This document shows, one piece after another, positions 1 to 57,941 of a stretch of 57,941 nucleotides of DNA. The notes below the pieces were generated by a model. It made no database searches. It had not been told where the DNA came from and saw only the letters and a list, made by a program, of their open reading frames with translations. The stretch is taken from NCBI RefSeq assembly GCF_000227725.2, contig NZ_MU255056.1, forward strand, positions 2,511,992 through 2,569,932. The letters run 5' to 3'. The DNA comes from Thiorhodospira sibirica ATCC 700588 (lineage in GTDB: Bacteria; Pseudomonadota; Gammaproteobacteria; Ectothiorhodospirales; Ectothiorhodospiraceae). Each line of letters starts with the position of its first letter. The stretch's first letter is position 1. The position numbers were made by a program, and so were the translations under genes.

Positions 1-512
1 GTTCTTCGCTGTAGGCGGGGAGAAAGCCGGTATCCAAGCCTTCACTGGCGCCAAGTTCATGGAGCATTCGCAGGATGCTGGGTTGGGAGGGTTTGAGAAT
101 GTGTACCGAGGTTTTGAGTAATTCGCCCTTGGCGCAAACCCGCTCAATCAGGGGTGTCACCGGGCTGGGTGGGAAGAAGACGGTGGCGGGTGGGGAAAAT
201 GGCGGTGAGGCGGTGGCTGTCTGCTGGGCTTCGAGTTCTTGCCAGCGAGCGATGATACGCATCCTCAAGACGGGATCATAACCACTGACCAAGGTTAGTG
301 TAGTTAATTTATCCAGCCGGTACTGCGTTCGTTTTTTCCTTGCACATCAACATAAGATTCTGATTCACAATGCCAATCCAGATTTGGATCGGCCTCCAGG
401 CGCGTAATCATGGTGCGTATGTCCCGCAGGATATGCGGATGTTGTTTCCGGTCAGGTCCGCAATTTCGCGGCTGGTCATGGATAATGCCGGATTCAAGAA
501 CGTTTGAGACAT
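1..512 (-). pseudogene. Rha-family phage-type regulator, frameshifted, cut by window edge
   Basis: The reading frame starts at the ATG at 512 with GGAG upstream (start MSQTFLNPALSMTSREIADL) and has to be followed through three frames. The pieces join as a DNA-binding-type segment (HILRDIRTMI), then NLDWHCESESYVDVQGK, then YRLDKLTTLTLVSGYD followed by RMRIIARWQELE. The last segment is characteristic of Rha/pRha-type phage regulators. Each break is restored by adding one A to a short A run (near 462-464 and near 333-338), so this is either a decayed gene or two homopolymer sequencing errors. After the Rha core comes a proline-rich linker and a C-terminal segment that continues beyond base 1. 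Rha proteins are usually prophage-borne; no other phage gene is visible here. Confidence 0.72.
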
Positions 513-797
513 GAGCAAGTTTCTCCGTAAATTTAAGGATAAACCGCCGTATATAGTGCAAAGTATAGGGACGGCGGATTGCGCAAGGTTTGCACTACCG
601 TTACAGAGAAACCGGCCACCGGGAAGGTGCCCTGCGCAAGCCACCACAGCGAAATGATAGGCAGGAAAAAACGCGCCGGATTATGGCGAGCGTGGGTTAT
701 GGTCTCTGTTTTCGGGGTGCAAATCCCGACACCATTTACACGGTGCATGGCAAGCTTAGGCAAGCCCATTCGCCCTGTCAACCGGGTGTGAAGGAGC

Positions 798-814
798 GCC
801 GAGTGGTACTCGGC
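798..814. repeat. Palindrome GCCGAGT-N3-ACTCGGC, copy 1
   Basis: A 7-bp inverted repeat with loop GGT. The same palindrome with other 3-base loops occurs at 841-857 (GCA), 23122-23138 (TAT) and 57552-57568 (TGT). Confidence 0.75.
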
Positions 815-840
815 CAGCTCCAACGCCAGGCTTAAAACCC

Positions 841-857
841 GCCGAGTGCAACTCGGC
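841..857. repeat. Palindrome GCCGAGT-N3-ACTCGGC, copy 2
   Basis: Identical 7-bp arms to copy 1, loop GCA, 26 bases after it. Followed directly by GATCC, as copies 3 and 4 are preceded by GGATC. Confidence 0.75.
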
Positions 858-897
858 GATCCCAATGGCGACATCATCCTGATGCCGCAAACAGAAA

Positions 898-918
898 GCG
901 ACACCGGGAAGGTGTCGC
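898..918. repeat. 8-bp hairpin with 5-base loop, downstream of DUF1566 gene
   Basis: Arms GCGACACC and GGTGTCGC with loop GGGAA. It lies about 20 bases beyond the stop codon of the DUF1566 gene at 938-1957 (minus strand). The intervening segment is repeated beside the DUF1566 gene at 33369, which also ends in an 8-bp, 5-base-loop hairpin of different arm sequence. It may act as a transcript end, or as the downstream hairpin known to aid DGR retrohoming; similar hairpins elsewhere in the window have no such gene beside them. Confidence 0.7.
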
Positions 919-937
919 CACGAAGGCCAAAAGCCCA

Positions 938-1957
938 TTACTGTCGCGCGCGAACGAGACGCACCCGGTAAGCATAGTACTTGTAGTAATGGCTGACAGG
1001 ACCGTTATCGAAGCCCACGCACCACGCATGGCCACTATTATAGGCATTGGGCGAGGACGACCAAAACCAACTAGATGGCGTGTTGGGAAAGGCCTGTTCT
1101 ACGATGGTGGGACGGTGGTAACCGCCACTACAGAATGTAAAGTCAGCCTCCATGCCAAATTCCTGTGGTAAACCTGTGGAGCAGTAGACCAGGCTGCGCA
1201 GTTCGGTGCGATTAGGCAGACGAAAGCCTCCGGGAGGAGTCAGGGCGATGGCATCGTCCCAGGTAAACCTGCCAGCCTCGCCATCACAGGATTGCTGCGC
1301 TGAATTCCAGGTCTGCCCCACGGAGCAGCGCTGCCATTCCAGGTCGGTGGTGATGTCGCGGATGATGGAGCCGTCTTCGATGGGTAGATAGCGCCCGGCG
1401 ATCAGATCATCATCCGGGCTGGAATCCGGTGTGCGAACGAGGCGTACCGAGCGATTATTATCAATAGATTCATAATTAACATAACCAGCATTAAAGGTTA
1501 CATGCCACGCATAACCACCATCTCTTGCATAGGGCGATGATGACCAAAATGCTGTTGATGCTGTATTGGGAAAAACAGTGATATTAGCAGATGGAATACA
1601 GCTTCTTTCTACAATAGACATCAGTTCACGACGATTAGGTAAACGCCAATCTGTATAGCCTGCAAATTCAGTGTTTTGTGCGGTTTGCAGGGCACCAACC
1701 CAGGTGTAAGTTGATGCATCACCAATACAGGTATTGTTATCCCATATTTGACCCAAACTGCAGCGCATCCACATCAAGCCCGTTTTGGTATGTGTAGCTA
1801 CACCATTTTCGTGCAATATAAAATCAGTGGTGGGAGTAGTAATGGGTACACTAGGATCTTGGCGCATACATATTACATCAGCTAGCACCGCAGCGGGCAA
1901 AGTGATTAACACCATCAACACGATGCCAAGCATATGGAATTTTATTCTTAAAAGCAT
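938..1957 (-). CDS. Secreted protein with two DUF1566/Lcl-type domains; C-terminal one carries a candidate DGR variable region
   Basis: A 339-residue protein with an N-terminal signal peptide (about residues 1-26, ending ...AVLADV). Two DUF1566 domains follow, roughly 45-175 and 188-336. Each has the family marks: GLMWMRC or DLEWQRC near the start, a WRLP or FRLP motif, FWSSSP and a closing VRLVR. The domain is a C-type-lectin-like module commonly used for extracellular binding; the ligand is unknown. The second domain is nearly identical at DNA level to two domains of the gene at 2119-5412 except in its last 33 codons, where changes are confined to AAY-type codons. The first domain uses different codons and lacks that pattern. 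It lies 161 bases downstream of the 2119-5412 gene on the same strand and may be co-transcribed with it. Confidence 0.85.
   Translation of the reverse strand: MLLRIKFHMLGIVLMVLITLPAAVLADVICMRQDPSVPITTPTTDFILHENGVATHTKTGLMWMRCSLGQIWDNNTCIGDASTYTWVGALQTAQNTEFAGYTDWRLPNRRELMSIVERSCIPSANITVFPNTASTAFWSSSPYARDGGYAWHVTFNAGYVNYESIDNNRSVRLVRTPDSSPDDDLIAGRYLPIEDGSIIRDITTDLEWQRCSVGQTWNSAQQSCDGEAGRFTWDDAIALTPPGGFRLPNRTELRSLVYCSTGLPQEFGMEADFTFCSGGYHRPTIVEQAFPNTPSSWFWSSSPNAYNSGHAWCVGFDNGPVSHYYKYYAYRVRLVRARQ
950..1048 (-). other. Candidate DGR variable region in DUF1566 domain (gene 938-1957)
   Basis: Residues 304-336, from the codon after FWSSSP to the end of RVRLVR. Compared with 4159-4257 and 3676-3774, 17 of 33 codons differ. 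In 15 of the 17 the third base is the same (C or T) in all three, and the other 16 codons are base-for-base identical. Variable codons here include AAT, TAT, GGC, TGC, GAT, AAC, CCT, AGC and TAC, all reachable from AAC or AAT by changing only adenines. The invariant end reads CGGGTGCGTCTCGTTCGC on the coding strand, a plausible initiation-of-homing segment. Confidence 0.75.
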
Positions 1958-2118
1958 TTTTCACGTTCTCTATTGTTCGTCGGGGTAAGCGTCAACGCTT
2001 GATTGATACTATAACGCTGATTAAAAGCATCAATATCGCTCCAGTAAGTAAATTTTGATAAGTGGAGCTGATGATTTTCTATGATTCCAAGGTGAATCTG
2101 AAAAATAATTCTAAAATA

Positions 2119-5100
2119 TTAGCGTATCACACGAACGAGACGTATCCGTGCACGTTGTTCAGCTACCTTTTCATAATCGTTGACTAGGCCATCATAAAAT
2201 CTCACACCCCATGCATACATATTTATAATGGACGTAGATGTGGATGACCAAAATACACTGGAACTCCCCTCAGGGAAGTAGTGAATATCAATAGCAGGAT
2301 CAAAGCGCCCGGCATGGACAAGAGATTCCAGTTCATTGATGTCTGGAAGACGCCAGTCATTGGCGCCACACAAGCCCTGAGCGTTTACCGCTTGCACATA
2401 ACCTAGTGTGTCGCAAGCACTGCCTACGCACCTACCGCCATTTTGTGTGCCTGCATCTCCGCCGTTGGTGTTGGGATCGGGGTTGTACCAGGAATAGGTG
2501 TGACCATGATAACGCAGGGTAGACTCATTGACCTTGACCTCCCAGATCAGACCGGTGACGTTATCTTGTACGCATGACCAGCGCGTGCCATCGGTTTCAT
2601 TGCCGCCATCACTCCAAGGCATGTTCTGAATGGCCAGCGGTCTGCCGTTGGCATCGAGCTTGGTGTAGTCAAAGCCTGCCGCACCTGCGCCTATCTTTTG
2701 CAGTTGCCCTTGGCGTGCTAAGGCATCGCGGCCATGATCACCATCTTGGTCTGGAAAACCGGCAACCGGGCAGCTCAGGTTATTGCTGCTGTTATCGGCA
2801 CACCAGTCAATGCCGGTGTCGTTTAACGGGATAGCACTGTTGATAACGACAGATGGGGGTTCAGTCTCAATTGCCTGCGGGGTGGCCGCAACTGCTCCGG
2901 TCAATATGGGGCTGTCGATGCCTTGGCCTTCAACTTGCAATACCACGTAATATTCCCTGCTATTATCCAGGCCACGGAGGGTGTAACCACTGCTGACATT
3001 GCTAAACATCTGGCCATTGGCGCAACGGCTGTAGTTACTGATATCGCAGTTGGCATCGCTTGAAATGAACAGGTTGTAGACATAGCCTGATGTTTCATTC
3101 CATGAAGCGGTGATCTGGCTATCACCGGCCTCAAGCCTTAACTCAGGTAGAGGGTGTTCAACCTCGTTTGGATTGCGAACGAGACGCACCCGGCTTGCAT
3201 TGTCTTGGAAAGATCCGAAGATGCTACCGTTATCGAAGTCTACCTGCCACGCGCTAGTATCCATGCCAGAGCCTCCACTGTAGGATGACGACCAGAAATA
3301 AACGTAAGGTATAGGCATATTGGGAAATGCATGTTGCACGATGGTAGGACGCTGGAAATCGCCACTACAGCGTGTAAAGTTTGCATCCATACCAAATTCC
3401 TGTGGTTGGCCGGTGGAGCAATAGACCAGGCTACGTAACTCGGTAATATCAGGCAGGCGGAAACCTCTGGAATCTGTCAGTTGCATAGCATTATCAAGGG
3501 GATATCTAACCCAGTCAGCCTCGCCATCACAGGATTGCTGTGTGGCGTTCCAGGTCTGCCCCACGGCGCAACGCTGCCATTCCAGGTCGGTGGTGATGTC
3601 GCGGATGATGGAGCCGTCTTCGATGGGCAGGTAGCGCCCGGCGATTAGATCATCATCCGGGCTGGAATCCGGCGCGCGAACGAGACGCACCCGGAGAGTA
3701 TTGCTCTTGTAGCCGTTGAGGACACGACCGTAATGGAAGTCCACGCCCCACGCATGGACACTACTATAGGCATGGGGCGAGGACGACCAAAACCAACTAG
3801 ATGGCGTGTTGGGAAAGGCCTGTTCTACGATGGTCGGACGCTGGTAATCGCCACTGCACGCTGAAAAATTTGCATCCGTTCCGAACTCGTGTGGTTGACC
3901 TGTGGAGCAGTAGACCAGGCCGCGTAGTTCGGTGATATCAGGTAAACGAAAGCCACCGGGGGCAGTTAGGGTAACGGCATTGTCCCAGTTAAAGGTACTA
4001 GCGTCGCCATCACAGGATTGCAGCACTGCATTCCAGGTTTGCCCCACGGCGCAGCGCTGCCATTCCAGGTCGGTGGTGATATCGCGGATGATGGAGCCGT
4101 CTTCGATGGGCAGGTAGCGCCCGGCAATTAGGTCGTCATCAACGGTGGGCTGCGGCGCGCGAACGAGACGCACCCGGCTTGCAAAGCTCTTGCTGCTGCC
4201 GCTGACACGACCGCTATTGAAGCTCACGAGCCACGCATGGAGACTATTACCGGCATCGGGCGAAGACGACCAAAACCCAAGAGATGGCGTATTGGGAAAA
4301 GCCTGTTCTACGATGGTCGGACGCTGGTAATCGCCACTGCACATTGTATAGTCTGCATCCATACCAAATTCTTGTGGTAAACCTGTGGAGCAGTAGACCA
4401 GGCTGCGTAGTTCGGTGATATCCGGTAGACGAAAACCACCCGGGGCGGTCAGGGCAACGGCACTGCCCCAGCCAAACCCGCTAGTGTCGCCATCACAGCT
4501 TCGCTGCGTGGCATTCCAGGTTTGCCCCACGGCGCAGCGTTGCCATTCCAGGTTGGTGGTGATATCCCTGATGATGGAGCCGTCTTCGATGGGTAGGTAG
4601 CGCCCGGCGATCAATTGCGCCGTGGCGGCGTGTGGCGTGCCACTCACTACCGCACTGGGGCTGCTTTCAACCGTGTTGCGTTGACTGGTTAAGACAACAT
4701 AATAGGTCGTGCCATTGTTAAGCCCGCTTACACGATGCTGTGTCACATTTCCCAGGACTACTCGCTGCGTAAAACTGTTATTGACATCTGGATGGATATT
4801 GGAATCCGTGCCGTAATACAGCACATACGCTGTGGCATTACTGACAGCATTCCAGGACAACTCGATACTTTGATCGGCTGCCACGGCCACAAGATTTCCC
4901 GGTGCCGGAGGTGGTTGTGTTGTTTCCACCACAGGCAAGGTGTTTGCCACAATCTGGCCATTTTGATCCACCTGAATGCGCGTATCGCTGCTGTTCTCAC
5001 CTACCTTGATGCGTGGCGTTTCCCCTTGGCGGTTGACGGGTAAGCTGAGCATGAGATTACCCGCATGGCGAATCTCTACGCGGCCCGTATTGACATTGAA

Positions 5101-5412
5101 GCGGTATGTGTATTGATCGCTGTGTGGCAGGGTGAATTGCGCATGACGGGCAATAGCGGCGCTTAGATGTGCGATGCGGGCGTTGGTATCTTGCAGGATA
5201 ATATCCAGCGTACCGTATTGGGTGTTAGGCCGTGGGTAAAGGTTGACGGTGCCACTGATCCAAACGGTGGTATTGGTGCTGTCAAGGTAAGCCGTGCCGC
5301 CATTTAACTGTAAAACGGTTGCCTGTACAGCGGGCAGGCTACTTAAGCCGAATAAGAGCAGTAGAAAGACGATGGTATGCCGTAGGCGGTGTTGGGATCG
5401 TAGTGAGTCCAT
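2119..5412 (-). CDS. Large secreted multi-domain protein: FN3 plus four DUF1566/Lcl domains, two with candidate DGR variable regions
   Basis: A 1097-residue protein. A signal peptide (about 1-31, VFLLLLFGLSSLPAVQA) is followed by a beta-rich N-terminal region (32-160) and a fibronectin type III domain (about 168-262, ELSWNAVSNATAYVLYYG). Three tandem DUF1566 domains follow (about 267-418, 428-579, 588-747), joined by near-identical linkers ending LIAGRYLPIEDGSIIRDITT. Then come a second FN3 (about 752-846) and a longer Lcl-type domain at the C-terminus (about 855-1097, NDWRLPDINELESLV, VFWSST, IRLVR). The layout suggests a surface-exposed or secreted binding protein. Domains 1 and 2 carry DGR-like hypervariable cassettes; domain 3 and the C-terminal domain do not. 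Internal variable regions are unusual, since most known DGR targets vary only at the C-terminus. Cysteine pairs (QRC...SC; YCSTG...CSG) recur in each repeat. Confidence 0.85.
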   Translation of the reverse strand: MDSLRSQHRLRHTIVFLLLLFGLSSLPAVQATVLQLNGGTAYLDSTNTTVWISGTVNLYPRPNTQYGTLDIILQDTNARIAHLSAAIARHAQFTLPHSDQYTYRFNVNTGRVEIRHAGNLMLSLPVNRQGETPRIKVGENSSDTRIQVDQNGQIVANTLPVVETTQPPPAPGNLVAVAADQSIELSWNAVSNATAYVLYYGTDSNIHPDVNNSFTQRVVLGNVTQHRVSGLNNGTTYYVVLTSQRNTVESSPSAVVSGTPHAATAQLIAGRYLPIEDGSIIRDITTNLEWQRCAVGQTWNATQRSCDGDTSGFGWGSAVALTAPGGFRLPDITELRSLVYCSTGLPQEFGMDADYTMCSGDYQRPTIVEQAFPNTPSLGFWSSSPDAGNSLHAWLVSFNSGRVSGSSKSFASRVRLVRAPQPTVDDDLIAGRYLPIEDGSIIRDITTDLEWQRCAVGQTWNAVLQSCDGDASTFNWDNAVTLTAPGGFRLPDITELRGLVYCSTGQPHEFGTDANFSACSGDYQRPTIVEQAFPNTPSSWFWSSSPHAYSSVHAWGVDFHYGRVLNGYKSNTLRVRLVRAPDSSPDDDLIAGRYLPIEDGSIIRDITTDLEWQRCAVGQTWNATQQSCDGEADWVRYPLDNAMQLTDSRGFRLPDITELRSLVYCSTGQPQEFGMDANFTRCSGDFQRPTIVQHAFPNMPIPYVYFWSSSYSGGSGMDTSAWQVDFDNGSIFGSFQDNASRVRLVRNPNEVEHPLPELRLEAGDSQITASWNETSGYVYNLFISSDANCDISNYSRCANGQMFSNVSSGYTLRGLDNSREYYVVLQVEGQGIDSPILTGAVAATPQAIETEPPSVVINSAIPLNDTGIDWCADNSSNNLSCPVAGFPDQDGDHGRDALARQGQLQKIGAGAAGFDYTKLDANGRPLAIQNMPWSDGGNETDGTRWSCVQDNVTGLIWEVKVNESTLRYHGHTYSWYNPDPNTNGGDAGTQNGGRCVGSACDTLGYVQAVNAQGLCGANDWRLPDINELESLVHAGRFDPAIDIHYFPEGSSSVFWSSTSTSIINMYAWGVRFYDGLVNDYEKVAEQRARIRLVRVIR
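3676..3774 (-). other. Candidate DGR variable region, internal, DUF1566 repeat 2
   Basis: Residues 547-579 of the 1097-residue protein. Variable codons are CAT, TAT, AGT, GTC, GGC, GAC, CAT, TAC, CGT, CTC, AAC, GGC, TAC, AGC, AAT, ACT, CTC; the codons between them match the other two cassettes exactly. Hydrophobic CTC and GTC beside polar TAC and CAT at aligned sites is what random replacement of two adenines in AAC/AAT gives, and is not expected from ordinary divergence. Confidence 0.75.
4159..4257 (-). other. Candidate DGR variable region, internal, DUF1566 repeat 1
   Basis: Residues 386-418. Variable codons include GAT, GGT, CTC, CTC, AGC, AAT, AGC, CGT, AGC, GGC, AGC, AGC, AGC, TTT, GCA and AGC. 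Invariant codons GCC, CAT-GCG-TGG, GTG, TTC, GGT, GTC, AAG and the closing CGGGTGCGTCTCGTTCGC are the same as in the cassettes at 950-1048 and 3676-3774. Confidence 0.75.
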
Positions 5413-5775
5413 GATGAGTCGATGCTCTAAGGTTGGGTTAGGTCAGTGCCTTTGGGGCGCGAGTGATGACCACGGGCGTTGTCAGGGAAAACAGGAACGT
5501 GTAAAGAGGCTCCAGATATCTGGCGCGTGGGTAGGATTTCTTGGTGCGGTTACGGTTTTGCGTGTTCACGTCCAGATGCCATGCTTATGTTTATCCCACA
5601 GGATTTTTGGATTGATCCTGATACGGGTAACGATATGCAAACAGCGCAGCAAAGGCAAGGCTTTTTTGATGAAAAAATTGATTTATATCAATCATTTGGC
5701 GTTTTGTGAACTATAAAATCTACCCGCGACTACACCGTGCAGAGGTGCATCGTTTTCGCTGTGTTTGTGTGTCGC
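5413..5775. other. Intergenic region between DUF1566 gene and parA-like gene
   Basis: No gene is recognised in these 363 bases. The region should hold the promoter of the minus-strand DUF1566 gene starting at 5412. It also contains an FNR-type site with a well placed -10 element directed to the plus strand (see 5678-5724). Confidence 0.5.
5678..5724 (+). promoter_or_regulatory. FNR-type operator and possible class II promoter
   Basis: TTGATTTATATCAA at 5678-5691 is a perfect match to the FNR/CRP-like consensus TTGAT-N4-ATCAA. A TATAAA hexamer lies at 5712-5717. A start near 5724-5726 would put the operator centre at about -40 to -41.5, the class II activating position. No plus-strand gene follows; a transcript would run antisense into the 3' end of the ParA-like gene. 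Confidence 0.5.
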
Positions 5776-6573
5776 TCAGGGGCGCTGGGGGCGGATGCCG
5801 CGAATGTCTTGCCACATGAGTAATAAATCCTCTGCCAGGACGTAGTAATCGAGGCTGCCTCGGCTGCGTGGGCTGTAGAGCTGGATGGGTTTTCTGGCGG
5901 CGAAGGCCTCGGCCAGGCGGATGTCGGTGCGGATGCCGCGCAGCAGGCGTTGGCGTCCGTATTGCAGGGAGATGTTGTCGAGTACGGATTGATGACATTC
6001 GACGCCGCGTTCGAGCATTACCGGCAAAAGTCCCAGGAGTTGCAGGTGGGGGTTGATGCTGCTGCCGATGCGGAAAAACAGCCGGGACAGTTGGCGCACG
6101 CCTTCGCCCGAGAGGTGATGCGGGAGCATCGGGATGAGGATGCCATTGGCGGCGGCCATGGCGTTCATGAGCAGGATGTCGAGGCTGGGCGGTGTGTCGA
6201 TGACGATGATGTCGTAGTGTTCGGCAATCGCCGGGGCCTCTATCTGGCGTCGGAGCACCAGCAGATCTTTGGGGCCGCCGCCATGTTCGAAATTCTGGTC
6301 AGCAGGCACGAAATGCAGGCCGCTGACCAGGGTGGGCACGATGGCGCACACCAGGGCAAAATCTGGCTGCACGAACATGTCCTGCGCAGTGGGCGCACCG
6401 CGCGGACAGTTCACATCCAGCCCAACAGCCGCATGGCCTTGGGTGTCAAGGTCGATCAGCAAGACCTGATAATCGCGCTGGGCGAATTCCACGGCCAGAT
6501 TGACGGCGGTGGTGGTCTTTCCGGTGCCGCCTTTGCGATTGGAGATGCTGACCACAAACGGGAGTGGGTTCAC
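5776..6573 (-). CDS. ParA/Soj-family ATPase
   Basis: A 265-residue P-loop ATPase of the ParA/MinD class. The deviant Walker A motif KGGTGKTT is at residues 14-21, followed by a switch aspartate in LLIDLDTQGHAAVGL and the Walker B-like IIVIDTPPSLDILLMNA. Such proteins position DNA, chemoreceptor arrays or other cargo on the nucleoid through ATP-dependent dimer cycling. No parB or recognisable partner gene is adjacent: the downstream neighbour is the DUF1566 gene and upstream is a CBS-domain membrane protein. The cargo cannot therefore be read from context. Full length for the family. Confidence 0.85.
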   Translation of the reverse strand: MNPLPFVVSISNRKGGTGKTTTAVNLAVEFAQRDYQVLLIDLDTQGHAAVGLDVNCPRGAPTAQDMFVQPDFALVCAIVPTLVSGLHFVPADQNFEHGGGPKDLLVLRRQIEAPAIAEHYDIIVIDTPPSLDILLMNAMAAANGILIPMLPHHLSGEGVRQLSRLFFRIGSSINPHLQLLGLLPVMLERGVECHQSVLDNISLQYGRQRLLRGIRTDIRLAEAFAARKPIQLYSPRSRGSLDYYVLAEDLLLMWQDIRGIRPQRP

Positions 6574-6651
6574 AAAAACAGCCCTTGCGAAAAAGCATCG
6601 TGGGTTGCGCCAAACCCGGGGCGTGCTGTATAGCGCCGGCGTTGCGGGCCT

Positions 6652-7932
6652 TTAGCGATGCAGGCGTGGCCCGATGCGGGCGGTTTTTACGCCATTGTGT
6701 TTGATCTGTACGATTTCAATGGGGTAATGGTCAATCAGCACGCTGGTATTGGCATCGGGAATATCTTCCAGGTACTCAAGAATCAGGCCATTGAGCGTTT
6801 TGGGGCCGCTTAGCCGAAAGTGTGAGCCAAGGACGCGGTTTAATTCGCGCAGATGGATGCCGCCATCGACAATGTAGCTACCATCGGCCTGCGGGATGAC
6901 CTCCGGTGAGCGGGCGGCCGGGTCGCTGGTAAATTCGCCGACAATTTCTTCGAGCAAATCCTCCAGGGTGACCAGTCCTTGTATATCGCCGTATTCATCG
7001 ACCACCAGGCCGATGCGGCGGCGTTCACGCTGGAAATTGATCAGCTGGCGGTTTAATGGCGTGCCCTCGGGGATGAAGTAGGGATCTTTGAGCAGCAGGC
7101 GCAATTCGTCGATGCTGAAACGATCCTCATAAATCAGTGCTAACACTTTGCGTAGATGGATAAAACCCAGGACCTGATCCAGATTGCCGACATAGACCGG
7201 CAGGCGGGTGTATTGGCTGTTTACCAGTTCGCTGGCCAGCTCATCTAAATCCTTTTCCAGGTTGAGGCCGATAATCTCGTTGCGCGGCACCATGATGTCT
7301 TCTACCGTGGCTTTTTCCAGGTCAAGAATATTGATCAGCATGCGTTGATGCTTGCGCGGAATCAGGCTGCCGGCCTCGTTGACGGCGCTGCGCAATTCTT
7401 CGCTGGACAGCGCCTGCTGTTGAGCTTCGTTGGCCCGCACGCCGAGCAGGCGCAAGACCGTATTGGATAAGAGGTTTATCGACCAGACCAGCGGGTAGAG
7501 GGGTTTTAATAGCAGCGCATAAACCCGGGCAGCCGGATAGGCCAGCCGTTCGGCATACAGGGCGCCAAAGGTTTTGGGTGCTACCTCGGCAAAGATTAAC
7601 AGACACAGGGTTAACAGCCCGGTCGCCAGTGCGATGCCGATGTCGCCATACAGCCGATAGCCGATGTAGGTGGCTAACTGGGTGATCAGAATGTTGATCA
7701 GGTTATTGCCCAGCAAAATCAGGCCAATCAGCCGGTCTGGCTTGGCCAGCAGACGCTGGGCCTTGAGCGCGCCGCGATGCCCCGTTTGCGCTAAATGGCG
7801 CATACGGTAGCGGTTAAGCGACATGAGCGCGGTTTCTGAGCCGGAAAAAAAGGCCGAGCAAAGAAACAACGCGATCAGAACAGAAAATAAAACCGTGAGA
7901 GAAATGTTTTCCAAGGGCGGAAAAAACCTCAA
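6652..7932 (-). CDS. HlyC/CorC (CNNM/DUF21-CBS) family membrane protein
   Basis: A 426-residue integral membrane protein. The N-terminal DUF21 region (about 1-185) has several hydrophobic helices (LTVLFSVLIALFLCSAFFSGSE, LIGLILLGNNLINILI, IALATGLLTLCLLIFAEVAPK). A CBS pair (about 205-330, VEDIMVPRNEI, LPVYVGNLDQVLGFIHLR, GLVVDEYGDIQGLVTLEDLLEEIVGE) and a CorC/HlyC C-terminal domain (about 345-420, DGSYIVDGGIHLRELNRVLG) follow. Family members are linked to magnesium or cobalt efflux; the bacterial CorB/YtfL-type role is inferred. The first residue is taken as MRFFPPLENISL at 7932. The gene stands between oppositely oriented or unrelated neighbours. Confidence 0.88.
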   Translation of the reverse strand: MRFFPPLENISLTVLFSVLIALFLCSAFFSGSETALMSLNRYRMRHLAQTGHRGALKAQRLLAKPDRLIGLILLGNNLINILITQLATYIGYRLYGDIGIALATGLLTLCLLIFAEVAPKTFGALYAERLAYPAARVYALLLKPLYPLVWSINLLSNTVLRLLGVRANEAQQQALSSEELRSAVNEAGSLIPRKHQRMLINILDLEKATVEDIMVPRNEIIGLNLEKDLDELASELVNSQYTRLPVYVGNLDQVLGFIHLRKVLALIYEDRFSIDELRLLLKDPYFIPEGTPLNRQLINFQRERRRIGLVVDEYGDIQGLVTLEDLLEEIVGEFTSDPAARSPEVIPQADGSYIVDGGIHLRELNRVLGSHFRLSGPKTLNGLILEYLEDIPDANTSVLIDHYPIEIVQIKHNGVKTARIGPRLHR

Positions 7933-8055
7933 ATTTTGGCGGGTGCGTGGGGTGTCGTGCCGCCATGCGGCAACGACGCCAAGGTGTTCAGGCCGCTTTT
8001 CCAGGCGGCCTTAGATGATGCCAAACCGGGCGCGCTGCTCACAGGCAGGGCGTGG

Positions 8056-8739
8056 TTAGTGGCTGATCAAAGCCATGCTATTATAATGCCCCAGTACCCG
8101 TTTGACGTAATTTTGCGTTTCTGTGTAGGGCGGGATGCCGCCGTGGCGTTGCACGGCACCGGGGCCGGCGTTGTAGGCGGCCAGCGCCAGGCGGGTGTCG
8201 TGATTGAAGCGTTCCAGCATCCGTGCCAGATAGGTAATGCCGCCGCGAATATTCTGGCGGGCGTTGAAGGCATCATCCACCCCGACTTCGCGGGCCGTGC
8301 CGGGCATCAGTTGCATCAGCCCCTGAGCGCCCACGCGCGAGACGGCGAGACGATCAAAGCAGGATTCGACCATGATGACGGCGTGGACCAGGTTGGGATC
8401 AACCCGATAGTGTGCCGCGTAATGGCGGATGATCTCTTGATAGGGTGCAGCGCGATCACTCATGACGCGGCTGTTGACGCCCTGACAGGATGCCGTGGCG
8501 GTGGGGCGGCCATGGGTGCCGATGAAGGTGTAGCCGGCGCCCATGTCGCGCCGGTCAGTAAACCAGCGGGTGCCGTCTTTGTCACGATGGATGTAGATCT
8601 CGGCATGGACCAGCAGCGGTGCGCTGAGCAGGCTCAGCCCGGCCAGCCAAAGTGCCAGAGTGTAGGCGCTGCGGGGCGCGAGGCGAGGGCGGTGGCGACA
8701 CCCGCCCAGCGGGATCATCCTCTTGAATAATGCATACAT
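8056..8739 (-). CDS. Lytic transglycosylase (SLT domain)
   Basis: A 227-residue periplasmic or outer-membrane-associated protein from the ATG at 8739 (MYALFKRMIPLGG). An upstream in-frame ATG at 8937 is rejected because that part overlaps birA on the other strand. A basic N-terminus and hydrophobic segment (LALWLAGLSLLSAPLLVHA) form a signal peptide. A short DUF4124-like stretch (IYIHRDKDGTRWFTD) precedes the SLT domain, which has the catalytic glutamate in AVIMVESCF, GLMQLMPGTA, and NIRGGITYLARML ... ALAAYNAGPGAV. It would cleave the glycan strands of peptidoglycan. It is divergent from birA with a short shared promoter gap of about 40 bases. Confidence 0.88.
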   Translation of the reverse strand: MYALFKRMIPLGGCRHRPRLAPRSAYTLALWLAGLSLLSAPLLVHAEIYIHRDKDGTRWFTDRRDMGAGYTFIGTHGRPTATASCQGVNSRVMSDRAAPYQEIIRHYAAHYRVDPNLVHAVIMVESCFDRLAVSRVGAQGLMQLMPGTAREVGVDDAFNARQNIRGGITYLARMLERFNHDTRLALAAYNAGPGAVQRHGGIPPYTETQNYVKRVLGHYNSMALISH

Positions 8740-8779
8740 GGCGGCTGCGTATTCCCATCTAATTAAAATGTCGGAATGA

Positions 8780-9622
8780 TTGACCGTGCGCGACGATACG
8801 ATGTTATCCGCTGAGCGGGTATTTGCGGCCCTGCCTGAGCGCTTGCAGCACAGTTTGCCCAAGCCGCTGGTGTTGGCCTCGGTAGATTCTACCCATGCCA
8901 TGCTGTTAGGCCAAGCGCGTAGTAAAAAGCACATCACATGCCAAATCTGTCTGGCGGAGTATCAAACGGCGGGGCGCGGTAGGCGCGGTTCTTGCTGGGT
9001 GATGCCTGCAGGCAGCGGTATTGCCTTATCCTTGCTCTGGCCAGTGGATGCATCAAGTGCGCTGGCACCCACACTGAGTCTGGCCTTTGGGGTGGTGATC
9101 GCCGAGGCGCTGGAACGGCTGGCGCCATCGCCAACGGCGCATATCGGTTTGAAATGGCCCAATGATCTGCTGGTCGAGGGTCAAAAACTCGGCGGTCTGA
9201 TTTCTGAGGCGGTGTTTTGTGGGGGACAGCCCAGGGCCTTGGTGGTGAGCGTGGGACTGAATGTGTGTTTGCCCGCTGATGCACCGATTGATCAGGCCTG
9301 GACAGATCTGGTGCGCACCGGCCTGCAGCCGCCCAAGCCTTCGCGCTCGGTGATTGCGGCGGTGCTGATCACCGCTCTGGTGGATGTTCTTGACACCTAT
9401 CCGGCTCACGGGTTTGCCGCCTATGCCCCGCGTTGGCAGGCGCGTGATGTGAGTCATGGGCGCGCGGTCAGCTTTATCCAGGCCGGTCAGACTATGCAGG
9501 GGATTGCCCAGGGGCTTGATCTTGAAGGTAATCTGCGGGTGCTGTGTCAGGGACAGACCTATACCCTACGTTCGGCGGAATGCAGTTTACGCATAGCCAC
9601 TGACACACCCTCCCGGCGCTGA
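8780..9622 (+). CDS. birA: Biotin--[acetyl-CoA-carboxylase] ligase
   Basis: About 280 residues. It attaches biotin to the carboxyl carrier protein of acetyl-CoA carboxylase through biotinyl-AMP. The ligase core shows TAGRGRRGSCW (biotinyl-AMP loop), LKWPNDLLV and KLGGLISE, then a C-terminal SH3-like domain. The N-terminal winged helix of E. coli BirA is absent, so it is a monofunctional ligase rather than a repressor. The start is uncertain: TTG 8780, GTG 8786 or ATG 8801; none has a strong ribosome site and the conserved core begins after all three. accD, a component of the enzyme that receives biotin, is far away at 54.9 kb. Confidence 0.88.
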   Translation: MTVRDDTMLSAERVFAALPERLQHSLPKPLVLASVDSTHAMLLGQARSKKHITCQICLAEYQTAGRGRRGSCWVMPAGSGIALSLLWPVDASSALAPTLSLAFGVVIAEALERLAPSPTAHIGLKWPNDLLVEGQKLGGLISEAVFCGGQPRALVVSVGLNVCLPADAPIDQAWTDLVRTGLQPPKPSRSVIAAVLITALVDVLDTYPAHGFAAYAPRWQARDVSHGRAVSFIQAGQTMQGIAQGLDLEGNLRVLCQGQTYTLRSAECSLRIATDTPSRR

Positions 9623-9851
9623 GCACGGTGTACTTGCCAGCGGGGCTGTGGCTGTCGATACTGTGCGCTATTGATGCGAGGGGGGTGCCGTTTTCCCACG
9701 CTGGCTGTGTGACCATCATTGAACCCGATCCATTAACCCTAAAGATAGCCAAGCTGATCATAAAGAAGGAGATGGGGCTGAGGGCGGTGCCTTGGCATCG
9801 CGTGCTATCCCTCCCTAGCCTTTCGCGGTTAGGCCGTCCCGCGCAAAATCC

Positions 9852-10559
9852 ATGAAATCACGTTATGCTCATGATGCAATGTCCGCCGATGATCAAGATA
9901 GTGTCTATCAAAGCATCAGCCGCCGCATTGATGGCTTTTTGTACCGTTGCCGCAGCGACACCAGTTTCAGCATGGTGGTGATGAGTGGCGCGGTTAAGGA
10001 GATCACCGGTTACAGCGAAAAGGATTTTCTGGAAGGGCGACGGGTCAGCTACGCCAATCTGATTCATCCAGACGACGCCACCGTGGTCAATGATGCCATC
10101 AAGAAAGCCAACGCCAAAAAAACCAACTGGCGGGTCGATTACCGTCTGCAAAAACCCGGCGGTAAACACTGCTGGGTCACGGAAAGCGGGGGGGCGATTT
10201 TTGATGAACATGGCGAGCCGCTATTTCTTGAAGGTCTGGTCATCAATATCAGTGACCGCAAGGATCTGGAGGCTGAGCGGCGGCGGCGGCTTGATGAGGT
10301 TGGCCAGACCAGCAGCTCGATTATCAGCGAGACGCAAAAGATTTTGCAGATCCTGCGCACCCTCAAGATGCTCAGCCTGAATGCCAGCATTGAGGCAGCC
10401 CGTGCCGGTGAAGCAGGGCGCGGTTTTGCCGTGGTGGCGGATAAGGTCAAGGAGTTGGCGGATGAAACCGGCGAATCGGCAGAAACCATCACCGCCTTGA
10501 TGAGTGAGCTCAAGCGGCTGGTCATGGCCGAGTCCATGGCCGAATCGGAGCATCACTAA
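9852..10559 (+). CDS. PAS-domain protein with a short chemoreceptor hairpin tip
   Basis: A 235-residue soluble protein. A PAS/PAC fold covers about residues 20-145 ([61 protein letters not shown]). It runs into a short helical hairpin (about 150-225) holding the highly conserved receptor tip [29 protein letters not shown], the part of methyl-accepting proteins that contacts CheA and CheW. There is no membrane segment or HAMP domain, and the adaptation helices are almost absent. It could be a cytoplasmic redox or ligand sensor feeding the chemotaxis core, or an adaptor. It ends six bases before parE and may share its transcript. Confidence 0.82.
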
Positions 10560-10565
10560 ACACGT

Positions 10566-12455
10566 ATGTCTAGTTATACCGCCTCGGATATCGAGGTTTT
10601 ATCCGGACTGGACCCGGTGCGCAAGCGTCCGGGGATGTATACCGACACCACGCGCCCCAATCATCTGGCCCAGGAGGTGATCGACAACGCGGTGGATGAG
10701 GCCATTGCCGGTTTTGCCAAACGCATTGCGGTGGTGTTGTATGCCGATGGCGCCTTGTCAGTCACCGATGATGGCCGGGGGATGCCGGTGGATCTGCATC
10801 CCCAGGAAAAGCGTCCGGGGGTTGAGGTGATTCTGACCACCTTGCATGCGGGCGGCAAGTTTTCCCATAAAAATTACCGTTTCTCCGGAGGGCTGCATGG
10901 GGTGGGGGTGTCGGTGGTCAATGCGCTGTCTTCGCGCCTGGAGGTGAATATTCGCCGCGAGGGCAAAGAGTATGCGATGCACTTTGTGGATGGCTACCCG
11001 GCCAGCAAGCTTTTGCAGATTGGTACAGTGGGGCAGCGTAACACCGGCACCCGGGTGCATTTTTGGCCGAATCCGCACTACTTTGACAGTGTGAAATTTT
11101 CCGTTTCCCGACTCACCCATATTTTACGCGCCAAGGCGGTACTGTGTCCGGGCCTGCACATCACCTTTTATGACCAGGCCCAGGATGCCTTTCAGGAATG
11201 GCATTATCAGGCTGGGCTGAAGGAGTATCTGCAGGGGCTGTTGCACGGTTTTGAGTATTTGCCGGATGAGCCGCTGCTTGGGGCGCTCAGCGGCGAGACT
11301 CAGGCCGCCGAGTGGGCCGTGGCCTGGCTAACGGAGGGCAGCGCCGAAACGCTCAGTGAAAGCTATGTGAACCTGATTCCCACCGTGTCGGGCGGTACGC
11401 ATGTCAATGGCTTGCGCACGGGCCTGACCGAGGCCCTGCGTGAGTTCTGCCAATATCGCAATCTCTTGCCCAAAAACCTTAAAATCAGCGCCGATGATGT
11501 CTGGGAGGACGTGGCCTATATCCTGTCTTGTAAATTGCAGGAACCGCAGTTTTCCGGCCAGACCAAGGAGCGGCTGTCCTCACGCGAGGCCGCCGCGTTT
11601 ATCGCCGGGGGCGTAAAAGACAGCCTGAGCCTGTGGCTCAATCAGCATCCCAATACCGGCGAGCGCATTGCCGAGCGGGTGATTGCCCGGGCGCATAGCC
11701 GTGCCCGTCTGGGGCGCAAGGTGGCACGCAAACGCCTCACCCAGGGGCCGATGTTGCCGGGCAAGCTGGCCGATTGTGCCAGTCAGGATTTAAACCGCAC
11801 CGAGCTGTTTTTGGTGGAAGGTGATTCTGCCGGGGGATCGGCCAAACAGGCGCGTGATCGTGATTTTCAGGCCATTTTGCCATTACGTGGTAAGATTCTT
11901 AATACGTGGGAGGTCGCGGTCGATCAGTTATTGGCTTCGCGCGAGGTGCATGATATTGCCCTGGCCATCGGCGCAGAGCCCGGCAGTGAGGATCTGCGCG
12001 GTCTGCGCTACGGCAAGATCTGCATCCTTGCCGATGCCGATTCCGACGGGGCACACATTGCTACCCTGCTGTGCGGGCTGTTTGTGCGTCATTTTCCCGC
12101 GCTGGTGCAGCAGGGGCATGTGTATGTGGCGATGCCACCACTGTTTCGCATTGATGTGGGTAAAGAGATTTTTTATGCCCTGGATGAGGCAGAAAAACAG
12201 GGGATTCTGGCACGCATTGAGGCGGAAGCTAAACGCGCTAAAATCAGCGTGACCCGTTTCAAGGGACTGGGCGAGATGAACCCCTTGCAGCTGCGGGAAA
12301 CCACCATGGACCCGGATACGCGCCGCTTGGTGCAGCTAGGTCTGGAGGATGTCGCGCAGACCCTGGATACTCTGGATCGGCTGCTGGCAAAAAAACGTGC
12401 CGCCGATCGTCGGCGCTGGTTAGAAGATGCCGGCAATCTGGCCGATCCTTCTTAG
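10566..12455 (+). CDS. parE: DNA topoisomerase IV subunit B
   Basis: A 629-residue type IIA topoisomerase ATPase subunit. The GHKL ATP site is seen in EVIDNAVDEAIAG, VTDDGRGMPVD and FSGGLHGVGVSVVNALS. The transducer domain follows, then the TOPRIM region with ELFLVEGDSAGGSAKQARDR and ILADADSDGAHI, and the C-terminal FKGLGEMNPLQL. ParE rather than GyrB is supported by the length (GyrB is about 800 residues) and by FSGGLHGVGVS without the GyrB insert. It decatenates daughter chromosomes together with ParC, which is not in the window. Start ATG 10566. Confidence 0.95.
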   Translation: MSSYTASDIEVLSGLDPVRKRPGMYTDTTRPNHLAQEVIDNAVDEAIAGFAKRIAVVLYADGALSVTDDGRGMPVDLHPQEKRPGVEVILTTLHAGGKFSHKNYRFSGGLHGVGVSVVNALSSRLEVNIRREGKEYAMHFVDGYPASKLLQIGTVGQRNTGTRVHFWPNPHYFDSVKFSVSRLTHILRAKAVLCPGLHITFYDQAQDAFQEWHYQAGLKEYLQGLLHGFEYLPDEPLLGALSGETQAAEWAVAWLTEGSAETLSESYVNLIPTVSGGTHVNGLRTGLTEALREFCQYRNLLPKNLKISADDVWEDVAYILSCKLQEPQFSGQTKERLSSREAAAFIAGGVKDSLSLWLNQHPNTGERIAERVIARAHSRARLGRKVARKRLTQGPMLPGKLADCASQDLNRTELFLVEGDSAGGSAKQARDRDFQAILPLRGKILNTWEVAVDQLLASREVHDIALAIGAEPGSEDLRGLRYGKICILADADSDGAHIATLLCGLFVRHFPALVQQGHVYVAMPPLFRIDVGKEIFYALDEAEKQGILARIEAEAKRAKISVTRFKGLGEMNPLQLRETTMDPDTRRLVQLGLEDVAQTLDTLDRLLAKKRAADRRRWLEDAGNLADPS

Positions 12456-12507
12456 AAAGAACGGTTATTATGGCTTTTCAATACGGCACACGGTTGAGCA
12501 GGAACTG

Positions 12508-13476
12508 ATGACAGATGAATTAGTCAAGGCCGAAGGGCTTTATCGTTATTACGGGCCGCATTGTGCGGTGGCCAACCTGGATTTATCCTTGCATCGCGGC
12601 GAGGTTTTGGGCTTGCTCGGGCCAAATGGGGCCGGCAAATCCTCAACCCTGCAGATGCTTACCGGAAATCTGGCCCCCAGTGCCGGACGCATCCGCATCA
12701 ATGGTGAGGATTTGCTCGATGAGCCGCGCAAAGCCAAACGGCATATTGGTTATTTACCCGAGCAGCCGCCCTTATATCGTGATCTGACGGTGCGCGAGTA
12801 CCTGCGCTATTGTGCGCGCTTACATGCCGTGCCGGGGCGGGAGGTGCAATCTGCGGTGGATCAAGCCTGTGCGCGCTGTGGCCTGAAAACGGTCAGCCGC
12901 CGCTTGATCGGTCATCTCTCCAAGGGGTATCAGCAGCGCGTGGGCATTGCCCAGGCAATTATCCATCGCCCGGCAGTGATTGTGCTTGATGAGCCGACGG
13001 TGGGGCTTGATCCCCTGCAGATTCAGGAAATTCGCCGCCTGATCCAGGAACTGGCCAGTGAACATGGGGTGATTTTATCGACCCATATTCTGCCCGAGGT
13101 GCAAAGCGTGTGTTCACGGGTGCAAATCGTCCACCACGGACGCACAGTGTTCTCGGCCCTATTGAGTGAGCTGGATCGAAATGCCTCCGGCGCGGTGTTA
13201 GCCCGCTTTGCCAATCCACCCGCCGTGGAGGTCTTGCAGCAGCTTGAGGGGGTGCGCGAGGTCGAGGTGCTGGCTGATGGACATATCCGCCTGGTGCCCC
13301 ACGCCAAGATGGCACTGGCGGAAGGCATTGCCGAACAGGCGGTGGCTCACGGCTGGCGCTTGCAGGAATTACTCACCGAGCAGGCCAATCTGGAGCGTAT
13401 CTTCACTGATGTGGTGTATCACGAACGCAATGCCGCCACTGCCCCAGAGGCCACCCAGGAGAAGGCTTTATCATGA
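12508..13476 (+). CDS. ABC transporter ATP-binding protein, Gld-type exporter module
   Basis: About 322 residues from the ATG at 12508 (AGGA upstream); a longer frame from 12427 overlaps parE and is not favoured. Walker A GPNGAGKSS, Q-loop region YLPEQPPLYRDLTV, signature LSKGYQQRVGIAQAI, Walker B VIVLDEPTVGLDP and the switch histidine in STHILPEV are all present. A C-terminal extension of about 100 residues follows the ATPase domain. The next three genes (permease, GldG-like, DUF4340) overlap or abut it and form one transcription unit. Related modules are called GldA/F/G in gliding Bacteroidetes but are common in non-gliding proteobacteria; the substrate is unknown. Confidence 0.9.
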   Translation: MTDELVKAEGLYRYYGPHCAVANLDLSLHRGEVLGLLGPNGAGKSSTLQMLTGNLAPSAGRIRINGEDLLDEPRKAKRHIGYLPEQPPLYRDLTVREYLRYCARLHAVPGREVQSAVDQACARCGLKTVSRRLIGHLSKGYQQRVGIAQAIIHRPAVIVLDEPTVGLDPLQIQEIRRLIQELASEHGVILSTHILPEVQSVCSRVQIVHHGRTVFSALLSELDRNASGAVLARFANPPAVEVLQQLEGVREVEVLADGHIRLVPHAKMALAEGIAEQAVAHGWRLQELLTEQANLERIFTDVVYHERNAATAPEATQEKALS

Positions 13477-14228
13477 TATTTGTCATTGCCGCCAATGAAC
13501 TTCGCCGCATGTTCTACAGCCCTTTGGCCTGGTTTATTCTGGCCATGCTGTTATTGATCGAGGGGCTGTTGTTTTTGGTCTTTATCGAGACCTTCTTGAC
13601 TCAGGTGCAGCCGCGTTTTGCCGGCATTGATGGCGCACCGGGCGTGACCGATTCGGTGATTTCGCCGCTGTTTTTGTGGGCAGGGGTGTTGATGCTGGGA
13701 GTGATGCCGCTGTTGACCATGCGCCTGTTCAGCGAGGAACGGGCGCGTCAAACCTTGGTATTATTGCGCTCCGCTCCGCTATCGACCACGCAGATGGTGC
13801 TGGGGAAATTTTTTGGCTTGCTGGGGTTTATTCTGGCGATGCTGGCCTTGATCTTACTGATGCCGCTGGCCTTGGCGCCCTTTACCAGCCTGGATTGGGG
13901 TAAGCTTTTAAGCGGTGCGCTGGGATTGTTTTTGCTCAGCGCCTCCTTTGGCGCCGCCGGGCTTTATCTGTCCACCCTGACCGCACAGCCCACCATTGCC
14001 GCTGTCAGCAGCTTTGGCTTGCTGCTGTTTTTGGTGGTGTTATATCTTTCCGGTAGCTCGCCGGGCACGGCCTCGGAACTGTTCGTCTATTTATCGCATT
14101 TCGGGCATTTCATCGCCTTTTTGGAAGGGCTGTTTGATACCCGCCATTTAAGCTATTACCTATTATTCATCGCCGCGTTTCTGATTCTGGCCGTGCGTCG
14201 CTTAGATAACGAAACCCTCAACCGTTAA
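13473..14228 (+). CDS. ABC transporter permease, GldF-like
   Basis: A 251-residue membrane protein with about six hydrophobic helices (PLAWFILAMLLLIEGLLFLVFI, FGLLGFILAMLALILLMPLALAPF, ALGLFLLSASFGAAGLYLSTL, LLLFLVVLYLSG, LLFIAAFLILAV). It has the ABC-2 permease layout. Its ATG overlaps the stop of the ATPase gene by four bases (ATGA), which indicates translational coupling. It is expected to form the membrane channel with the preceding ATPase. Confidence 0.88.
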   Translation: MIFVIAANELRRMFYSPLAWFILAMLLLIEGLLFLVFIETFLTQVQPRFAGIDGAPGVTDSVISPLFLWAGVLMLGVMPLLTMRLFSEERARQTLVLLRSAPLSTTQMVLGKFFGLLGFILAMLALILLMPLALAPFTSLDWGKLLSGALGLFLLSASFGAAGLYLSTLTAQPTIAAVSSFGLLLFLVVLYLSGSSPGTASELFVYLSHFGHFIAFLEGLFDTRHLSYYLLFIAAFLILAVRRLDNETLNR

Positions 14229-14249
14229 ATCAGCCAAGCCTTTAAACTC

Positions 14250-15608
14250 ATGCAGATCAGTTCTCGTTCACGCTGGCAGATACGCTTGCAAAATGCCCTG
14301 TTTGTGGTGTTGTTTCTGGGTGTCATTGGCCTGCTGGCCTGGCTCAGTCAGCAGCATTACCGCGAAATCGACTTAAGCGCCGGGGCGCGCAATTCACTCA
14401 CCGAGCAAAGCCGTCAATTATTGCAGGCGCTCGAAGGCCCTGTGCAGTTTACCGCCTTTGTGCAGGATGACCCCGGTCTGCACCAGGCGATCACTAAGCG
14501 CATTGGCATGTATCAGCGCGTCAAGCCCGATATTAGCCTGCATCTGGTCAACCCGGATTTAAACCCCGATGCGGCGCTGGCTGCCGGGATTACCCGCCAG
14601 GGGCAAATGCTGATTACCTGGGCTGAGCGGCAACAGCGCGTCGAAAGCCTCGCCGAACAGGAAATCGGTCAGGCGCTGCAACGCCTGCTGCGGGCAGAAG
14701 ACCGCTGGCTGGTTTTTGTTGAGGGCTTTGGAGAGCGCTCCCTGCAGGATTCTGGGAGTCGGGGACTGAGCCAGCTACAGGGCCTGCTGGAACGCAGCGG
14801 GTTTATGGTCAGCGGCCAGAACCTGATTCGCAACCCCACGCTGCCCGAGCTGGCCAGTGCTCTGGTGCTGGCCGGTCCAGTCAACGCGATGCCAGAAGGG
14901 GTTCAGCGTGCGCTGCGTGATGAGCTGGCGCGGGGGCGCTCGCTGCTGTGGCTGGCAGAACCCAACACCCAAACCGGTCTGGATGATTTAGCCGCCGATC
15001 TGGGCATTGCCTTTATCGACGGGGTGGTGGTGGATGCTAATCTGGAATTGCGCGCCCTGATGGGGATTGATCATCCGGCGGTGATTCCGGTGGTGGACTA
15101 TGGCGGGCATCCATTGACCCGTGAACTCAATGTCCACACCCTGTTCCCCGTAGCTGTGGCCATTGATCTGGATCTGGAAAGTGCCTGGGATGCGCGTCCC
15201 TTTTTGATCACGCTGCCGCGTACCTGGGCAGAAACCGGCCCGCTGGAAGGCGAGCTGACCTTGGATGAAACGGCTGGTGATCGGCCCGGCCCGCTGGTGT
15301 TGGGATTGAGCCTGAGCCGTGAGCATCCCGAAGCGGGAGAGCAGCGGGTGGTGGTGATCGGCGACAGCGATTTTATCGGCAATCACTACCTGGGCTATGG
15401 CGGCAATCTGGATCTGGCCATGAATGTCTTTAACTGGTTGACCCAGGATGACACCCTGCTGTCCATCAATCCACGCAGTGCACCGGACACCCGTCTGGAC
15501 ATCGGCGAACGCACGCTGATTGCCCTCGGGGTCATTTTCTTAATCATGTTGCCACTCACCCTTCTGGCGATAGGCATCGCTATCTGGATTGCGAGGCGCC
15601 GTTCATGA
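14250..15608 (+). CDS. GldG-like ABC auxiliary protein
   Basis: A 452-residue protein with an N-terminal membrane helix (LFVVLFLGVIGLLAWLS), a large periplasmic domain, and a C-terminal helix (ERTLIALGVIFLIMLPLTLLAIGIAIWIARRRS). The periplasmic part carries DLSAGARNSLTEQSRQLL near its start and GDSDFIGNHYLGYGGNLDLAMNVFNWL near its end, both typical of the GldG/DUF4350 type of ABC-associated protein. It lies 21 bases after the permease and overlaps the next gene by four bases. Confidence 0.85.
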   Translation: MQISSRSRWQIRLQNALFVVLFLGVIGLLAWLSQQHYREIDLSAGARNSLTEQSRQLLQALEGPVQFTAFVQDDPGLHQAITKRIGMYQRVKPDISLHLVNPDLNPDAALAAGITRQGQMLITWAERQQRVESLAEQEIGQALQRLLRAEDRWLVFVEGFGERSLQDSGSRGLSQLQGLLERSGFMVSGQNLIRNPTLPELASALVLAGPVNAMPEGVQRALRDELARGRSLLWLAEPNTQTGLDDLAADLGIAFIDGVVVDANLELRALMGIDHPAVIPVVDYGGHPLTRELNVHTLFPVAVAIDLDLESAWDARPFLITLPRTWAETGPLEGELTLDETAGDRPGPLVLGLSLSREHPEAGEQRVVVIGDSDFIGNHYLGYGGNLDLAMNVFNWLTQDDTLLSINPRSAPDTRLDIGERTLIALGVIFLIMLPLTLLAIGIAIWIARRRS

Positions 15609-16462
15609 GCACTGCACATCGTCGTCGTTTATGGATCAACCTGAGTCTGGCGATCATCGTGATTTTGCTGTTGAGCCTGGCCTGGTGGCTGGATCAAAAA
15701 GATGAAGAACAAGATGCCGCTGAGCCCTTGCTGAACTTGAGCAGCGAGGCATTGACCCGCATTGAGATTGGCTCAGCCTCCGCTGACAGCCGCGCAGTGG
15801 TACTGACGCGGGATGCGGAGGATAAATGGTGGGTGAGCGCACCGATTCAGCACCCTGCCAATCCCGGTCGGGTGCATCAACTCACGCGCTTGCTGGCCTT
15901 AACGCCGACGGTCCGTTACAGCGTTGAAGATGAGATGCAGTTACACAGCTTTGGTCTGAGCAACCCCCAGCATATCGTGCGCTTTAATGATATTCGCCTG
16001 AGTCTGGGGCAGGTCAATCCGGTCACCCGGCAACGCTATGCGCGAGTGGATGATGGCGATATTCTGCTGATTCCCGATTATCTGACCCGGGACCTGCCGC
16101 AAAATTTTGCCGCCTATGTCAGCCCGCGCCTGCTGCCCGAAGGGGTCGAGATCGTCAAGGTGGAATTGCCACAGGCCACCTTAAGCTATGATGGCGATCA
16201 CTGGGAGGCCTCGCCAGCGGATACCGTCGATGCGGTGCAGGCGCGGCTACTGGCGGATACCTGGGAGGAGATGGTGGCGGCTGGCGCTGAAGCCTTGGGC
16301 TCACAGACACCTGAGTATGAATTGACCCTGCATCTGGATAGCGGCGAGCAAATCACCTTTCAGGTTCTGGAGACTGAGCCGGTCCTGCGGCTGGCGCGTC
16401 CCGACCTGGGGATTGTCTATATCCTGCCCGCTGGGTGGGGGCATGATTTGATCATCCGCTAG
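15605..16462 (+). CDS. DUF4340-domain protein, last gene of the ABC module
   Basis: A 285-residue protein with one N-terminal membrane anchor (LSLAIIVILLLSLAWWL) and a periplasmic region containing repeated beta segments typical of DUF4340 (LTRIEIGSASADSRAVVLTRDAEDKWWV, VRFNDIRLSLGQVNPVTRQRYARV). The ATGA overlap with the GldG-like gene ties it to the exporter unit. The family has no assigned biochemical function; a structural or accessory role on the periplasmic side is inferred from anchoring and context. Confidence 0.82.
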   Translation: MSTAHRRRLWINLSLAIIVILLLSLAWWLDQKDEEQDAAEPLLNLSSEALTRIEIGSASADSRAVVLTRDAEDKWWVSAPIQHPANPGRVHQLTRLLALTPTVRYSVEDEMQLHSFGLSNPQHIVRFNDIRLSLGQVNPVTRQRYARVDDGDILLIPDYLTRDLPQNFAAYVSPRLLPEGVEIVKVELPQATLSYDGDHWEASPADTVDAVQARLLADTWEEMVAAGAEALGSQTPEYELTLHLDSGEQITFQVLETEPVLRLARPDLGIVYILPAGWGHDLIIR

Positions 16463-16487
16463 GCCCTGTCACCGTGTATGCGCCCCC

Positions 16488-17486
16488 ATGCTGACTGAAG
16501 CTGATCTTTCCACTGCGTGCCCGCGTGTTCACCTGCACCTTGCGCCGTTCACCGCGTCCACGCAGGTCACGCAGTCTCTGATCCAGATCGGCTTTGGTGA
16601 AGCGCATCAGGCCAGCACCGCACATCCAGGCCTGTTGCAGGTGGGTCTGCCGCCATTGGGGCAGACCTTGGGGCTGGAATGCTGGGAAGTCAGCGGCCCG
16701 ATTGAGCGGGGCCAGGTGGACGGGCTGGCCTATAACTATACCGAAGATTTTCTCTTTGGCTGGCTGTTGCTGGAAGACAGCGCGCACGGTGACGCCTTTC
16801 AACGCATCAGTGCCCACGCCTATACCCAGTTACTGGGCTTTGTCCGCGAGAGTGGTTATCCGCATATTCTGCGCATCTGGAATTATTTTTCGGCCATTCA
16901 TCAACTTAGCGACGGTCTGGATCGTTATCAGCAATTCTGTCTGGGGCGGCATCAGGCACTGTGCCGCGCCGCCTTGCAGGAAAGCGAACTGCCCGCCGCT
17001 ACCGCCATCGGCACCGCAACACCGGGGCTTTTGATTTATTTTCTTGCCGGCAAACAGCCCGGTCAACAACTCGAAAACCCCCGACAGCTTAGCGCCTTTC
17101 AGTATCCACGCCGTTACGGTCCGCAAAGCCCTTCCTTTTCGCGGGCCACCCTAAGCCATTGCGGCCAGCACAGGCAGTTGTATATCTCCGGCACTGCCAG
17201 CATTGTGGGTCACGAAACCGTGCATCAGGACCCCATCGCCCAAAGCACAGAAATCATCAACAATCTCAAGGCCTTGCTTGAGCAAGCCCGGCTGGGTATC
17301 GAGCACCCCGGTGCGCTGGATCTGATCAAAGTCTATGTGCGCGATCCGGCCATGCAACCGGCCATTGCCCATTATCTTCAGCAGGTGCTGGGCGGGCATG
17401 AGGCCATCATTTATCTGCGCGGGGATATTTGCCGTACTGACCTGCTGGTTGAGATTGAAGCGCTATGCCTGAATTGCCCGAAGTAG
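16488..17486 (+). CDS. Chorismatase-type enzyme (FkbO/Hyg5/XanB2-like)
   Basis: A 332-residue protein resembling chorismate hydrolases with a YjgF/RidA-like fold. Supporting stretches are GYPHILRIWNYFSAIH, RYQQFCLGRHQALC, PAATAIGTATPGLLIYFLAG, PRQLSAFQYPRRYGPQSPSFSRA and LYISGTASIVGHETVH, plus the C-terminal VYVRDPA ... Such enzymes remove pyruvate from chorismate to give 3- or 4-hydroxybenzoate or a dihydroxy-diene acid, used in ubiquinone, aryl-polyene or secondary metabolite pathways. The product cannot be told from sequence. Its 3' end overlaps the mutM start by 22 bases. No pigment or polyene genes are adjacent. Confidence 0.75.
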   Translation: MLTEADLSTACPRVHLHLAPFTASTQVTQSLIQIGFGEAHQASTAHPGLLQVGLPPLGQTLGLECWEVSGPIERGQVDGLAYNYTEDFLFGWLLLEDSAHGDAFQRISAHAYTQLLGFVRESGYPHILRIWNYFSAIHQLSDGLDRYQQFCLGRHQALCRAALQESELPAATAIGTATPGLLIYFLAGKQPGQQLENPRQLSAFQYPRRYGPQSPSFSRATLSHCGQHRQLYISGTASIVGHETVHQDPIAQSTEIINNLKALLEQARLGIEHPGALDLIKVYVRDPAMQPAIAHYLQQVLGGHEAIIYLRGDICRTDLLVEIEALCLNCPK

Positions 17487-18283
17487 AGACCACCCGGCGC
17501 GGCATTGCGCCGTATCTCATCGGACGCCGGATTATTGGCGTTACCGTCAGAAATCCCCGGTTACGCTGGCCCATCGCCCCAGACCTTGCAAGCACACTGT
17601 GCGGTCAGCGCATTCATGCGGTAACGCGGCGCGCTAAATACCTGCTCTTGGCCGCTGATACCGGCCAGCTTTTGCTGCATCTGGGCATGTCGGGCAGTCT
17701 GCGCATCAGTACGCCCGCGCAGGCTTATAAAAAGCATGACCATGTGCAATGGCATTTAGAAGACGATATCGCCATGCGTTTGCACGATCCACGTCGTTTT
17801 GGCTGCGTGCTCTGGCTTTCTGGGGAGCACAGCGCCACTCATCCGCTGCTGGCCGGACTGGGGCCAGAGCCACTGGAGGATGTCTTTGATGCGGCCTACC
17901 TGTATCACTACACGCGCTCGCGAATCATACCCATCAAGGTGTTGATCATGCAGGCGCGCTGCGTGGTCGGTGTTGGCAACATTTATGCATCAGAATCCCT
18001 GTTTATGGCCGGAATACGGCCCGGTACCGCCGCCGCCCGGCTGAGTAAAGCCCGCTGTGCACGGTTGGTGACGGCGATCAAGACGGTGTTACAGGCCGCC
18101 ATTGCGCAGGGTGGTACCACCTTGCGCGATTTTGTCCGCGAAGACGGCCAGCATGGCTATTTTCGCCAGCAATTGCAGGTGTATCAGCGTGACGGCCAGC
18201 CGTGCCACCACTGCCACAGCCTGATCAAAAAGGCCGTGCATGGGCAGCGTGCCAGCTATTATTGCCCCGCCTGTCAGGCTTAA
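17465..18283 (+). CDS. mutM: Formamidopyrimidine-DNA glycosylase
   Basis: A 272-residue base-excision repair enzyme that removes 8-oxoguanine and formamidopyrimidines. The N-terminus MPELPEVETTRRG supplies the catalytic Pro2 and Glu3. Lys in RAKYLLL, the H2TH region (VVGVGNIYASESLFMAGIRP) and the C-terminal zinc finger (CHHC ... CPAC) are complete. Length is standard. Its start lies inside the end of the chorismatase-like gene, so the two are probably translationally coupled. Confidence 0.95.
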   Translation: MPELPEVETTRRGIAPYLIGRRIIGVTVRNPRLRWPIAPDLASTLCGQRIHAVTRRAKYLLLAADTGQLLLHLGMSGSLRISTPAQAYKKHDHVQWHLEDDIAMRLHDPRRFGCVLWLSGEHSATHPLLAGLGPEPLEDVFDAAYLYHYTRSRIIPIKVLIMQARCVVGVGNIYASESLFMAGIRPGTAAARLSKARCARLVTAIKTVLQAAIAQGGTTLRDFVREDGQHGYFRQQLQVYQRDGQPCHHCHSLIKKAVHGQRASYYCPACQA

Positions 18284-18394
18284 CGCCCACAGATGCAGGC
18301 GCGTCTTGAGCGGCGGGCGGCGCAGGCAGGGCCCAGATCGTGACCCTAAGCCTGGCATCCCCTCTAACTGAACCCAGCAGGAACCGAGACTGAC

Positions 18395-20023
18395 ATGCGC
18401 AACAACCAGCCGATCACGCAAAAAGAATACGTCTTGCCTGAAGGGAGCGTCATCATCTCCTATACCGACCTCAAGGGGCTGATCACTCACGCCAATGAGG
18501 ATTTTATCGAGGCCTCCGGCTTTGAGCGTGATGAACTGATGGGCAAGCCGCACAATATCGTGCGTCACCCGGATGTCCCCGTCGAGGCCTTTCGTGATTT
18601 ATGGGATACCATCCAGAACGGACGCCCGTGGGAAGGCATCGTCAAAAACCGGCGCAAAAACGGGGATCATTACTGGGTGAAGGCCACCGCCACGCCCCTG
18701 CCCAATAACAGCGGCTATATGAGCGTGCGGATTGCGCCCACCCGTGAAGAGATCAAAAGCGCAGAGATACTGTATGCCGCGATGCGCAAAAACCCCAACA
18801 TCCGCCTGGCCGGTGGACTGTTATACCAGCCGGGAATCATCGGCGCGCTGCGGCGGGTTTATGCGCGCCTGCCCTTGCTGGCCAAAATCCTCCTGCCCAC
18901 CGTGTTGATCGCGCTGCTGGGCGGCCTTGGCGGTACCGTCTGGCTTGCTCTCATGCTGGAAGGGGCATGGTGGCCGATGGCCCTCGGGGTAGGTCTGCCG
19001 CTGCTGCTGACCCTTGCTGCACTGGCGACGCTGCTACACCAGCAAACCCGGCGCCTTGGCCGGATTGCCACAGCTGCCCAGGCCATTTGTGCGGATGACT
19101 ATACCCATTCACTGCCCTATGGCGGCGAAGACGATGTGATGGTATTGGCCTGTGCCGTGGCCTTTATGCGCAACCGCATGGCCGAGATGGTATTTAGCCT
19201 GCGTCAGGGACTGGAAAAACTCAACGACAGTGCGCGAGGCTTGGCCCAATCCAGCCATAACACGGCCACTGGCGCAGAAAATCAATCAGCCGCCGCCATT
19301 ACCATCTCGGCGGCGGTGGAAGAATTATCGGCCTCCATTCGTACCCTGGAAACGGACGCCGGCGAGACGCAAAACATTGCGGTGGATGCCGGACATGCCT
19401 CGCGCCGGGCGGCCAAGACAGTGCATGATGCGGCGCTGGAAATCGCCCATATTGCCAAGGCCGTCAATCACGCCGCCGCTGAATTGAGTGAACTGGAAAA
19501 CATCTCGCAAGAAATCGGCAAAATCGTCAACAGCATTCATGAAATTGCCGAACAAACCAACCTGCTGGCGCTCAACGCCGCCATTGAGGCCGCTCGCGCC
19601 GGGGAGCGCGGACGCGGCTTTGCCGTCGTTGCCGATGAGGTGCGCAATCTCGCCTCACGCACCACCAAGGCCACCGCTGAAATTGGCAATATGGTGGAAC
19701 GCATCCAGGCGCGCACCGAGCAAACCGTCGGTGAGATGAAACACAGCGCGTCTCTGGTCGATGATGGGGTACGCTCTGCCCATGATGCCGGGGATCAGGT
19801 CGCCGCACTGGAAGACAAGACCCAGCGCGTGGAACAGTCCATCACCCACATCTACGAACTGCTGCAACAACAAGCACTGGCCACCGACGAGATTGCCGGC
19901 AATGTCGATGGGGTGGCCCACACCGCCGAGGATAATCTCGACGCCGCTCGCCAGGTGGCCAACGCCGCCAGCGAAGTCGAATACATGGCGCAAACCCTCA
20001 CCCGTCTGGCCTGGCGCAAATAA
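18395..20023 (+). CDS. Aer-like methyl-accepting chemotaxis protein
   Basis: A 542-residue receptor. A PAS domain (about 20-130, [57 protein letters not shown]) is of the FAD-binding aerotaxis type. Two close membrane helices follow (about 165-215, [44 protein letters not shown]), then HAMP, then the full signalling hairpin with the tip [32 protein letters not shown]. The layout matches E. coli Aer, which senses redox state and directs energy taxis. Tip residues fit coupling to CheA/CheW; no che genes are in the window. Confidence 0.92.
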
Positions 20024-20194
20024 AATACCGCAGATGCGCGTTTCAGGGCACTCAATCTATATCAGTTTGTTATAAACTTAGCATATAAAAACATGCCATG
20101 GAGCGGCCCCGCCCCAGCTCGGCGATACAAGGCCACGCGGGAGCGTGGCGCGCCATCTCACATACACATAACACCTGCCCGAGGTAAATGATTG

Positions 20195-23083
20195 ATGAGT
20201 GCCCTGCCTGAATTTGAAAACCACGCCCAGCAAGAAGTCAAATATACCACCTGCTATATGTGCGCCTGTCGGTGTGGGATCAAGGTGACCCTTGAAGAGG
20301 GTAAAATCCGCTATATTCAGGGAAATCGCGAGCATCCTGTCAATAAAGGGGTGTTATGTGCCAAGGGTAATGCGGGCATCATGAAACAAAACTCACCGGC
20401 CAAGCTCACGCAGCCTTTGTGGCGCAAAGAGGGCAGCGAACGTGGAGCCGGTGAATTTGAACCCATTAGTTGGGAGCAAGCACTGGATCGGCTGACCGAG
20501 CGTCTGGCACAGATTCGGGCAACGGATCCCAAAAAGCTGGCCTTTTTCACCGGGCGTGATCAAATGCAGGCACTCTCCGGGCTTTGGGCGGCGCAGTTTG
20601 GTACCCTTAACTGGGCCGCGCATGGCGGGTTTTGTTCGGTCAATATGGCCGCAGCGGGGCTTTATACCACCGGCTTTGCCTTTTGGGAGTTTGGCGACCC
20701 TGACTGGGAACACACCAAATATTTCATGCTCTGGGGGGTGGCTGAAGATCATGCTTCCAATCCCATCAAGCTCGGTATAGAACAGATCAAACGGCGCGGG
20801 GCTAAATTTGTTGCCATCAATCCCGTACGCACCGGCTACCAGGCCGTCGCGGATGAATGGGTTGCCATTCGCCCGGGTACGGATGGACTGCTAGCCCTGT
20901 CGATGATTCACGTCTTGCTGAAAAATTCGCAGTTTGACTGGGCCTATCTGATTCGCTACACCAATGCGCCCTGGCTCGTCATTGATACCCCCGGTGTCAA
21001 GGGGCATGGCCTGATCTGGCGCGATGCGCAGGGACGCCCCCAGGTGTTTGATCAAACCAGCCAGGGCTTTGTTAATGCCCTGGAGGTTGATACCACACCG
21101 GCGCTGTTTGGTGAGTTTGTTACCCCGGATGGGCGCAAGCTCAAAACGGCCATGACGCTGTTGGCAGAACGTTACCTGGATGCCCAGTATGCACCGGAGA
21201 CGGTGGCTGCCACCTGTGGGGTTGCGGCGCAGACCATTGAGCGTCTGGCACTGGAGATGGCGCACGTTGCCTTTAAGGAAAGCATTGAGATTGACTGTCA
21301 ATGGACAGATGCCTACGGGCGCGTGCATGATAAATTCATTGGACGTCCGGTATCCATGCATGCCATGCGCGGTATCTCGGCGCATTCCAATGGTTTTCAG
21401 ACGGCCCGCGCCATTCACCTGTTACAACTGCTGCTGGGTAGCGTGGATGTGCCAGGAGGCCATCTCGCCAAACCACCGTATCCCAAACATATTCCGCCGG
21501 CGATCAAACCGGCGCGGCAAACTACCCCCAATACGCCCTTAAAAAGCCCACCGCTGGGTTTTCCTACAGGTCCTGAGGATCTGGTCATCGACGAGGCCGG
21601 TAATCCCTTGCGTATTGACAAGGCTTATTCCTGGGAAGCTCCTATGGCCAATCACGGATTGATGCACATGGTGATTACCAATGCGGTCAAAGGCGATCCG
21701 TATCCGATTGATACCTTGATTTTTTTCATGGCCAACATGTCCTGGAATTCCACCATGAACACCAGCGAGATCATGGATATGTTGCGTGCCAAACACGAAG
21801 ATGGCCGCTATAAATTGCCCTTTTTGGTCGTGTGTGATGCCTTTGATGCGGAAATTGTGCGTTTTGCCGATCTGGTACTGCCGGATACCACCTATCTGGA
21901 GCGTCATGACACCATCTCCATGCTGGATCGTCCTATTTCAGAACCCCATGTTGCGGCAGATTCGATCCGGCATCCGCTGCTTGTGCCGAAGCGTGATGTA
22001 CGTCCCTGGCAGGAGGTGCTGGTTGAACTCGCCACACGGCTTAAATTCCCTGCTTTCACGCGTGAGGATGGCAGCCCTCGTTTTAGTTCCTATCAGGACT
22101 TCATCATCAACTACGAAAAAGAGCCCGGCATTGGCTTTCTTGCCGGTTGGCGAGGCAAGGATGGTACACAACATCTGCGCGGTGAACCTAATCCGAGGCA
22201 GTGGGAAAAATACATTGAAAATCAGTCGTTTTTTGCCCATCACTTTGAACCATCGCAGCGTTTTTACCGTTTCGTCAACCGCGATTATCTGACATTAGCC
22301 AAGCATGCCGGCTGGGTGGGTTCAACCGATCCCATCATCATGGAGATCTATTCCGAAACCCAGCAACGCTTCAAGCTGGCCGGGCAAGGGCTGTATGAAG
22401 GACCTATGCCAAAGCAGCCTGAACATCAACGGCGTCTGCGTACATACTTTGACCCATTGCCCATCTGGTACACGCCTTTAGAACAAGGCCGTATTGACGA
22501 GGCAAAATACCCGTTTCATGCCATCAATCAACGCCCGATGTTTATGTACCACGCCTGGGATTCGCAAAACGCCTGGTTGCGCCAGATTTGTGCCCATAAT
22601 TATCTGTACATGAATCGGGCACAGGCTGAATCCATGGGCATTGCTGATTTATCCTGGGTATGGGTCAGCTCGCACAAGGGCAAGATTCGTGTACAAGTCA
22701 AGCTGATTGAGGCGGTGGAACGTAACACGGTCTGGACCTGGAATGCCATTGGTAAACAATCCGGTACCTGGGGCCTTAAAGCGGATGCCAACGAAGCGCA
22801 AAGGGGTTTTTTGATGAATCATTTGATCTCGGAGTTGCTGCCTGCACGCGGTGATGCACAGGATGCCATCACCAACTCAGATCCCATCACCGGACAGGCT
22901 GCCTGGTATGATCTGCGTGTGGCCATCACCCCAGCAGCGCCTGGGGAAACCGGCACCTGGCCGACCTTCGCCAGCCATAAACCCCTCCCTGGGCAGACCG
23001 CCTCACCGGATGTGCTACGCTATCAATCCCATAAGGCCGTGCATCTAAACCGCAGCCTGCGCGACATCCTGACCCGCAAATAA
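20195..23083 (+). CDS. soeA: SoeA-type sulfite dehydrogenase (quinone) molybdopterin subunit
   Basis: A 962-residue molybdenum bis-PGD oxidoreductase from the ATG at 20195 with GAGG about ten bases upstream; a TTG three bases earlier is less likely. The N-terminal [4Fe-4S] ligands are Cys20, Cys23, Cys27 and Cys55 (TTCYMCACRCG ... GVLC). There is no Tat signal, so it acts in the cytoplasm. The overall sequence resembles SoeA of purple sulfur bacteria, which with the ferredoxin-like SoeB and membrane anchor SoeC oxidises sulfite to sulfate and reduces quinone. Here soeB and soeC are missing: a palindrome follows the stop and the next gene runs the other way. Another PsrA/PhsA-type reductase function is possible. 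Confidence 0.8.
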   Translation: MSALPEFENHAQQEVKYTTCYMCACRCGIKVTLEEGKIRYIQGNREHPVNKGVLCAKGNAGIMKQNSPAKLTQPLWRKEGSERGAGEFEPISWEQALDRLTERLAQIRATDPKKLAFFTGRDQMQALSGLWAAQFGTLNWAAHGGFCSVNMAAAGLYTTGFAFWEFGDPDWEHTKYFMLWGVAEDHASNPIKLGIEQIKRRGAKFVAINPVRTGYQAVADEWVAIRPGTDGLLALSMIHVLLKNSQFDWAYLIRYTNAPWLVIDTPGVKGHGLIWRDAQGRPQVFDQTSQGFVNALEVDTTPALFGEFVTPDGRKLKTAMTLLAERYLDAQYAPETVAATCGVAAQTIERLALEMAHVAFKESIEIDCQWTDAYGRVHDKFIGRPVSMHAMRGISAHSNGFQTARAIHLLQLLLGSVDVPGGHLAKPPYPKHIPPAIKPARQTTPNTPLKSPPLGFPTGPEDLVIDEAGNPLRIDKAYSWEAPMANHGLMHMVITNAVKGDPYPIDTLIFFMANMSWNSTMNTSEIMDMLRAKHEDGRYKLPFLVVCDAFDAEIVRFADLVLPDTTYLERHDTISMLDRPISEPHVAADSIRHPLLVPKRDVRPWQEVLVELATRLKFPAFTREDGSPRFSSYQDFIINYEKEPGIGFLAGWRGKDGTQHLRGEPNPRQWEKYIENQSFFAHHFEPSQRFYRFVNRDYLTLAKHAGWVGSTDPIIMEIYSETQQRFKLAGQGLYEGPMPKQPEHQRRLRTYFDPLPIWYTPLEQGRIDEAKYPFHAINQRPMFMYHAWDSQNAWLRQICAHNYLYMNRAQAESMGIADLSWVWVSSHKGKIRVQVKLIEAVERNTVWTWNAIGKQSGTWGLKADANEAQRGFLMNHLISELLPARGDAQDAITNSDPITGQAAWYDLRVAITPAAPGETGTWPTFASHKPLPGQTASPDVLRYQSHKAVHLNRSLRDILTRK

Positions 23084-23097
23084 TCCCGCAACTACAT

Positions 23098-23138
23098 GGC
23101 GGCATCATCTTGATCTGGATCGCCGAGTTATACTCGGC
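23098..23138. repeat. Composite palindrome downstream of soeA
   Basis: A half copy of the GGCGGCATC-type hairpin (23098-23114, lacking its second arm) is followed by GCCGAGT-TAT-ACTCGGC at 23122-23138, which is further flanked by GATC on both sides. It sits between convergent genes and could end either transcript. Confidence 0.6.
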
Positions 23139-23211
23139 TGATCTTGACTTGGCGTCTTCGCGTGAGCTGTCTTGTTTTCGTTGCCGGGAGCAACTGGGCG
23201 CTCCAGTTGTC

Positions 23212-23874
23212 TCAGTACATCACCGCCAGCCAAAACATCGGCATGATGATCATCGCCAGTTTTAGCCAATCCCTCATGCTCGGACGCGCCAGCGGCGATA
23301 CTGTCAGGCAGGTCAACGGCGCCTGCCGGGCGTGCGTCAAAATCGTATCCAGCAATTGCGCGGAGCGTTCCAGCGGGCCACCGTGTCCGTCCTTGACCAA
23401 CTTCGTCGCCAGCTCATGCACCTGCGGGGCGGCATCCAGGGTCAGCACCAGACGCACCGCAAACCGCTGTGCCGGAAAACCCACCGCCTGCAATGGTTGG
23501 GTGAGCCACAGCAGACCGCGCACCAGCGTATCCTGCGTGGTGGTCTGCAACAGCCAGATCACCGCCCCCAGCGACAACACAATCAATAGTGTGTGCTGCA
23601 CACCCGCGAGCAAACCCATCGCGGTCGGTGACAGCAGACCCAGCGCAGGCCACAGCGGCTCACCCGGTGTAAACCAGCCAAAAATAGCGAAAATGGAAAG
23701 ATAAAACCACACCAGCCGCCGCGCCATCTGGCCAAAACGCCGCCAGGCCAGGCTACCAAGAAAAGAAAGTCCCAGCACGATAAACACCGCACCGAGCAGC
23801 AACACAGGCCACCCCGTCTGCGCCAGACAGGCAATAAACAGCATAACCCCAAGGATACGCAAGGCAGGATGCAT
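23212..23874 (-). CDS. ECF transporter T-component-like (CbiQ family) membrane protein
   Basis: A 220-residue protein with about five hydrophobic helices and a C-terminal cytoplasmic part containing QPLQAVGFPAQRFAVRLVLTLDAAPQVHEL. That stretch resembles the coupling region of energy-coupling factor T proteins. No ECF ATPase or substrate-binding S gene is adjacent, so its transport role and substrate cannot be assigned. It is convergent with soeA and follows tRNA-Leu on the same strand. Identification rests on helix pattern and one motif only. Confidence 0.6.
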   Translation of the reverse strand: MHPALRILGVMLFIACLAQTGWPVLLLGAVFIVLGLSFLGSLAWRRFGQMARRLVWFYLSIFAIFGWFTPGEPLWPALGLLSPTAMGLLAGVQHTLLIVLSLGAVIWLLQTTTQDTLVRGLLWLTQPLQAVGFPAQRFAVRLVLTLDAAPQVHELATKLVKDGHGGPLERSAQLLDTILTHARQAPLTCLTVSPLARPSMRDWLKLAMIIMPMFWLAVMY

Positions 23875-23918
23875 CAGGCCGATCGCCTGTTAAGAGAAAA
23901 AACGAAGGGATAAATCTA

Positions 23919-24003
23919 TGGTGCAGATGGTCGGAGTCGAACCGACACGGCTTGCGCCACCGCCCCCTCAAGACGGCGTGTCTACCAATTCCACCACATC
24001 TGC
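23919..24003 (-). tRNA. tRNA-Leu, anticodon GAG
   Basis: Reading the minus strand, a 7-bp acceptor stem (GCAGATG/CATCTGC) encloses a D arm (TGGAATTGGTAGACAC), an anticodon stem CCGTC/GGCGG with loop TTGAGGG giving anticodon GAG, a short class II variable arm (TGGCGCAAGCC), and a T arm with GGTTCGACTCC. Encoded ACCA ends the gene at 23919. The large variable arm and D-arm pattern agree with leucine. Confidence 0.95.
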
Positions 24004-24129
24004 AAAACTGAAGGCTGCGCATTATAGCAAAAAAATCCCAACTTGCCAGCCTTCATACACGGTGGATTGCCCCAAGCTGGAACCTTTGCAGCAGGCCGAG
24101 GCGCTGATGGGGATGCTCTCGCACCTGTG

Positions 24130-24150
24130 GCGGCATCATCCTGATGCCGC
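24130..24150. repeat. Hairpin GCGGCATC-N5-GATGCCGC
   Basis: A perfect 8-bp inverted repeat with loop ATCCT, followed at 24161-24173 by a second small hairpin (CGGC-TGGAA-GCCG). It lies just beyond the 3' end of the yeaH-like gene and may serve as its transcript end. It is one of several hairpins of this type in the window. Confidence 0.7.
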
Positions 24151-24187
24151 GTAAAAGCAACGGCTGGAAGCCGTCGCTACGCTACGG

Positions 24188-25462
24188 TCAAGCGCTGCTG
24201 GTGAACAGTTCTCGAAATACCGGGAAGATGTCGCCTTTGGCGCGTACTTTGCGCATGGCCATGGCATGTCCTGCTTCCAGCAATCCTTCGTACAGTAGCC
24301 ACAGATCGGAGGGGATGTCCCAGCCGCGTTCTTCGCTGACTTCAATATAGGCAAAATAACGACACAGCGGCAAAATCACGTCTTCCAGAATGCGTGCCAC
24401 TGCCGGGTTGTCGCTTTCGGTGTTGTCGCCATCGGAGGCCTGGGCGGCGTAGATGTTCCAGTCGGCGGGGGTATAACGCTCGCGCACCACGCGCTGCATT
24501 TCTTCAAAGGCGGGCGAGACGAGGGTGCCGCCGGTTTCGCGGGAATAAAAGAAGGTGTCTTCGTCCACTTCCTCGGCGATATGGGTGTGCCGGATAAAGA
24601 CCACATCCACATGCCGATAGCGCCGCTCCAAAAACAGATACAGGAGGATAAAGAAACGCTTGGCCAGGTCTTTCATGCCCTCGGTCATGGAGCCGGAGAC
24701 ATCCATCAGACAGAACATCACCGCCTGGGAGATGGGGCGGGGCACCGGGGTATAGCGGTTGTAGCGGATATCAATGGGGTCGATATAGGGGATCAGCCGG
24801 GCACGTCGCCCGTGTTCTTCGCGCTGCAAAATCAGCGCCCGCAGCCGCTCAGGCTCTTTGCCGGAGCGCTCCAGGCGGTCAATCTCCCGATCCAGCGCCA
24901 ATAGCTCTTCCCGTTTGGGGCGGTGCAGGGCCAGGCGGCGTGACATGGCGTTGCGCATGGTGCGCCCCAGATTGAGGTTGGCCGGGGAGCCGGAGGTGGC
25001 ATAACCGGCGCGTTGCAGGCCCTCGTGCTCGGTCTTGGTGATCTGATTGCGCACCAGCCGGGGCAGTTCGAGATTCTCAAAAAATAGGTCGAGAAACTCC
25101 TCACGGCTGACGGTGAACTGAAATTCGTCTTCCCCCTCGCCTTGGTCACTGCCGCTGTTGCCCCGTCCGCCGCCTTCGCTTTGGGGTCTGGCAATGCGAT
25201 CTCCGGCGCGGTATTGCTTGTTGCCGGGCAAGACATGCTCACGCTGGCCGTGACTGCTGCCTTTGTGGAAAAACGGCTCTTGCAGGTTGTCTGCGGGAAC
25301 GCGGATTTCTTCTTCCTGCTGGGCAATATCGGAGACCTTGCGCCGGGCGGAAATATCACGCACCGCGTCCAGAATCTGGCGCTTGGCACGCCGGATGAAA
25401 CGCTGGCGATTGGCCAGGCTTTTATCCTTGGGATTCAAACGCCGATCGACAATGTTCACCAC
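24188..25462 (-). CDS. yeaH: YeaH-type DUF444 protein (UPF0229), VWA-like
   Basis: A 424-residue protein of the DUF444 family. It starts at GTG 25462 with AAGGGGG just upstream. The N-terminus is basic (DRRLNPKDKSLANRQRFIRRAK), a middle section is glycine- and glutamate-rich, and the C-terminal half holds a von Willebrand A-like metal site in AVMFCLMDVSGSMTEGMKDLAKRFF and the pattern RETGGTLVSPAFEEM. It is encoded 13 bases downstream of prkA, the usual pairing. YeaG and YeaH act together in stress and starvation responses in E. coli. The third partner, SpoVR/YcgB, is not found here. Confidence 0.9.
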   Translation of the reverse strand: MVNIVDRRLNPKDKSLANRQRFIRRAKRQILDAVRDISARRKVSDIAQQEEEIRVPADNLQEPFFHKGSSHGQREHVLPGNKQYRAGDRIARPQSEGGGRGNSGSDQGEGEDEFQFTVSREEFLDLFFENLELPRLVRNQITKTEHEGLQRAGYATSGSPANLNLGRTMRNAMSRRLALHRPKREELLALDREIDRLERSGKEPERLRALILQREEHGRRARLIPYIDPIDIRYNRYTPVPRPISQAVMFCLMDVSGSMTEGMKDLAKRFFILLYLFLERRYRHVDVVFIRHTHIAEEVDEDTFFYSRETGGTLVSPAFEEMQRVVRERYTPADWNIYAAQASDGDNTESDNPAVARILEDVILPLCRYFAYIEVSEERGWDIPSDLWLLYEGLLEAGHAMAMRKVRAKGDIFPVFRELFTSSA

Positions 25463-25475
25463 GGCCCCCTTAAGC

Positions 25476-28352
25476 TTAACCGGCCTGTTTGACCCGCATG
25501 TACCATTCGACCAGGCGACGTACCTGGCGTTCAGTATAGCCCCGCGTCACCATGCGCTCGACAAATTCATGGTGTTTGCGGTCCACATCTGAATCGGCCT
25601 TGGCGCCAAAACTGATCACCGGCAGCAGGTCTTCAACATGGGCAAACATGCGTTTTTCAATGACTTCGCGGATTTTTTCATACGCCGTCCATTCCGGCAT
25701 TTCCCCCCCCTTGCTGGCGCGGGCGCGTAGCGCAAATTTGACCACCTCATTGCGAAAATCCTTGGGGTTGGCAATGCCGGCGGGCTTTTCAGTTTTGGTC
25801 AATTCCTGATTGAGCGCCTGACGATCCAGCAGTTGTCCGGTGTCCGGGTCTTTGAAATCATGGTCTTCGATCCAGGCATCGGCATAGGCCACATAGCGCT
25901 CAAACAGATTCTGCCCAAAGTCGTGATAAGACTCCAGATAGGCCTTCTGAATCTCATTGCCGATGAAATCGGCATAGCGCGGTGCCAAATCAGCCTTGAT
26001 GATTTCCAGATAGCGGCGTTCGGTTTCCTCGGGGAATTGTTCACGGCGCAAGGCCTGCTCCAGCATATACAGCAAATGCACCGGATCGGCAGCCACCTCG
26101 CGGGTGTCGTAGTTAAAGGTCTCGGAGAGTACCTTGAAAGCAAAGCGGGTGGAAATTCCGTCCATGCCCTCATCCACCCCGGCGACATCTTTGTATTCCT
26201 GCAAGGATTTGGCACGCGGGTCAGTGTCTTTGAGGCTCTCGCCGTTATAGATGCGCATCTTGGAATACAGACTGGAATTTTCATGCTCTTTGAGGCGGGT
26301 GAGCACCGAAAAACGCGCCAGAATCTCCAAGGTTGAGGGCGCACAAGGGGCTTGCGCCAGCTCGCTGGTACTGACCAGCTTTTGATAAATCAGCTCCTCT
26401 TCGGTGACGCGCAGACAATAGGGCACCTTGATCACCGAAATGCGATCAATGAAAGCCTCGTTGTTTTTATTGTGCTTGAAGGTCTGCCATTCTGATTCGT
26501 TGGAGTTGCCGGTAATCAGCACCTTGCCATTGCGGCGCGCAATCAGCGTATGGTTCGGCGTCTCCAGGCACCAGACCATGCCGGCATAGTCAACCATTCC
26601 CTTGTTAACGTTGTCACTGCGCACCTGATTCACGCCCAGCCGGGTGTTGAGCATGAACACATCGGCATAACCTTCTTTACGACTGATGGCGCAGGTCGTT
26701 TTGCTGCCGCTCAGTGCCGCCAGTTCCTGCAGGAGATCACGATGGAAAGGCACATTGGTGCTGAGTTGGTAGTGATTCTCCCGACTGTTTTGCCCCTGAC
26801 TGCCATCAGTGATGCCCCATTCCTGCAAGAGTATCGTGGCTTGCCGGGCCGACAGGAGGCGGTGGATTTCCGTGAGTTGCTTGGTGAATTTGGCCGACAT
26901 GCGCTTGACATAAAATGCCGTGGTGCCGTCCGGAGATTCCTCACCCTGCTGCCAGGAAAAATCCAGTCGGGACAGCAGTTCCTGGAAGGCTTTGATCTTG
27001 CGGTCTTTATTGAAGTGAAAGCGATAATTAAGACGTCCGTCGTTGGCAATGTAATGGACCGAGCCTTCGGTCACACACCAGATATGGAAGCGTAACTCAT
27101 CATCACTGGCGTAGTAATCGAGATCCGGGCGCTCCAAAACGCCGGAGACGGGCAGATGTGCCCCCTTGACGAAGAAGTCCTCGGCGAGCGTTTCCTTATA
27201 AGAACCATAGGACTCGTAGATGATCTTGTGATTCGGCGTGACGAGGTGATCAGCCGCACTGCTGGAGAGGTGGTACATCGGGCCTTCGTAATACATTTCG
27301 TATTTCTTCAGCGCCGGTTGATATTCGATCTTGCCAGTCTCGCGATTAAGGGTGGCGATCAGATCATCGACCTCGACCGCTTCACGGCGCTTCCATCCCC
27401 CGACGGTGAGGATTTCGGTATCCTCGCTAAAGCAGTGCGCCATGATGATACCTTGAAAGGGAATGGCACCAATGTTTTCCGTGCCCACATAGTTGCTTTC
27501 CTGGGTGGCTGTGAGCAGCGGATGGAGCATTTTGATCGGCGCCTTAAACATCTCCACAAATTCCAAAATGCCCTGATTGGCGCGGTTCAGGCCGCCGGAG
27601 TAGCTGTAGGCATCGGTGTCATTTTGGCTATACAGCTCAAGCTTGCGGATATCCACCTTGCCCACCAGCGAGGAAATATCCTGATTATTTTCATCCCCCG
27701 GCTCGGTTTTGGACACGGCAATCTGGCGCAATTTGGACGGATACAGCCGCACCACACTAAAGCGGGAAATATCGCCGCCCAGTTCATCTAAGCGTTTGAC
27801 CGCCCACGGTGAAATTAAGCCCGTAAGACGGCGCGCCGGGATACCAAAACGCTCCTCCAGCAGCGGCCCCATCGTGACCGGATCAAACAGCCCCAGCGGG
27901 CTTTCAAATACCGGCGAAAGCTCATCGCCGACCTTGAGCACATAGATCGGATGCTTTTCCATGAGGCTTTTGAGGCGTTCTGCCAGCGAGGATTTGCCTC
28001 CGCCCACCGGCCCCAGCAGATACAAAATCTGCTTGCGCTCTTCCAGCCCCTGGGCGGCATAGCGGAAAAAGCCCACGATGCGCTCAATGGTTTCCTCCAT
28101 CCCGTAAAAATCTTCAAAGGCCGGATAGAGCTTGATGGTGCGGTTCATGAAAATCCGCCCGAGCCGCTCATCCTGGGCCGTATCGACCACCGTTGGCTCA
28201 CCGATGGCCGCCACAATGCGCTCGGCGGCACTGGCATAGTGCAATGGGTCATCCTTGCAGGCTTCAAGGTATTGTGCCAGGGACAGCTCCGCTTCCTGAC
28301 GTTTTTGATAATGACGCGCATAGTGCGCGATTAAAGTCTCTGCCGAATCCAT
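25476..28352 (-). CDS. prkA: PrkA/YeaG serine protein kinase, intein-containing precursor
   Basis: A 958-residue precursor made of 648 residues of PrkA/YeaG interrupted by a 310-residue intein (residues 307-616). The host protein has the PrkA AAA+ domain with Walker A GPVGGGKS (114-121), then the C-terminal kinase-like domain. After excision the junction reads GIIMAH-SNESEWQTF, matching the uninterrupted E. coli sequence type (AHSNESEW), so the mature protein is predicted to be intact. YeaG is a cytoplasmic stress-induced kinase acting with YeaH. Its gene is divergent from the response-regulator gene at 28617 across a 264-base gap. Confidence 0.93.
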   Translation of the reverse strand: MDSAETLIAHYARHYQKRQEAELSLAQYLEACKDDPLHYASAAERIVAAIGEPTVVDTAQDERLGRIFMNRTIKLYPAFEDFYGMEETIERIVGFFRYAAQGLEERKQILYLLGPVGGGKSSLAERLKSLMEKHPIYVLKVGDELSPVFESPLGLFDPVTMGPLLEERFGIPARRLTGLISPWAVKRLDELGGDISRFSVVRLYPSKLRQIAVSKTEPGDENNQDISSLVGKVDIRKLELYSQNDTDAYSYSGGLNRANQGILEFVEMFKAPIKMLHPLLTATQESNYVGTENIGAIPFQGIIMAHCFSEDTEILTVGGWKRREAVEVDDLIATLNRETGKIEYQPALKKYEMYYEGPMYHLSSSAADHLVTPNHKIIYESYGSYKETLAEDFFVKGAHLPVSGVLERPDLDYYASDDELRFHIWCVTEGSVHYIANDGRLNYRFHFNKDRKIKAFQELLSRLDFSWQQGEESPDGTTAFYVKRMSAKFTKQLTEIHRLLSARQATILLQEWGITDGSQGQNSRENHYQLSTNVPFHRDLLQELAALSGSKTTCAISRKEGYADVFMLNTRLGVNQVRSDNVNKGMVDYAGMVWCLETPNHTLIARRNGKVLITGNSNESEWQTFKHNKNNEAFIDRISVIKVPYCLRVTEEELIYQKLVSTSELAQAPCAPSTLEILARFSVLTRLKEHENSSLYSKMRIYNGESLKDTDPRAKSLQEYKDVAGVDEGMDGISTRFAFKVLSETFNYDTREVAADPVHLLYMLEQALRREQFPEETERRYLEIIKADLAPRYADFIGNEIQKAYLESYHDFGQNLFERYVAYADAWIEDHDFKDPDTGQLLDRQALNQELTKTEKPAGIANPKDFRNEVVKFALRARASKGGEMPEWTAYEKIREVIEKRMFAHVEDLLPVISFGAKADSDVDRKHHEFVERMVTRGYTERQVRRLVEWYMRVKQAG
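26505..27434 (-). mobile_element. Intein inserted in prkA AAA+ domain
   Basis: Residues 307-616 of the precursor. It begins with the nucleophile Cys307 (CFSEDTEILTVGGW, block A), has block B with the TxxH motif (HLVTPNHKII), and ends with block F (GMVWCLETPNHTLIARRNG) and block G (KVLITGN) before Ser617 of the C-extein. The last residue is Asn616; the usual penultimate His is replaced by Gly, a variation seen in some active inteins. A middle segment (about 417-560) has one LAGLIDADG-like stretch (FHIWCVTEGSVHYI), probably a divergent or decaying homing endonuclease. Confidence 0.9.
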
Positions 28353-28616
28353 GATGCTTACCTCGCGATGGTCGGAATGGACAGGTTACTCACGGTTAAT
28401 CATGCAAAAAAACACCCGTTAAAACCACATGGGCAGACCGCTGCAGCGTGAAAAGCACAGCGTCTGGGTTGCCTTATGAGAACGCCGGGCTGCGGTGAGT
28501 TCATTTGACACGAGGCGATACATACTATCGCAGCGCGGTGGTTTTTCGGTTAGCATAACTTAACACAGCTAAAGCGCAGCGTTTTCTGCATTCAAAATAT
28601 AAAGGGCGCATCATCT
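28353..28616. promoter_or_regulatory. Divergent promoter region prkA / response-regulator gene
   Basis: A 264-base gap between start codons of two divergent genes, so promoters for both must lie here. AT-rich patches occur at about 28403-28425 and 28545-28605. TTGACA is present at 28505-28510 but no good -10 follows at 16-18 bases, so no element is assigned. Confidence 0.45.
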
Positions 28617-29783
28617 ATGTCGAGTGTACAGGCGACCACCACGATCATGCTGGTGGACGATACGCCAACCAACCTCATTTTGCTGGGAGAAATCCTCCAT
28701 GCAAATGGCTATCGTGCAGTAGCCTTTCCCAGTGGAGAGCTTGCGCTTAAGGCCGCCGCAAAAAACCCGCCGGATTTGATCTTGCTGGATATCCGTATGC
28801 CCCAGATGGATGGCTTTGAGGTCTGTCGGCAGCTCAAAGCCATCCCCCTTCTGGCGAGCATTCCCGTGATCTTCATCAGCGCCATGGACGACACTGAACA
28901 CAAGCTGCAGGCCTTTGAGCTGGGCGGCGTGGATTATGTCACCAAGCCCTTTCAGGAAGCCGAGGTACTGGCCAGAGTCGCCACCCATCTGCGCATCATC
29001 CATCTGCAACGCCGCCTGACCGAACACAACGAAAATCTGGAGCAGCTTGTCGCCCAGCGCACCCAGGAACTCGCCCAGGCGCACAGCCGCTTATTGGAGC
29101 TGGATCGGCTGAAAAACGATTTTTTACACATGATCTCACACGAAATCCGCACCCCGGCCAATGGCATTCTAGGCATTGGTGAATTATTGCTGGAGCTGTG
29201 CGCCGATAACGAGGAAACGGCAGGCTTTGCCGATGCCTTTCGCCAAAGCAGCGAACGTCTGCATAACCTGATTAACGACGCCACCCTGCTGGCCGAGCTG
29301 AAGCATCTCAGCACCGATATGGCGCAAAGCACGTCCTTGGCCCATATTGTTGATGATCTCAAACAGGCGCTGCGACCCTTGGTGATTACCGTACACACGC
29401 GCACCGATCTCACCGCGCTGCACAGCCAGGCCAACCCCGTTTTAGTACAAAAGGCGCTAAAAACCGCCGTACAACTGGCCCATTGTTTTTCCAAACCCAG
29501 GCACCATCTTGTCCTGGAACTCAGTCTGGAGGAGCATGTGCTCAACCTCCGCATCGCCCTGGATGATTTGTCACTGAATGCCGCCCAGGCAGAGGAATTT
29601 TTTCAGCTGGCCTCTGCTGTGCGCTCCTGCTCACGCGCCGAAAACATGGGGCTGGCACCGGTGGTGGCACACAATATCCTCACCGCGCTGGGTGGTGGTC
29701 TAGCGCTGTGCAAGGTCGCAGATGACGCCACCCAGGACCACCTGCTCGCCCGCATTCCGCATTGCAGCTACCTTGCCCAATAG
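28617..29783 (+). CDS. Response regulator fused to histidine-kinase dimerisation domain, ATPase part degenerate
   Basis: A 388-residue protein. The REC domain (about 8-125) has the acidic pair in MLVDDTPTN, the phospho-acceptor aspartate in LILLDIRMPQMDGFE, and the lysine in YVTKPF. A coiled linker (about 130-170) precedes a HisKA domain with the H-box HMISHEIRTPANGILG. The C-terminal 170 residues sit where the ATPase domain should be, but the N, G1 and G2 boxes are not recognisable, so autophosphorylation in cis looks unlikely. It may act as a phosphotransfer or scaffold protein. Confidence 0.8.
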   Translation: MSSVQATTTIMLVDDTPTNLILLGEILHANGYRAVAFPSGELALKAAAKNPPDLILLDIRMPQMDGFEVCRQLKAIPLLASIPVIFISAMDDTEHKLQAFELGGVDYVTKPFQEAEVLARVATHLRIIHLQRRLTEHNENLEQLVAQRTQELAQAHSRLLELDRLKNDFLHMISHEIRTPANGILGIGELLLELCADNEETAGFADAFRQSSERLHNLINDATLLAELKHLSTDMAQSTSLAHIVDDLKQALRPLVITVHTRTDLTALHSQANPVLVQKALKTAVQLAHCFSKPRHHLVLELSLEEHVLNLRIALDDLSLNAAQAEEFFQLASAVRSCSRAENMGLAPVVAHNILTALGGGLALCKVADDATQDHLLARIPHCSYLAQ

Positions 29784-29787
29784 GGGT

Positions 29788-29804
29788 GGCATCGCCCAGA
29801 TGCC
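29788..29804. repeat. Hairpin GGCATC-N5-GATGCC between kinase gene and tilS
   Basis: A 6-bp inverted repeat with loop GCCCA starting five bases after the upstream stop codon. Its second arm contains the ATG at 29800, one of two possible tilS starts. Confidence 0.65.
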
Positions 29805-29817
29805 GCTTAAAACAAGC

Positions 29818-31098
29818 ATGTCCGCGTGCGCGCACTCCGCCATCGTCCAGACCGTGCAGCAACAGCTAGTGCAGAATCTGCGGCGTTATCCGCCTACCCG
29901 CCATTATTGTCTGGCCTACAGTGGCGGCCTGGATTCCCACGTCTTGTTACATGCCATGCAGCTCTTGGCGCAGCATGATGCCTCACTCAGCCTACAGGCT
30001 GTGCATATCCATCACGGCCTCAATCCCCAGGCGGATCACTGGGTCGAACATTGCCAGCAAATCTGTGCCGCGCTTGAAGTCCCGCTGACGGTGCAGCGGA
30101 TCAACGCCCGCCCGTCCACTGGATACAGCCTGGAAGATTTTGCCCGCCGCCAACGCTATCAATTACTGGCCAAGGCACTCCCGCCGGGCGCCGGGTTGTT
30201 ACTGGCTCAACATCAAGATGATCAGGCGGAAACCCTGTTATTGCAGCTGCTGCGCGGCGCGGGCCTTGCCGGACTGGCCAGCATGGCGCCCTGGCAACCC
30301 TTTGCCCAGGGTTTCATGGCCCGCCCCTGGCTTGAGGTGTCACGCAGCACCTTGGCGCAGTATGCCCACACCCATCAACTGCGCTGGATTGAAGATGATA
30401 GTAATCAGGATACGCGCTTTGATCGCAACTACCTGCGCCATGAGATTCTGCCGCGCCTGCAGCAGCGCTTTCCCGGCACCGTCGCCACGCTGGCGCGCGC
30501 TGCCAAACACCAGGCCCAGGCCCAGGATTTACTCGGTGAACTGGCCCGCCGTGATTTAGACAGTGTGCGCGCCCTCACCCCCGGTCAGCTCTCGATCGCA
30601 GGTCTGCGTCTGCTCAAACCGGCACGCCAGGTCAATGCGTTGCGCTACTGGCTGCATGAGAAAGGCCTGCCAATGCCGCCACAGGCCCGTTTGCACAGCG
30701 GACTTGCGCAGCTGTTAACCGCCCGCCACGATGCCAGCCCGCACATCACCTGGGAGGGTGCCGAGCTGCGCCGCTATCGCGACACCCTCTACGCCATGCC
30801 GCCGCTGGCGCCCCATGACCCTCGCATATCCTTACCTTGGGATGGCCAAAGCGTGCTGCGACTTGAGACGTTAAACCTGTGCTTAACGCCCGCAGAATTA
30901 CCCGCACTCACCCCGCCGCTGCGTCCCGATGAAACCCTGTGGGTCCGGTTTCGCCAAGGCGGTGAAACGCTGCCTTGGCAAGGCCACACCCAATCGCTAA
31001 AAAAACGCTTTCAGGCCGCTGGGATTCCCCCCTGGGAACGCGAACGCATCCCGTTGATTTATCGCGGAGAATGTTTGATCTATGTACGCTGGCCGTGA
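29818..31098 (+). CDS. tilS: tRNA(Ile)-lysidine synthase
   Basis: About 426 residues. It modifies C34 of the minor tRNA-Ile (CAU) to lysidine so that AUA is read. The PP-loop motif YSGGLDSHVLL near the N-terminus, HIHHGLNPQADHWVEHC, and HHQDDQAET-type LAQHQDDQAETLLLQLLRG confirm the family. A substrate-binding and C-terminal domain follow (RFRQGGE ... LKKRFQAAGIPPWERERIPLIY). The start is uncertain: ATG 29818 or ATG 29800, the latter inside a hairpin; neither has a strong ribosome site. A still longer frame from 29722 overlaps the upstream gene and is rejected. Confidence 0.92.
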   Translation: MSACAHSAIVQTVQQQLVQNLRRYPPTRHYCLAYSGGLDSHVLLHAMQLLAQHDASLSLQAVHIHHGLNPQADHWVEHCQQICAALEVPLTVQRINARPSTGYSLEDFARRQRYQLLAKALPPGAGLLLAQHQDDQAETLLLQLLRGAGLAGLASMAPWQPFAQGFMARPWLEVSRSTLAQYAHTHQLRWIEDDSNQDTRFDRNYLRHEILPRLQQRFPGTVATLARAAKHQAQAQDLLGELARRDLDSVRALTPGQLSIAGLRLLKPARQVNALRYWLHEKGLPMPPQARLHSGLAQLLTARHDASPHITWEGAELRRYRDTLYAMPPLAPHDPRISLPWDGQSVLRLETLNLCLTPAELPALTPPLRPDETLWVRFRQGGETLPWQGHTQSLKKRFQAAGIPPWERERIPLIYRGECLIYVRWP

Positions 31099-31317
31099 AT
31101 AGCGTTCACCACCAGAGCATATCGATATAACGGTCCGCTTGCCCCACACCGCCACGCCACTTAAGCTGTGTTAGACTAACCCCCTTGACCCTTGACCCTT
31201 GGCACGGTAAATGGAACCTGTCTGGCATATCCGGGTCATTGAACGGGTGCGGGTGTATTCGCACAGCCCTGTTTGGAATATCCATTTAAAATATAAAGTA
31301 ACGGAGAATTGTGACTG

Positions 31318-31770
31318 ATGAAGAACGCAGTTTATGCGATGATTGCTGGTCTGGTGCTGGTTTTGAGTGCCGGTTCTGCCTGGGCGACGAGCCCGGAAGA
31401 TGCGCTGAAATACCGTAAAGCGGTTTATCAGGTGTACAAGTGGAATATGGACGCGATGGCCGCCATGGCACGCGGAGAAGCCCCCTTTGATGCCGAGCGT
31501 TTTGCCCTGCATGCCGGGCGCATCAACGCCATGCGTGAAGACGCCATTGAAGGTTATGTGGAAAACTCAGCGATTGGTGACACCACTTCCAAGCCAGAAA
31601 TCTGGTCCCAGTGGGATGCCTTCATGCAGCGCCAAAACGCCTTTGAGCAGGAAATTGGCAAGCTGGCGGAAACCGCTGCCGGCGGGGATGCCCGTGCCAT
31701 TCGTGCCCAATTTGGTGCCGTTGGGCAAAGCTGCAAGGCCTGCCACGATGACTTCCGGGTTTCTCGTTGA
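31318..31770 (+). CDS. Cytochrome c' (class II cytochrome c)
   Basis: A 150-residue periplasmic haem protein. A signal peptide (MKNAVYAMIAGLVLVLSAGSAWA) is followed by a four-helix-bundle-type sequence with the haem site CKACH near the C-terminus (Cys139, Cys142, His143). The single C-terminal haem and size fit cytochrome c', which binds NO or CO and is frequent in purple sulfur and other sulfur-oxidising proteobacteria. GGAG lies 11 bases before ATG 31318. A strong terminator follows. Confidence 0.9.
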   Translation: MKNAVYAMIAGLVLVLSAGSAWATSPEDALKYRKAVYQVYKWNMDAMAAMARGEAPFDAERFALHAGRINAMREDAIEGYVENSAIGDTTSKPEIWSQWDAFMQRQNAFEQEIGKLAETAAGGDARAIRAQFGAVGQSCKACHDDFRVSR

Positions 31771-31795
31771 TTAGGCTTTAATCCGGGATACGCAG

Positions 31796-31829
31796 ACTGC
31801 CAGAGCAACACCGCTCTGGCAGTTTTTTT
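31796..31829 (+). terminator. Rho-independent terminator after cytochrome c' gene
   Basis: An 11-bp perfect stem (ACTGCCAGAGC / GCTCTGGCAGT) with a 6-base loop, ending in a run of T. It lies 26 bases past the stop codon and between convergent genes. Confidence 0.93.
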
Positions 31830-31849
31830 AGTCGCAAAGCGGCTGCCCC

Positions 31850-32797
31850 TTAGAAGCGATCCATCATCTCCTGCATCCGCTCACGGCTGACCGACACCGC
31901 ATTTTTCAGCACATCCGTCCAGTTGCCAGAATCCGGCGCTTTGGTGGCGGCCAGATGCTTGATCAGATCGGCCTGATCCTGAGCCTCGTCACTCCCTTCA
32001 GCAAACACCGAAGGATCACCGGTAAACAAGACGACTGGCATACAGGTGGTAATCACCTTATCCGGCTCACGCCCCGCCAGACGCCCCAGCAAACCGGCCG
32101 GAGTCACGACCACTTCCTGCGGCTGATAGATCTGCTGCCCCGCCACTTCGCGGCGCAAAATCTGACGATTGACCACCGGCACAAAATTTAAGCCTGCATC
32201 GTTAATGGCCTTAAACACTGGATTTTGCGTGTTGGGGAACTGCACAAAAAAGGCCAAAGCCGCATTCCCATCGATCACCGCCTGCACCGCCTCCATCGCC
32301 CCATCGAAATAGGTGATGTTGCGCATATTGGCCAGACTCTCATCCATGCTTTGCAGATAACGGAAGGTCGCCGTAGAACCACTGCGCTCAGACGGCAAGG
32401 CTACCGGCATCCGTGGCGACAAACCGCGCAGGTTGTCGATACCACTCTCACGGGTAACCGCATACAGACACTCAAGGCCGATGCCCGGATTCACCAACGC
32501 AATCCGCCCCGGCTGCTCATCGGCCACCGCCGCCACCACATCAAACTGACCGATGCCGATATCTTTGGGGTTTTCTAACACCCTGGCCACATTATCCGCA
32601 CTGCCCTGACTGGTAGCGCATTTATGCTCAAAAAACTCCTTGCGAATCGCCCGCTCCACCTGCGGACAAAAATCATTGGTATAACTGCCCGTCGGCGAAC
32701 CCGCATGGATGGCGCCCTGCGCCAACACCGGGGTGCTAGATACACCGCTCAAGAGCAATCCGAATACTAACCACTGAGAAAAAGAGAATCTACGCAT
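31850..32797 (-). CDS. TAXI-type periplasmic solute-binding protein
   Basis: A 315-residue protein from the ATG at 32797 with GGAGG six bases upstream. It has a signal peptide (FSFSQWLVFGLLLSGVSSTPVLA). The mature part begins AIHAGSPTGSYTNDFCPQVERA, typical of the TAXI (TRAP-associated extracytoplasmic immunogenic) and NMT1-like binding-protein fold, with CATSQGSADNVARVLENPKDIGIGQFDVV as the second lobe strand. TRAP membrane subunits are not encoded beside it, so it may serve a distant transporter or act as a sensor. The ligand is unknown. Confidence 0.8.
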   Translation of the reverse strand: MRRFSFSQWLVFGLLLSGVSSTPVLAQGAIHAGSPTGSYTNDFCPQVERAIRKEFFEHKCATSQGSADNVARVLENPKDIGIGQFDVVAAVADEQPGRIALVNPGIGLECLYAVTRESGIDNLRGLSPRMPVALPSERSGSTATFRYLQSMDESLANMRNITYFDGAMEAVQAVIDGNAALAFFVQFPNTQNPVFKAINDAGLNFVPVVNRQILRREVAGQQIYQPQEVVVTPAGLLGRLAGREPDKVITTCMPVVLFTGDPSVFAEGSDEAQDQADLIKHLAATKAPDSGNWTDVLKNAVSVSRERMQEMMDRF

Positions 32798-32864
32798 CAA
32801 CAGCCTCCTAGTTTTAATTTACGCGCCCGTGTCAGGCACGACATAACACCTTGGCAAGCATAAC

Positions 32865-32905
32865 TTGTTGACATCCTCCCCCGCCTGAAGGCGGGGGATT
32901 CCTAA
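32865..32905. mobile_element. IS200/IS605-like end hairpin (solo)
   Basis: The segment TTGTTGACATCCTCCC, then the 8-bp hairpin CCCCCGCC-TGAA-GGCGGGGG (32878-32897), then ATTCCTAACC resembles the subterminal hairpin ends of IS200/IS605-group elements. No tnpA or tnpB frame is next to it, so this is a remnant or a non-autonomous derivative. The call is from memory of the end sequence type. Confidence 0.5.
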
Positions 32906-33150
32906 CCTCACGATTAGGACTTTCTGTTTCAACGAGATCAGCCAATGCCGCTTTACAGCAACACAGGATTTACGTTCTCTCCACAGACTAACCCCGCCAG
33001 CCCGGCGGTTAAAATAAAGGTAGCATCCATGTATAGAGAGAGCAACCTACCAAAGAAGAGGCGTCGGAAACGGGCGCACGCTTTGCGTGCTGCGCTATCC
33101 CTCCTTGGCCTTGCGGCCGGGGTTTCTCGCGCAAACTGATGAGTAATAAA

Positions 33151-33182
33151 GTTTCAATCCACGCGCCCGCGTGGGGCGCGTG
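33151..33182. CRISPR. Orphan CRISPR-type repeat (type I-C-like), single copy
   Basis: A 32-base segment beginning GTTTCAATCCACGCGCCC and followed by GCGTGGGGCGCG matches the type I-C repeat consensus over its first 30 bases; the last two differ. The inner palindrome is intact. There is no second repeat, spacer array or cas gene within the window, so it is a leftover repeat rather than an array. Confidence 0.55.
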
Positions 33183-33298
33183 TGACGGCATCATCTTGAT
33201 GCCACCACGTCAAAGACTCTCCCCCTGCCAAGGGGGAGTCCCGCCGCAGGCGGGGAGGGGGTCAAAACCACCCATAACCACCCCGCCCCTACGCGCCA

Positions 33299-33326
33299 CC
33301 CCTCCTTGAAAAGGAGGGGAGTTTTT
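33299..33326 (+). terminator. Stem-loop with T tract
   Basis: A 9-bp stem CCCCTCCTT / AAGGAGGGG with loop GAA followed by AGTTTTT. It has the form of a rho-independent terminator on the plus strand, yet no plus-strand gene ends nearby. It may belong to the mobile debris around it. Confidence 0.55.
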
Positions 33327-33328
33327 AA

Positions 33329-33349
33329 GCGGCATCAAGATGATGCCGC
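33329..33349. repeat. 8-bp hairpin downstream of DUF1566 gene at 33369
   Basis: Arms GCGGCATC and GATGCCGC, loop AAGAT, about 20 bases past the stop of the minus-strand DUF1566 gene. Position and geometry match the hairpin at 898-918, and the sequence between hairpin and stop codon is the same in both. Confidence 0.7.
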
Positions 33350-33368
33350 CACGAAGGCCAAAAGCCCA

Positions 33369-34052
33369 TTACTGTCGCGCACGAACGAGACGCACCCGGT
33401 ACTGCGCGATCTTGTAGCGGTTACCGACATTACCGTACCCGAAGCTCACGTACCACGCATCATCAGCAGTATAACTGGCATAGGGCGAAGACGACCAAAA
33501 GAAATCAGCAGGTGTTTTTGGAAAGGCCAGCGAATCAATGGTTGGCTTGTGATAGTCACCTTCACAACGCCCAGAACCTCCTACAGGCTCGCCCGTTGCA
33601 TCAAATTCCAAAGGTTTTTGTCGGCCAGAGGAACAATACACCAGGCTGAATAATTCCTTGAGTGTCGGGAGGCGCCAATCCGTATAACCGGCATAGCCAC
33701 CGGAGGCATTCAGCGCCTGCGCGGCCTGCAAGGCCGCATCCCATGTATATTCATTGGCCTTGCCGATACAGCGCCCGTTTTCCCAGGTTTGTCCCAGACT
33801 GCAACGCATCCACTGCAGCCCCGTTCGGACATCCAGCACCGTGCCGTCATATAAATCCTGGTAACGTCGAGAACCGATAAAGCTGCGTTCATGGGCAAGT
33901 AGTTTCTCTAACTCCTCTACCCGCTTTAATGCGGCCTCATGATCTTGCAATAACTTCATCGTCCCCGCGCTGTCGCCGCTAGGAGTGGCACACATCGCCT
34001 CCAGAATTTGTGCATCTATCTCAATATCAAATGCGGTACATAAACCCTGCAA
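33369..34052 (-). pseudogene. DUF1566/Lcl-domain protein, 3' part of a broken gene
   Basis: A 227-codon frame opening at a TTG. Residues 1-60 are helical (LLQDHEAALKRVEELEKLLAHE). One DUF1566 domain spans about 65-224 (GLQWMRCSLGQTW, YTDWRLPTLKELFSLVYC, FFWSSSPYA, RVRLVR). There is no signal peptide, unlike the two DUF1566 genes at the left end. Immediately upstream, in another frame, lies the segment at 34082-34255, which looks like the natural N-terminal part. A TAG and a frame change separate them, so the original gene is probably disrupted. Its last 33 codons partly follow the AAY-variable pattern, and the 3' flank is shared with the gene at 938. Confidence 0.65.
33381..33482 (-). other. 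Possible diverged DGR variable region (gene at 33369)
   Basis: Residues 191-224. Many codons at the variable sites end in C or T (TAT, AGT, TAC, GAT, AGC, AAT, GGT, AAC, CGC), and CGGGTGCGTCTCGTTCG is kept, but GGG, GCG and CAG break the rule and there is one extra codon. It may derive from a different template or have drifted. Confidence 0.45.
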
Positions 34053-34081
34053 AGCGTCTTTTTAGGTAGAGTTTTTAACCC

Positions 34082-34255
34082 CTATACCTGCTCAGCCAAG
34101 GCGTTTTCTTTGCGGGACAACAGCCATTTTTCCAATAAACCACTGTGCAAATGCTCATAGACCTCCGTGCAGAAATGCTCTCGTAAGCTGTCGATATCAC
34201 TTATCGTGTGCCCATCCATCACAAAATCAAATTTAATCCGCTTTTTGATCACCAT
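34082..34255 (-). pseudogene. N-terminal fragment of the broken DUF1566 gene
   Basis: It opens at ATG 34255 with GAGG nine bases upstream and reads MVIKKRIKFDFVMDGHTISD, then DSLREHFCTEVYEHLHSGLL, then EKWLLSRKENALAEQV, stopping at TAG. A short conserved-looking N-terminal module followed by a helical linker and DUF1566 fits the domain order expected for this type of cytoplasmic DUF1566 protein. Joining it to the frame at 33369 needs the TAG and one frameshift to be repaired. It could instead be a small separate gene. Confidence 0.5.
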
Positions 34256-34481
34256 GATCAGAATCCTCAATACTGTTAAATCGTCATACGTAGCAACACC
34301 CTGGGAACGCGCAGCCCCAGTTTATCAGGAGCACGGAGCTAAAGCTCCGTTCCCCCGGTGCACAGCGGGAGCTGTGCGCTCCCGGCAAACACTGTATATA
34401 CATACACCCCTTGGCCGCGCCTGCGTACCGATCTGGCCAGCTACCCGCAGCAGCTTCGCCGAAGATGGCGGGCTGTTTGGC
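34256..34481. repeat. Intergenic stretch with short inverted repeats
   Basis: No gene seen. Palindromes include CGGAGCTAAAGCTCCG (about 34336-34351) and GGGAGCTGTGCGCTCCC (about 34367-34383). Both genes bordering it are on the minus strand, so it separates the FIST gene's 3' end from the broken DUF1566 gene's start. Confidence 0.5.
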
Positions 34482-35609
34482 TTAGCGTGTGGGGAAGAGT
34501 CCCAAGACGGAGGTTTTGTTGTAAAACTCCAGATAATCATGTCCGCTGTTGGCGATTTCGCCCAGGGTAAAGGCGCCAAAGACCGGGGTTTCGCGTCCCA
34601 CGGCCTGTAATTCCTGGGTGATTTTGTCGCCGAGAAATAATACCCGCGAGATGCAGTCAATAAACAGGCCTGCCGTTGCACCCGGCTGTTTGAACCCGTC
34701 TTTGGCCTGATCCCGAGCGGCGGCGGCGGCTTCGATCAAGGAGTCGCTGGTGCCGTTGAGCAGTTTGACAAAGCACCCTTCCGGCACCTCGCCTACGCAC
34801 AGCAATTCAGAGCCATTGACCACTTTGAGCGGGTCACGCACGATCATCTCCGTGCCCAGTTTGGCAATGCCAAAGGGGTAGGATTTGGCCAGGTCGAAAA
34901 AATTATCTTCACGCAGTTCTTGCCCACTGTGGGCTTCCACCAGACGTTTATAGACCGCAAAGGCCGGTTCCCAGTCGAGGGTCTGGATCAGGTTGCGCTG
35001 GGCGCTGGTGACTTTGATGCCTTCGCTGATGGCCTGCCAGCCGTGGGTGACGCCGATGCTGCTGTACAGTGGCAGACGGGCGAGAATCGCAACATCCTGC
35101 AAGACGCCCTGCGGGGTGAGGATGCAGGGGCGTTGTTGAAAGCTCAATGAGCCTGCGCCTCCGCCGATGAAGTTGTCATCCAGGCCGAAATAGAGAAACA
35201 GGCCTTCAATCAGGCTGCTGATGCGACTGGCCAGACCGTCCACCAGAACCAGCAGGGTGGCGGGGCCATCCAGATCTTCCCATGCGGCGGTGGCGTGTTC
35301 GATGTGTTGATCAAAGTCAGCTGCCGGATCGCTCAGGCCCTCAATCACTGCCAGGTCAGGGGTGACCGGTAAGCCGACCAGCAGGGTGCCTTGGGCGTAA
35401 TTGGTATTGGCATAGGCAATTTGCGGGAAGATGCCGCCAAAGACCGGCAGCGGGTTGTCACGCAGAAGCTGGGATAGCTTTTGTGTATCCCAGTCATTAT
35501 GATCACAGCCTAATACGAGAATGGCCTTAAGATCGTCGCTGCGGTTGAGGGTTTGCAGGGCGAGGGCAAATTGCGCCAGGCTTCCTGTGGGTTCAAAATA
35601 AAGCTGCAT
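34482..35609 (-). CDS. FIST-domain sensor protein
   Basis: About 375 residues from ATG 35609 (AAAGGCAG upstream); an earlier in-frame ATG at 35681 is less likely. The N-terminal FIST domain (AILVLGCDHNDW, VFGGIFPQIAY, DNFIGGGAGSLSFQQRPCI) and the FIST C domain (GCFVKLLNGTSDSLIEAAAAA, GLFIDCISRVLFLGDKITQEL, VFGAFTLGEIANSGHDYLEFYNKT) are both present. FIST domains are proposed to bind small ligands such as amino acids and commonly accompany signalling proteins. It is divergent from the REC-GGDEF-EAL gene, which supports a shared role in signal input. Confidence 0.88.
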   Translation of the reverse strand: MQLYFEPTGSLAQFALALQTLNRSDDLKAILVLGCDHNDWDTQKLSQLLRDNPLPVFGGIFPQIAYANTNYAQGTLLVGLPVTPDLAVIEGLSDPAADFDQHIEHATAAWEDLDGPATLLVLVDGLASRISSLIEGLFLYFGLDDNFIGGGAGSLSFQQRPCILTPQGVLQDVAILARLPLYSSIGVTHGWQAISEGIKVTSAQRNLIQTLDWEPAFAVYKRLVEAHSGQELREDNFFDLAKSYPFGIAKLGTEMIVRDPLKVVNGSELLCVGEVPEGCFVKLLNGTSDSLIEAAAAARDQAKDGFKQPGATAGLFIDCISRVLFLGDKITQELQAVGRETPVFGAFTLGEIANSGHDYLEFYNKTSVLGLFPTR

Positions 35610-35781
35610 GTTTATCTGCCTTTGTTGTCGCATCGCATGGTTAGCATAGAGGCCGCTGATCAGGGGGGTCAACGAGGTCAAGTATATCCAAATACCGCGT
35701 TATCTTGGCCTATGTTGCGTGGTTTTTGGTAGCGTGGCATCGTGTATCGGCCCATCCCGCCATCACTGGATAAAAAAACTG
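35610..35781. promoter_or_regulatory. Divergent promoter region FIST gene / EAL gene
   Basis: A 172-base gap between divergent start codons. No clear -35/-10 pair or operator stands out. Confidence 0.4.
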
Positions 35782-37881
35782 ATGAAACGCTTATCGGAGA
35801 GTGCAGAGCATACGCTGTTGCTGGTTGATGATGATCCTACGCTGCGTTTACTGGTCGCGGCGGGGTTGCAGCAGCAAGGTTATCGTGTGATCCAGGCAGA
35901 GCAGGGCGTGCAGGCACTGGAGCAGATCAGGGCGCATCCGGTGGATTTGGTGTTGCTCGACGTGATGATGCCGGGGATCAGTGGTTTTGAGGTGTTGCGA
36001 ACCCTGCGGGCCTTGACGGGGCATGAGCATTTGCCGGTGTTAATGCTCACCGGGGCCGATGATGTGGCATCGGTTAATGAGGCTTTTGAAGCCGGGGCGA
36101 CGGATTTCATCACCAAGCCGATCAATCTGCCGTTGCTGATTCAGCGGGTGCGCTATGCCTTGCGCGGGGCGCAGCGCGAAACCATGTTGCGCCAGCTCTA
36201 TTTGCAGCAACAAACGGCCTGCCGGCTGGCGCACCTGGGCTTTTGGCAACTGGATGTGCGCACAAAAATGATTTGCTGGTCGGAGGATGCCGCCGAGCTG
36301 CTGGGCTGGCATGAGGCGCTCCCCGCGACGGTGGATGAATTTGTCAAGCAGGTGGTGCCATCGGATCAAGCGCGCCTGGAAAGCCTGTTAAATCTTACGG
36401 TGCAGCATCACGAGGGTTTTAATACCGAAGTGACCCTGGGACAGGGCCATCAGGAGCGTACCTTGCGTTTGCAGGGGACGATTCCACCGCAAGATACCGT
36501 AATGATCGGCGCCTTTCAGGATGTCACCGCCCTGCGCGCCTTTGAAGATCAAGCCTTTTATCTGACCGGGCATGACGAACTCACCGACCTGCCCAATCAG
36601 CGCCTGTTTACCCGCCTGCTTGGCGAGCAGATTCAGCGCTTGAACGCCACGCAGGCGCCCTTTGCCCTGCTGGTATTTGACATCCATCGGCTGCATCGCA
36701 TCAATGAGGGCTTTGGGATCAAGGCCGGCGATGAGGTGTTGCGCACCTTTGCCCAGCGTTTGCAACAGCATACCCCGCCTAATGCGCTGCTGTGTCGGCT
36801 GGAGGCCGATACCTTTGCGCTGACGCTTCCCATTGAGACGGGCGATAAGGTCAATGAGATCGTGCTTGATCAATGGGCTGAATCTCTGGAGCGGCCTTAT
36901 GGCATCGGCAGCCGCGAGGTGTTTGTGGATTTTTCCGTCGGTGGCTGTCGCTATCCGCACGATGCCCAGCAGGCCGAGGCCTTGATTCAGCTGGCCAAGC
37001 GCGCCCAGCGTCATGCGCGCCAGAAAAACGGTCTGAAACTGAGCTTTCATCATCAGATTGATCTGGATAGCTCAACCCAGGGGATTATTCTGGAGACGGA
37101 TTTACGCCGGGCGCTGGAGCGCGATGAGTTTTTTTTGGTGTATCAGCCCCAGCAGGATATGAGCACCGGGCAGATTGTCGGCGCCGAGGCGCTGTTACGC
37201 TGGCGCCATGCCAGGCAGGGGGTGATTTCGCCGGATCGCTTTATCCCCTTGCTGGAGGAAAGCGGCAAGATTCAGGCCGTGGGCGAGTGGGTGATTCAAG
37301 CGGCCTGCGCCCAGACGGCGAGCTGGCGGGCGCAGGGGATGGCGCTGCGCATGGGTATTAACCTCTCGGCCTTGCAGTTTGAGCAGCCGGATTTGACCGC
37401 GAGGATTAAGCACCATGTGGCGCAGTATGGCGTACCCGCAGAACATATTGAGCTGGAAATCACCGAAAGCATTGCGATGCGCAATCCCAAAGCGACCCTG
37501 CTCACCTTGCAAAAGCTCAAAAGCGCGGGCTTTCAGATTGCCATTGATGATTTTGGGACCGGCTACTCATCCATGGAATATTTGTTGCGCTTTCCACTGG
37601 ATAAACTCAAGATTGACCGCAGTTTTGTCCGCAATATCACCGATGAGGCGCGCAGTCGCAGCATCATTCGGGCGCTCAATGTGCTGGGCAATGGCCTGAA
37701 CCTGAAAATCATTGCCGAAGGGGTCGAAACACAGCGCCAGCGTGATTATCTGGATGCCCTCGGGATTCAGGAAATCCAGGGCTTTTTGCTGGCCAAACCC
37801 TTGCCCGCCGATGAATTTGAAGCCTTTTTCCAGCAACACGCCGTCGAGCAGGCGCAACATTGCCCGGCTTCTGACGCCTAA
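35782..37881 (+). CDS. REC-PAS-like-GGDEF(degenerate)-EAL protein, likely c-di-GMP phosphodiesterase
   Basis: About 699 residues from ATG 35782; an upstream frame from 35719 is not favoured. The REC domain (about 10-125) has LLLVDDDPTLR, LVLLDVMMPGISGFE and FITKPI. A PAS-like segment (about 150-255) follows. The GGDEF-like domain (about 265-430) keeps FGIKAGDEVLR but has LEADTF where GGDEF should be, so cyclase activity is unlikely. The EAL domain (about 440-690) has EALLRW, the NLS motif, EITES, IDDFGTGYSSMEYL, KIDRSF and EGVET, which fits an active phosphodiesterase. It is followed by the hybrid kinase gene after 33 bases and probably co-transcribed. Confidence 0.9.
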   Translation: MKRLSESAEHTLLLVDDDPTLRLLVAAGLQQQGYRVIQAEQGVQALEQIRAHPVDLVLLDVMMPGISGFEVLRTLRALTGHEHLPVLMLTGADDVASVNEAFEAGATDFITKPINLPLLIQRVRYALRGAQRETMLRQLYLQQQTACRLAHLGFWQLDVRTKMICWSEDAAELLGWHEALPATVDEFVKQVVPSDQARLESLLNLTVQHHEGFNTEVTLGQGHQERTLRLQGTIPPQDTVMIGAFQDVTALRAFEDQAFYLTGHDELTDLPNQRLFTRLLGEQIQRLNATQAPFALLVFDIHRLHRINEGFGIKAGDEVLRTFAQRLQQHTPPNALLCRLEADTFALTLPIETGDKVNEIVLDQWAESLERPYGIGSREVFVDFSVGGCRYPHDAQQAEALIQLAKRAQRHARQKNGLKLSFHHQIDLDSSTQGIILETDLRRALERDEFFLVYQPQQDMSTGQIVGAEALLRWRHARQGVISPDRFIPLLEESGKIQAVGEWVIQAACAQTASWRAQGMALRMGINLSALQFEQPDLTARIKHHVAQYGVPAEHIELEITESIAMRNPKATLLTLQKLKSAGFQIAIDDFGTGYSSMEYLLRFPLDKLKIDRSFVRNITDEARSRSIIRALNVLGNGLNLKIIAEGVETQRQRDYLDALGIQEIQGFLLAKPLPADEFEAFFQQHAVEQAQHCPASDA

Positions 37882-37914
37882 CTGGCTACCCCTGACCTAC
37901 TCGCTGAGATACCC

Positions 37915-40545
37915 ATGCCCGACACAGTACACGCTCAGGCCATCAATGAAACCGAGATTTTATATGAAATCTCCTTATCCATTGGCCGTACCCTTGAGCT
38001 GGAGGCGATGCTCAAACAAAGCCTGGGCACCCTCATGCGTCTGTGCAATTGCAATGCAGCGGTGGTGCTGCGCTATCAGGTGGACTGTGAGGAATGTAAG
38101 CGCCTGATCAGTCTGGAGGCGCCGATTGCCTGGGATAAGGTCTATGTCGCGCCGCGCAATATTGCCAACAAGCCGGAATATGTTCAGTTTCGCGAATCGC
38201 TGGCGCTGCCCATGCGTATTTGTGAAATCAGCGCATGGACTCAAGGCCTGCCACGCGCTGCGCCAGGCGCGGTGGCGGGACAGACCTTTTATGCCTTCAA
38301 TCTCCCCGACTTTGGGGTGCTGGTGTTGCATCGTACCGGCGAGGCGATGCGCGAGACCTTTGTGCAGTCCTTACAAAAACTGATGGATAAGCTGGCCTAC
38401 TCGGCCAAGGCCTGTCTGTATGAAGCCGAATTAAAGCATCAGATGGAGGCGGCGCAGGCGGCCAATGTGGCGAAAAGCCGCTTTCTGGCGAATATGAGCC
38501 ATGAAATCCGCACCCCGATGAACGGCATTCTCGGGATGCTGGATATTGTGCTGGAAACCCCGCTGGAAAAAAGCCAGCAGGATTATCTGCGGCTGGCAAA
38601 GCTGTCGGCACAGCACTTGCTGGGGATCATCAACCAGGTGCTGGATATTTCCAAGATCGAGGCCAACAAGGTTGATTTGCATGAAGAAGTGCTCGATTTA
38701 GTGGATTTTATCGGCAAGGTCATGCAAACCCAAAGCGCGCTGGCCTTGGCCAAAGATATTCAGCTGCATTATCGCCTGGGCGCTAAGTTACCGCGCTATG
38801 TCACTGCTGATCGGGTGCGTTTGCAGCAAATCCTGGTTAATCTGCTGGGGAATGCGCTCAAATTCACCGAACGCGGCAGCGTGACGCTGGAGGCCAATGC
38901 TCTGGACAGTGATGCCGGGGATCAGTGTCTGCTCTCCTTTCACATCAAAGATACCGGCATCGGCATCCCGCAAGATAAGCTGGTGCGCATCTTTGATGCC
39001 TTTGAGCAGGTGGATACGCAGCGTAATCGCAAATATGAAGGCACCGGGCTGGGGCTGGCCATTACCAAGCAGTTGGTGGAGCTGATGCAGGGGCAGATCA
39101 GCGTGGGCAGTGAGCTGGGCAAAGGCTCGCAATTTACCGTCAAATTGCCGCTGCCGCTGGCCGATCCCGCCGCGATCATCGACACCGCTCCGCCGCACTG
39201 TCCGCAGATTCGCAAGGTCTTGTTTGTGGATGACGAGCCGATCAATCGCGAGGTGTTTGCGGCGATGATGCAGATCATTGATCTCCCGCATGAGATTTGC
39301 AGCAGCGGGCCGGAAGCGATTTTTCGCCTGAAATGGGCGCGGGAGGCTCAAGAACCCTTTGATCTGGTGTTCATGGACAGCCACATGCCGGGCATGGACG
39401 GCTACACCGCCGCTGAGCAAATCATCAAAAACGGCCTGCTCGAAGGGCACCAGATTCTGATTCTCACCGCCTCCGCGCTCAAAGAAGAATCCGAACGCTG
39501 CAAAGAACTAGACCTCTTGGGCTATCTCACCAAACCCATTGCGCTCAATGATCTGCGGGCGGTGTTTGCGCAAAATGCCCGCCTGAATGCCCCGCCGCAG
39601 GATGTCTCGGCCTTGGCACAGACCACCCGGCCATTGGCTATCTTGCTGGCGGAGGATAATCAGATCAATCAGATGGTGGCGCTGAAACTGCTGGAAAAAA
39701 TCCACGCCCAGTGCAGCGTGGCCAATAACGGCGCCGAGGCGGTACGCATGGCGCAGGAAAAAGATTTTGACCTGATTTTGATGGACATCATGATGCCGGT
39801 GATGGATGGCATTGAAGCCATTCGCTGCATCCGTGAGGATGCGCAAACGCACGGGCGTCCCTTCGTGCCCATCATCGCCATGACCGCCAATACCATGAAA
39901 GGCGATAAAGAGTATTATCTTTCCGAAGGCGTGCAGGGCTATGTCGCCAAGCCGGTGGAACCGAGCGCCCTGTATCTGGAGATTGAGCGGGTGGTGGCAG
40001 AACATCCGGTGAGCCATCGCGTTAAAAAGAGCGCACGGCTAAGCGGCTTGGACGATCTGCTGGCCTTGGGCGATGCTGACACAGAAGATACGTGGCGGCA
40101 TCTTCCAGATGTCGCTCCAAACATGGAAACGGCGCAAAGTAGCGACGCCATCCCCACAGAGGCGCCGCTGTTGCTGGACTGGGATCGTGCGGTTAAGCAA
40201 CTGGGGGGCGAGGCCGCCATCCTGAGCACGGCGCTGACGATGTTTACCGAAGGGTTGCCACAGACCTTCGAGGACATGCGTCAGGCCTTTGCTGATCAGG
40301 ACATCGCCCGCCTGGCCTTGCTGGCGCACACACTCAAAAGCCAGTGCGCGACATTTTGCGCCGCCCCGGCGCAAGCCGCCGCCCTCAACCTTGAACAACT
40401 GTGCAAGGCCAAAGAGACGCCTGCACAGATTGAGGCCGCACTCAAGCAACTCTTAAGGGAACTTGAGGCGCTGGATACCGCCATACAAAGCACTGCCCAA
40501 CAGCGACAACCCATTGAAAGTGCCCAGCGTACCCGCTTAGCATAA
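37915..40545 (+). CDS. Hybrid sensor histidine kinase with two receiver domains and HPt
   Basis: An 876-residue soluble protein. An N-terminal GAF-like sensory region (about 10-165) has a cysteine cluster (RYQVDCEECKRL). A HisKA domain with His196 in NMSHEIRTPMNGILG, an HATPase domain (ILVNLLGNALKF, IKDTGIGIP, GTGLGLAITKQL), receiver 1 (LFVDDEPINREVF, LVFMDSHMPGMDGY) and receiver 2 (ILLAEDNQINQMVA, LILMDIMMPVMDGIE) follow, with a C-terminal HPt domain (LALLAHTLKSQCATF). No membrane helices. The linker between receiver 2 and HPt contains an in-frame copy of the dispersed hairpin (40095-40115), coding for RHLPDVA. The full phosphorelay is in one chain; the output could be the REC-EAL protein upstream. 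Confidence 0.92.
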   Translation: MPDTVHAQAINETEILYEISLSIGRTLELEAMLKQSLGTLMRLCNCNAAVVLRYQVDCEECKRLISLEAPIAWDKVYVAPRNIANKPEYVQFRESLALPMRICEISAWTQGLPRAAPGAVAGQTFYAFNLPDFGVLVLHRTGEAMRETFVQSLQKLMDKLAYSAKACLYEAELKHQMEAAQAANVAKSRFLANMSHEIRTPMNGILGMLDIVLETPLEKSQQDYLRLAKLSAQHLLGIINQVLDISKIEANKVDLHEEVLDLVDFIGKVMQTQSALALAKDIQLHYRLGAKLPRYVTADRVRLQQILVNLLGNALKFTERGSVTLEANALDSDAGDQCLLSFHIKDTGIGIPQDKLVRIFDAFEQVDTQRNRKYEGTGLGLAITKQLVELMQGQISVGSELGKGSQFTVKLPLPLADPAAIIDTAPPHCPQIRKVLFVDDEPINREVFAAMMQIIDLPHEICSSGPEAIFRLKWAREAQEPFDLVFMDSHMPGMDGYTAAEQIIKNGLLEGHQILILTASALKEESERCKELDLLGYLTKPIALNDLRAVFAQNARLNAPPQDVSALAQTTRPLAILLAEDNQINQMVALKLLEKIHAQCSVANNGAEAVRMAQEKDFDLILMDIMMPVMDGIEAIRCIREDAQTHGRPFVPIIAMTANTMKGDKEYYLSEGVQGYVAKPVEPSALYLEIERVVAEHPVSHRVKKSARLSGLDDLLALGDADTEDTWRHLPDVAPNMETAQSSDAIPTEAPLLLDWDRAVKQLGGEAAILSTALTMFTEGLPQTFEDMRQAFADQDIARLALLAHTLKSQCATFCAAPAQAAALNLEQLCKAKETPAQIEAALKQLLRELEALDTAIQSTAQQRQPIESAQRTRLA
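40095..40115. repeat. Dispersed hairpin inside hybrid kinase coding sequence
   Basis: Arms GCGGCATC and GATGTCGC (one mismatch), loop TTCCA. It has the same geometry as the intergenic hairpins at 24130 and 33329. It is read in frame and lies in a low-complexity linker, so insertion would have been tolerated. Confidence 0.6.
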
Positions 40546-40558
40546 TAACGATAAAACC

Positions 40559-41827
40559 ATGACAGACCCAGCCTCCCCCGTACCTGCCGCATCCAAGACC
40601 CAGGCAAGCTACACCATTGCCTTGCAAGCCATTTGTGACCGCCACTATCGCCATGTGGCCGATGAATTACTCTACCGGGCACAGCACAATGCTGATCATG
40701 CCGACATCGCCGACCCCTTGCAGGCGACCGCCCGTGCCTGCAGCGCCGCGCTGTATGAAGTCGGGCTGTCTGCCCTGGTGGGCTCGCGCTCTTTGTTTTT
40801 CAATACCTCTGAAGAATGGATCAACAACCCCGAAATCATGCCGCTGTCCAGTGAACAACTGGTGGCAGAAGTGCCCTGTCATCTGCTGCACCAGGCCGAT
40901 GCCTGCAAAAAACTCGAATATCTGCGACAGAATGGCTACCGCATTGCGCTGGATGATTTTTCGCTGGAAACCCACCCCCTGTCGGCGCTCAATCTGGTGG
41001 ATTATCTGAAAATCGACATCCGCGCCCCCCACGCCCCCCACGCCCTGCGCTACCTGCAAACCTACAAAGATGCCGGGGTATTGCTGGTCGCCTGCTTTGT
41101 GGAAAGCATCGAGCAACTGGAACAGGCCAAGGCCGCAGGTTTTGATCTGTTTCAGGGCTATGTCTTTGCGCCCCCCGCAGAAATCCGCACCCTCGGTCTC
41201 AAGCGACACAGCAACCGCGAGGCCCAACTGCGCATTCTCAGTGAGCTGTGTTTGGCCCAACCCGCCCTGGAGCGACTGGAAACGCTGCTGGCGCAAGACC
41301 CGCATCTATGCACCCTGCTGCTTAAATACATCAACTCCGCTGCCAATCAACGCCGGGCGCATACGATTACCCATTTGCGCGACGCCATCCTCATTGCCGG
41401 TTTTGACCGCATCAAGGCGCTAGCCTCCGCGATTTTGCTATCACGCAACGACCCCATTCATCAAGTGCGCCTGCGCACCGTGCTGATCCGCGCGGCGATG
41501 TGCAAACATCTGGCCCAACGCATCAGCACCCTGGACAAAGACAGCGCCTTCATCGTCGGCCTGTTCTCCAACCTCGAAGGCCTGGAAGACACCCCCCTCA
41601 ATGAACTGCTCAAAACCATGCCCTTTAGCGAGGCAATCAAAGACGCCTTGCTGCACCGTGAAGGCGAACTGGGTAAATTACTGCAACTGGTGGAAGACTA
41701 CGAAGCCGGACGCCTGCTACAAAAATCGCCACAGTTCATCGCCCTTTTAAACCAGGACTACCTGCAAGCCAGCGTCTGGACGGAAAACCTGCTCACCGCA
41801 CACGGCATGAGCCTAAGTCCCGGATAA
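40559..41827 (+). CDS. EAL-like plus HDOD signalling protein (YuxH type)
   Basis: A 422-residue protein. The N-terminal part (about 15-210) is an EAL-type barrel without catalytic residues: FFNTSEEWI, YRIALDDFSLETHPLSALNLVDYLKIDI, and GFDLFQGYVFAPP are recognisable, but the EAL motif itself is missing. The C-terminal HDOD domain (about 220-400) shows LLLKYINSAANQRRAHTITHLRDAILIAGFDRIKALA and the HD-like loop region without phosphohydrolase residues. Such proteins act as non-enzymatic c-di-GMP-linked scaffolds. It follows the hybrid kinase after 13 bases and closes the operon. Confidence 0.88.
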   Translation: MTDPASPVPAASKTQASYTIALQAICDRHYRHVADELLYRAQHNADHADIADPLQATARACSAALYEVGLSALVGSRSLFFNTSEEWINNPEIMPLSSEQLVAEVPCHLLHQADACKKLEYLRQNGYRIALDDFSLETHPLSALNLVDYLKIDIRAPHAPHALRYLQTYKDAGVLLVACFVESIEQLEQAKAAGFDLFQGYVFAPPAEIRTLGLKRHSNREAQLRILSELCLAQPALERLETLLAQDPHLCTLLLKYINSAANQRRAHTITHLRDAILIAGFDRIKALASAILLSRNDPIHQVRLRTVLIRAAMCKHLAQRISTLDKDSAFIVGLFSNLEGLEDTPLNELLKTMPFSEAIKDALLHREGELGKLLQLVEDYEAGRLLQKSPQFIALLNQDYLQASVWTENLLTAHGMSLSPG

Positions 41828-41886
41828 CCTCGGTTCGCCATCCTTTCGCCGCGCAAATCGCCCGCGACACAGCATCACATGGCTTA

Positions 41887-43749
41887 TTACTCCACCGTCA
41901 CACTCTTGGCCAGATTTCTGGGTTTGTCTACGTCGGTGCCTTTGACCAGGGCGACGTGATAGGCCAGTAATTGCAAGGCCACCACATGCAAGACGGGCGA
42001 TAACAGGCCATAGTGTTCCGGCAGGCGCAGGACGTTGACGCCATCACTTTGTACAACGCCTGTTCCGCCGTCAGCGAATACATAAAGCTCCCCGCCTCGG
42101 GCGTGTACTTCCTGCATATTCGCCTTGAGTTTGTCCAGCAGGGCATCATTGGGCGCGACCACAATCACCGGCATCTGTGCATCCACGAGTGCCAGCGGCC
42201 CGTGTTTAAGCTCACCGGCGGGGTAGCCCTCGGCATGGATATAGGAGATTTCCTTGAGCTTTAAGGCACCTTCCAGGGCAATGGGGTAATGATGTCCCCG
42301 CCCCAGAAACAGGGCATGTTGCTTGCTGGCAAAACGCTGTGACCAGCGTTTGATCTGTGGTTCCAGGGCCAGGACATTCTCCACCGCCACCGGCAGATGG
42401 CGCAGTTCTGCCAGAAAAGTTTGCTCCGTCTCCAATGATAAACGCCCCTGCACCTTGGCCAAGGACAAGGTGAGCAAAAACAGCGCCGCCAGCTGTGCGG
42501 TAAAGGCCTTGGTTGAGGCCACGCCAATTTCTGGCCCGGCGCGGGTGATAAAGCGCAGGCGCGTGGCGCGCACCATGGCCGACTCCGGCACATTGCAGAT
42601 GGACAGGGTATAGGCATGGCCCTGTGCCTTGGCATGATGCAGGGCTGCCAAGGTGTCTGCGGTTTCGCCGGATTGAGAAATCACCACCACCAGTTGCTGC
42701 GGATTCGGCACGCTGTGGCGATAGCGGTATTCGCTGGCAATCTCCACCGTGCAGGGTAGTCCTGCCACCGCTTCAATCCAGTAGCGGGCTACCTGACCGG
42801 CATAGCTGGAGGTGCCGCAGGCGAGAATCAACACCGCCTCCACCTGTGCAAAGATTTCGCTCGCTTCTACGCCAAAAATGCCGGGCTGCAAACGGGCTGC
42901 CCCGCCGATCATCTCCAGGGTATTCCCCAAAGCCTGGGGCTGCTCAAAAATCTCTTTTTGCATGAAATGGCGGTAATCGCCCAGCTCGACGGCATCGGCG
43001 CTGAGCGTGGATTGAACCACCTCACGCACCACCGCCTGCCCCTGACGATCGACCAGCTCCACGCCCGTACCGCGTAGCCGGGCGACATCGCCGTTTTCCA
43101 GATAGATCATGCGGCGCGTCACCGACACCAGCGCCGAGGCATCCGAGGCGGCAAAATGCCCCCGCTCACCAAGCCCCAGCATCAACGGCGAACCCTCACG
43201 CGCTACTACCAGACAGTCGGGCTCTTCCTCACGCATGACCGCCAGGGCATAAGCCCCTTGCAGAAAGAGCACTGCCCGGCGCACGGCGGTGAAAAGATCG
43301 GGAGCAGGCCCCGCAAAGCCCAATGCCGTGGCATCCTCGCACAAACAGGCACGCAGCAGATGCGCGATGGTTTCGGTATCGGTATCTGAGCTAAACACAT
43401 AGCCCAAGGCCTGGAGCTGCCCTCGCAGTGCTTCATAATTTTCGATAATGCCGTTATGCACCACTGCCAGACCGCCCGAGACATGCGGATGAGCGTTGTG
43501 CTCTGCCGGGATGCCATGCGTGGCCCAGCGGGTATGCGCAATGCCTACGGCACCGCTAATTCCCAGCTGCGCCACCCGCGCCTGCAGTTCAGATACCCGC
43601 CCCTTGGCGCGCACGCGACACAACGCCCCGGACGCATCCAGCACCGCCAGCCCGGCCGAGTCATAGCCGCGATATTCCAGGGTCTTGAGGCCTGCGAGCA
43701 GGAAAGGGGTAAAGTCATTTGCGCCGATGGCGCCAACAATTCCACACAT
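41887..43749 (-). CDS. glmS: Glucosamine--fructose-6-phosphate aminotransferase
   Basis: A 620-residue enzyme that makes glucosamine 6-phosphate from fructose 6-phosphate and glutamine, the first step to UDP-GlcNAc for peptidoglycan and lipopolysaccharide. The N-terminal glutaminase has nucleophile Cys2 (MCGIVGAIG), HTRWATHG and [12 protein letters not shown]. Two SIS domains follow ([76 protein letters not shown]), ending [13 protein letters not shown]. Slightly longer than the E. coli enzyme (609). No riboswitch is evident upstream, where argB ends 75 bases away. Confidence 0.96.
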
Positions 43750-43799
43750 AAAGGGATGCTTAGCCTTAAAGGTATACGATGGGCGAAAACAACGGTACA

Positions 43800-43816
43800 G
43801 GCATCTTCCCGATGCC
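43800..43816. repeat. Hairpin GGCATC-N5-GATGCC between argB and glmS
   Basis: A 6-bp inverted repeat with loop TTCCC, followed on the plus strand by GTTTTTA. Both neighbouring genes are on the minus strand, so the T run would only help a plus-strand transcript. Confidence 0.65.
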
Positions 43817-43824
43817 GTTTTTAC

Positions 43825-44772
<948 letters not shown>

Positions 44773-44868
44773 CTAACCCGGCGTATCCGTGTCACAGACT
44801 CGCGTGGCATTTTTTACGCCGTATTGCCCCACCGCAAGGGGCAGCAGTACGCGCTTTCTGCGGGGTCA

Positions 44869-44898
44869 TTGGCCATTGCTGGGTGGCTCGCCTACAAT
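44869..44898 (+). promoter_or_regulatory. Possible sigma-70 promoter for the histidine phosphatase gene
   Basis: TTGGCC (44869-44874) and TACAAT (44893-44898) are separated by 18 bases and lie about 35 bases before the start codon at 44933. Confidence 0.4.
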
Positions 44899-44932
44899 GC
44901 CCGTTCAACATTGATTGGGGGGGGAAGGCGAG

Positions 44933-45526
44933 ATGATCAGACTCGATTTTTTACGTCATGGTGAGCCGGTTGGGGGTAAGCGCATTCGCGGGCATGGGGT
45001 GGATGATCCTTTGAGTGAAACCGGCTGGGAGCAAATGTGGCAGGCGGTGGGGGGCGTTGAGGGCGCCCAGGCGGTGGGGTGGGATCAGGTGGTCAGTTCG
45101 CCCTTGCGCCGCTGTCTGGATTTTGCCACGGCCTTAGCACAGCACCTTGAGCTTCCCTTGACAGTGGATGAAGATCTCAAGGAGGTGGGGTTTGGGGCGT
45201 GGGAGGGTCTTGATTTTGACACGATCCGCGAGCAGCAAAGCGAGCTGTATAAAGCCTTCAAGCGCAATGCCTTGGGGTCTCGTCCGGCGGGCGCGGAGCC
45301 TTTGGAAGTGTTTCGGGCGCGGGTAGATGCGCGCCTTGAGCATTTGTTTCGCCAGCATGCTAATCAGCAGGTGCTGGTGGTGACCCATGCCGGGGTCATC
45401 CGTGCCACCTTGGCGCATGTGCTGGATATTCCCTCGGAACGCATGTACCGTTTAAGCCTTCCTTATGCTGCCCGGCTCAGATTGAGTCTGGATGGCGGTC
45501 AGTTACAGGCGGAATTTCAGACATAA
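44933..45526 (+). CDS. Histidine phosphatase family protein (possible alpha-ribazole phosphatase)
   Basis: A 197-residue protein from ATG 44933, with an AAGGCGAG ribosome site. The branch-1 histidine phosphatase signature RHGE is in LDFLRHGEPVGGKRIRGHGVDDPLS. The second catalytic histidine is in VLVVTHAGVIRATLAHVL, and the general acid region is KEVGFGAWEGLDFD. Close in form to CobC/alpha-ribazole phosphatase, which acts in cobalamin nucleotide-loop assembly, but no cobalamin genes are adjacent, so another phosphomonoester is possible. Confidence 0.85.
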   Translation: MIRLDFLRHGEPVGGKRIRGHGVDDPLSETGWEQMWQAVGGVEGAQAVGWDQVVSSPLRRCLDFATALAQHLELPLTVDEDLKEVGFGAWEGLDFDTIREQQSELYKAFKRNALGSRPAGAEPLEVFRARVDARLEHLFRQHANQQVLVVTHAGVIRATLAHVLDIPSERMYRLSLPYAARLRLSLDGGQLQAEFQT

Positions 45527-45536
45527 TTCTGTGGAA

Positions 45537-45550
45537 GATGTCGCGACATC
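45537..45550. repeat. Perfect palindrome GATGTCGCGACATC
   Basis: A 14-base perfect palindrome 11 bases after the phosphatase stop and about 40 bases before aroA. It may be a half-related form of the dispersed hairpins or an operator; no protein match is known to me. Confidence 0.5.
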
Positions 45551-45591
45551 ATTCCCATCTTTGGTTTATCACGTTCATTTAGAGAAATTGC

Positions 45592-46926
45592 ATGACTGTT
45601 ACGCATTATCAAGCGCCGCTTTCATTTGTGGCCGAGCCGGGCGGGGTGTTGCAGGGCCGTATCCGGGTGACGGGGGATAAGTCGATTTCGCATCGGGCGA
45701 TCATGCTCGGGGCGATTGCGCAGGGATGCACCGAAATCAGTGGTTTTTTGGAGGGCGAGGACTGTCTGGCGACCTTGCAGGCCTTTCGGGCGATGGGGGT
45801 GCCCATTGAGGGGCCGGTGGATGGTCGGGTGCGGGTGCATGGGGTTGGCTTGCGCGGTCTGCAGGCGCCCGCACAGCCGCTGGATATGGGTAATTCCGGG
45901 ACTTCGATGCGTTTGTTGACGGGCTTGCTGGCCGGGCATGGTTTGGCGGCGGTATTGGTGGGCGATAGCTCGTTGATGCGCCGTCCAATGCGGCGGGTGA
46001 CCGATCCGTTGGCGCGTATGGGGGCGCAGATTGCCACGGCCGATAACGGGAATCCACCGCTGAACATTCATGCCGGTCATGCCTTGCAGGGCATTGAGTA
46101 TGTGATGCCGATGGCCAGCGCCCAGGTAAAATCGAGCATTTTGCTGGCCGGTTTGTATGCACAGGGCACCACCTGTGTCACCGAGCCCGCCCCAACCCGC
46201 GATCATACCGAGCGGATGCTGCAGGGTTTTGGCTATCCCTTGCGCCGGGAGGGGCCGAAGGTGTGTCTGGAGGGTGGACATGCCTTGCAGGCAACGGCGA
46301 TTGATGTGCCGGGGGATATTTCCTCGGCGGCGTTTTTTATGGTGGGGGCCTCAATTGCCAAGGGTTCGGAGCTGCTGCTTGAGCATGTGGGTATCAATCC
46401 GACCCGTACCGGGGTGATTGATATTTTGCGCCTGATGGGCGCAGATATCGAGCTGCTCAATGTGCGTGAGGCGGGCGGTGAGCCGGTGGCGGATATTCGG
46501 GTGCGCAGTGCGCCGTTGCATGGGGTGGATATTCCCGAAGCGCTGGTGCCGCTGGCCATTGATGAGTTTCCGGCGATTTTTATTGCGGCGGCCTGTGCCC
46601 ACGGCAAGACGGTGTTGACCGGTGCCCGCGAGCTGCGGGTTAAGGAAAGTGACCGCATTCAGGTGATGGCCGATGGCTTGCAAACCTGCGGGGTGGCCGC
46701 ACAGCCTACGGAAGATGGCATGGTGATTACCGGTGGGCCGCTGCAGGGCGGGGAGATTCACAGTCATGGCGATCATCGCATTGCGATGGCCTTTGCGATG
46801 GCCGCGCTGGCGGCGCAGGGGAGGTTACTGATCCATGATTGCGCGAATGTGAATACCTCGTTTCCCGGCTTTGCCGAACTGGCGCGGCATACGGGCGTGC
46901 GCCTGCTGACCCGGGAGGGGGCCTGA
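45592..46926 (+). CDS. aroA: 3-phosphoshikimate 1-carboxyvinyltransferase (EPSP synthase)
   Basis: A 444-residue enzyme joining shikimate 3-phosphate and phosphoenolpyruvate in the chorismate pathway. Marks are [44 protein letters not shown], and [17 protein letters not shown], with [15 protein letters not shown] near the end. The GNSGTSMR stretch with Ala elsewhere in the phosphate loop resembles class II-like or proteobacterial hybrids; glyphosate sensitivity cannot be judged. The stop codon overlaps the cmk start (TGATG), a common aroA-cmk-rpsA order. Confidence 0.95.
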
Positions 46927-47618
46927 TGTTAGGGGGCATGGTGGCGCCGGTGCTGACCATTGATGGCCCGGCCGGTTCGGGAAAAGGGACGATCAGTGCC
47001 CTGGCCGCTGAGAAACTCGGTTGGCATTTGCTCGACAGTGGGGCCTTGTATCGGCTGGTAGCCTTGGCAGCGCTGCGCCACGCTGTCTCGCTGGATCATG
47101 AGCAGGCCCTGGCACGCATTGCGGTGAATCTGGATGCGCGTTTTGCCTTGCATCCCGTGAAGGGATTGAGTGTCTGGCTCAATGGTCTGCCGGTTGATGA
47201 AGCGCTGCGAGAAGAACGCACCGGGGAGGCCGCCTCCAAGGTGGCGACCTGGCCGTTGGTACGCGATGCGCTGTTGCAGCGTCAGCGGGCCTTTTGTCAG
47301 GTGCCGGGCCTGGTGGCCGATGGGCGGGATATGGGGACGGTGGTGTTTCCGCAGGCCCATTACAAGATTTTTTTGACAGCCAGTCAGGAAGAACGGGCGA
47401 ATCGGCGTTACAAGCAGTTGAAAGAAAAAGGACTTGATGCTAACCTTCAGACCCTTTTAGAAGACCTGCAGGCGCGTGATGCACGCGATGCAAACCGGGC
47501 GGTCGCTCCGCTCAAGCCGGCAGACGATGCTCTGGTGATTGATTCTACCGGCAAAGGGATTGATGAGGTCTTGGCGCAGGTGCTTGATTATGTGGCCCAA
47601 GGCGTGCATCCATCTTGA
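46926..47618 (+). CDS. cmk: Cytidylate kinase
   Basis: A 230-residue nucleotide kinase that phosphorylates CMP and dCMP. The P-loop GPAGSGKGT is near the N-terminus, followed by [28 protein letters not shown] and [18 protein letters not shown] 46926 shares bases with the aroA stop and has GGAGG upstream; ATG 46938 is a possible alternative. Same operon as aroA, upstream of rpsA. Confidence 0.95.
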
Positions 47619-47643
47619 AACGGGTTTTGTCCCGCACAGCGTA

Positions 47644-47735
47644 TATAATGGCGGCTTGCCTGTCTGCCGCGACGCACGCGGCGCAGGCAGGTAGCCGTCG
47701 CTTTGTTTAAAACGGCATCAACGATGATGCCGCCA
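47644..47735 (+). promoter_or_regulatory. rpsA leader: -10 element and two stem-loops
   Basis: A perfect TATAAT at 47644-47649 lacks a good -35 at the right distance. It is followed by a strong stem-loop at 47659-47691 (CTGC plus CGCG pairing with CGCG plus GCAG, loop ACGCA, outer CCTG/CAGG) and a copy of the GGCATC hairpin at about 47713-47732. They lie in the leader of rpsA, whose translation is autoregulated in enterobacteria; a role here is inferred. Confidence 0.5.
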
Positions 47736-47814
47736 CACCCCTTTACTTTAACCCAACCGGTTTGCATACGGATGTAGACAAACCTTTTGTATTGATCGTA
47801 GGTTCAACCAACTC

Positions 47815-49494
47815 ATGAGTGAAAGTTTCGCGCAGATGTTTGAAGAAAGTATGGCCTTAACCCAGATGAAGCCTGGGTCCATACTGAATGGAACCGTCAT
47901 CGACGTGCGTGCCGATGTCGTTGTTGTTAACGCAGGGCTTAAGTCGGAAGGGGTCATCCCCATTGAGCAGTTTTACAACGAGCGTGGCGAACTGGAAATA
48001 GAACTGGGCGATGTGGTTGAGATTGCCCTGGAATCCGCCGAAGACGGTTTCGGTGAAACACGCATGTCGCGCGAAAAAGCCAAACGCGCCAAGGCCTGGG
48101 AGCGTCTGGAAAAAGCGATGGAGCAAGAAGCCACGATCACCGGAGAAATCACCGGCAAGGTCAAGGGTGGCTTTACGGTTGAACTGGGCGATATTCGCGC
48201 TTTCCTGCCAGGTTCTTTGGTCGATGTGCGTCCGGTGCGTGATACCACCTATCTGGAAGGCAAGGATCTGGAATTCAAGCTGATCAAGCTGGACCGCCGT
48301 CGCAATAATGTGGTGGTTTCGCGCCGTGCGGTGGTCGAGCAGGAATACAGTGCCGAGCGTGATGCCCTGCTGGAAAATCTGCAGGAAGGCATGGTACTCA
48401 AGGGCATCGTCAAAAACCTCACCGATTATGGCGCTTTCCTGGATCTGGGCGGCATTGATGGTCTGCTGCATATCACCGATATGGCCTGGAAGCGGGTCAA
48501 GCATCCTTCCGAGGTGATCAGCATCGGTGAAGAGATCGAAGTCAAGGTGCTTAAGTTTGACCGCGAGCGTAACCGGGTCTCCCTGGGTCTGAAGCAACTG
48601 GGCGATGATCCGTGGGAAAACATCACCCGCCGCTATCCGGTCAACACCCGCATGTTTGGCAAGGTCACCAACATCACCGACTACGGCTGCTTTGTCGAGG
48701 TTGAAGACGGGGTTGAAGGTCTGGTGCATGTCTCGGAAATGGATTGGACCAACAAAAACGTCAATCCTGCCAAGGTGGTCACTGTCGGCGATGAGGTCGA
48801 GGTGATGATTCTTGACATTGATGAAGAACGCCGTCGTATCTCCCTGGGCATGAAGCAGTGCCGTGCCAATCCGTGGGAAGAATTTGCAGCCACGCACAAC
48901 AAAAATGACCGCGTGGTGGGTGTCATCAAATCCATCACCGATTTTGGTGTTTTCGTCGGCCTGGATGGCGGTATTGATGGTCTGGTGCATCTGTCCGATC
49001 TGTCCTGGAATATGAGCGGCGAAGAGGCCGTGCATAATTTCAAGAAAGGCGATGAAATCGAAGCGGTGGTGCTGTCGGTTGATCCGGAGCGTGAGCGTAT
49101 TTCGCTGGGTATCAAGCAGCTGGACAAGGATCCCTTTGCCAACTTTGTGGCGGAATACACCAAGGGCTCCATCGTCAGCGGGGTGGTGCGTGAGGTGGAT
49201 GCCAAGGCCGCTGTGGTCGATCTGGGTGACGGCGTAGACGGCATCTTGCGGGCCTCTGAGCTATCGCGTGATCGCGTTGAAGATGCCCGCAGCATTCTTA
49301 ACGTTGGTGAGAAGATTGAGGCCAAGTTCATCGGCGTTGATCGTAAAAACCGCACGGTGTCCCTGTCCATCAAGGCCAAGGAAAACGATGAGGAAGCCGA
49401 GGTATTGCAAGACTACAGCTCCTCGGTCAATCCGACCACGTCACTTGGTGCGCTGCTGAAAGAAAAACTCAGCCACGATCCAGAAGACAAGTAA
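47815..49494 (+). CDS. rpsA: 30S ribosomal protein S1
   Basis: A 559-residue protein with six S1 RNA-binding repeats, the length usual for gammaproteobacteria. It begins [23 protein letters not shown]. Repeats are seen at [108 protein letters not shown] and [22 protein letters not shown]. It brings structured mRNA to the small subunit. There is no Shine-Dalgarno sequence before the ATG, as in E. coli rpsA, which is translated by an S1-dependent mode. Confidence 0.97.
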
Positions 49495-49649
49495 ATCGCC
49501 CGACCACGCTCACCGGGCCAGGGACGGCTCGGGGGCGTATGTTGCCCAACCTTCTCCTAAACCTGAGCGATTTAATCTGGATCATCGACCTCTGGGTCAA
49601 GGACTCTGTGTTTTTTTTATTTAGTGTACGCCCGAGGAGGCCCGTGGGC

Positions 49650-49946
49650 ATGACCAAGTCCGAACTTATTGCAGCGTTAATCCGCAAGCAGTCACATCTC
49701 CCTCCCAAAGACGTGGAAGAAGCCGTTAAAATCATCCTCGAACATATGAGCCAGGCACTGGCCAGCGGCGAGCGCATTGAAGTACGCGGTTTTGGCAGCT
49801 TTTCGTTGCATTTCCGTCCGCCAAAGATGGGACGTAATCCAAAAACCGGTGAAAAAGTGCCATTGGAGGCCAAGTATGTGCCTCATTTCAAGCCGGGCAA
49901 AGATTTAAGGGAACGCGTCAATCAGGGCTTAACATCCGAGGACTGA
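49650..49946 (+). CDS. ihfB: Integration host factor subunit beta
   Basis: A 98-residue DNA-bending protein of the HU/IHF family from ATG 49650, with a strong GAGGAGG nine bases upstream. The body has [43 protein letters not shown] and the proline at the tip of the beta arm. The usual place of ihfB is directly after rpsA, as here. It pairs with IhfA, which is not in the window. Confidence 0.95.
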
Positions 49947-49955
49947 CGCCATCCA

Positions 49956-49982
49956 CAGCCTCCCCGAATACGGGGGAGGCTG
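49956..49982 (+). terminator. Stem-loop after ihfB
   Basis: CAGCCTCCCCG pairs with CGGGGGAGGCTG (one unpaired G), loop AATA. It is followed by CTTTAAT rather than a pure T run, so termination may be partial. Confidence 0.6.
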
Positions 49983-50044
49983 CTTTAATCGACGTTTTTC
50001 CAAAGTCTCTGGTGATCCTCTGATCCTGCTGGGGGGCGGTATTG

Positions 50045-50356
50045 ATGTTTAAATTTCTCGCCATTGCGTTGCTCGCCTGCATTCTTGCCGTCGCGGCGGT
50101 ATTTGCCGTGCTCAACTCCGGCATGGTGACGCTGGATCTATACACGCGTAGCTTTACCCTGCCGTTGTCCATTCTGGTGCTGCTGTCGATTCTATTGGGC
50201 ACCTTGCTGGGCCTGATCATGAGCATCGGTGCGCAATTCAGAAAAAGTGCCAGGCTGCGTGAGCTGCGGCGTCAATTAAAAGCGGCACACAAGGAACTGG
50301 CGCGCTTGCGTCCGGTGCGCGCCAAAAGTGTTCAGGGTAGCGGCCCGACGCAATAA
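50045..50356 (+). CDS. lapA: LapA (DUF1049) membrane protein
   Basis: A 103-residue protein with two membrane helices (FLAIALLACILAVAAVFAVLNSG; LPLSILVLLSILLGTLLGLIMSIG) and a basic cytoplasmic tail predicted to form a coil (RLRELRRQLKAAHKELARL). LapA and LapB adjust lipopolysaccharide synthesis in E. coli. ATG 50045 follows a GGGGGCGG site. The stop overlaps the lapB start (TAATG). Confidence 0.9.
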   Translation: MFKFLAIALLACILAVAAVFAVLNSGMVTLDLYTRSFTLPLSILVLLSILLGTLLGLIMSIGAQFRKSARLRELRRQLKAAHKELARLRPVRAKSVQGSGPTQ

Positions 50357-51483
50357 TGACCGAATTTTTGTGGCTGCTCCTTCCGGTGGCGGCCGCTTCG
50401 GGGTGGTTTGCCGCCCGTAAAGCCCAAACCCGCCAGCGCAGTGTCTCCGATGCGCTTAAACCCGCCTATCTGCGTGGCCTGGGTTATTTGCTCAATGAGC
50501 AATCCGACCACCCACTGGAGGTGTTTGGGCGCATGGTTGAGCAGGACCGCGACACCGTGGAGACCCATTTAATCCTTGGCAGTTTGTTTCGACGCCGTGG
50601 CGAGGTGGATAAGGCCATTCAGGTGCATCAGGCACTGATTGAACATGCCGCCCTGGATCAAACACTGCGCGCCCAGGCCACCCTGGAACTGGCCCGCGAT
50701 TATCTCAAGGCCGGGGTATTGGATCGGGCCGAGGCATTGTTTAAAACCGTGCTGACCAGCGGTCATCTGCAAAGCGAAAGTGCGCAGTGTCTGTGCCGTT
50801 TGTATGAGCAGGAAAAGGAATGGGAAAAAGCCATCTGGGCGGCGCAGCAATGGACGCGTTACAGTACGCAAAAACCCACGACACAGCTGGCCCATTATTT
50901 TTGTGAGCGGGCGGATCTGGCCTTACACGAAGGCCAACTGGTGACAGCCAAAACGCAGGCCCTGCAGGCCCTGACAACCGATCCGTTCAGTGTGCGCGCC
51001 CGTTTGCTGTTAGGGCAGATTGCCTTGCAGGATGCCGATTATCCGCAGGCGGTATTGCATTGCAGCAAGGCGATTGAGCAGGATATGCGTCTGGCTGTGC
51101 TGGTTCTGCCGTGCTTGCATGCCGCCTATCAGGCGATGGATGCGCAAGACCCGTATCGTGCTTTTTTAAGCCAGATCAGCCAGACAGCGCACACGGACTG
51201 CAGCCGTCTGGCGGTGTTGCAGGCCCTGGAAGACAGCGGTGAGCACACCCTGCTTGATGCCCTGCTGCATCAGGAGATCGAGCGCGAATCGCTCAATCTG
51301 GGCGTCCTGGCCCTGTTTATCCGTCAGGCGCAACGCCAGGGACAGTTAGGCTCGGCCAAGGTGGTCGCACACTTGCAACGGGTTTTGGATCAACAACTCA
51401 GCGAACGTCCCCGCTTTGGCTGCCAGCACTGTGGATTTAAGGCCAGCGCCCATTTCTGGTGCTGTCCGAGTTGTCATACCTAG
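50356..51483 (+). CDS. lapB: Lipopolysaccharide assembly protein LapB
   Basis: A 375-residue inner-membrane-anchored TPR protein. It has a short N-terminal helix (EFLWLLLPVAAASGWFAARKA), several tetratricopeptide repeats (GSLFRRRGEVDKAIQVHQALIEHA, ELARDYLKAGVLDRAEALFKTVL, LGQIALQDADYPQAVLHCSKAI) and a C-terminal rubredoxin-like zinc site with CQHC and CPSC. In E. coli it guides LpxC breakdown by FtsH. Context after lapA confirms it. Confidence 0.94.
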   Translation: MTEFLWLLLPVAAASGWFAARKAQTRQRSVSDALKPAYLRGLGYLLNEQSDHPLEVFGRMVEQDRDTVETHLILGSLFRRRGEVDKAIQVHQALIEHAALDQTLRAQATLELARDYLKAGVLDRAEALFKTVLTSGHLQSESAQCLCRLYEQEKEWEKAIWAAQQWTRYSTQKPTTQLAHYFCERADLALHEGQLVTAKTQALQALTTDPFSVRARLLLGQIALQDADYPQAVLHCSKAIEQDMRLAVLVLPCLHAAYQAMDAQDPYRAFLSQISQTAHTDCSRLAVLQALEDSGEHTLLDALLHQEIERESLNLGVLALFIRQAQRQGQLGSAKVVAHLQRVLDQQLSERPRFGCQHCGFKASAHFWCCPSCHT

Positions 51484-51533
51484 GGAACCGTATTTTGCCT
51501 TTAGCCATTAACACCTTGATTGAAAAATAGCTT

Positions 51534-52241
51534 ATGAACGTATCTGCATCGCCACGGGTGATTCTGGCACTGGATTTTTCCGACATCGCGCAGCTCAATG
51601 CGCTGGTCGAGCGCCTGGATCCCACCGCTTGCCGTCTCAAGGTCGGCTTTGAGTTATTTGTGACCGGTGGTCCGGCCCTGGTTGAGCAGCTGATTGCCAA
51701 GGGCTTTGAGGTGTTTCTGGATCTTAAATTTCACGATATTCCCAATACCGTCACGGCGGCCTGCAAGGCGGCCTGTCAGCTTGGCGTGTGGATGCTGAAT
51801 GTACATGCCAGCGGTGGTCAGCGGATGCTGCTGGCAGCGCGTGAGGCGGTGGATTCTCAAAGCCATCGTCCGCAGCTGATTGCCGTCACGGTGCTCACCT
51901 CGATGGATCAGACAGACCTGCAGGACACCGGGGTACAGCGTCCGCTGGCTGAGCAGGTGATGGCCTTGGCACACGCGGCGCAGGTCTGCGGTCTGGATGG
52001 AATCGTCTGTTCTGCCCAGGAGGCCCCTGCCATGCGTACCCGCTTTGGACCGGCGTTTTTACTGGTTACGCCGGGGATTCGCCTGCCGGGCGATCAACAC
52101 GGCGATCAACGGCGCATCGTCACTCCGGCTCAGGCCATTTTTGATGGCGCCTCCTATCTGGTGATGGGGCGCTCGATCACGCAGGCCAAAGACCCCATGC
52201 AGGTTCTGTCTGCGGTGAATCAATCCCTTGTTTTGTCATGA
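51534..52241 (+). CDS. pyrF: Orotidine 5'-phosphate decarboxylase
   Basis: A 235-residue TIM barrel that makes UMP. The catalytic Asp-Lys-x-x-Asp array is seen as [11 protein letters not shown] (Lys65, Asp68) with LKVGFELF upstream. The phosphate-gripper region [25 protein letters not shown] is complete. It follows lapB, as in many gammaproteobacteria, and its stop overlaps the trpF start. Confidence 0.96.
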
Positions 52242-52873
52242 TGAATACCCGTATCCGCATTAAAATCTGTGGCATTACCTCACTCGACGATGCCCTGATG
52301 GTGGCACAGGCCGGGGCAGATGCCATCGGTTTTGTGTTTTACCCCAACAGTGTGCGCTATATCGCACCATATGCAGCGCGTGAAATTGCCCTGCGATTGC
52401 CACCCTTTATCACCCGCGTGGGTCTGTTTGTCGATGCCGGACGCGAGCGGGTCACGGAGATCATCAACAGCGTACCGCTGGATCTTTTGCAATTTCATGG
52501 CAACGAGGATCCCAGCGAGTGTAGCGCATTTGATCGGCCTTATATCAAGGCAGTACCCATGCAAACCCCGCTGGACGTGCTCACCTATACTCAGCGTTAT
52601 ACGGATGCGGTCGGGGTTTTGCTCGACAGCCACGGCGGGGGCAAGGTCGGGGGCACCGGAGAAACCTTCGACTGGAACACGATTCCAGCGCAGCTCGCCC
52701 AGCCGTTGATCCTGGCCGGTGGACTCAAGCCCGGCAATGTCGCACAGGCCATTGTGCAGACGCGCCCCTGGGCGGTGGATGTCAGTAGTGGCGTAGAGTC
52801 CGCACCGGGCCATAAAGATCCGGCGCTGATCAGCTCTTTTATCAACGAGGTAAGACGTGTCGAATTCACTTAA
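52238..52873 (+). CDS. trpF: Phosphoribosylanthranilate isomerase
   Basis: A 211-residue monofunctional TIM-barrel enzyme of tryptophan synthesis. Cys in IKICGIT and Asp in [19 protein letters not shown] supply the active site, and [14 protein letters not shown] ends the barrel. The start is ATG 52238, or ATG 52241, overlapping the pyrF stop. It overlaps trpB by 17 bases. Confidence 0.95.
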
Positions 52874-54098
52874 CGCCATACCGGCTGCCTCCAGTATCAC
52901 TGACTGGAACGCCTTCCCCGATGCCAGCGGCCATTTTGGCCCCTATGGCGGCTGTTTTGTCGCAGAAACCTTGATGCAGCCGCTGGAAGAATTGCGCAAT
53001 GCCTATGCGCGCTATCTGCAAGATCCCGATTTTTTGGCTGAACTGGATGACGATCTGCGCCATTATGTCGGGCGGCCCTCGCCTTTGTATCATGCCAAAC
53101 GCTTATCGCGGGAACTGGGCGGGGCACAGATTTATTTCAAGCGCGAGGATCTCAATCACACCGGCGCGCACAAAGTCAATAACACCATCGGGCAGGCGCT
53201 GCTGGCCAAACGCATGGGCAAGACCCGCATCATTGCCGAGACCGGCGCCGGACAGCACGGGGTGGCAACCGCCACCGTAGCGGCGCGTCTGGGGCTGGAA
53301 TGTGTGGTGTATATGGGCGCCGATGATATTCAGCGCCAGGCCCCCAATGTGTATCGCATGAAATTGCTGGGAGCCACCGTGGTGCCGGTGACCTCCGGCT
53401 CGCGGACGCTTAAAGATGCGCTTAACGAGGCGATGCGCGACTGGGTGACGCACGTCGATCATACCTTCTACATCATCGGCACAGTCGCCGGGCCCCATCC
53501 CTATCCGGCGATGGTGCGCGATTTTCAGGCCATTATCGGGCGTGAGGCACGGGCGCAATGCCTGGAGCTGACCGGGCGTTTGCCGGATGCCCTGATCGCC
53601 TGTGTCGGTGGCGGCTCCAATGCCATCGGCTTGTTTCATCCCTTCCTGGCCGATCGCGAGGTGGCGCTGTATGGGGTTGAGGCCGCTGGCGAGGGCATTG
53701 AGACCGGGCGTCATTCTGCGCCGTTGTGTGCCGGTCGGCCCGGGGTCTTGCATGGCAATCGCACCTATCTGATGGAAGATGCCAACGGCCAGATCATCGA
53801 AACCCACTCCATCTCTGCCGGGCTGGATTATCCGGGCGTGGGGCCAGAACATGCCTGGCTCAAAGATACCGCACGGGCGAACTATGTGGCGGTGACAGAT
53901 ACGCAGGCGATGGCTGCCTTTCATCATATTACCCGCACGGAGGGCATTATCCCCGCACTGGAATCCAGCCACGCGCTGGCCTATGCGATGGAACTCGCCC
54001 CTACCCTGCGCCCTGAGCAGATCATTATCGCCAATCTTTCCGGACGTGGCGACAAAGACATCAACACCGTCGCCCAGCGAGAGGGCATTACCCTATGA
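52857..54098 (+). CDS. trpB: Tryptophan synthase beta chain
   Basis: A 413-residue PLP enzyme that condenses indole with serine. The PLP lysine is Lys106 in [29 protein letters not shown], the phosphate loop GGGSNAIG and SGRGDKDI are all present. It starts with GTG 52857 inside the end of trpF and overlaps trpA by four bases, which implies coupled translation. Confidence 0.96.
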
Positions 54099-54904
54099 GC
54101 CGCATTGCCACGCGTTTCGTCGCCTTGCAGGAGCGCTCCCGCAAGGCCCTGATTCCCTATATTACTGCCGGTGATCCGCATCTGGATGTGACCCTGGCCT
54201 TGATGCACGATATGGTCAAGGCCGGTGCTGATCTGCTGGAGCTGGGGGTGCCGTTTTCCGATCCTATGGCGGATGGCCCGGTGATTCAGCAAGCCTGTGA
54301 GCGTGCCCTCAAGCACGGCGTGAGTCTGCGGGATGTCCTGGGCCTGGTGCGCCGTTTTCGCCGCGATGATCAGGACACCCCGGTGGTCTTAATGGGCTAT
54401 CTCAATCCCATTGAGGCCATCGGCTATGAAACCTTGGCCAAGGAGGCCAGCGAGGCCGGGGTGGATGGCCTGCTGACGGTGGACCTGCCGCCCGAGGAAA
54501 GCCGTGAGTTTCTTGCGGCCTTGCGCCCCTATGCCATTGATCCGATTTTTCTGCTGGCGCCCAACAGTGAAGCAGCGCGTACCCAGCGCATCTGTGAGCT
54601 GGCCTCGGGCTTTGTGTATTATGTCTCGCTTAAAGGGGTGACTGGCTCCAAATCTCTGGATATTCCCGCCGTTGCCGAAAAATTACAGCAGATCCGCCAA
54701 CATACCCGCCTGCCGCTGGGCGTGGGTTTTGGTATTCGCGATGCCCAGACGGCTGCAGCGGTGGCGCAAGTCGCCGATGCGGTGATTGTTGGCAGCACGC
54801 TGGTCTCGATACTCGCCGAACACGGCAGCCAACCAGAGCTGGCCCGGCACAAGGTCAGTGAGCTGCTCGCGCAGATGCGCCAGGCCATTGATCAATCCAC
54901 GTAG
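54095..54904 (+). CDS. trpA: Tryptophan synthase alpha chain
   Basis: A 269-residue TIM barrel that cleaves indole-3-glycerol phosphate and passes indole through a tunnel to TrpB. Catalytic Glu49 and Asp60 are in [16 protein letters not shown]. The flexible loop region and [14 protein letters not shown] are complete. Its ATG overlaps the trpB stop (ATGA). No trp leader peptide or attenuator was seen ahead of trpFBA. Confidence 0.96.
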
Positions 54905-54943
54905 CGCTTAGCCGCCCTTGCTCCGCATTACAGGTCACTACTC

Positions 54944-55939
54944 ATGAGCTGGTTTGAAAAACTCGTCCCTTCACGCATCCGTACTGACGCCACCAATAAA
55001 CGCGCCGTTCCCGAAGGGCTGTGGCTGCGCTGCGATGGCTGTAATGCCACCCTTTACAAGCCCGAGCTGGAGCGCTGTCTGGATGTCTGCCCCAAGTGTG
55101 GGCATCACCGCCGTCTGAGCGCCCGCCGTCGCCTGGAGGTGTTTCTCGATAGCGAGGGACGCGAGGAAATCGGCGCGCAGATTGAGCCCATGGATATTCT
55201 GCGTTTTCGCGACAGCAAAAAGTACAAGGATCGGCTGACAGCGGCACAGAAGGAAACCGGTGAAAAGGATGCCCTGATCGCCATGCGCGGCACCCTCAAA
55301 GACATCCCGGTGGTGGTGGCGGCCTTTGATTTTAACTTCATGGGCGGGTCGATGGGCTCGGTGGTGGGTGAGCGCTTTGTGCGGGCAGTGAATGTGGCCT
55401 GTGAGCAGCGCATCCCCTTGATCTGTTTTAGTGCCAGTGGTGGGGCGCGGATGCAGGAGGCGCTGTTTTCCCTGATGCAGATGGCCAAAACCAGTGCCGC
55501 CCTGGCGCGCCTGCGTGCCCAGCGTGTGCCCTATCTATCGGTGATGACGGACCCGACCATGGGCGGCGTCTCGGCCAGTCTGGCGATGCTCGGTGACATC
55601 AATGCCGCTGAACCCGGCGCGCTGATTGGGTTTGCCGGTCCCCGGGTGATCCAGCAAACCGTGCGCGAAACCCTGCCGCCGGGCTTTCAGCGGGCAGAAT
55701 TCCTGGTTGAACACGGGGCCATCGACATGATCATCGACCGGCGCGAGATGCGTGAACGCATTGCCGCCATACTGGCCATGTTGTTGCACCGCCCGCCCAC
55801 AGACAGCCAAAGACCCTATCTGGAATATCATCCCCCCAAGGAAGGCGAGGTTCAGGCAACAGATAGCGCCAATCCACCGCTGGATGCGCCATTGCCGGAC
55901 GATAACCCAGCCAAACCCGGCACACCTTCTGCCAGCTAA
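54944..55939 (+). CDS. accD: Acetyl-CoA carboxylase carboxyltransferase subunit beta
   Basis: A 331-residue subunit that carries the zinc domain and half of the active site of the carboxyltransferase that makes malonyl-CoA for fatty acid synthesis. Zinc ligands are Cys30, Cys33, Cys49 and Cys52. The crotonase-type core has [41 protein letters not shown] and [17 protein letters not shown] proline-rich tail of about 40 residues is longer than usual. The trpA-accD order is common in gammaproteobacteria, though folC does not follow here. Confidence 0.96.
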
Positions 55940-56004
55940 TGGTTCTCAGGCTTCTTTGATCACGACCGTCCTGGTGGCGGTCCATGTATGGATAAAACGT
56001 CGCG

Positions 56005-56607
56005 ATGCAATGGGATATCCTGGATAAACAGACGCGCTATCAAGGTTTTTTTGATGTCTGCCATGTGCGCATACGCCATGACTGCTTTAGCGGCGCAAAC
56101 CGCATGGTGATTGAGCGTGAGCTGATCCAGCGCGGGGATGCGGTGGCGGTGCTACCCTATGACCCGCAGCAAGACACGGTGGTTTTGATAGAGCAATTCC
56201 GCATCGGCGCCCTGCAGTCCTCCCACGGTCCGTGGATGATAGAGACGATTGCCGGACTGGTCGAGCCTGATGAGGCCCTGGCCGAGGTGGCACATCGCGA
56301 AGCGCTGGAAGAAGCTGGTTGCACCCTGTTGGAGTTGTTACCGATTCACCATTACTATGCGACCCCCGGCAGCTCCTCAGAACGCATCGGGGTCTTTATG
56401 GCGCGGGTAGACAGCCGCCAGCTGCAAGATCAGGCGATTCACGGTCTGGCCCATGAAGGCGAAGAAATCCGCGTACATATCCTGCCGGTGGAACAGGCCT
56501 TTGCCCTGCTGGATAGTGGCCGGATCGAATCCGCCATGCCCATCATTGCCCTGCAATGGCTGCGCCTCAACCATGACGCCCTGCGCACCCGCTGGCACAC
56601 GCCTTAA
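56005..56607 (+). CDS. nudF: ADP-ribose pyrophosphatase (Nudix)
   Basis: A 200-residue Nudix hydrolase. The Nudix box GLVEPDEALAEVAHREALEEAGC is complete. Upstream ALQSSHGPWMIETIAG and the downstream YYATPGSSSERIGVFMARVD identify the ADP-ribose pyrophosphatase group, which recycles ADP-ribose to AMP and ribose 5-phosphate. It lies 65 bases after accD and is convergent with the PilZ gene. Confidence 0.92.
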   Translation: MQWDILDKQTRYQGFFDVCHVRIRHDCFSGANRMVIERELIQRGDAVAVLPYDPQQDTVVLIEQFRIGALQSSHGPWMIETIAGLVEPDEALAEVAHREALEEAGCTLLELLPIHHYYATPGSSSERIGVFMARVDSRQLQDQAIHGLAHEGEEIRVHILPVEQAFALLDSGRIESAMPIIALQWLRLNHDALRTRWHTP

Positions 56608-56624
56608 ACTGTTTTTTGCTCTCG

Positions 56625-57344
56625 TCAGTCCGTGCGTGACTGACGGCGGATTTGCTCACGCTCCAGGACAATCATGGAACGCTGCAAAATCCGGTCGGCC
56701 TGCGCCGAGAGCTTGAGAAACATCAAACCTACGCTTAGCTGCCGCCGGTTACTGTCGTCTTGCACCCGCCGCACTTCAACCTTGACATTGAGGTTATCTT
56801 CATCGGGCAGGTATAACTCCATCAATTCCAGTTCTTCGCCCTCCTTGATCGGCGTATCGCGTGGCAGGGAAACCCCCAGTCCACCGAGCGACAGATCCAC
56901 CAAACGCCCCTCAAACTCTTCTTCCTCGGCATTTTTCAGCTTCACCCCGAAATGCTGGCCCAGGCCGATATAGACCCGGTAGTGGGAGCGTTTTTGCTGA
57001 TAATCGATCGACTCCGGAAAAGGCAGCACATACACTGCGGTCTTGTCGTGCGTCTGAATTGATTCAATCACCGTCATAAAATGCACCCCCACCCGATCCT
57101 TGAGGGTGTAGATATGCACCTTGATACCCGGCGCCACACGCTGATGACCCTCAGCAGGAAAGAGCTCATCCAGATAGAGATACCCGCGCTCCTGATCCAC
57201 ATTCAGCAAGGCGCTGTTAAAGTAACGTTCACTACCTGCCAGACGTACATTGACCAAGGAACGCTTACCCGCGATGCTGTGCAAGAAAGCGGCAATTCTT
57301 GCGGGTTGCGTGATTTTTTCGGTTTTTTCGGCTTTATCTTTCAA
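56625..57344 (-). CDS. PilZ-domain c-di-GMP receptor (YcgR-like)
   Basis: A 239-residue protein. The N-terminal half is a YcgR-like beta domain. The C-terminal half is a PilZ domain with the c-di-GMP motifs KRSHYRVYIG (RxxxR form) and VDLSLGGLGVSL (DxSxxG form). It should bind c-di-GMP and change flagellar motor or surface behaviour, linking it to the EAL proteins at 35.8-41.8 kb. A charged N-terminal leader (MKDKAEKTEKITQ) precedes the fold. No flagellar gene is adjacent. Confidence 0.88.
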   Translation of the reverse strand: MKDKAEKTEKITQPARIAAFLHSIAGKRSLVNVRLAGSERYFNSALLNVDQERGYLYLDELFPAEGHQRVAPGIKVHIYTLKDRVGVHFMTVIESIQTHDKTAVYVLPFPESIDYQQKRSHYRVYIGLGQHFGVKLKNAEEEEFEGRLVDLSLGGLGVSLPRDTPIKEGEELELMELYLPDEDNLNVKVEVRRVQDDSNRRQLSVGLMFLKLSAQADRILQRSMIVLEREQIRRQSRTD

Positions 57345-57704
57345 AGGACTGACTCAGGAGATTACACGGTGAGACGATAATGATGATCAAACACTTGCTG
57401 CGAAGAGCAAAAAACAGCACATAACAAGCGTTCACTAGGCAAATATTATCCCATGTTATTGACAGACACACAAAAGCCACCGCCACATAGGTGATAACGG
57501 CAGAGCGAGCATGTATAAATCCTTAGCCAAATAGAACCTTAGAACCGGATCGCCGAGTTGTACTCGGCAACGAGGCCGCAGGCCTCGCGGGGTTTAAAGG
57601 CTATGCGTAGCGGGTGCTGCGCGCTCCCAGGGTGCAATGCCGCGCTGGTGAGCGACACCTCAGCATGGCATGATAGCGTTTTCCAGCCCAGTGAAAGACA
57701 CGCC
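57345..57704. other. Intergenic region with palindromes
   Basis: No gene seen in these 360 bases. The left part must hold the promoter of the minus-strand PilZ gene. The right part has GCCGAGT-TGT-ACTCGGC at 57552-57568 and CGAGGCC-GCA-GGCCTCG at 57571-57587, close together before the nuclease-like gene. Confidence 0.5.
57552..57587. repeat. Two adjacent 7-bp palindromes
   Basis: The first is the fourth copy of GCCGAGT-N3-ACTCGGC (loop TGT), preceded by GGATC as in copy 3. The second is CGAGGCC-GCA-GGCCTCG. Confidence 0.7.
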
Positions 57705-57941
57705 ATGCACACCGACAAACCGATGTATCTGCTGTTAAGCGCAGATCCCGAGTTCTTGCGCTTGCTGACCGACGGGATAAACATCACAGGCCCGTACCAC
57801 CTCGAAGCCCTGGACGTCAAAGCCTTGGAGCGGCGCATCGACGGCGTGATACTCCCCGAGGACGACCAACAACCGATCTGGGCCATAGAAATACAAGCCC
57901 AGCGTGATCCACTGATCTACCATCGGCTCCTCATCGACATG
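57705..57941 (+). CDS. DUF2887/Rpn-like PD-(D/E)XK nuclease family protein, N-terminal part
   Basis: The first 79 codons of a gene cut by the window end. The sequence HLEALDVKALERRIDGVILP, then PIWAIEIQAQRDPLIYHRLL, fits the DUF2887 family, which has a PD-(D/E)XK nuclease core (Asp in RIDGV, Glu-x-Gln in IEIQ). Members occur in many copies in filamentous cyanobacteria and sulfur bacteria and may be related to recombination-promoting nucleases. The start ATG 57705 has GTGAAAG-type sequence upstream. Confidence 0.75.
   Translation, partial: MHTDKPMYLLLSADPEFLRLLTDGINITGPYHLEALDVKALERRIDGVILPEDDQQPIWAIEIQAQRDPLIYHRLLIDM

What the first reader, a model, noticed from the sequence alone, without database searches (positions are those of the whole stretch)
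950..4257. Three DUF1566 cassettes with a DGR-type adenine mutagenesis signature
The cassettes at 950-1048, 3676-3774 and 4159-4257 align without gaps over 33 codons. Sixteen codons are identical at every base. Seventeen vary, and in 15 of these the third base is constant (C or T) while the first two take any base, such as AAT/GAT/CAT, GGC/CTC/GTC and TAC/AGC/CTC. Every residue seen at the variable sites is reachable from AAC or AAT by changing adenines only. No stop, Lys, Gln, Glu, Met or Trp appears there. The cassettes end in an identical CGGGTGCGTCTCGTTCGC, where an initiation-of-homing site would be. This matches variable regions of diversity-generating retroelements, whose targets have C-type-lectin-like folds. 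The window has no reverse transcriptase or template, so this would be a trans-acting DGR with several targets.
Basis: partly seen in the sequence, partly recalled or inferred. Interest (0 to 1): 0.93.

Follow-up and report, generated by a model that had tools for sequence, protein, structure and literature searches.

The report
Remote targets of a DGR
Three hypervariable gene segments in this window are rewritten copies of one template that lies, with its mutating reverse transcriptase, about 1.2 million bases away in the same bacterial genome; this is a real and complete protein-diversifying system of a kind already well known.

Summary
The genome has a complete diversity-generating retroelement (DGR) about 1.23 Mb from the window: long target, avd, template repeat (TR), reverse transcriptase (RT), short target. 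The TR carries AAY at 15 of the 17 variable codons (CAT and ACA at the others). Over the 81-base core, the window cassettes differ from it at 18-20 of 37 adenines and at 0-1 of 44 other bases. One TR serves seven variable regions (VRs): two beside the RT and five elsewhere, three of them in this window. Adenine-site states are independent between all VRs, so each was mutagenised separately. Two window VRs are internal, in tandem Lcl_C (DUF1566) domains of one 1097-aa protein; the rest of those domains is 86% identical while non-adenine VR bases are 62/62 identical, so the template has overwritten them since the duplication. The modelled domain is C-type-lectin-like. Remote targets, DUF1566 targets and several VRs in one ORF are all published: a new member of a known kind. 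Modest extras: a non-homed sister domain, a drifted VR elsewhere in the window, and no downstream hairpin at internal VRs. Current activity is not shown: no reads were available.

The parts
938..1957 (-). Remote DGR target gene 1 (339 aa, signal-like N-terminus, two Lcl_C/DUF1566 domains; the C-terminal one carries the VR)
   Evidence: ORF; Pfam PF07603, two stretches
945..1070 (-). VR5, C-terminal variable region (full TR-homologous tract; variable core 968-1048)
   Evidence: genome C4:2512936-2513061; 18 adenine and 0 non-adenine changes in the 81-base core
2119..5412 (-). Remote DGR target gene 2 (1097 aa, signal-like N-terminus, fn3, Lcl_C domains); its N-terminus is nearly the same as that of the 1728-aa cis target
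   Evidence: ORF; Pfam; 1728-aa paralogue
3672..3796 (-). VR6, internal variable region in a tandem Lcl_C domain
   Evidence: 20 adenine and 1 other change in the 81-base core; the other change is at TR codon 20
4155..4277 (-). VR7, internal variable region in a tandem Lcl_C domain
   Evidence: 20 adenine and 1 other change in the 81-base core; the other change is at TR codon 20
3175..3642 (-). Sister Lcl_C domain of the same ORF that is NOT kept matched to the template; shares CGGGTGCGTCTCGTTCGC and then diverges (AATCC)
   Evidence: 45/62 non-adenine sites, against 61-62/62 among homed domains
946..967 (-). Presumed initiation-of-mutagenic-homing block of VR5: CGGGTGCGTCTCGTTCGCGCGC, identical in the TR and all seven VRs (same block at the 3' end of VR6 and VR7)
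   Evidence: site function inferred from BPP-1, not tested
898..935 (-). Conserved GGCTTTTGGCCTTCGTGGC after the stop codon of the C-terminal target, followed by the hairpin GCGACACC-TTCCC-GGTGTCGC
   Evidence: five genome copies of the motif, all after a VR, a VR relic or the drifted VR; hairpin; the hairpin is a dispersed genome repeat
33369..34052 (-). Related Lcl_C gene (227 aa), paralogue of remote target V3, with a drifted VR-like region (33376-33500) and one substitution in the homing block (CGT for CGC)

Best explanation
The cassettes are variable regions of remote (trans) targets of a chromosomal DGR. The TR RNA made at C4:1279048-1279173 is copied by the adjacent DGR RT with Avd; adenines in the template are misread at random. 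The mutated cDNA replaces VR sequence upstream of a matching GC-rich 3' block. One TR serves seven VRs: two cis targets (1728 aa and 191 aa), a 221-aa gene at C4:468.4 kb, a broken fragment on contig C2, and three VRs in two window genes. In the 1097-aa window protein, two tandem internal Lcl_C domains are each diversified separately. Most targets look exported (signal-like N-termini) and C-type-lectin-like, so probably ligand-binding surface or secreted proteins. Shown by sequence: TR, RT, Avd, adenine-confined differences, independence of the VRs, and purging of non-adenine differences. Inferred: the homing chemistry (from BPP-1), ligand binding, localisation and present-day activity.
For: TR found with AAY at the variable codons. 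Hypergeometric P for adenine bias is 3e-10 to 4e-7 for each of seven VRs; adenine outcomes (without V4) A 100, G 65, T 39, C 16. RT: RVT_1, phrog_1423, IGNLTSQ motif, best PDB sequence match 8ub7 at 5e-29 ((I/V/L)GxxxSQ as DGR hallmark: PMC3521204). Avd: PF22296 bAvd and phrog_3206 'Avd protein of DGR'. The constant-base pattern matches exactly seven places in the genome (TR and six VRs), none in the reversed-pattern control and none in 39 relatives. 30 of the 33 RT relatives scanned carry their own adenine-biased TR/VR pair. Tandem domains: 85-86% identical upstream, VR non-adenine sites 61-62/62, adenine sites 12-18/37. No VR pair shares more adenine states than a site-wise shuffle gives. 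Fold: Lcl C-terminal domain 8q4e Z 12.0, snake C-type lectins Z about 9, Major Tropism Determinant Z 8.
Against: One assembled genome only; no read-level or strain variation was seen. Five of the six VRs that have the position carry C where the TR now has T at codon 20, so most VRs may not have been rewritten there since the TR changed; only VR5 matches. The internal VRs lack the conserved sequence and hairpin found after the C-terminal VRs. The structure model is of middling confidence (pLDDT 76), and Foldseek E-values are weak.
Confidence: 0.96

Rival explanations
1. The window VRs are not rewritten by the DGR directly; they were copied from cis VRs by segmental duplication or gene conversion and then stayed.
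For: The window locus is a paralogous copy of the cis target region: near-identical N-termini of the 1097- and 1728-aa proteins, and similar flanks.
Against: No pair of VRs shares more adenine states than a site-wise shuffle (largest 20/37, P of the maximum 0.84). The tandem domains are 14% diverged upstream yet 62/62 identical at non-adenine VR sites (chance about 1e-4 at the upstream rate).
Confidence: 0.04
2. The DGR rewrote these VRs in the past but is now silent; the VRs are frozen variants.
For: Most VRs keep C at codon 20 where the TR has T; V4 is a broken fragment with a further non-adenine change; the gene at 33369-34052 has drifted.
Against: RT, Avd and TR are intact. Six VRs have at most one non-adenine difference in the 81-base core, and VR5 carries the present TR base at codon 20, as expected of a recent rewrite.
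Confidence: 0.2
3. Diversifying selection on an ordinary lectin-like domain, with no retroelement.
For: Ligand-binding surfaces can show many nonsynonymous changes (general knowledge).
Against: Changes are confined to template adenines, third positions are constant, and a matching TR with RT and Avd exists.
Confidence: 0.005

Closest known systems
Bordetella phage BPP-1 DGR (bRT, Avd, TR, Mtd)
   Same: Same parts: DGR RT, Avd, TR with adenine mutagenesis, GC-rich shared 3' block, C-type-lectin-like target (Mtd Z about 8).
   Different: Chromosomal here; one TR serves seven VRs, most of them remote; two VRs are internal to an ORF; no conserved downstream hairpin in this RT clade.
DUF1566 (Lcl_C) target DGRs, e.g. 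Vibrio cholerae 1311-69 and Stenotrophomonas SKA14 (PMC6642488)
   Same: Same target domain, several VRs.
   Different: Here three of the VRs sit in two genes about 1.2 Mb from the template, two of them in tandem internal domains.
Thiohalocapsa sp. PB-PSB1 DGRs (PMC10907252)
   Same: Trans diversification of remote targets, inferred from perfect non-adenine match to a distant TR; some targets with several VRs; a short CLec-only plus a long target in one clade.
   Different: PB-PSB1 targets are linked to NACHT/STAND and MoxR conflict systems; targets here look like exported Lcl_C proteins, without such domains in Pfam.
Multi-VR ORF with three tandem FGE-sulfatase paralogues, MarpuDRAFT_1558 (PMC3521204)
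   Same: Several VRs in tandem paralogous domains of one ORF.
   Different: Other target domain; that paper left open whether the ORF is real, whereas here upstream divergence with VR purging argues that each VR was rewritten on its own.
Treponema denticola remote-target DGR (PMC4891356)
   Same: Core module plus remote target genes in one genome.
   Different: Unrelated organism and target layout.

Membership tests
Diversity-generating retroelement | RT of the DGR clade with (I/V/L)GxxxSQ in motif 4 | tested here: met
   IGNLTSQ in the RT (sequence); RVT_1; phrog_1423; best PDB match 8ub7; motif definition PMC3521204
Diversity-generating retroelement | Template repeat near the RT, differing from VRs at adenines | tested here: met
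Diversity-generating retroelement | Accessory protein Avd (or an alternative) | tested here: met
   PF22296 bAvd 45.8 bits over cut-off 40; phrog_3206 Avd
Diversity-generating retroelement | Shared 3' block (IMH) at VRs, with the TR counterpart differing | tested here: met
   22-24 bases shared, then GCGACAGTAAT after C-terminal VRs against GCGAGAGTGAA after the TR; site function not tested
Diversity-generating retroelement | Target domain with a C-type-lectin-like fold | tested here: met
   middling model confidence; Lcl-CTD (DUF1566) reported as C-type-lectin-like in PMC11162425
Diversity-generating retroelement | Hairpin/cruciform just downstream of the VR (needed in BPP-1) | tested here: inconclusive
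   8-9 bp stems 26-34 bases after VR1, VR2, VR3 and VR5, but most are dispersed genome repeats; none after VR6, VR7 or V4; 1 of 26 VRs of relatives, at background level
Diversity-generating retroelement | Ongoing RT-dependent adenine variation in a population | not testable with these tools
   no reads or second strain available
Remote (trans) target of a DGR | VR far from the RT and TR and matching that TR at non-adenine bases | tested here: met
   about 1.23 Mb apart on contig C4; 43-44 of 44 non-adenine core bases match

The most novel reading that the evidence does not exclude
In this DGR clade, rewriting needs only a GC-rich block of about 22 bases (CGGGTGCGTCTCGTTCGCGCGC) and no downstream hairpin or gene 3' end, so VRs can live inside tandem repeat domains of a long protein and be diversified one by one; change of the last few bases of the block (domain ending at 3175; gene at 33369-34052) coincides with loss of rewriting.
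Probability: 0.45. Interest if true: 0.45.

Novelty: new member of a known kind. Interest (0 to 1): 0.4.

Why it matters
It turns a pattern read from raw sequence into a verified multi-target DGR, with a natural experiment inside one genome: seven rewritten VRs, one non-homed sister domain, one drifted VR and one orphan 3' block, which together narrow down what a target needs. A protein with two separately diversified lectin-like domains would be an unusual receptor design. The principle itself is published.

Tried and rejected
The RT at C4:1983042 is not the DGR enzyme: it has QGMVLSP in place of the SQ motif and sits beside Cas2 and Cas1 genes. The RT at C4:2047981 matches only the 3' part of the RT domain and looks like a group-II-type fragment. 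The hairpins after VRs were first taken as BPP-1-like homing elements, but the two common ones occur 89 and 31 times in the genome and relatives lack such stems, so they are not counted as evidence. Patterns in viral contigs found nothing.

Full report
Observation. The three cassettes are at the stated places on the minus strand, and the codon count is exact: 16 constant, 17 variable, 15 of these with a constant third base. They lie in two neighbouring genes. Window 938-1957(-) encodes 339 aa with two Lcl_C (DUF1566, PF07603) domains; its VR is at the very C-terminus. Window 2119-5412(-) encodes 1097 aa with a fn3 domain and several Lcl_C domains; both of its VRs are internal.

Template and enzyme. 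The window is C4:2511992-2569932 of a 3.2 Mb, five-contig genome. The shared 3' block occurs at nine places. It lies between an avd gene (PF22296, phrog_3206 'Avd protein of DGR') and an RT with IGNLTSQ in motif 4 whose best PDB sequence match is 8ub7. That 8ub7 is the BPP-1 DGR RT is from my own knowledge; the tool labels it 'Reverse transcriptase'. The order on the minus strand is 1728-aa target (VR1), avd, TR, RT, 191-aa target (VR2). Other VRs: V3 in a 221-aa gene at C4:468.4 kb, V4 in a 62-aa fragment on contig C2, and V5-V7 in the window.

Statistics. In the 81-base core (37 adenines), each VR differs from the TR at 18-22 adenines and 0-2 other bases; hypergeometric P is 3e-10 to 4e-7 per VR. 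Five of the six non-adenine changes are one TR position (codon 20, third base): five VRs have C, while TR and V5 have T. I read this as a recent C-to-T change in the TR, with V5 rewritten since; that is inference. A pattern of the constant bases finds the TR and six VRs only, none in the reversed control and none in 39 relatives. States at adenines are as different between any two VRs as a site-wise shuffle predicts.

Internal VRs. The two tandem domains and the C-terminal domain of the neighbour are 85-86% identical upstream of the VR, with many synonymous differences, but 61-62/62 identical at non-adenine VR bases and only 12-18/37 at adenine sites. Ordinary descent does not give this; repeated overwriting from one template does. 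A fourth domain in the same ORF, ending at 3175, is not kept matched (45/62). It shares CGGGTGCGTCTCGTTCGC and then departs. A related gene at window 33369-34052 has a one-base change in the block and a VR that has drifted at non-adenine sites. All seven rewritten VRs have the 22-base block intact. This suggests, but does not prove, that the block is the needed site.

Hairpins. C-terminal VRs 1, 2, 3 and 5 have 8-9 bp stems 26-34 bases downstream (rate in random window stretches 1.2%). BPP-1 needs such a hairpin (PMC3240598). But the stems after VR2, VR3 and VR5 are copies of dispersed repeats, the internal VRs have none, and only 1 of 26 VRs in related DGRs has one, as in background.

Relatives. 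RT relatives at 40-46% identity occur in scattered Gammaproteobacteria and others. In 30 of the 33 loci scanned from that list, an adenine-biased TR/VR pair was found; many of the closest have the same long-target, TR, RT, short-target layout with C-terminal VRs. Within the family of the host only one of 36 other genomes has a full-length comparable RT (G016, 44%), so the element is sporadic.

Fold. A model of the VR5 domain (pLDDT 76, pTM 0.75) aligns best to the Legionella Lcl C-terminal domain (Z 12.0), then snake C-type lectins (about 9), invasin/intimin and Major Tropism Determinant (about 8). The Lcl paper also calls the Lcl C-terminal domain C-type-lectin-like (PMC11162425).

Known or new. 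DUF1566 is reported as the commonest named target domain, and 31 of 271 multi-VR DGRs have several VRs in one ORF (PMC6642488). Remote targets are described in PMC4891356 and PMC10907252, and a tandem-domain multi-VR ORF in PMC3521204. This is a new member of a known kind. Each VR could encode about 1.5e21 proteins, with only one template codon (AAG) able to give a stop. The organism was not identified, so I cannot say whether this element has been listed before.

Noticed in passing
window 25476-28352 (-): PrkA serine kinase gene whose AAA domain is interrupted by about 300 aa beginning CFSEDTEIL and ending VLITGN, which looks like an intein; Pfam sees only the PrkA parts.
   Followed up: partly
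G000:C4:1981542-1985153 (L001): A second RT (QGxxxSP type) directly beside cas2 and cas1 genes: an RT-associated CRISPR adaptation module in the same genome as the DGR.
   Followed up: partly
L031 6062-6994 (-), L032 3468-4247 (+), window 304-561 (-): Rha-type phage regulator (anti-repressor) genes next to DGR target loci or relics, and a fragment of the same sequence beside the window target; chance or a shared mobile history.
   Followed up: partly
G000:C4:1275351-1275380 (L031): Orphan 3' block: the full homing-site block and conserved downstream sequence follow an unrelated DUF4926 gene, with no VR body; probably a relic of a lost target.
   Followed up: partly
genome-wide, e.g. window 898-918: Two families of dispersed REP-like palindromes: GCGGCATCATCTTGATGCCGC (89 places, up to 2 mismatches) and GCGACACCTTCCCGGTGTCGC (31 places, up to 1 mismatch).
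   Followed up: no
G000:C2:36129-36254 (L033): VR4 sits in a 62-aa gene fragment and already shows an extra non-adenine change (TTC to TCC): a decaying target.
   Followed up: no

Follow-up and report, generated by a model that had tools for sequence, protein, structure and literature searches.

In described diversity-generating retroelements (DGRs), the variable repeat (VR) is placed at the C-terminus of the target protein, an arrangement that has been called near-universal (PMC8144416, PMC7517822) and that a large survey credits to cis elements obliged to be non-coding (PMC8144416). In BPP-1, a hairpin just after the VR is needed for efficient homing (PMC3240598), and loss of the stem-loop impairs retrohoming severely without abolishing it (PMC12875486, PMC3240598). 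Several VRs per ORF are found in 31 of 271 multi-VR DGRs (PMC6642488). In one Thiohalocapsa target, some sites were variable more often in the third VR than in the preceding two (PMC10907252), a direct parallel to the case of the internal VRs described here. That DGR targets vary once and at the C-terminus, as the original prediction for the DNA described here assumed, holds as a rule but not as an absolute, several VRs per protein having been published (PMC6642488, PMC10907252, PMC3521204).

The locus considered here lies in a 57,941-nt stretch of the Thiorhodospira sibirica ATCC 700588 genome (the window). It harbors two VRs (int1 and int2) within a single gene. Each is flanked by coding sequence and has no hairpin, but both seem as well maintained as C-terminal VRs. 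Very probably, both are genuine DGR variable repeats that a remote cassette of Avd, template repeat (TR), and reverse transcriptase (RT) has rewritten, by what would be retrohoming in trans.

Target Gene and Domain Layout

The gene, its tandem repeats, and the variable cassettes inside them correspond to what had been predicted for a 1097-residue protein (Table 1). By inspection, the N-terminus of this protein is signal-peptide-like. Pfam identifies four Lcl_C stretches (PF07603, DUF1566) and an FN3 domain at residues 170–257. Three Lcl copies, spaced by 483 and 489 nt, form the tandem array, and the fourth closes the protein. The internal VRs are followed by 679 (int1) and 518 (int2) residues, and neither has the usual C-terminal layout. 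Among the domains expected after the variable repeats, repeat 3 and a constant Lcl domain are present. The FN3 domain expected there is less certain; the clear fn3 match sits before the repeats, and the stretch after repeat 3 reaches 16.9 bits versus a Pfam cut-off of 25, although it does match the FN3 domain of the same protein.

A model of a single repeat (mean pLDDT 74) matches the C-terminal domain of Legionella Lcl (8q4e, Z 11.9), Mtd (1yu3, Z 8.7), and TvpA (2y3c, Z 8.4); as modeled, the repeat has a C-type-lectin fold. The protein would display two C-type-lectin-like binding faces, each variable on its own, ahead of a C-terminal half that stays constant, and may serve in surface binding.

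Elsewhere in the window, a 958-aa PrkA-type kinase ORF (25476..28352, minus strand) has matched PrkA domains on either side of a large insertion, which starts with CFSEDTEIL and ends with VLITGN before SNESEW. The insertion looks like an intein, though Pfam gave no Hint domain.

Table 1. Features of the window, with divergence from the TR where scored.
Feature	Position	Strand	Details
1097-aa secreted target protein	2119..5412	minus	signal peptide (by inspection), unique N-terminal domain, FN3, three DUF1566/Lcl repeats, FN3-like domain, constant C-terminal Lcl domain
FN3 domain, ahead of repeats	4642..4905	minus	Pfam PF00041
Internal variable repeat 1 (int1, VR1), end of repeat 1	4150..4281	minus	20/37 TR adenines and 1/84 non-A changed; Fisher p=8e-12
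IMH-like 3' anchor of int1	4157..4176	minus	exact match to TR
Internal variable repeat 2 (int2, VR2), end of repeat 2	3667..3798	minus	20/37 TR adenines and 2/84 non-A changed; Fisher p=7e-11
IMH-like 3' anchor of int2	3674..3693	minus	exact match to TR
Repeat 3, decayed former VR	3160..3301	minus	IMH with 2 mismatches at 3173-3192; 24/37 A and 21/82 non-A changed; diverges at flank rate
FN3-like domain, after repeat 3	2923..3135	minus	sub-threshold Pfam fn3; 30% identity to own FN3, E 8e-8
Constant C-terminal Lcl domain	2131..2574	minus	Pfam PF07603; VR-equivalent end not a VR; 29/82 non-A differences from TR; IMH with 4 mismatches
339-aa neighboring target	938..1957	minus	two Lcl domains
Decayed internal VR-like end, first Lcl of 339-aa target	1424..1555	minus	23/82 non-A; IMH with 5 mismatches
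C-terminal VR of 339-aa target	941..1072	minus	18/37 A and 1/84 non-A changed; p=2e-10
Hairpin GCGACACC-TTCCC-GGTGTCGC	898..918	minus	3' of C-terminal VR 941-1072
227-aa DUF1566 target	33369..34052	minus	C-terminal VR (33372-33503) partly decayed; 10/82 non-A; IMH with 1 mismatch

Remote DGR Machinery

No avd, RT, or second TR was found in the window. An RVT_1 search of the same genome returns three matches, one of which is a DGR RT, a 524-aa ORF at C4:1277528-1279102 (7529..9103 of the DGR locus, L022). It carries IGNLTSQ (SQ motif) and YVDD, conforming to the (I/V/L)GxxxSQ plus YxDD signature of the DGR clade, and its closest relatives (36–46% identity) mostly adjoin TR/VR pairs. The TR, at G000:C4:1279044-1279175 (L022 9045-9176), is ~1.24 Mb away from the internal cassettes and precedes the RT ORF, whose first ATG falls within it. 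Avd (PF22296 bAvd, 45.8 bits versus a cut-off of 40; phrog_3206) is upstream of the RT, as is a 1728-aa target with a VR at its end, and a DUF1566 target directly follows the RT, giving the order large target, avd, TR, RT, small target. Both RT and Avd are apparently intact. The genome harbors the defining elements of a DGR: RT motifs, a TR near the RT with adenine-biased VRs, Avd, an IMH common to TR and VRs, and a C-type-lectin target fold.

Neither of the remaining RVT_1 matches is taken as a DGR RT. The second RT (L001, G000:C4:1983042) adjoins a Cas2 gene and is probably CRISPR-associated, while the third (L003) was matched only at the profile end. The search covered one assembly (98% complete), and an unassembled second TR is possible.

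It is proposed that the Avd–TR–RT cassette makes adenine-mutagenised cDNA from one template, which would be retrohomed in trans into at least seven VRs genome-wide, two of them inside the 1097-aa protein. On paper, the TR permits ~1.5e21 residue combinations per VR. Its codon AAG at positions 91–93 is the sole TR codon from which an adenine mutation could make a stop (TAG); this codon remains AAG in six of the seven VRs.

Adenine-Specific Divergence of the VRs

From a window that holds neither TR nor RT, the adenine rule could only be inferred at first; comparison with the real TR confirms it. Scored over TR positions 5–125 (37 A, 84 other), the three intact VRs of the window differ from the TR mostly at adenines (Table 1), and four further VRs elsewhere in the genome show 19–22 A and 0–3 non-A changes. 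The adenine bias of int1 and int2 resembles that of five C-terminal VRs of the same genome. The VRs have ~107 nt of near-identical non-A sequence in common, and this conserved stretch stops where TR homology stops.

One TR base serves as a time stamp. TR position 84 is T, whereas C occupies it in int1, int2, and three C-terminal VRs, which are five of the six VRs without a gap. T84 is present only in the sixth, the VR at 941-1072; in the 1728-aa target, a one-codon gap falls there. On the simplest reading, a recent C-to-T change occurred in the TR, and only the 941-1072 VR has been fully rewritten since. The absence of T84 from int1 and int2 would then mean that there is no sign of rewriting at either internal site after the TR change. 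Most C-terminal VRs, with C at position 84, are likewise without sign of very recent rewriting.

IMH Anchors and Decayed Copies

The 20-nt anchor at the VR end, a putative IMH that is coding in the internal copies, is identical to the TR at 20/20 positions in int1, int2, and the other intact VRs. A genome search (≤3 mismatches) returns 11 sites: the TR, the seven intact VRs, one remnant, the 227-aa target gene, and repeat 3. The remnant (G000:C4:1275354-1275373; L022 5355-5374) is located downstream of the DGR locus and consists of an orphan IMH and post-VR sequence, without a VR body.

A perfect anchor is accompanied by an intact VR in all seven cases. Among the four Lcl ends with an imperfect anchor, one mismatch goes with 10 non-A differences from the TR, two with 21, four with 29, and five with 23. 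The cause could run either way, such that anchor loss stopped the rewriting or lost rewriting let the anchor drift. In the proposed history, copies with a perfect IMH would have kept being rewritten, and those with a drifted IMH (repeat 3 and the first Lcl of the 339-aa gene) would have decayed.

Repeat 3 had been predicted to keep its end motif and to have left the system, and both expectations hold. Its motif is retained with two mismatches over 20 nt, and it diverges from repeat 1 at similar rates in the flanks (78/339) and at VR non-A positions (20/80). Its differences from the TR, 21 of 82 at non-A positions, include the codons singled out in the prediction (CAG, GTA, ATC, GGA, and CAA).

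Rewriting in Place or Duplication

Repeats 1 and 2 differ at 50 of 339 flanking positions (15%) and at 1 of 80 VR non-A positions (p=1.4e-4), and the same disparity is seen at third codon positions (20/113 in the flanks versus 1/38 in the VR; p=0.013); these p-values assume independent sites and pertain to one genome. The single VR non-A difference is located upstream of the first adenine. Of the 37 adenine sites, 12 are the same in int1 and int2, where 15 agreements are expected from other VRs. Common VR ancestry of int1 and int2 is rejected on this basis, the agreement being no higher than chance. VR cores that match the TR while their flanks have diverged, combined with independent adenine patterns, indicate that rewriting most likely occurred in place at both internal VRs, following repeat duplication, and retrohoming at both sites after the repeats separated would be the simplest account. 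The sequence comparison thereby supports the prediction of two independently rewritten sites in one chain. Its alternative, the mere duplication of an already diversified gene end, is disfavored by the unequal divergence of VR and flanks.

In a stepwise form of that alternative, only the terminal copy was rewritten at any time, and int1 and int2 have been frozen since. The 483-nt periodicity clearly shows unequal duplication, the newest TR base (T84) is absent from both internal VRs, and two other internal copies have decayed, all as such a history would have it. Frozen VRs, however, are predicted to gather non-A changes at the flank rate (~12/80) instead of the one that is seen, and the sparing extends to third positions, making this history unlikely.

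Recombination between VRs is more improbable still. A common IMH and VR DNA would allow in-frame crossovers that move diversified modules inward, with the DGR acting at gene ends only; the junctions just past the IMH in both window genes and the duplication of the DGR locus in the surrounding block are consistent with it, but module shuffling would also bring donor flanks, and the flanks of repeats 1 and 2 differ where their VR cores do not. Ordinary gene conversion from C-terminal VRs, for which the near-identical non-A sequence offers a recombination substrate, is very improbable as the source of the homogenised internal VRs, since it copies adenine sites too and no VR of the genome matches int1 or int2 there (best 19/35, p=0.026 uncorrected), and since the conserved stretch ends at the limit of TR homology.

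Origin of the Locus

Window positions 1-921 and 4966-5977 are 99% and 95% identical, respectively, to flanks of the DGR locus (L022 4346-5268 and 14592-15603), and positions 2273-2823 are 81% identical to the last Lcl body of the 1728-aa target, with the match stopping near the VR start. On the basis of these identities, the window locus resembles a duplicate of the DGR locus that lacks avd–TR–RT. It would have arisen as a segmental copy, within which a 161-aa DUF1566 module was then tandemly duplicated. A similar history has been proposed for the distal targets of Pseudogulbenkiania, which are >370 kb away (PMC3521204). The duplicated flanks include part of a pRha-like gene (PF09669) and a truncated ParA-like gene.

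Target-Site Requirements and Present Activity

A stem of 8–9 bp is found 46–54 nt from the anchor after five of the six fully or partly preserved C-terminal VRs. No hairpin of the BPP-1 type was found after int1 or int2. A strong stem is also missing after many VRs of related loci; its absence at the internal sites is therefore not decisive, and the hairpin as a universal requirement is rejected for this clade. The hairpins in the genome may be terminators or interspersed repeats. No orthologue with the same architecture was found among 47 genomes of the order or in the viral contigs searched.

It is tentatively suggested, at somewhat less than an even chance, that these hairpin-free, coding-internal sites are actively rewritten with the coding IMH as sole guide, that both lectin faces of the protein are live and vary separately, and that IMH drift retires modules. 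The decayed copies, with 1–5 IMH mismatches, are natural controls at the locus, making the target-site requirements directly testable. With two internal patches instead of a single end patch, the count of variable binding surfaces appears doubled, and two variable faces per chain would alter the size and avidity of the DGR repertoire.

Comparison with Known Systems

Among 75 TR/VR pairs from related loci, a non-random sample gathered through RTs, 73 VRs lie no more than 40 aa from the end of the protein, and the other two (L060 and L063) are internal. The latter (L060 2655-2784 and L063 4091-4221) are in the N-terminal part of DUF1566 proteins of other bacteria, with hundreds of residues after them; the L063 frame appears shifted close to its end. 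Internal VRs are rare, and tandem VR domains in one protein have already been published.

DGR 4/5 of Thiohalocapsa PB-PSB1 (PMC10907252) similarly has one target with tandem VR-bearing C-type-lectin domains, has lost the RT at the locus, is probably served in trans by the TR/RT of another DGR, and has VRs that vary to unequal degrees within one protein. It differs in that three tandem CLec domains are borne on a vWA protein that belongs to a conflict system. In contrast, the Thiorhodospira target has DUF1566/Lcl repeats, is apparently secreted, and continues for ~500 constant residues, with a constant Lcl domain, after its last VR.

The three-VR ORF of Marichromatium purpuratum 984 also combines several VRs and tandem paralogous domains in one ORF, but is of the FGE-sulfatase type, and its authors are unsure that the ORF is real (PMC3521204). 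The Vibrio cholerae and Stenotrophomonas targets share the DUF1566 domain and one system serving several VRs; however, the VRs are C-terminal in separate genes in V. cholerae and in different ORFs in Stenotrophomonas (PMC6642488). BPP-1 shares adenine-specific change and a VR with a 3' IMH common with the TR, and differs in the hairpin that follows its VR for efficient homing, which the Thiorhodospira internal VRs do not have (PMC3240598).

Follow-up and report, generated by a model that had tools for sequence, protein, structure and literature searches.

The window, a 57,941-nucleotide stretch of the Thiorhodospira sibirica ATCC 700588 genome, contains a prkA open reading frame (25476..28352) that encodes a 958-aa precursor. 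This gene, its parts, and its neighbor all lie on the minus strand. The frame is unbroken through the whole 958 aa, and the host protein matches AAA_PrkA (PF08298, 8e-173) and the PrkA C-terminal domain (PF06798, 1e-70) in Pfam as well as the NCBIfam PrkA model NF011999 (1207.8 bits). AAA_PrkA is split into two stretches, and the two Pfam domains are placed on either side of a 310-residue insert. The N-extein (residues 1-306; 27435..28352) ends in QGIIMAH, and the C-extein (25476..26504) starts at Ser617 (SNESEW...) and includes the stop codon. Compared with uninterrupted PrkA from the same family, they are 86-90% and 84-87% identical, respectively. The insert itself (26505..27434) occupies precursor residues 307-616, beginning with CFSEDTEILT and ending with VLITGN before SNESEW; its removal leaves a PrkA of 648 aa. 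The original prediction had placed it at exactly these coordinates, with Cys307, Asn616, Ser617, and the junction AH/SNESEW, where the slash marks the insertion point. Directly downstream of prkA is yeaH (DUF444; 24188..25462), in which a DVSGSM (MIDAS-like) motif can be read from the sequence.

The insert is composed of a HINT (Hedgehog/intein) splicing domain and a LAGLIDADG endonuclease domain, as judged from sequence matches, a profile, and the predicted fold. Its residues are numbered here from 1 to 310. Block A (residues 1-13; 27396..27434) opens with Cys1, block B (residues 61-74; 27213..27254) contains T66-P-N-H69, block F (residues 286-301; 26532..26579) aligns with C289 at position F:4 and H295 probably at F:13, and block G (residues 303-310; 26505..26528) ends in Thr308-Gly309-Asn310, followed by Ser+1. 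The presence of all four blocks is thereby borne out. Among 17 relatives collected without the use of a sequence pattern, there is no variation at Cys1, His69, or Asn310, residue 66 is Thr or Ser, and 16 have Gly in the penultimate position. Cys1 is also invariant in all 41 rows of a further, mostly viral set, which was picked by a pattern that includes Gly-Asn and is not counted for the Gly frequency.

Only one LAGLIDADG-like stretch had been recognized originally, but the insert contains two. The first motif (residues 114-125; 27060..27095) includes FHIWCVTEG at residues 116-124 with the acidic residue E123, and the second (residues 201-212; 26799..26834) includes LQEWGITDG at residues 203-211 with D210. 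Both fall on predicted helices (model helices 111-122 and 196-210), and both acids are conserved, as D or E in 17/17 relatives for the first and as D in 17/17 for the second. This arrangement matches the two-helix pattern of LAGLIDADG homing endonucleases. The helices are degenerate, so a dead endonuclease is possible.

Structure, profile, phylogeny, and empty insertion sites together identify the insert as an intein, in agreement with the original prediction. An AlphaFold model of the insert, run with 40 viral inteins, has a pLDDT of 93.5 and a pTM of 0.91. Its HINT fold matches many intein structures with Z scores of 14-23, including the TliVMA intein (Z 23.0 over 293 residues) and the splicing domain of the AceL NrdHF intein (6zgq; Z 21.7, rmsd 1.4 Å over 143 residues), and its endonuclease half matches I-DmoI. 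The AceL NrdHF intein is also matched at E 1.4e-7 in a phmmer search with the insert as query, and a profile of the 17 relatives matches 14 PDB sequences, nearly all of them inteins or homing endonucleases. No intein model in Pfam or NCBIfam matches the insert. This silence reflects a sensitivity limit, because the Pfam model Intein_splicing matches just 1 of the 17 close relatives while the profile of those same relatives matches solved inteins. Taken literally, the lack of intein profile matches that the original prediction named as a refutation does occur in the two libraries, as a blind spot of their models. A match of the insert to RCC1_2 (E 0.17) is weak and was set aside as chance, and a search for related loci with the insert alone as query returned nothing in genomes or viral contigs.

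The missing Pfam and NCBIfam intein matches are the one observation in favor of regarding the segment as a normal PrkA domain of some lineages, a reading with practically no probability. The segment is absent from the other bacterial PrkA proteins listed and from 65 full-length viral PrkA frames among the 80 loci listed, and homologous inserts occur in unrelated genes. The fold and the empty sites refute this reading.

Empty sites are documented most closely within the family. In 17 same-family genomes with prkA, the DNA aligned with residues 1-306 and 616-958 is continuous and lacks the insert, at 84-90% identity on either side of the insertion point, which supplies the comparison with near relatives called for by the original prediction. 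T. sibirica alone among 47 genomes of the family carries the insert. In a sample of 398 genomes of the phylum, 125 encode PrkA at a threshold of E <= 1e-40, and all other PrkA frames listed are at most 747 aa long versus 969 aa here. A search of about 85,000 species genomes for the PrkA junction beside [GHDERQ]-Asn gave 0 matches with a pattern that requires Trp and Phe and so does not cover other sites or the phage form described below; a control motif with the empty site matches nearly all prkA loci, including all 17 same-family ones. A literature search that covered few subscription papers returned no report of an intein in PrkA.

The insert is very probably a class 1 LAGLIDADG intein of a largely phage-borne subgroup, seated at the AAA+ sensor-1 site of PrkA, that splices and has spread by homing. 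Its class 1 features are Cys1, the TxxH of block B (T66-P-N-H69), Asn310, and Ser+1. In class 3 inteins, the N-terminal nucleophile is lacking by definition. Class 3 splicing, in which block F Cys289 would make the first attack as in AceL NrdHF, is suggested by the fact that both the closest PDB sequence and the closest splicing-domain fold belong to that class 3 intein, and by Cys289 at F:4 and Thr308 at G:5. Against this, Cys1 is present and invariant in 41/41 relatives, and position B:12 is Ile71 rather than Trp, so only the C and T of the WCT triplet (B:12, F:4, G:5) are found. The AceL NrdHF intein has an MCT triplet (PMC7891396), and Cys ranks second in frequency at F:4 among inteins (PMC4031507), which lessens the weight of Cys289. 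Class 3 splicing is accordingly quite unlikely, and class 1 is the preferred assignment.

A penultimate His is usual in class 1 inteins and is not required. Here it is absent, as had been noted originally, with Gly309 in its place and the remaining class 1 splicing residues all present. Inteins without a penultimate His are known to splice (PMC5050341, PMC7664689). A phage intein with a native penultimate Gly splices well and is slowed by mutation of that Gly to His, and a block F His is able to stand in for the penultimate His (PMC5050341). Because Gly is the norm in the largely phage-borne group of this intein, and because of the behavior of that phage intein, Gly309 reads as the rule of the group and no sign of weakness. 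His295, placed in an alignment made by eye, is probably the block F residue that replaces the penultimate His.

The missing His, and the restriction of the intein to a single genome of the family, could instead be taken to mean that it is a degenerate, non-splicing element and that PrkA is broken. This is very unlikely given that the frame is open throughout, the other splicing residues are all present, Gly is standard in the group, and the exteins are highly conserved. The extein dN/dS is 0.04-0.05 versus two relatives, with dS near saturation, and this low value could largely predate the insertion; pairs with two further relatives were left out as apparently misregistered by an indel. In the extein tree, the terminal branch of T. 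sibirica PrkA does not exceed in length those of relatives without the insert. Since the exteins are strongly constrained and the branch is not lengthened, these comparisons suggest, indirectly, that the cell still produces functional PrkA and therefore that splicing takes place.

The position of the insert within PrkA was examined by folding an insert-free viral PrkA that is 72% identical (pLDDT 86.4). In this model, the strand at 110-114 precedes the Walker A loop, the strand at 263-267 occupies the Walker B position, and the strand at 303-308 ends at the insertion point, which lies between His307 and Ser308 of the viral protein. The next residue, Asn309, is invariant in all rows. The fold matches AAA+ proteins at Z 14.8, and its best solved counterparts are NorQ and CbbQ, both of the AAA+ type (Z 14-15). 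A strand, two residues, and an Asn follow one another in this order at AAA+ sensor 1, and the Asn is assigned to sensor 1 as probable by that order. The insert thus interrupts the AAA+ core where strand beta-4 ends, with the probable sensor-1 Asn618 two residues further on. Because the ATPase site is disrupted, the precursor probably lacks ATPase activity as long as it is unspliced.

The original prediction called PrkA a serine kinase and proposed that splicing could gate kinase formation. The first description rests on the family name, while the insert lies in an AAA+ ATPase domain, and this PrkA is better described as an AAA+ ATPase; gating of a kinase is not supported by the domain match. 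Serine kinase activity of PrkA is disputed in the literature, with kinase activity undetectable in a purified Bacillus PrkA in a 2026 study (PMC13001217). The AAA+ fold is nearest to MoxR-type NorQ/CbbQ, and the neighboring YeaH carries the MIDAS-like motif noted above. MoxR-type NorQ/CbbQ proteins have VWA-domain proteins as partners. PrkA and YeaH may likewise form a MoxR/VWA-type pair and not a kinase system.

The only further PrkA intein to be found lies in the viral contig IMGVR_UViG_3300003406_000002 (104,899 bp), at the identical site and with 38% identity. It has the same form (H/C...GN/S), catalytic residues, and Gly-Asn ending, with Cys at F:4 and Thr at G:5. Its setting differs from that in T. 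sibirica, being a T4-like phage of 31% GC with contiguous prkA, yeaH, and spoVR and a PrkA that is 60% identical. The contig encodes a terminase, a UvsX-like recombinase, a DnaB-like helicase, a major head protein, and baseplate genes. Its spoVR, yeaH-like gene, and prkA lie side by side at about 57.4-63.2 kb. In T. sibirica, spoVR is at a separate place in the genome (C4:212022-213299).

In a 25-row intein tree, the T. sibirica and phage PrkA inteins are sisters (bootstrap/SH-aLRT 100/99), whereas in the extein tree T. sibirica PrkA falls within its own bacterial family with a support of 100. Since the inteins are sisters while the host protein groups with its own family and is 60% identical to phage PrkA, the intein and its host gene differ in history, as expected for homing. 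These data suggest that the intein passed between phage and bacterial prkA, and not recently. The two inteins differ by 62%, and the DNA at the two sites is identical in 40 of 60 positions. Their GC contents (54.5% in T. sibirica and 32% in the phage) each fit the composition of the respective genome. The transfer would therefore be old, and it may have gone either way or come from a third source that is not sampled. A fresh import was considered and dropped, as the GC (54.5%) and third-position GC (68%) of the T. sibirica intein equal those of its host gene.

PrkA is common on viral contigs, where the empty site occurs in at least 120 stretches and where 65 full-length frames are present among the 80 loci listed. 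It is also present in huge-phage records of about 640 kb (LR745206, LR756502, LR756504), and PHROG 22605, of unknown function, is the PrkA family.

Beyond PrkA, homologous inteins interrupt phage NrdA, NrdB, NAMPT, ThyX, and other proteins (430 phage records), with full-length matches over 1-310 and the flanking exteins in register. They also occur in bacterial nrdD and nrdB of other families. The phage ribonucleotide reductase, NAMPT, and ThyX inteins, such as those in Salmonella phage Shivani NrdA and Pectobacterium phage phiTE NrdB, share homology over 1-310 at about 25-30% identity, a LAGLIDADG domain, and the Cys1...Gly-Asn ends, but they occupy host genes and sites different from T. sibirica prkA.

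Splicing of the T. sibirica protein would begin with translation of the precursor as a single 958-aa chain, after which Cys1 would attack the His306-Cys bond and the N-extein would be transferred to Ser+1. Asn310 would then cyclize, aided by block F His295 in place of the absent penultimate His, and release the 648-aa PrkA. The unspliced protein would have no ATPase activity, with the AAA+ core broken near the probable sensor-1 Asn618. The intein would most likely have been spread by homing between phage and bacterial prkA copies, because phages carry prkA and one has the allelic intein.

Alternatively, the intein could have been retained as a timed post-translational switch that holds the precursor inactive at sensor 1, with stress (redox, metal, or temperature) slowing or triggering splicing and so setting the time of PrkA activation. 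In its favor, the insert lies at an ATPase catalytic site, PrkA is a stress protein, several cysteines (Cys1, Cys289) are located at the splicing site, and other inteins are reported to splice conditionally (PMC6195587, PMC7360933). Against it, the intein is distributed as a mobile element would be, with no relative among the 47 family genomes keeping the intein, the sole other PrkA intein found in a phage, and the same subgroup in many unrelated phage genes. A retained switch is therefore quite unlikely, and spread by homing remains the preferred explanation.

The kind of element is known, and what is new is PrkA as an intein host gene and site. The AceL NrdHF split intein (PDB 6zgq) is the closest solved splicing domain and likewise misses the penultimate His (PMC7891396). 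Unlike the T. sibirica intein, it is split, has no endonuclease, belongs to class 3, and has Ala at position 1. The Mycobacteriophage Bethlehem RDF intein shares the native penultimate Gly and splices efficiently (PMC5050341), but it resides in a different host protein, and the likeness is drawn from its published description. P-loop ATPase inteins, such as those of TerL and T. sibirica ClpB, likewise interrupt an active-site motif of an ATPase, but theirs is Walker A or B as opposed to the probable sensor 1 of PrkA.

The allelic phage prkA intein provides a concrete route for inteins into bacterial genes through phage copies of a host gene, and the phage and host prkA inteins form a testable homing pair. 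Since the activity of PrkA is disputed, it is also of use that the intein offers a means of trapping the protein as an inactive precursor.

T. sibirica is an intein-rich bacterium, with three inteins besides that of PrkA. These are in PEP synthase (GGRT/C...NN/CHAA; C4:1396500-1403000), in GyrB (MSVDA/...HN/TDADVDG; C4:1854500-1861800), and at the Walker A loop of ClpB (GVGK/A...HN/T; C4:542500-549500), the last of which has no Cys1 and looks class 3. Another genome of the same class has a further intein (C...HGN/T), in what seems to be a phage portal-like protein.
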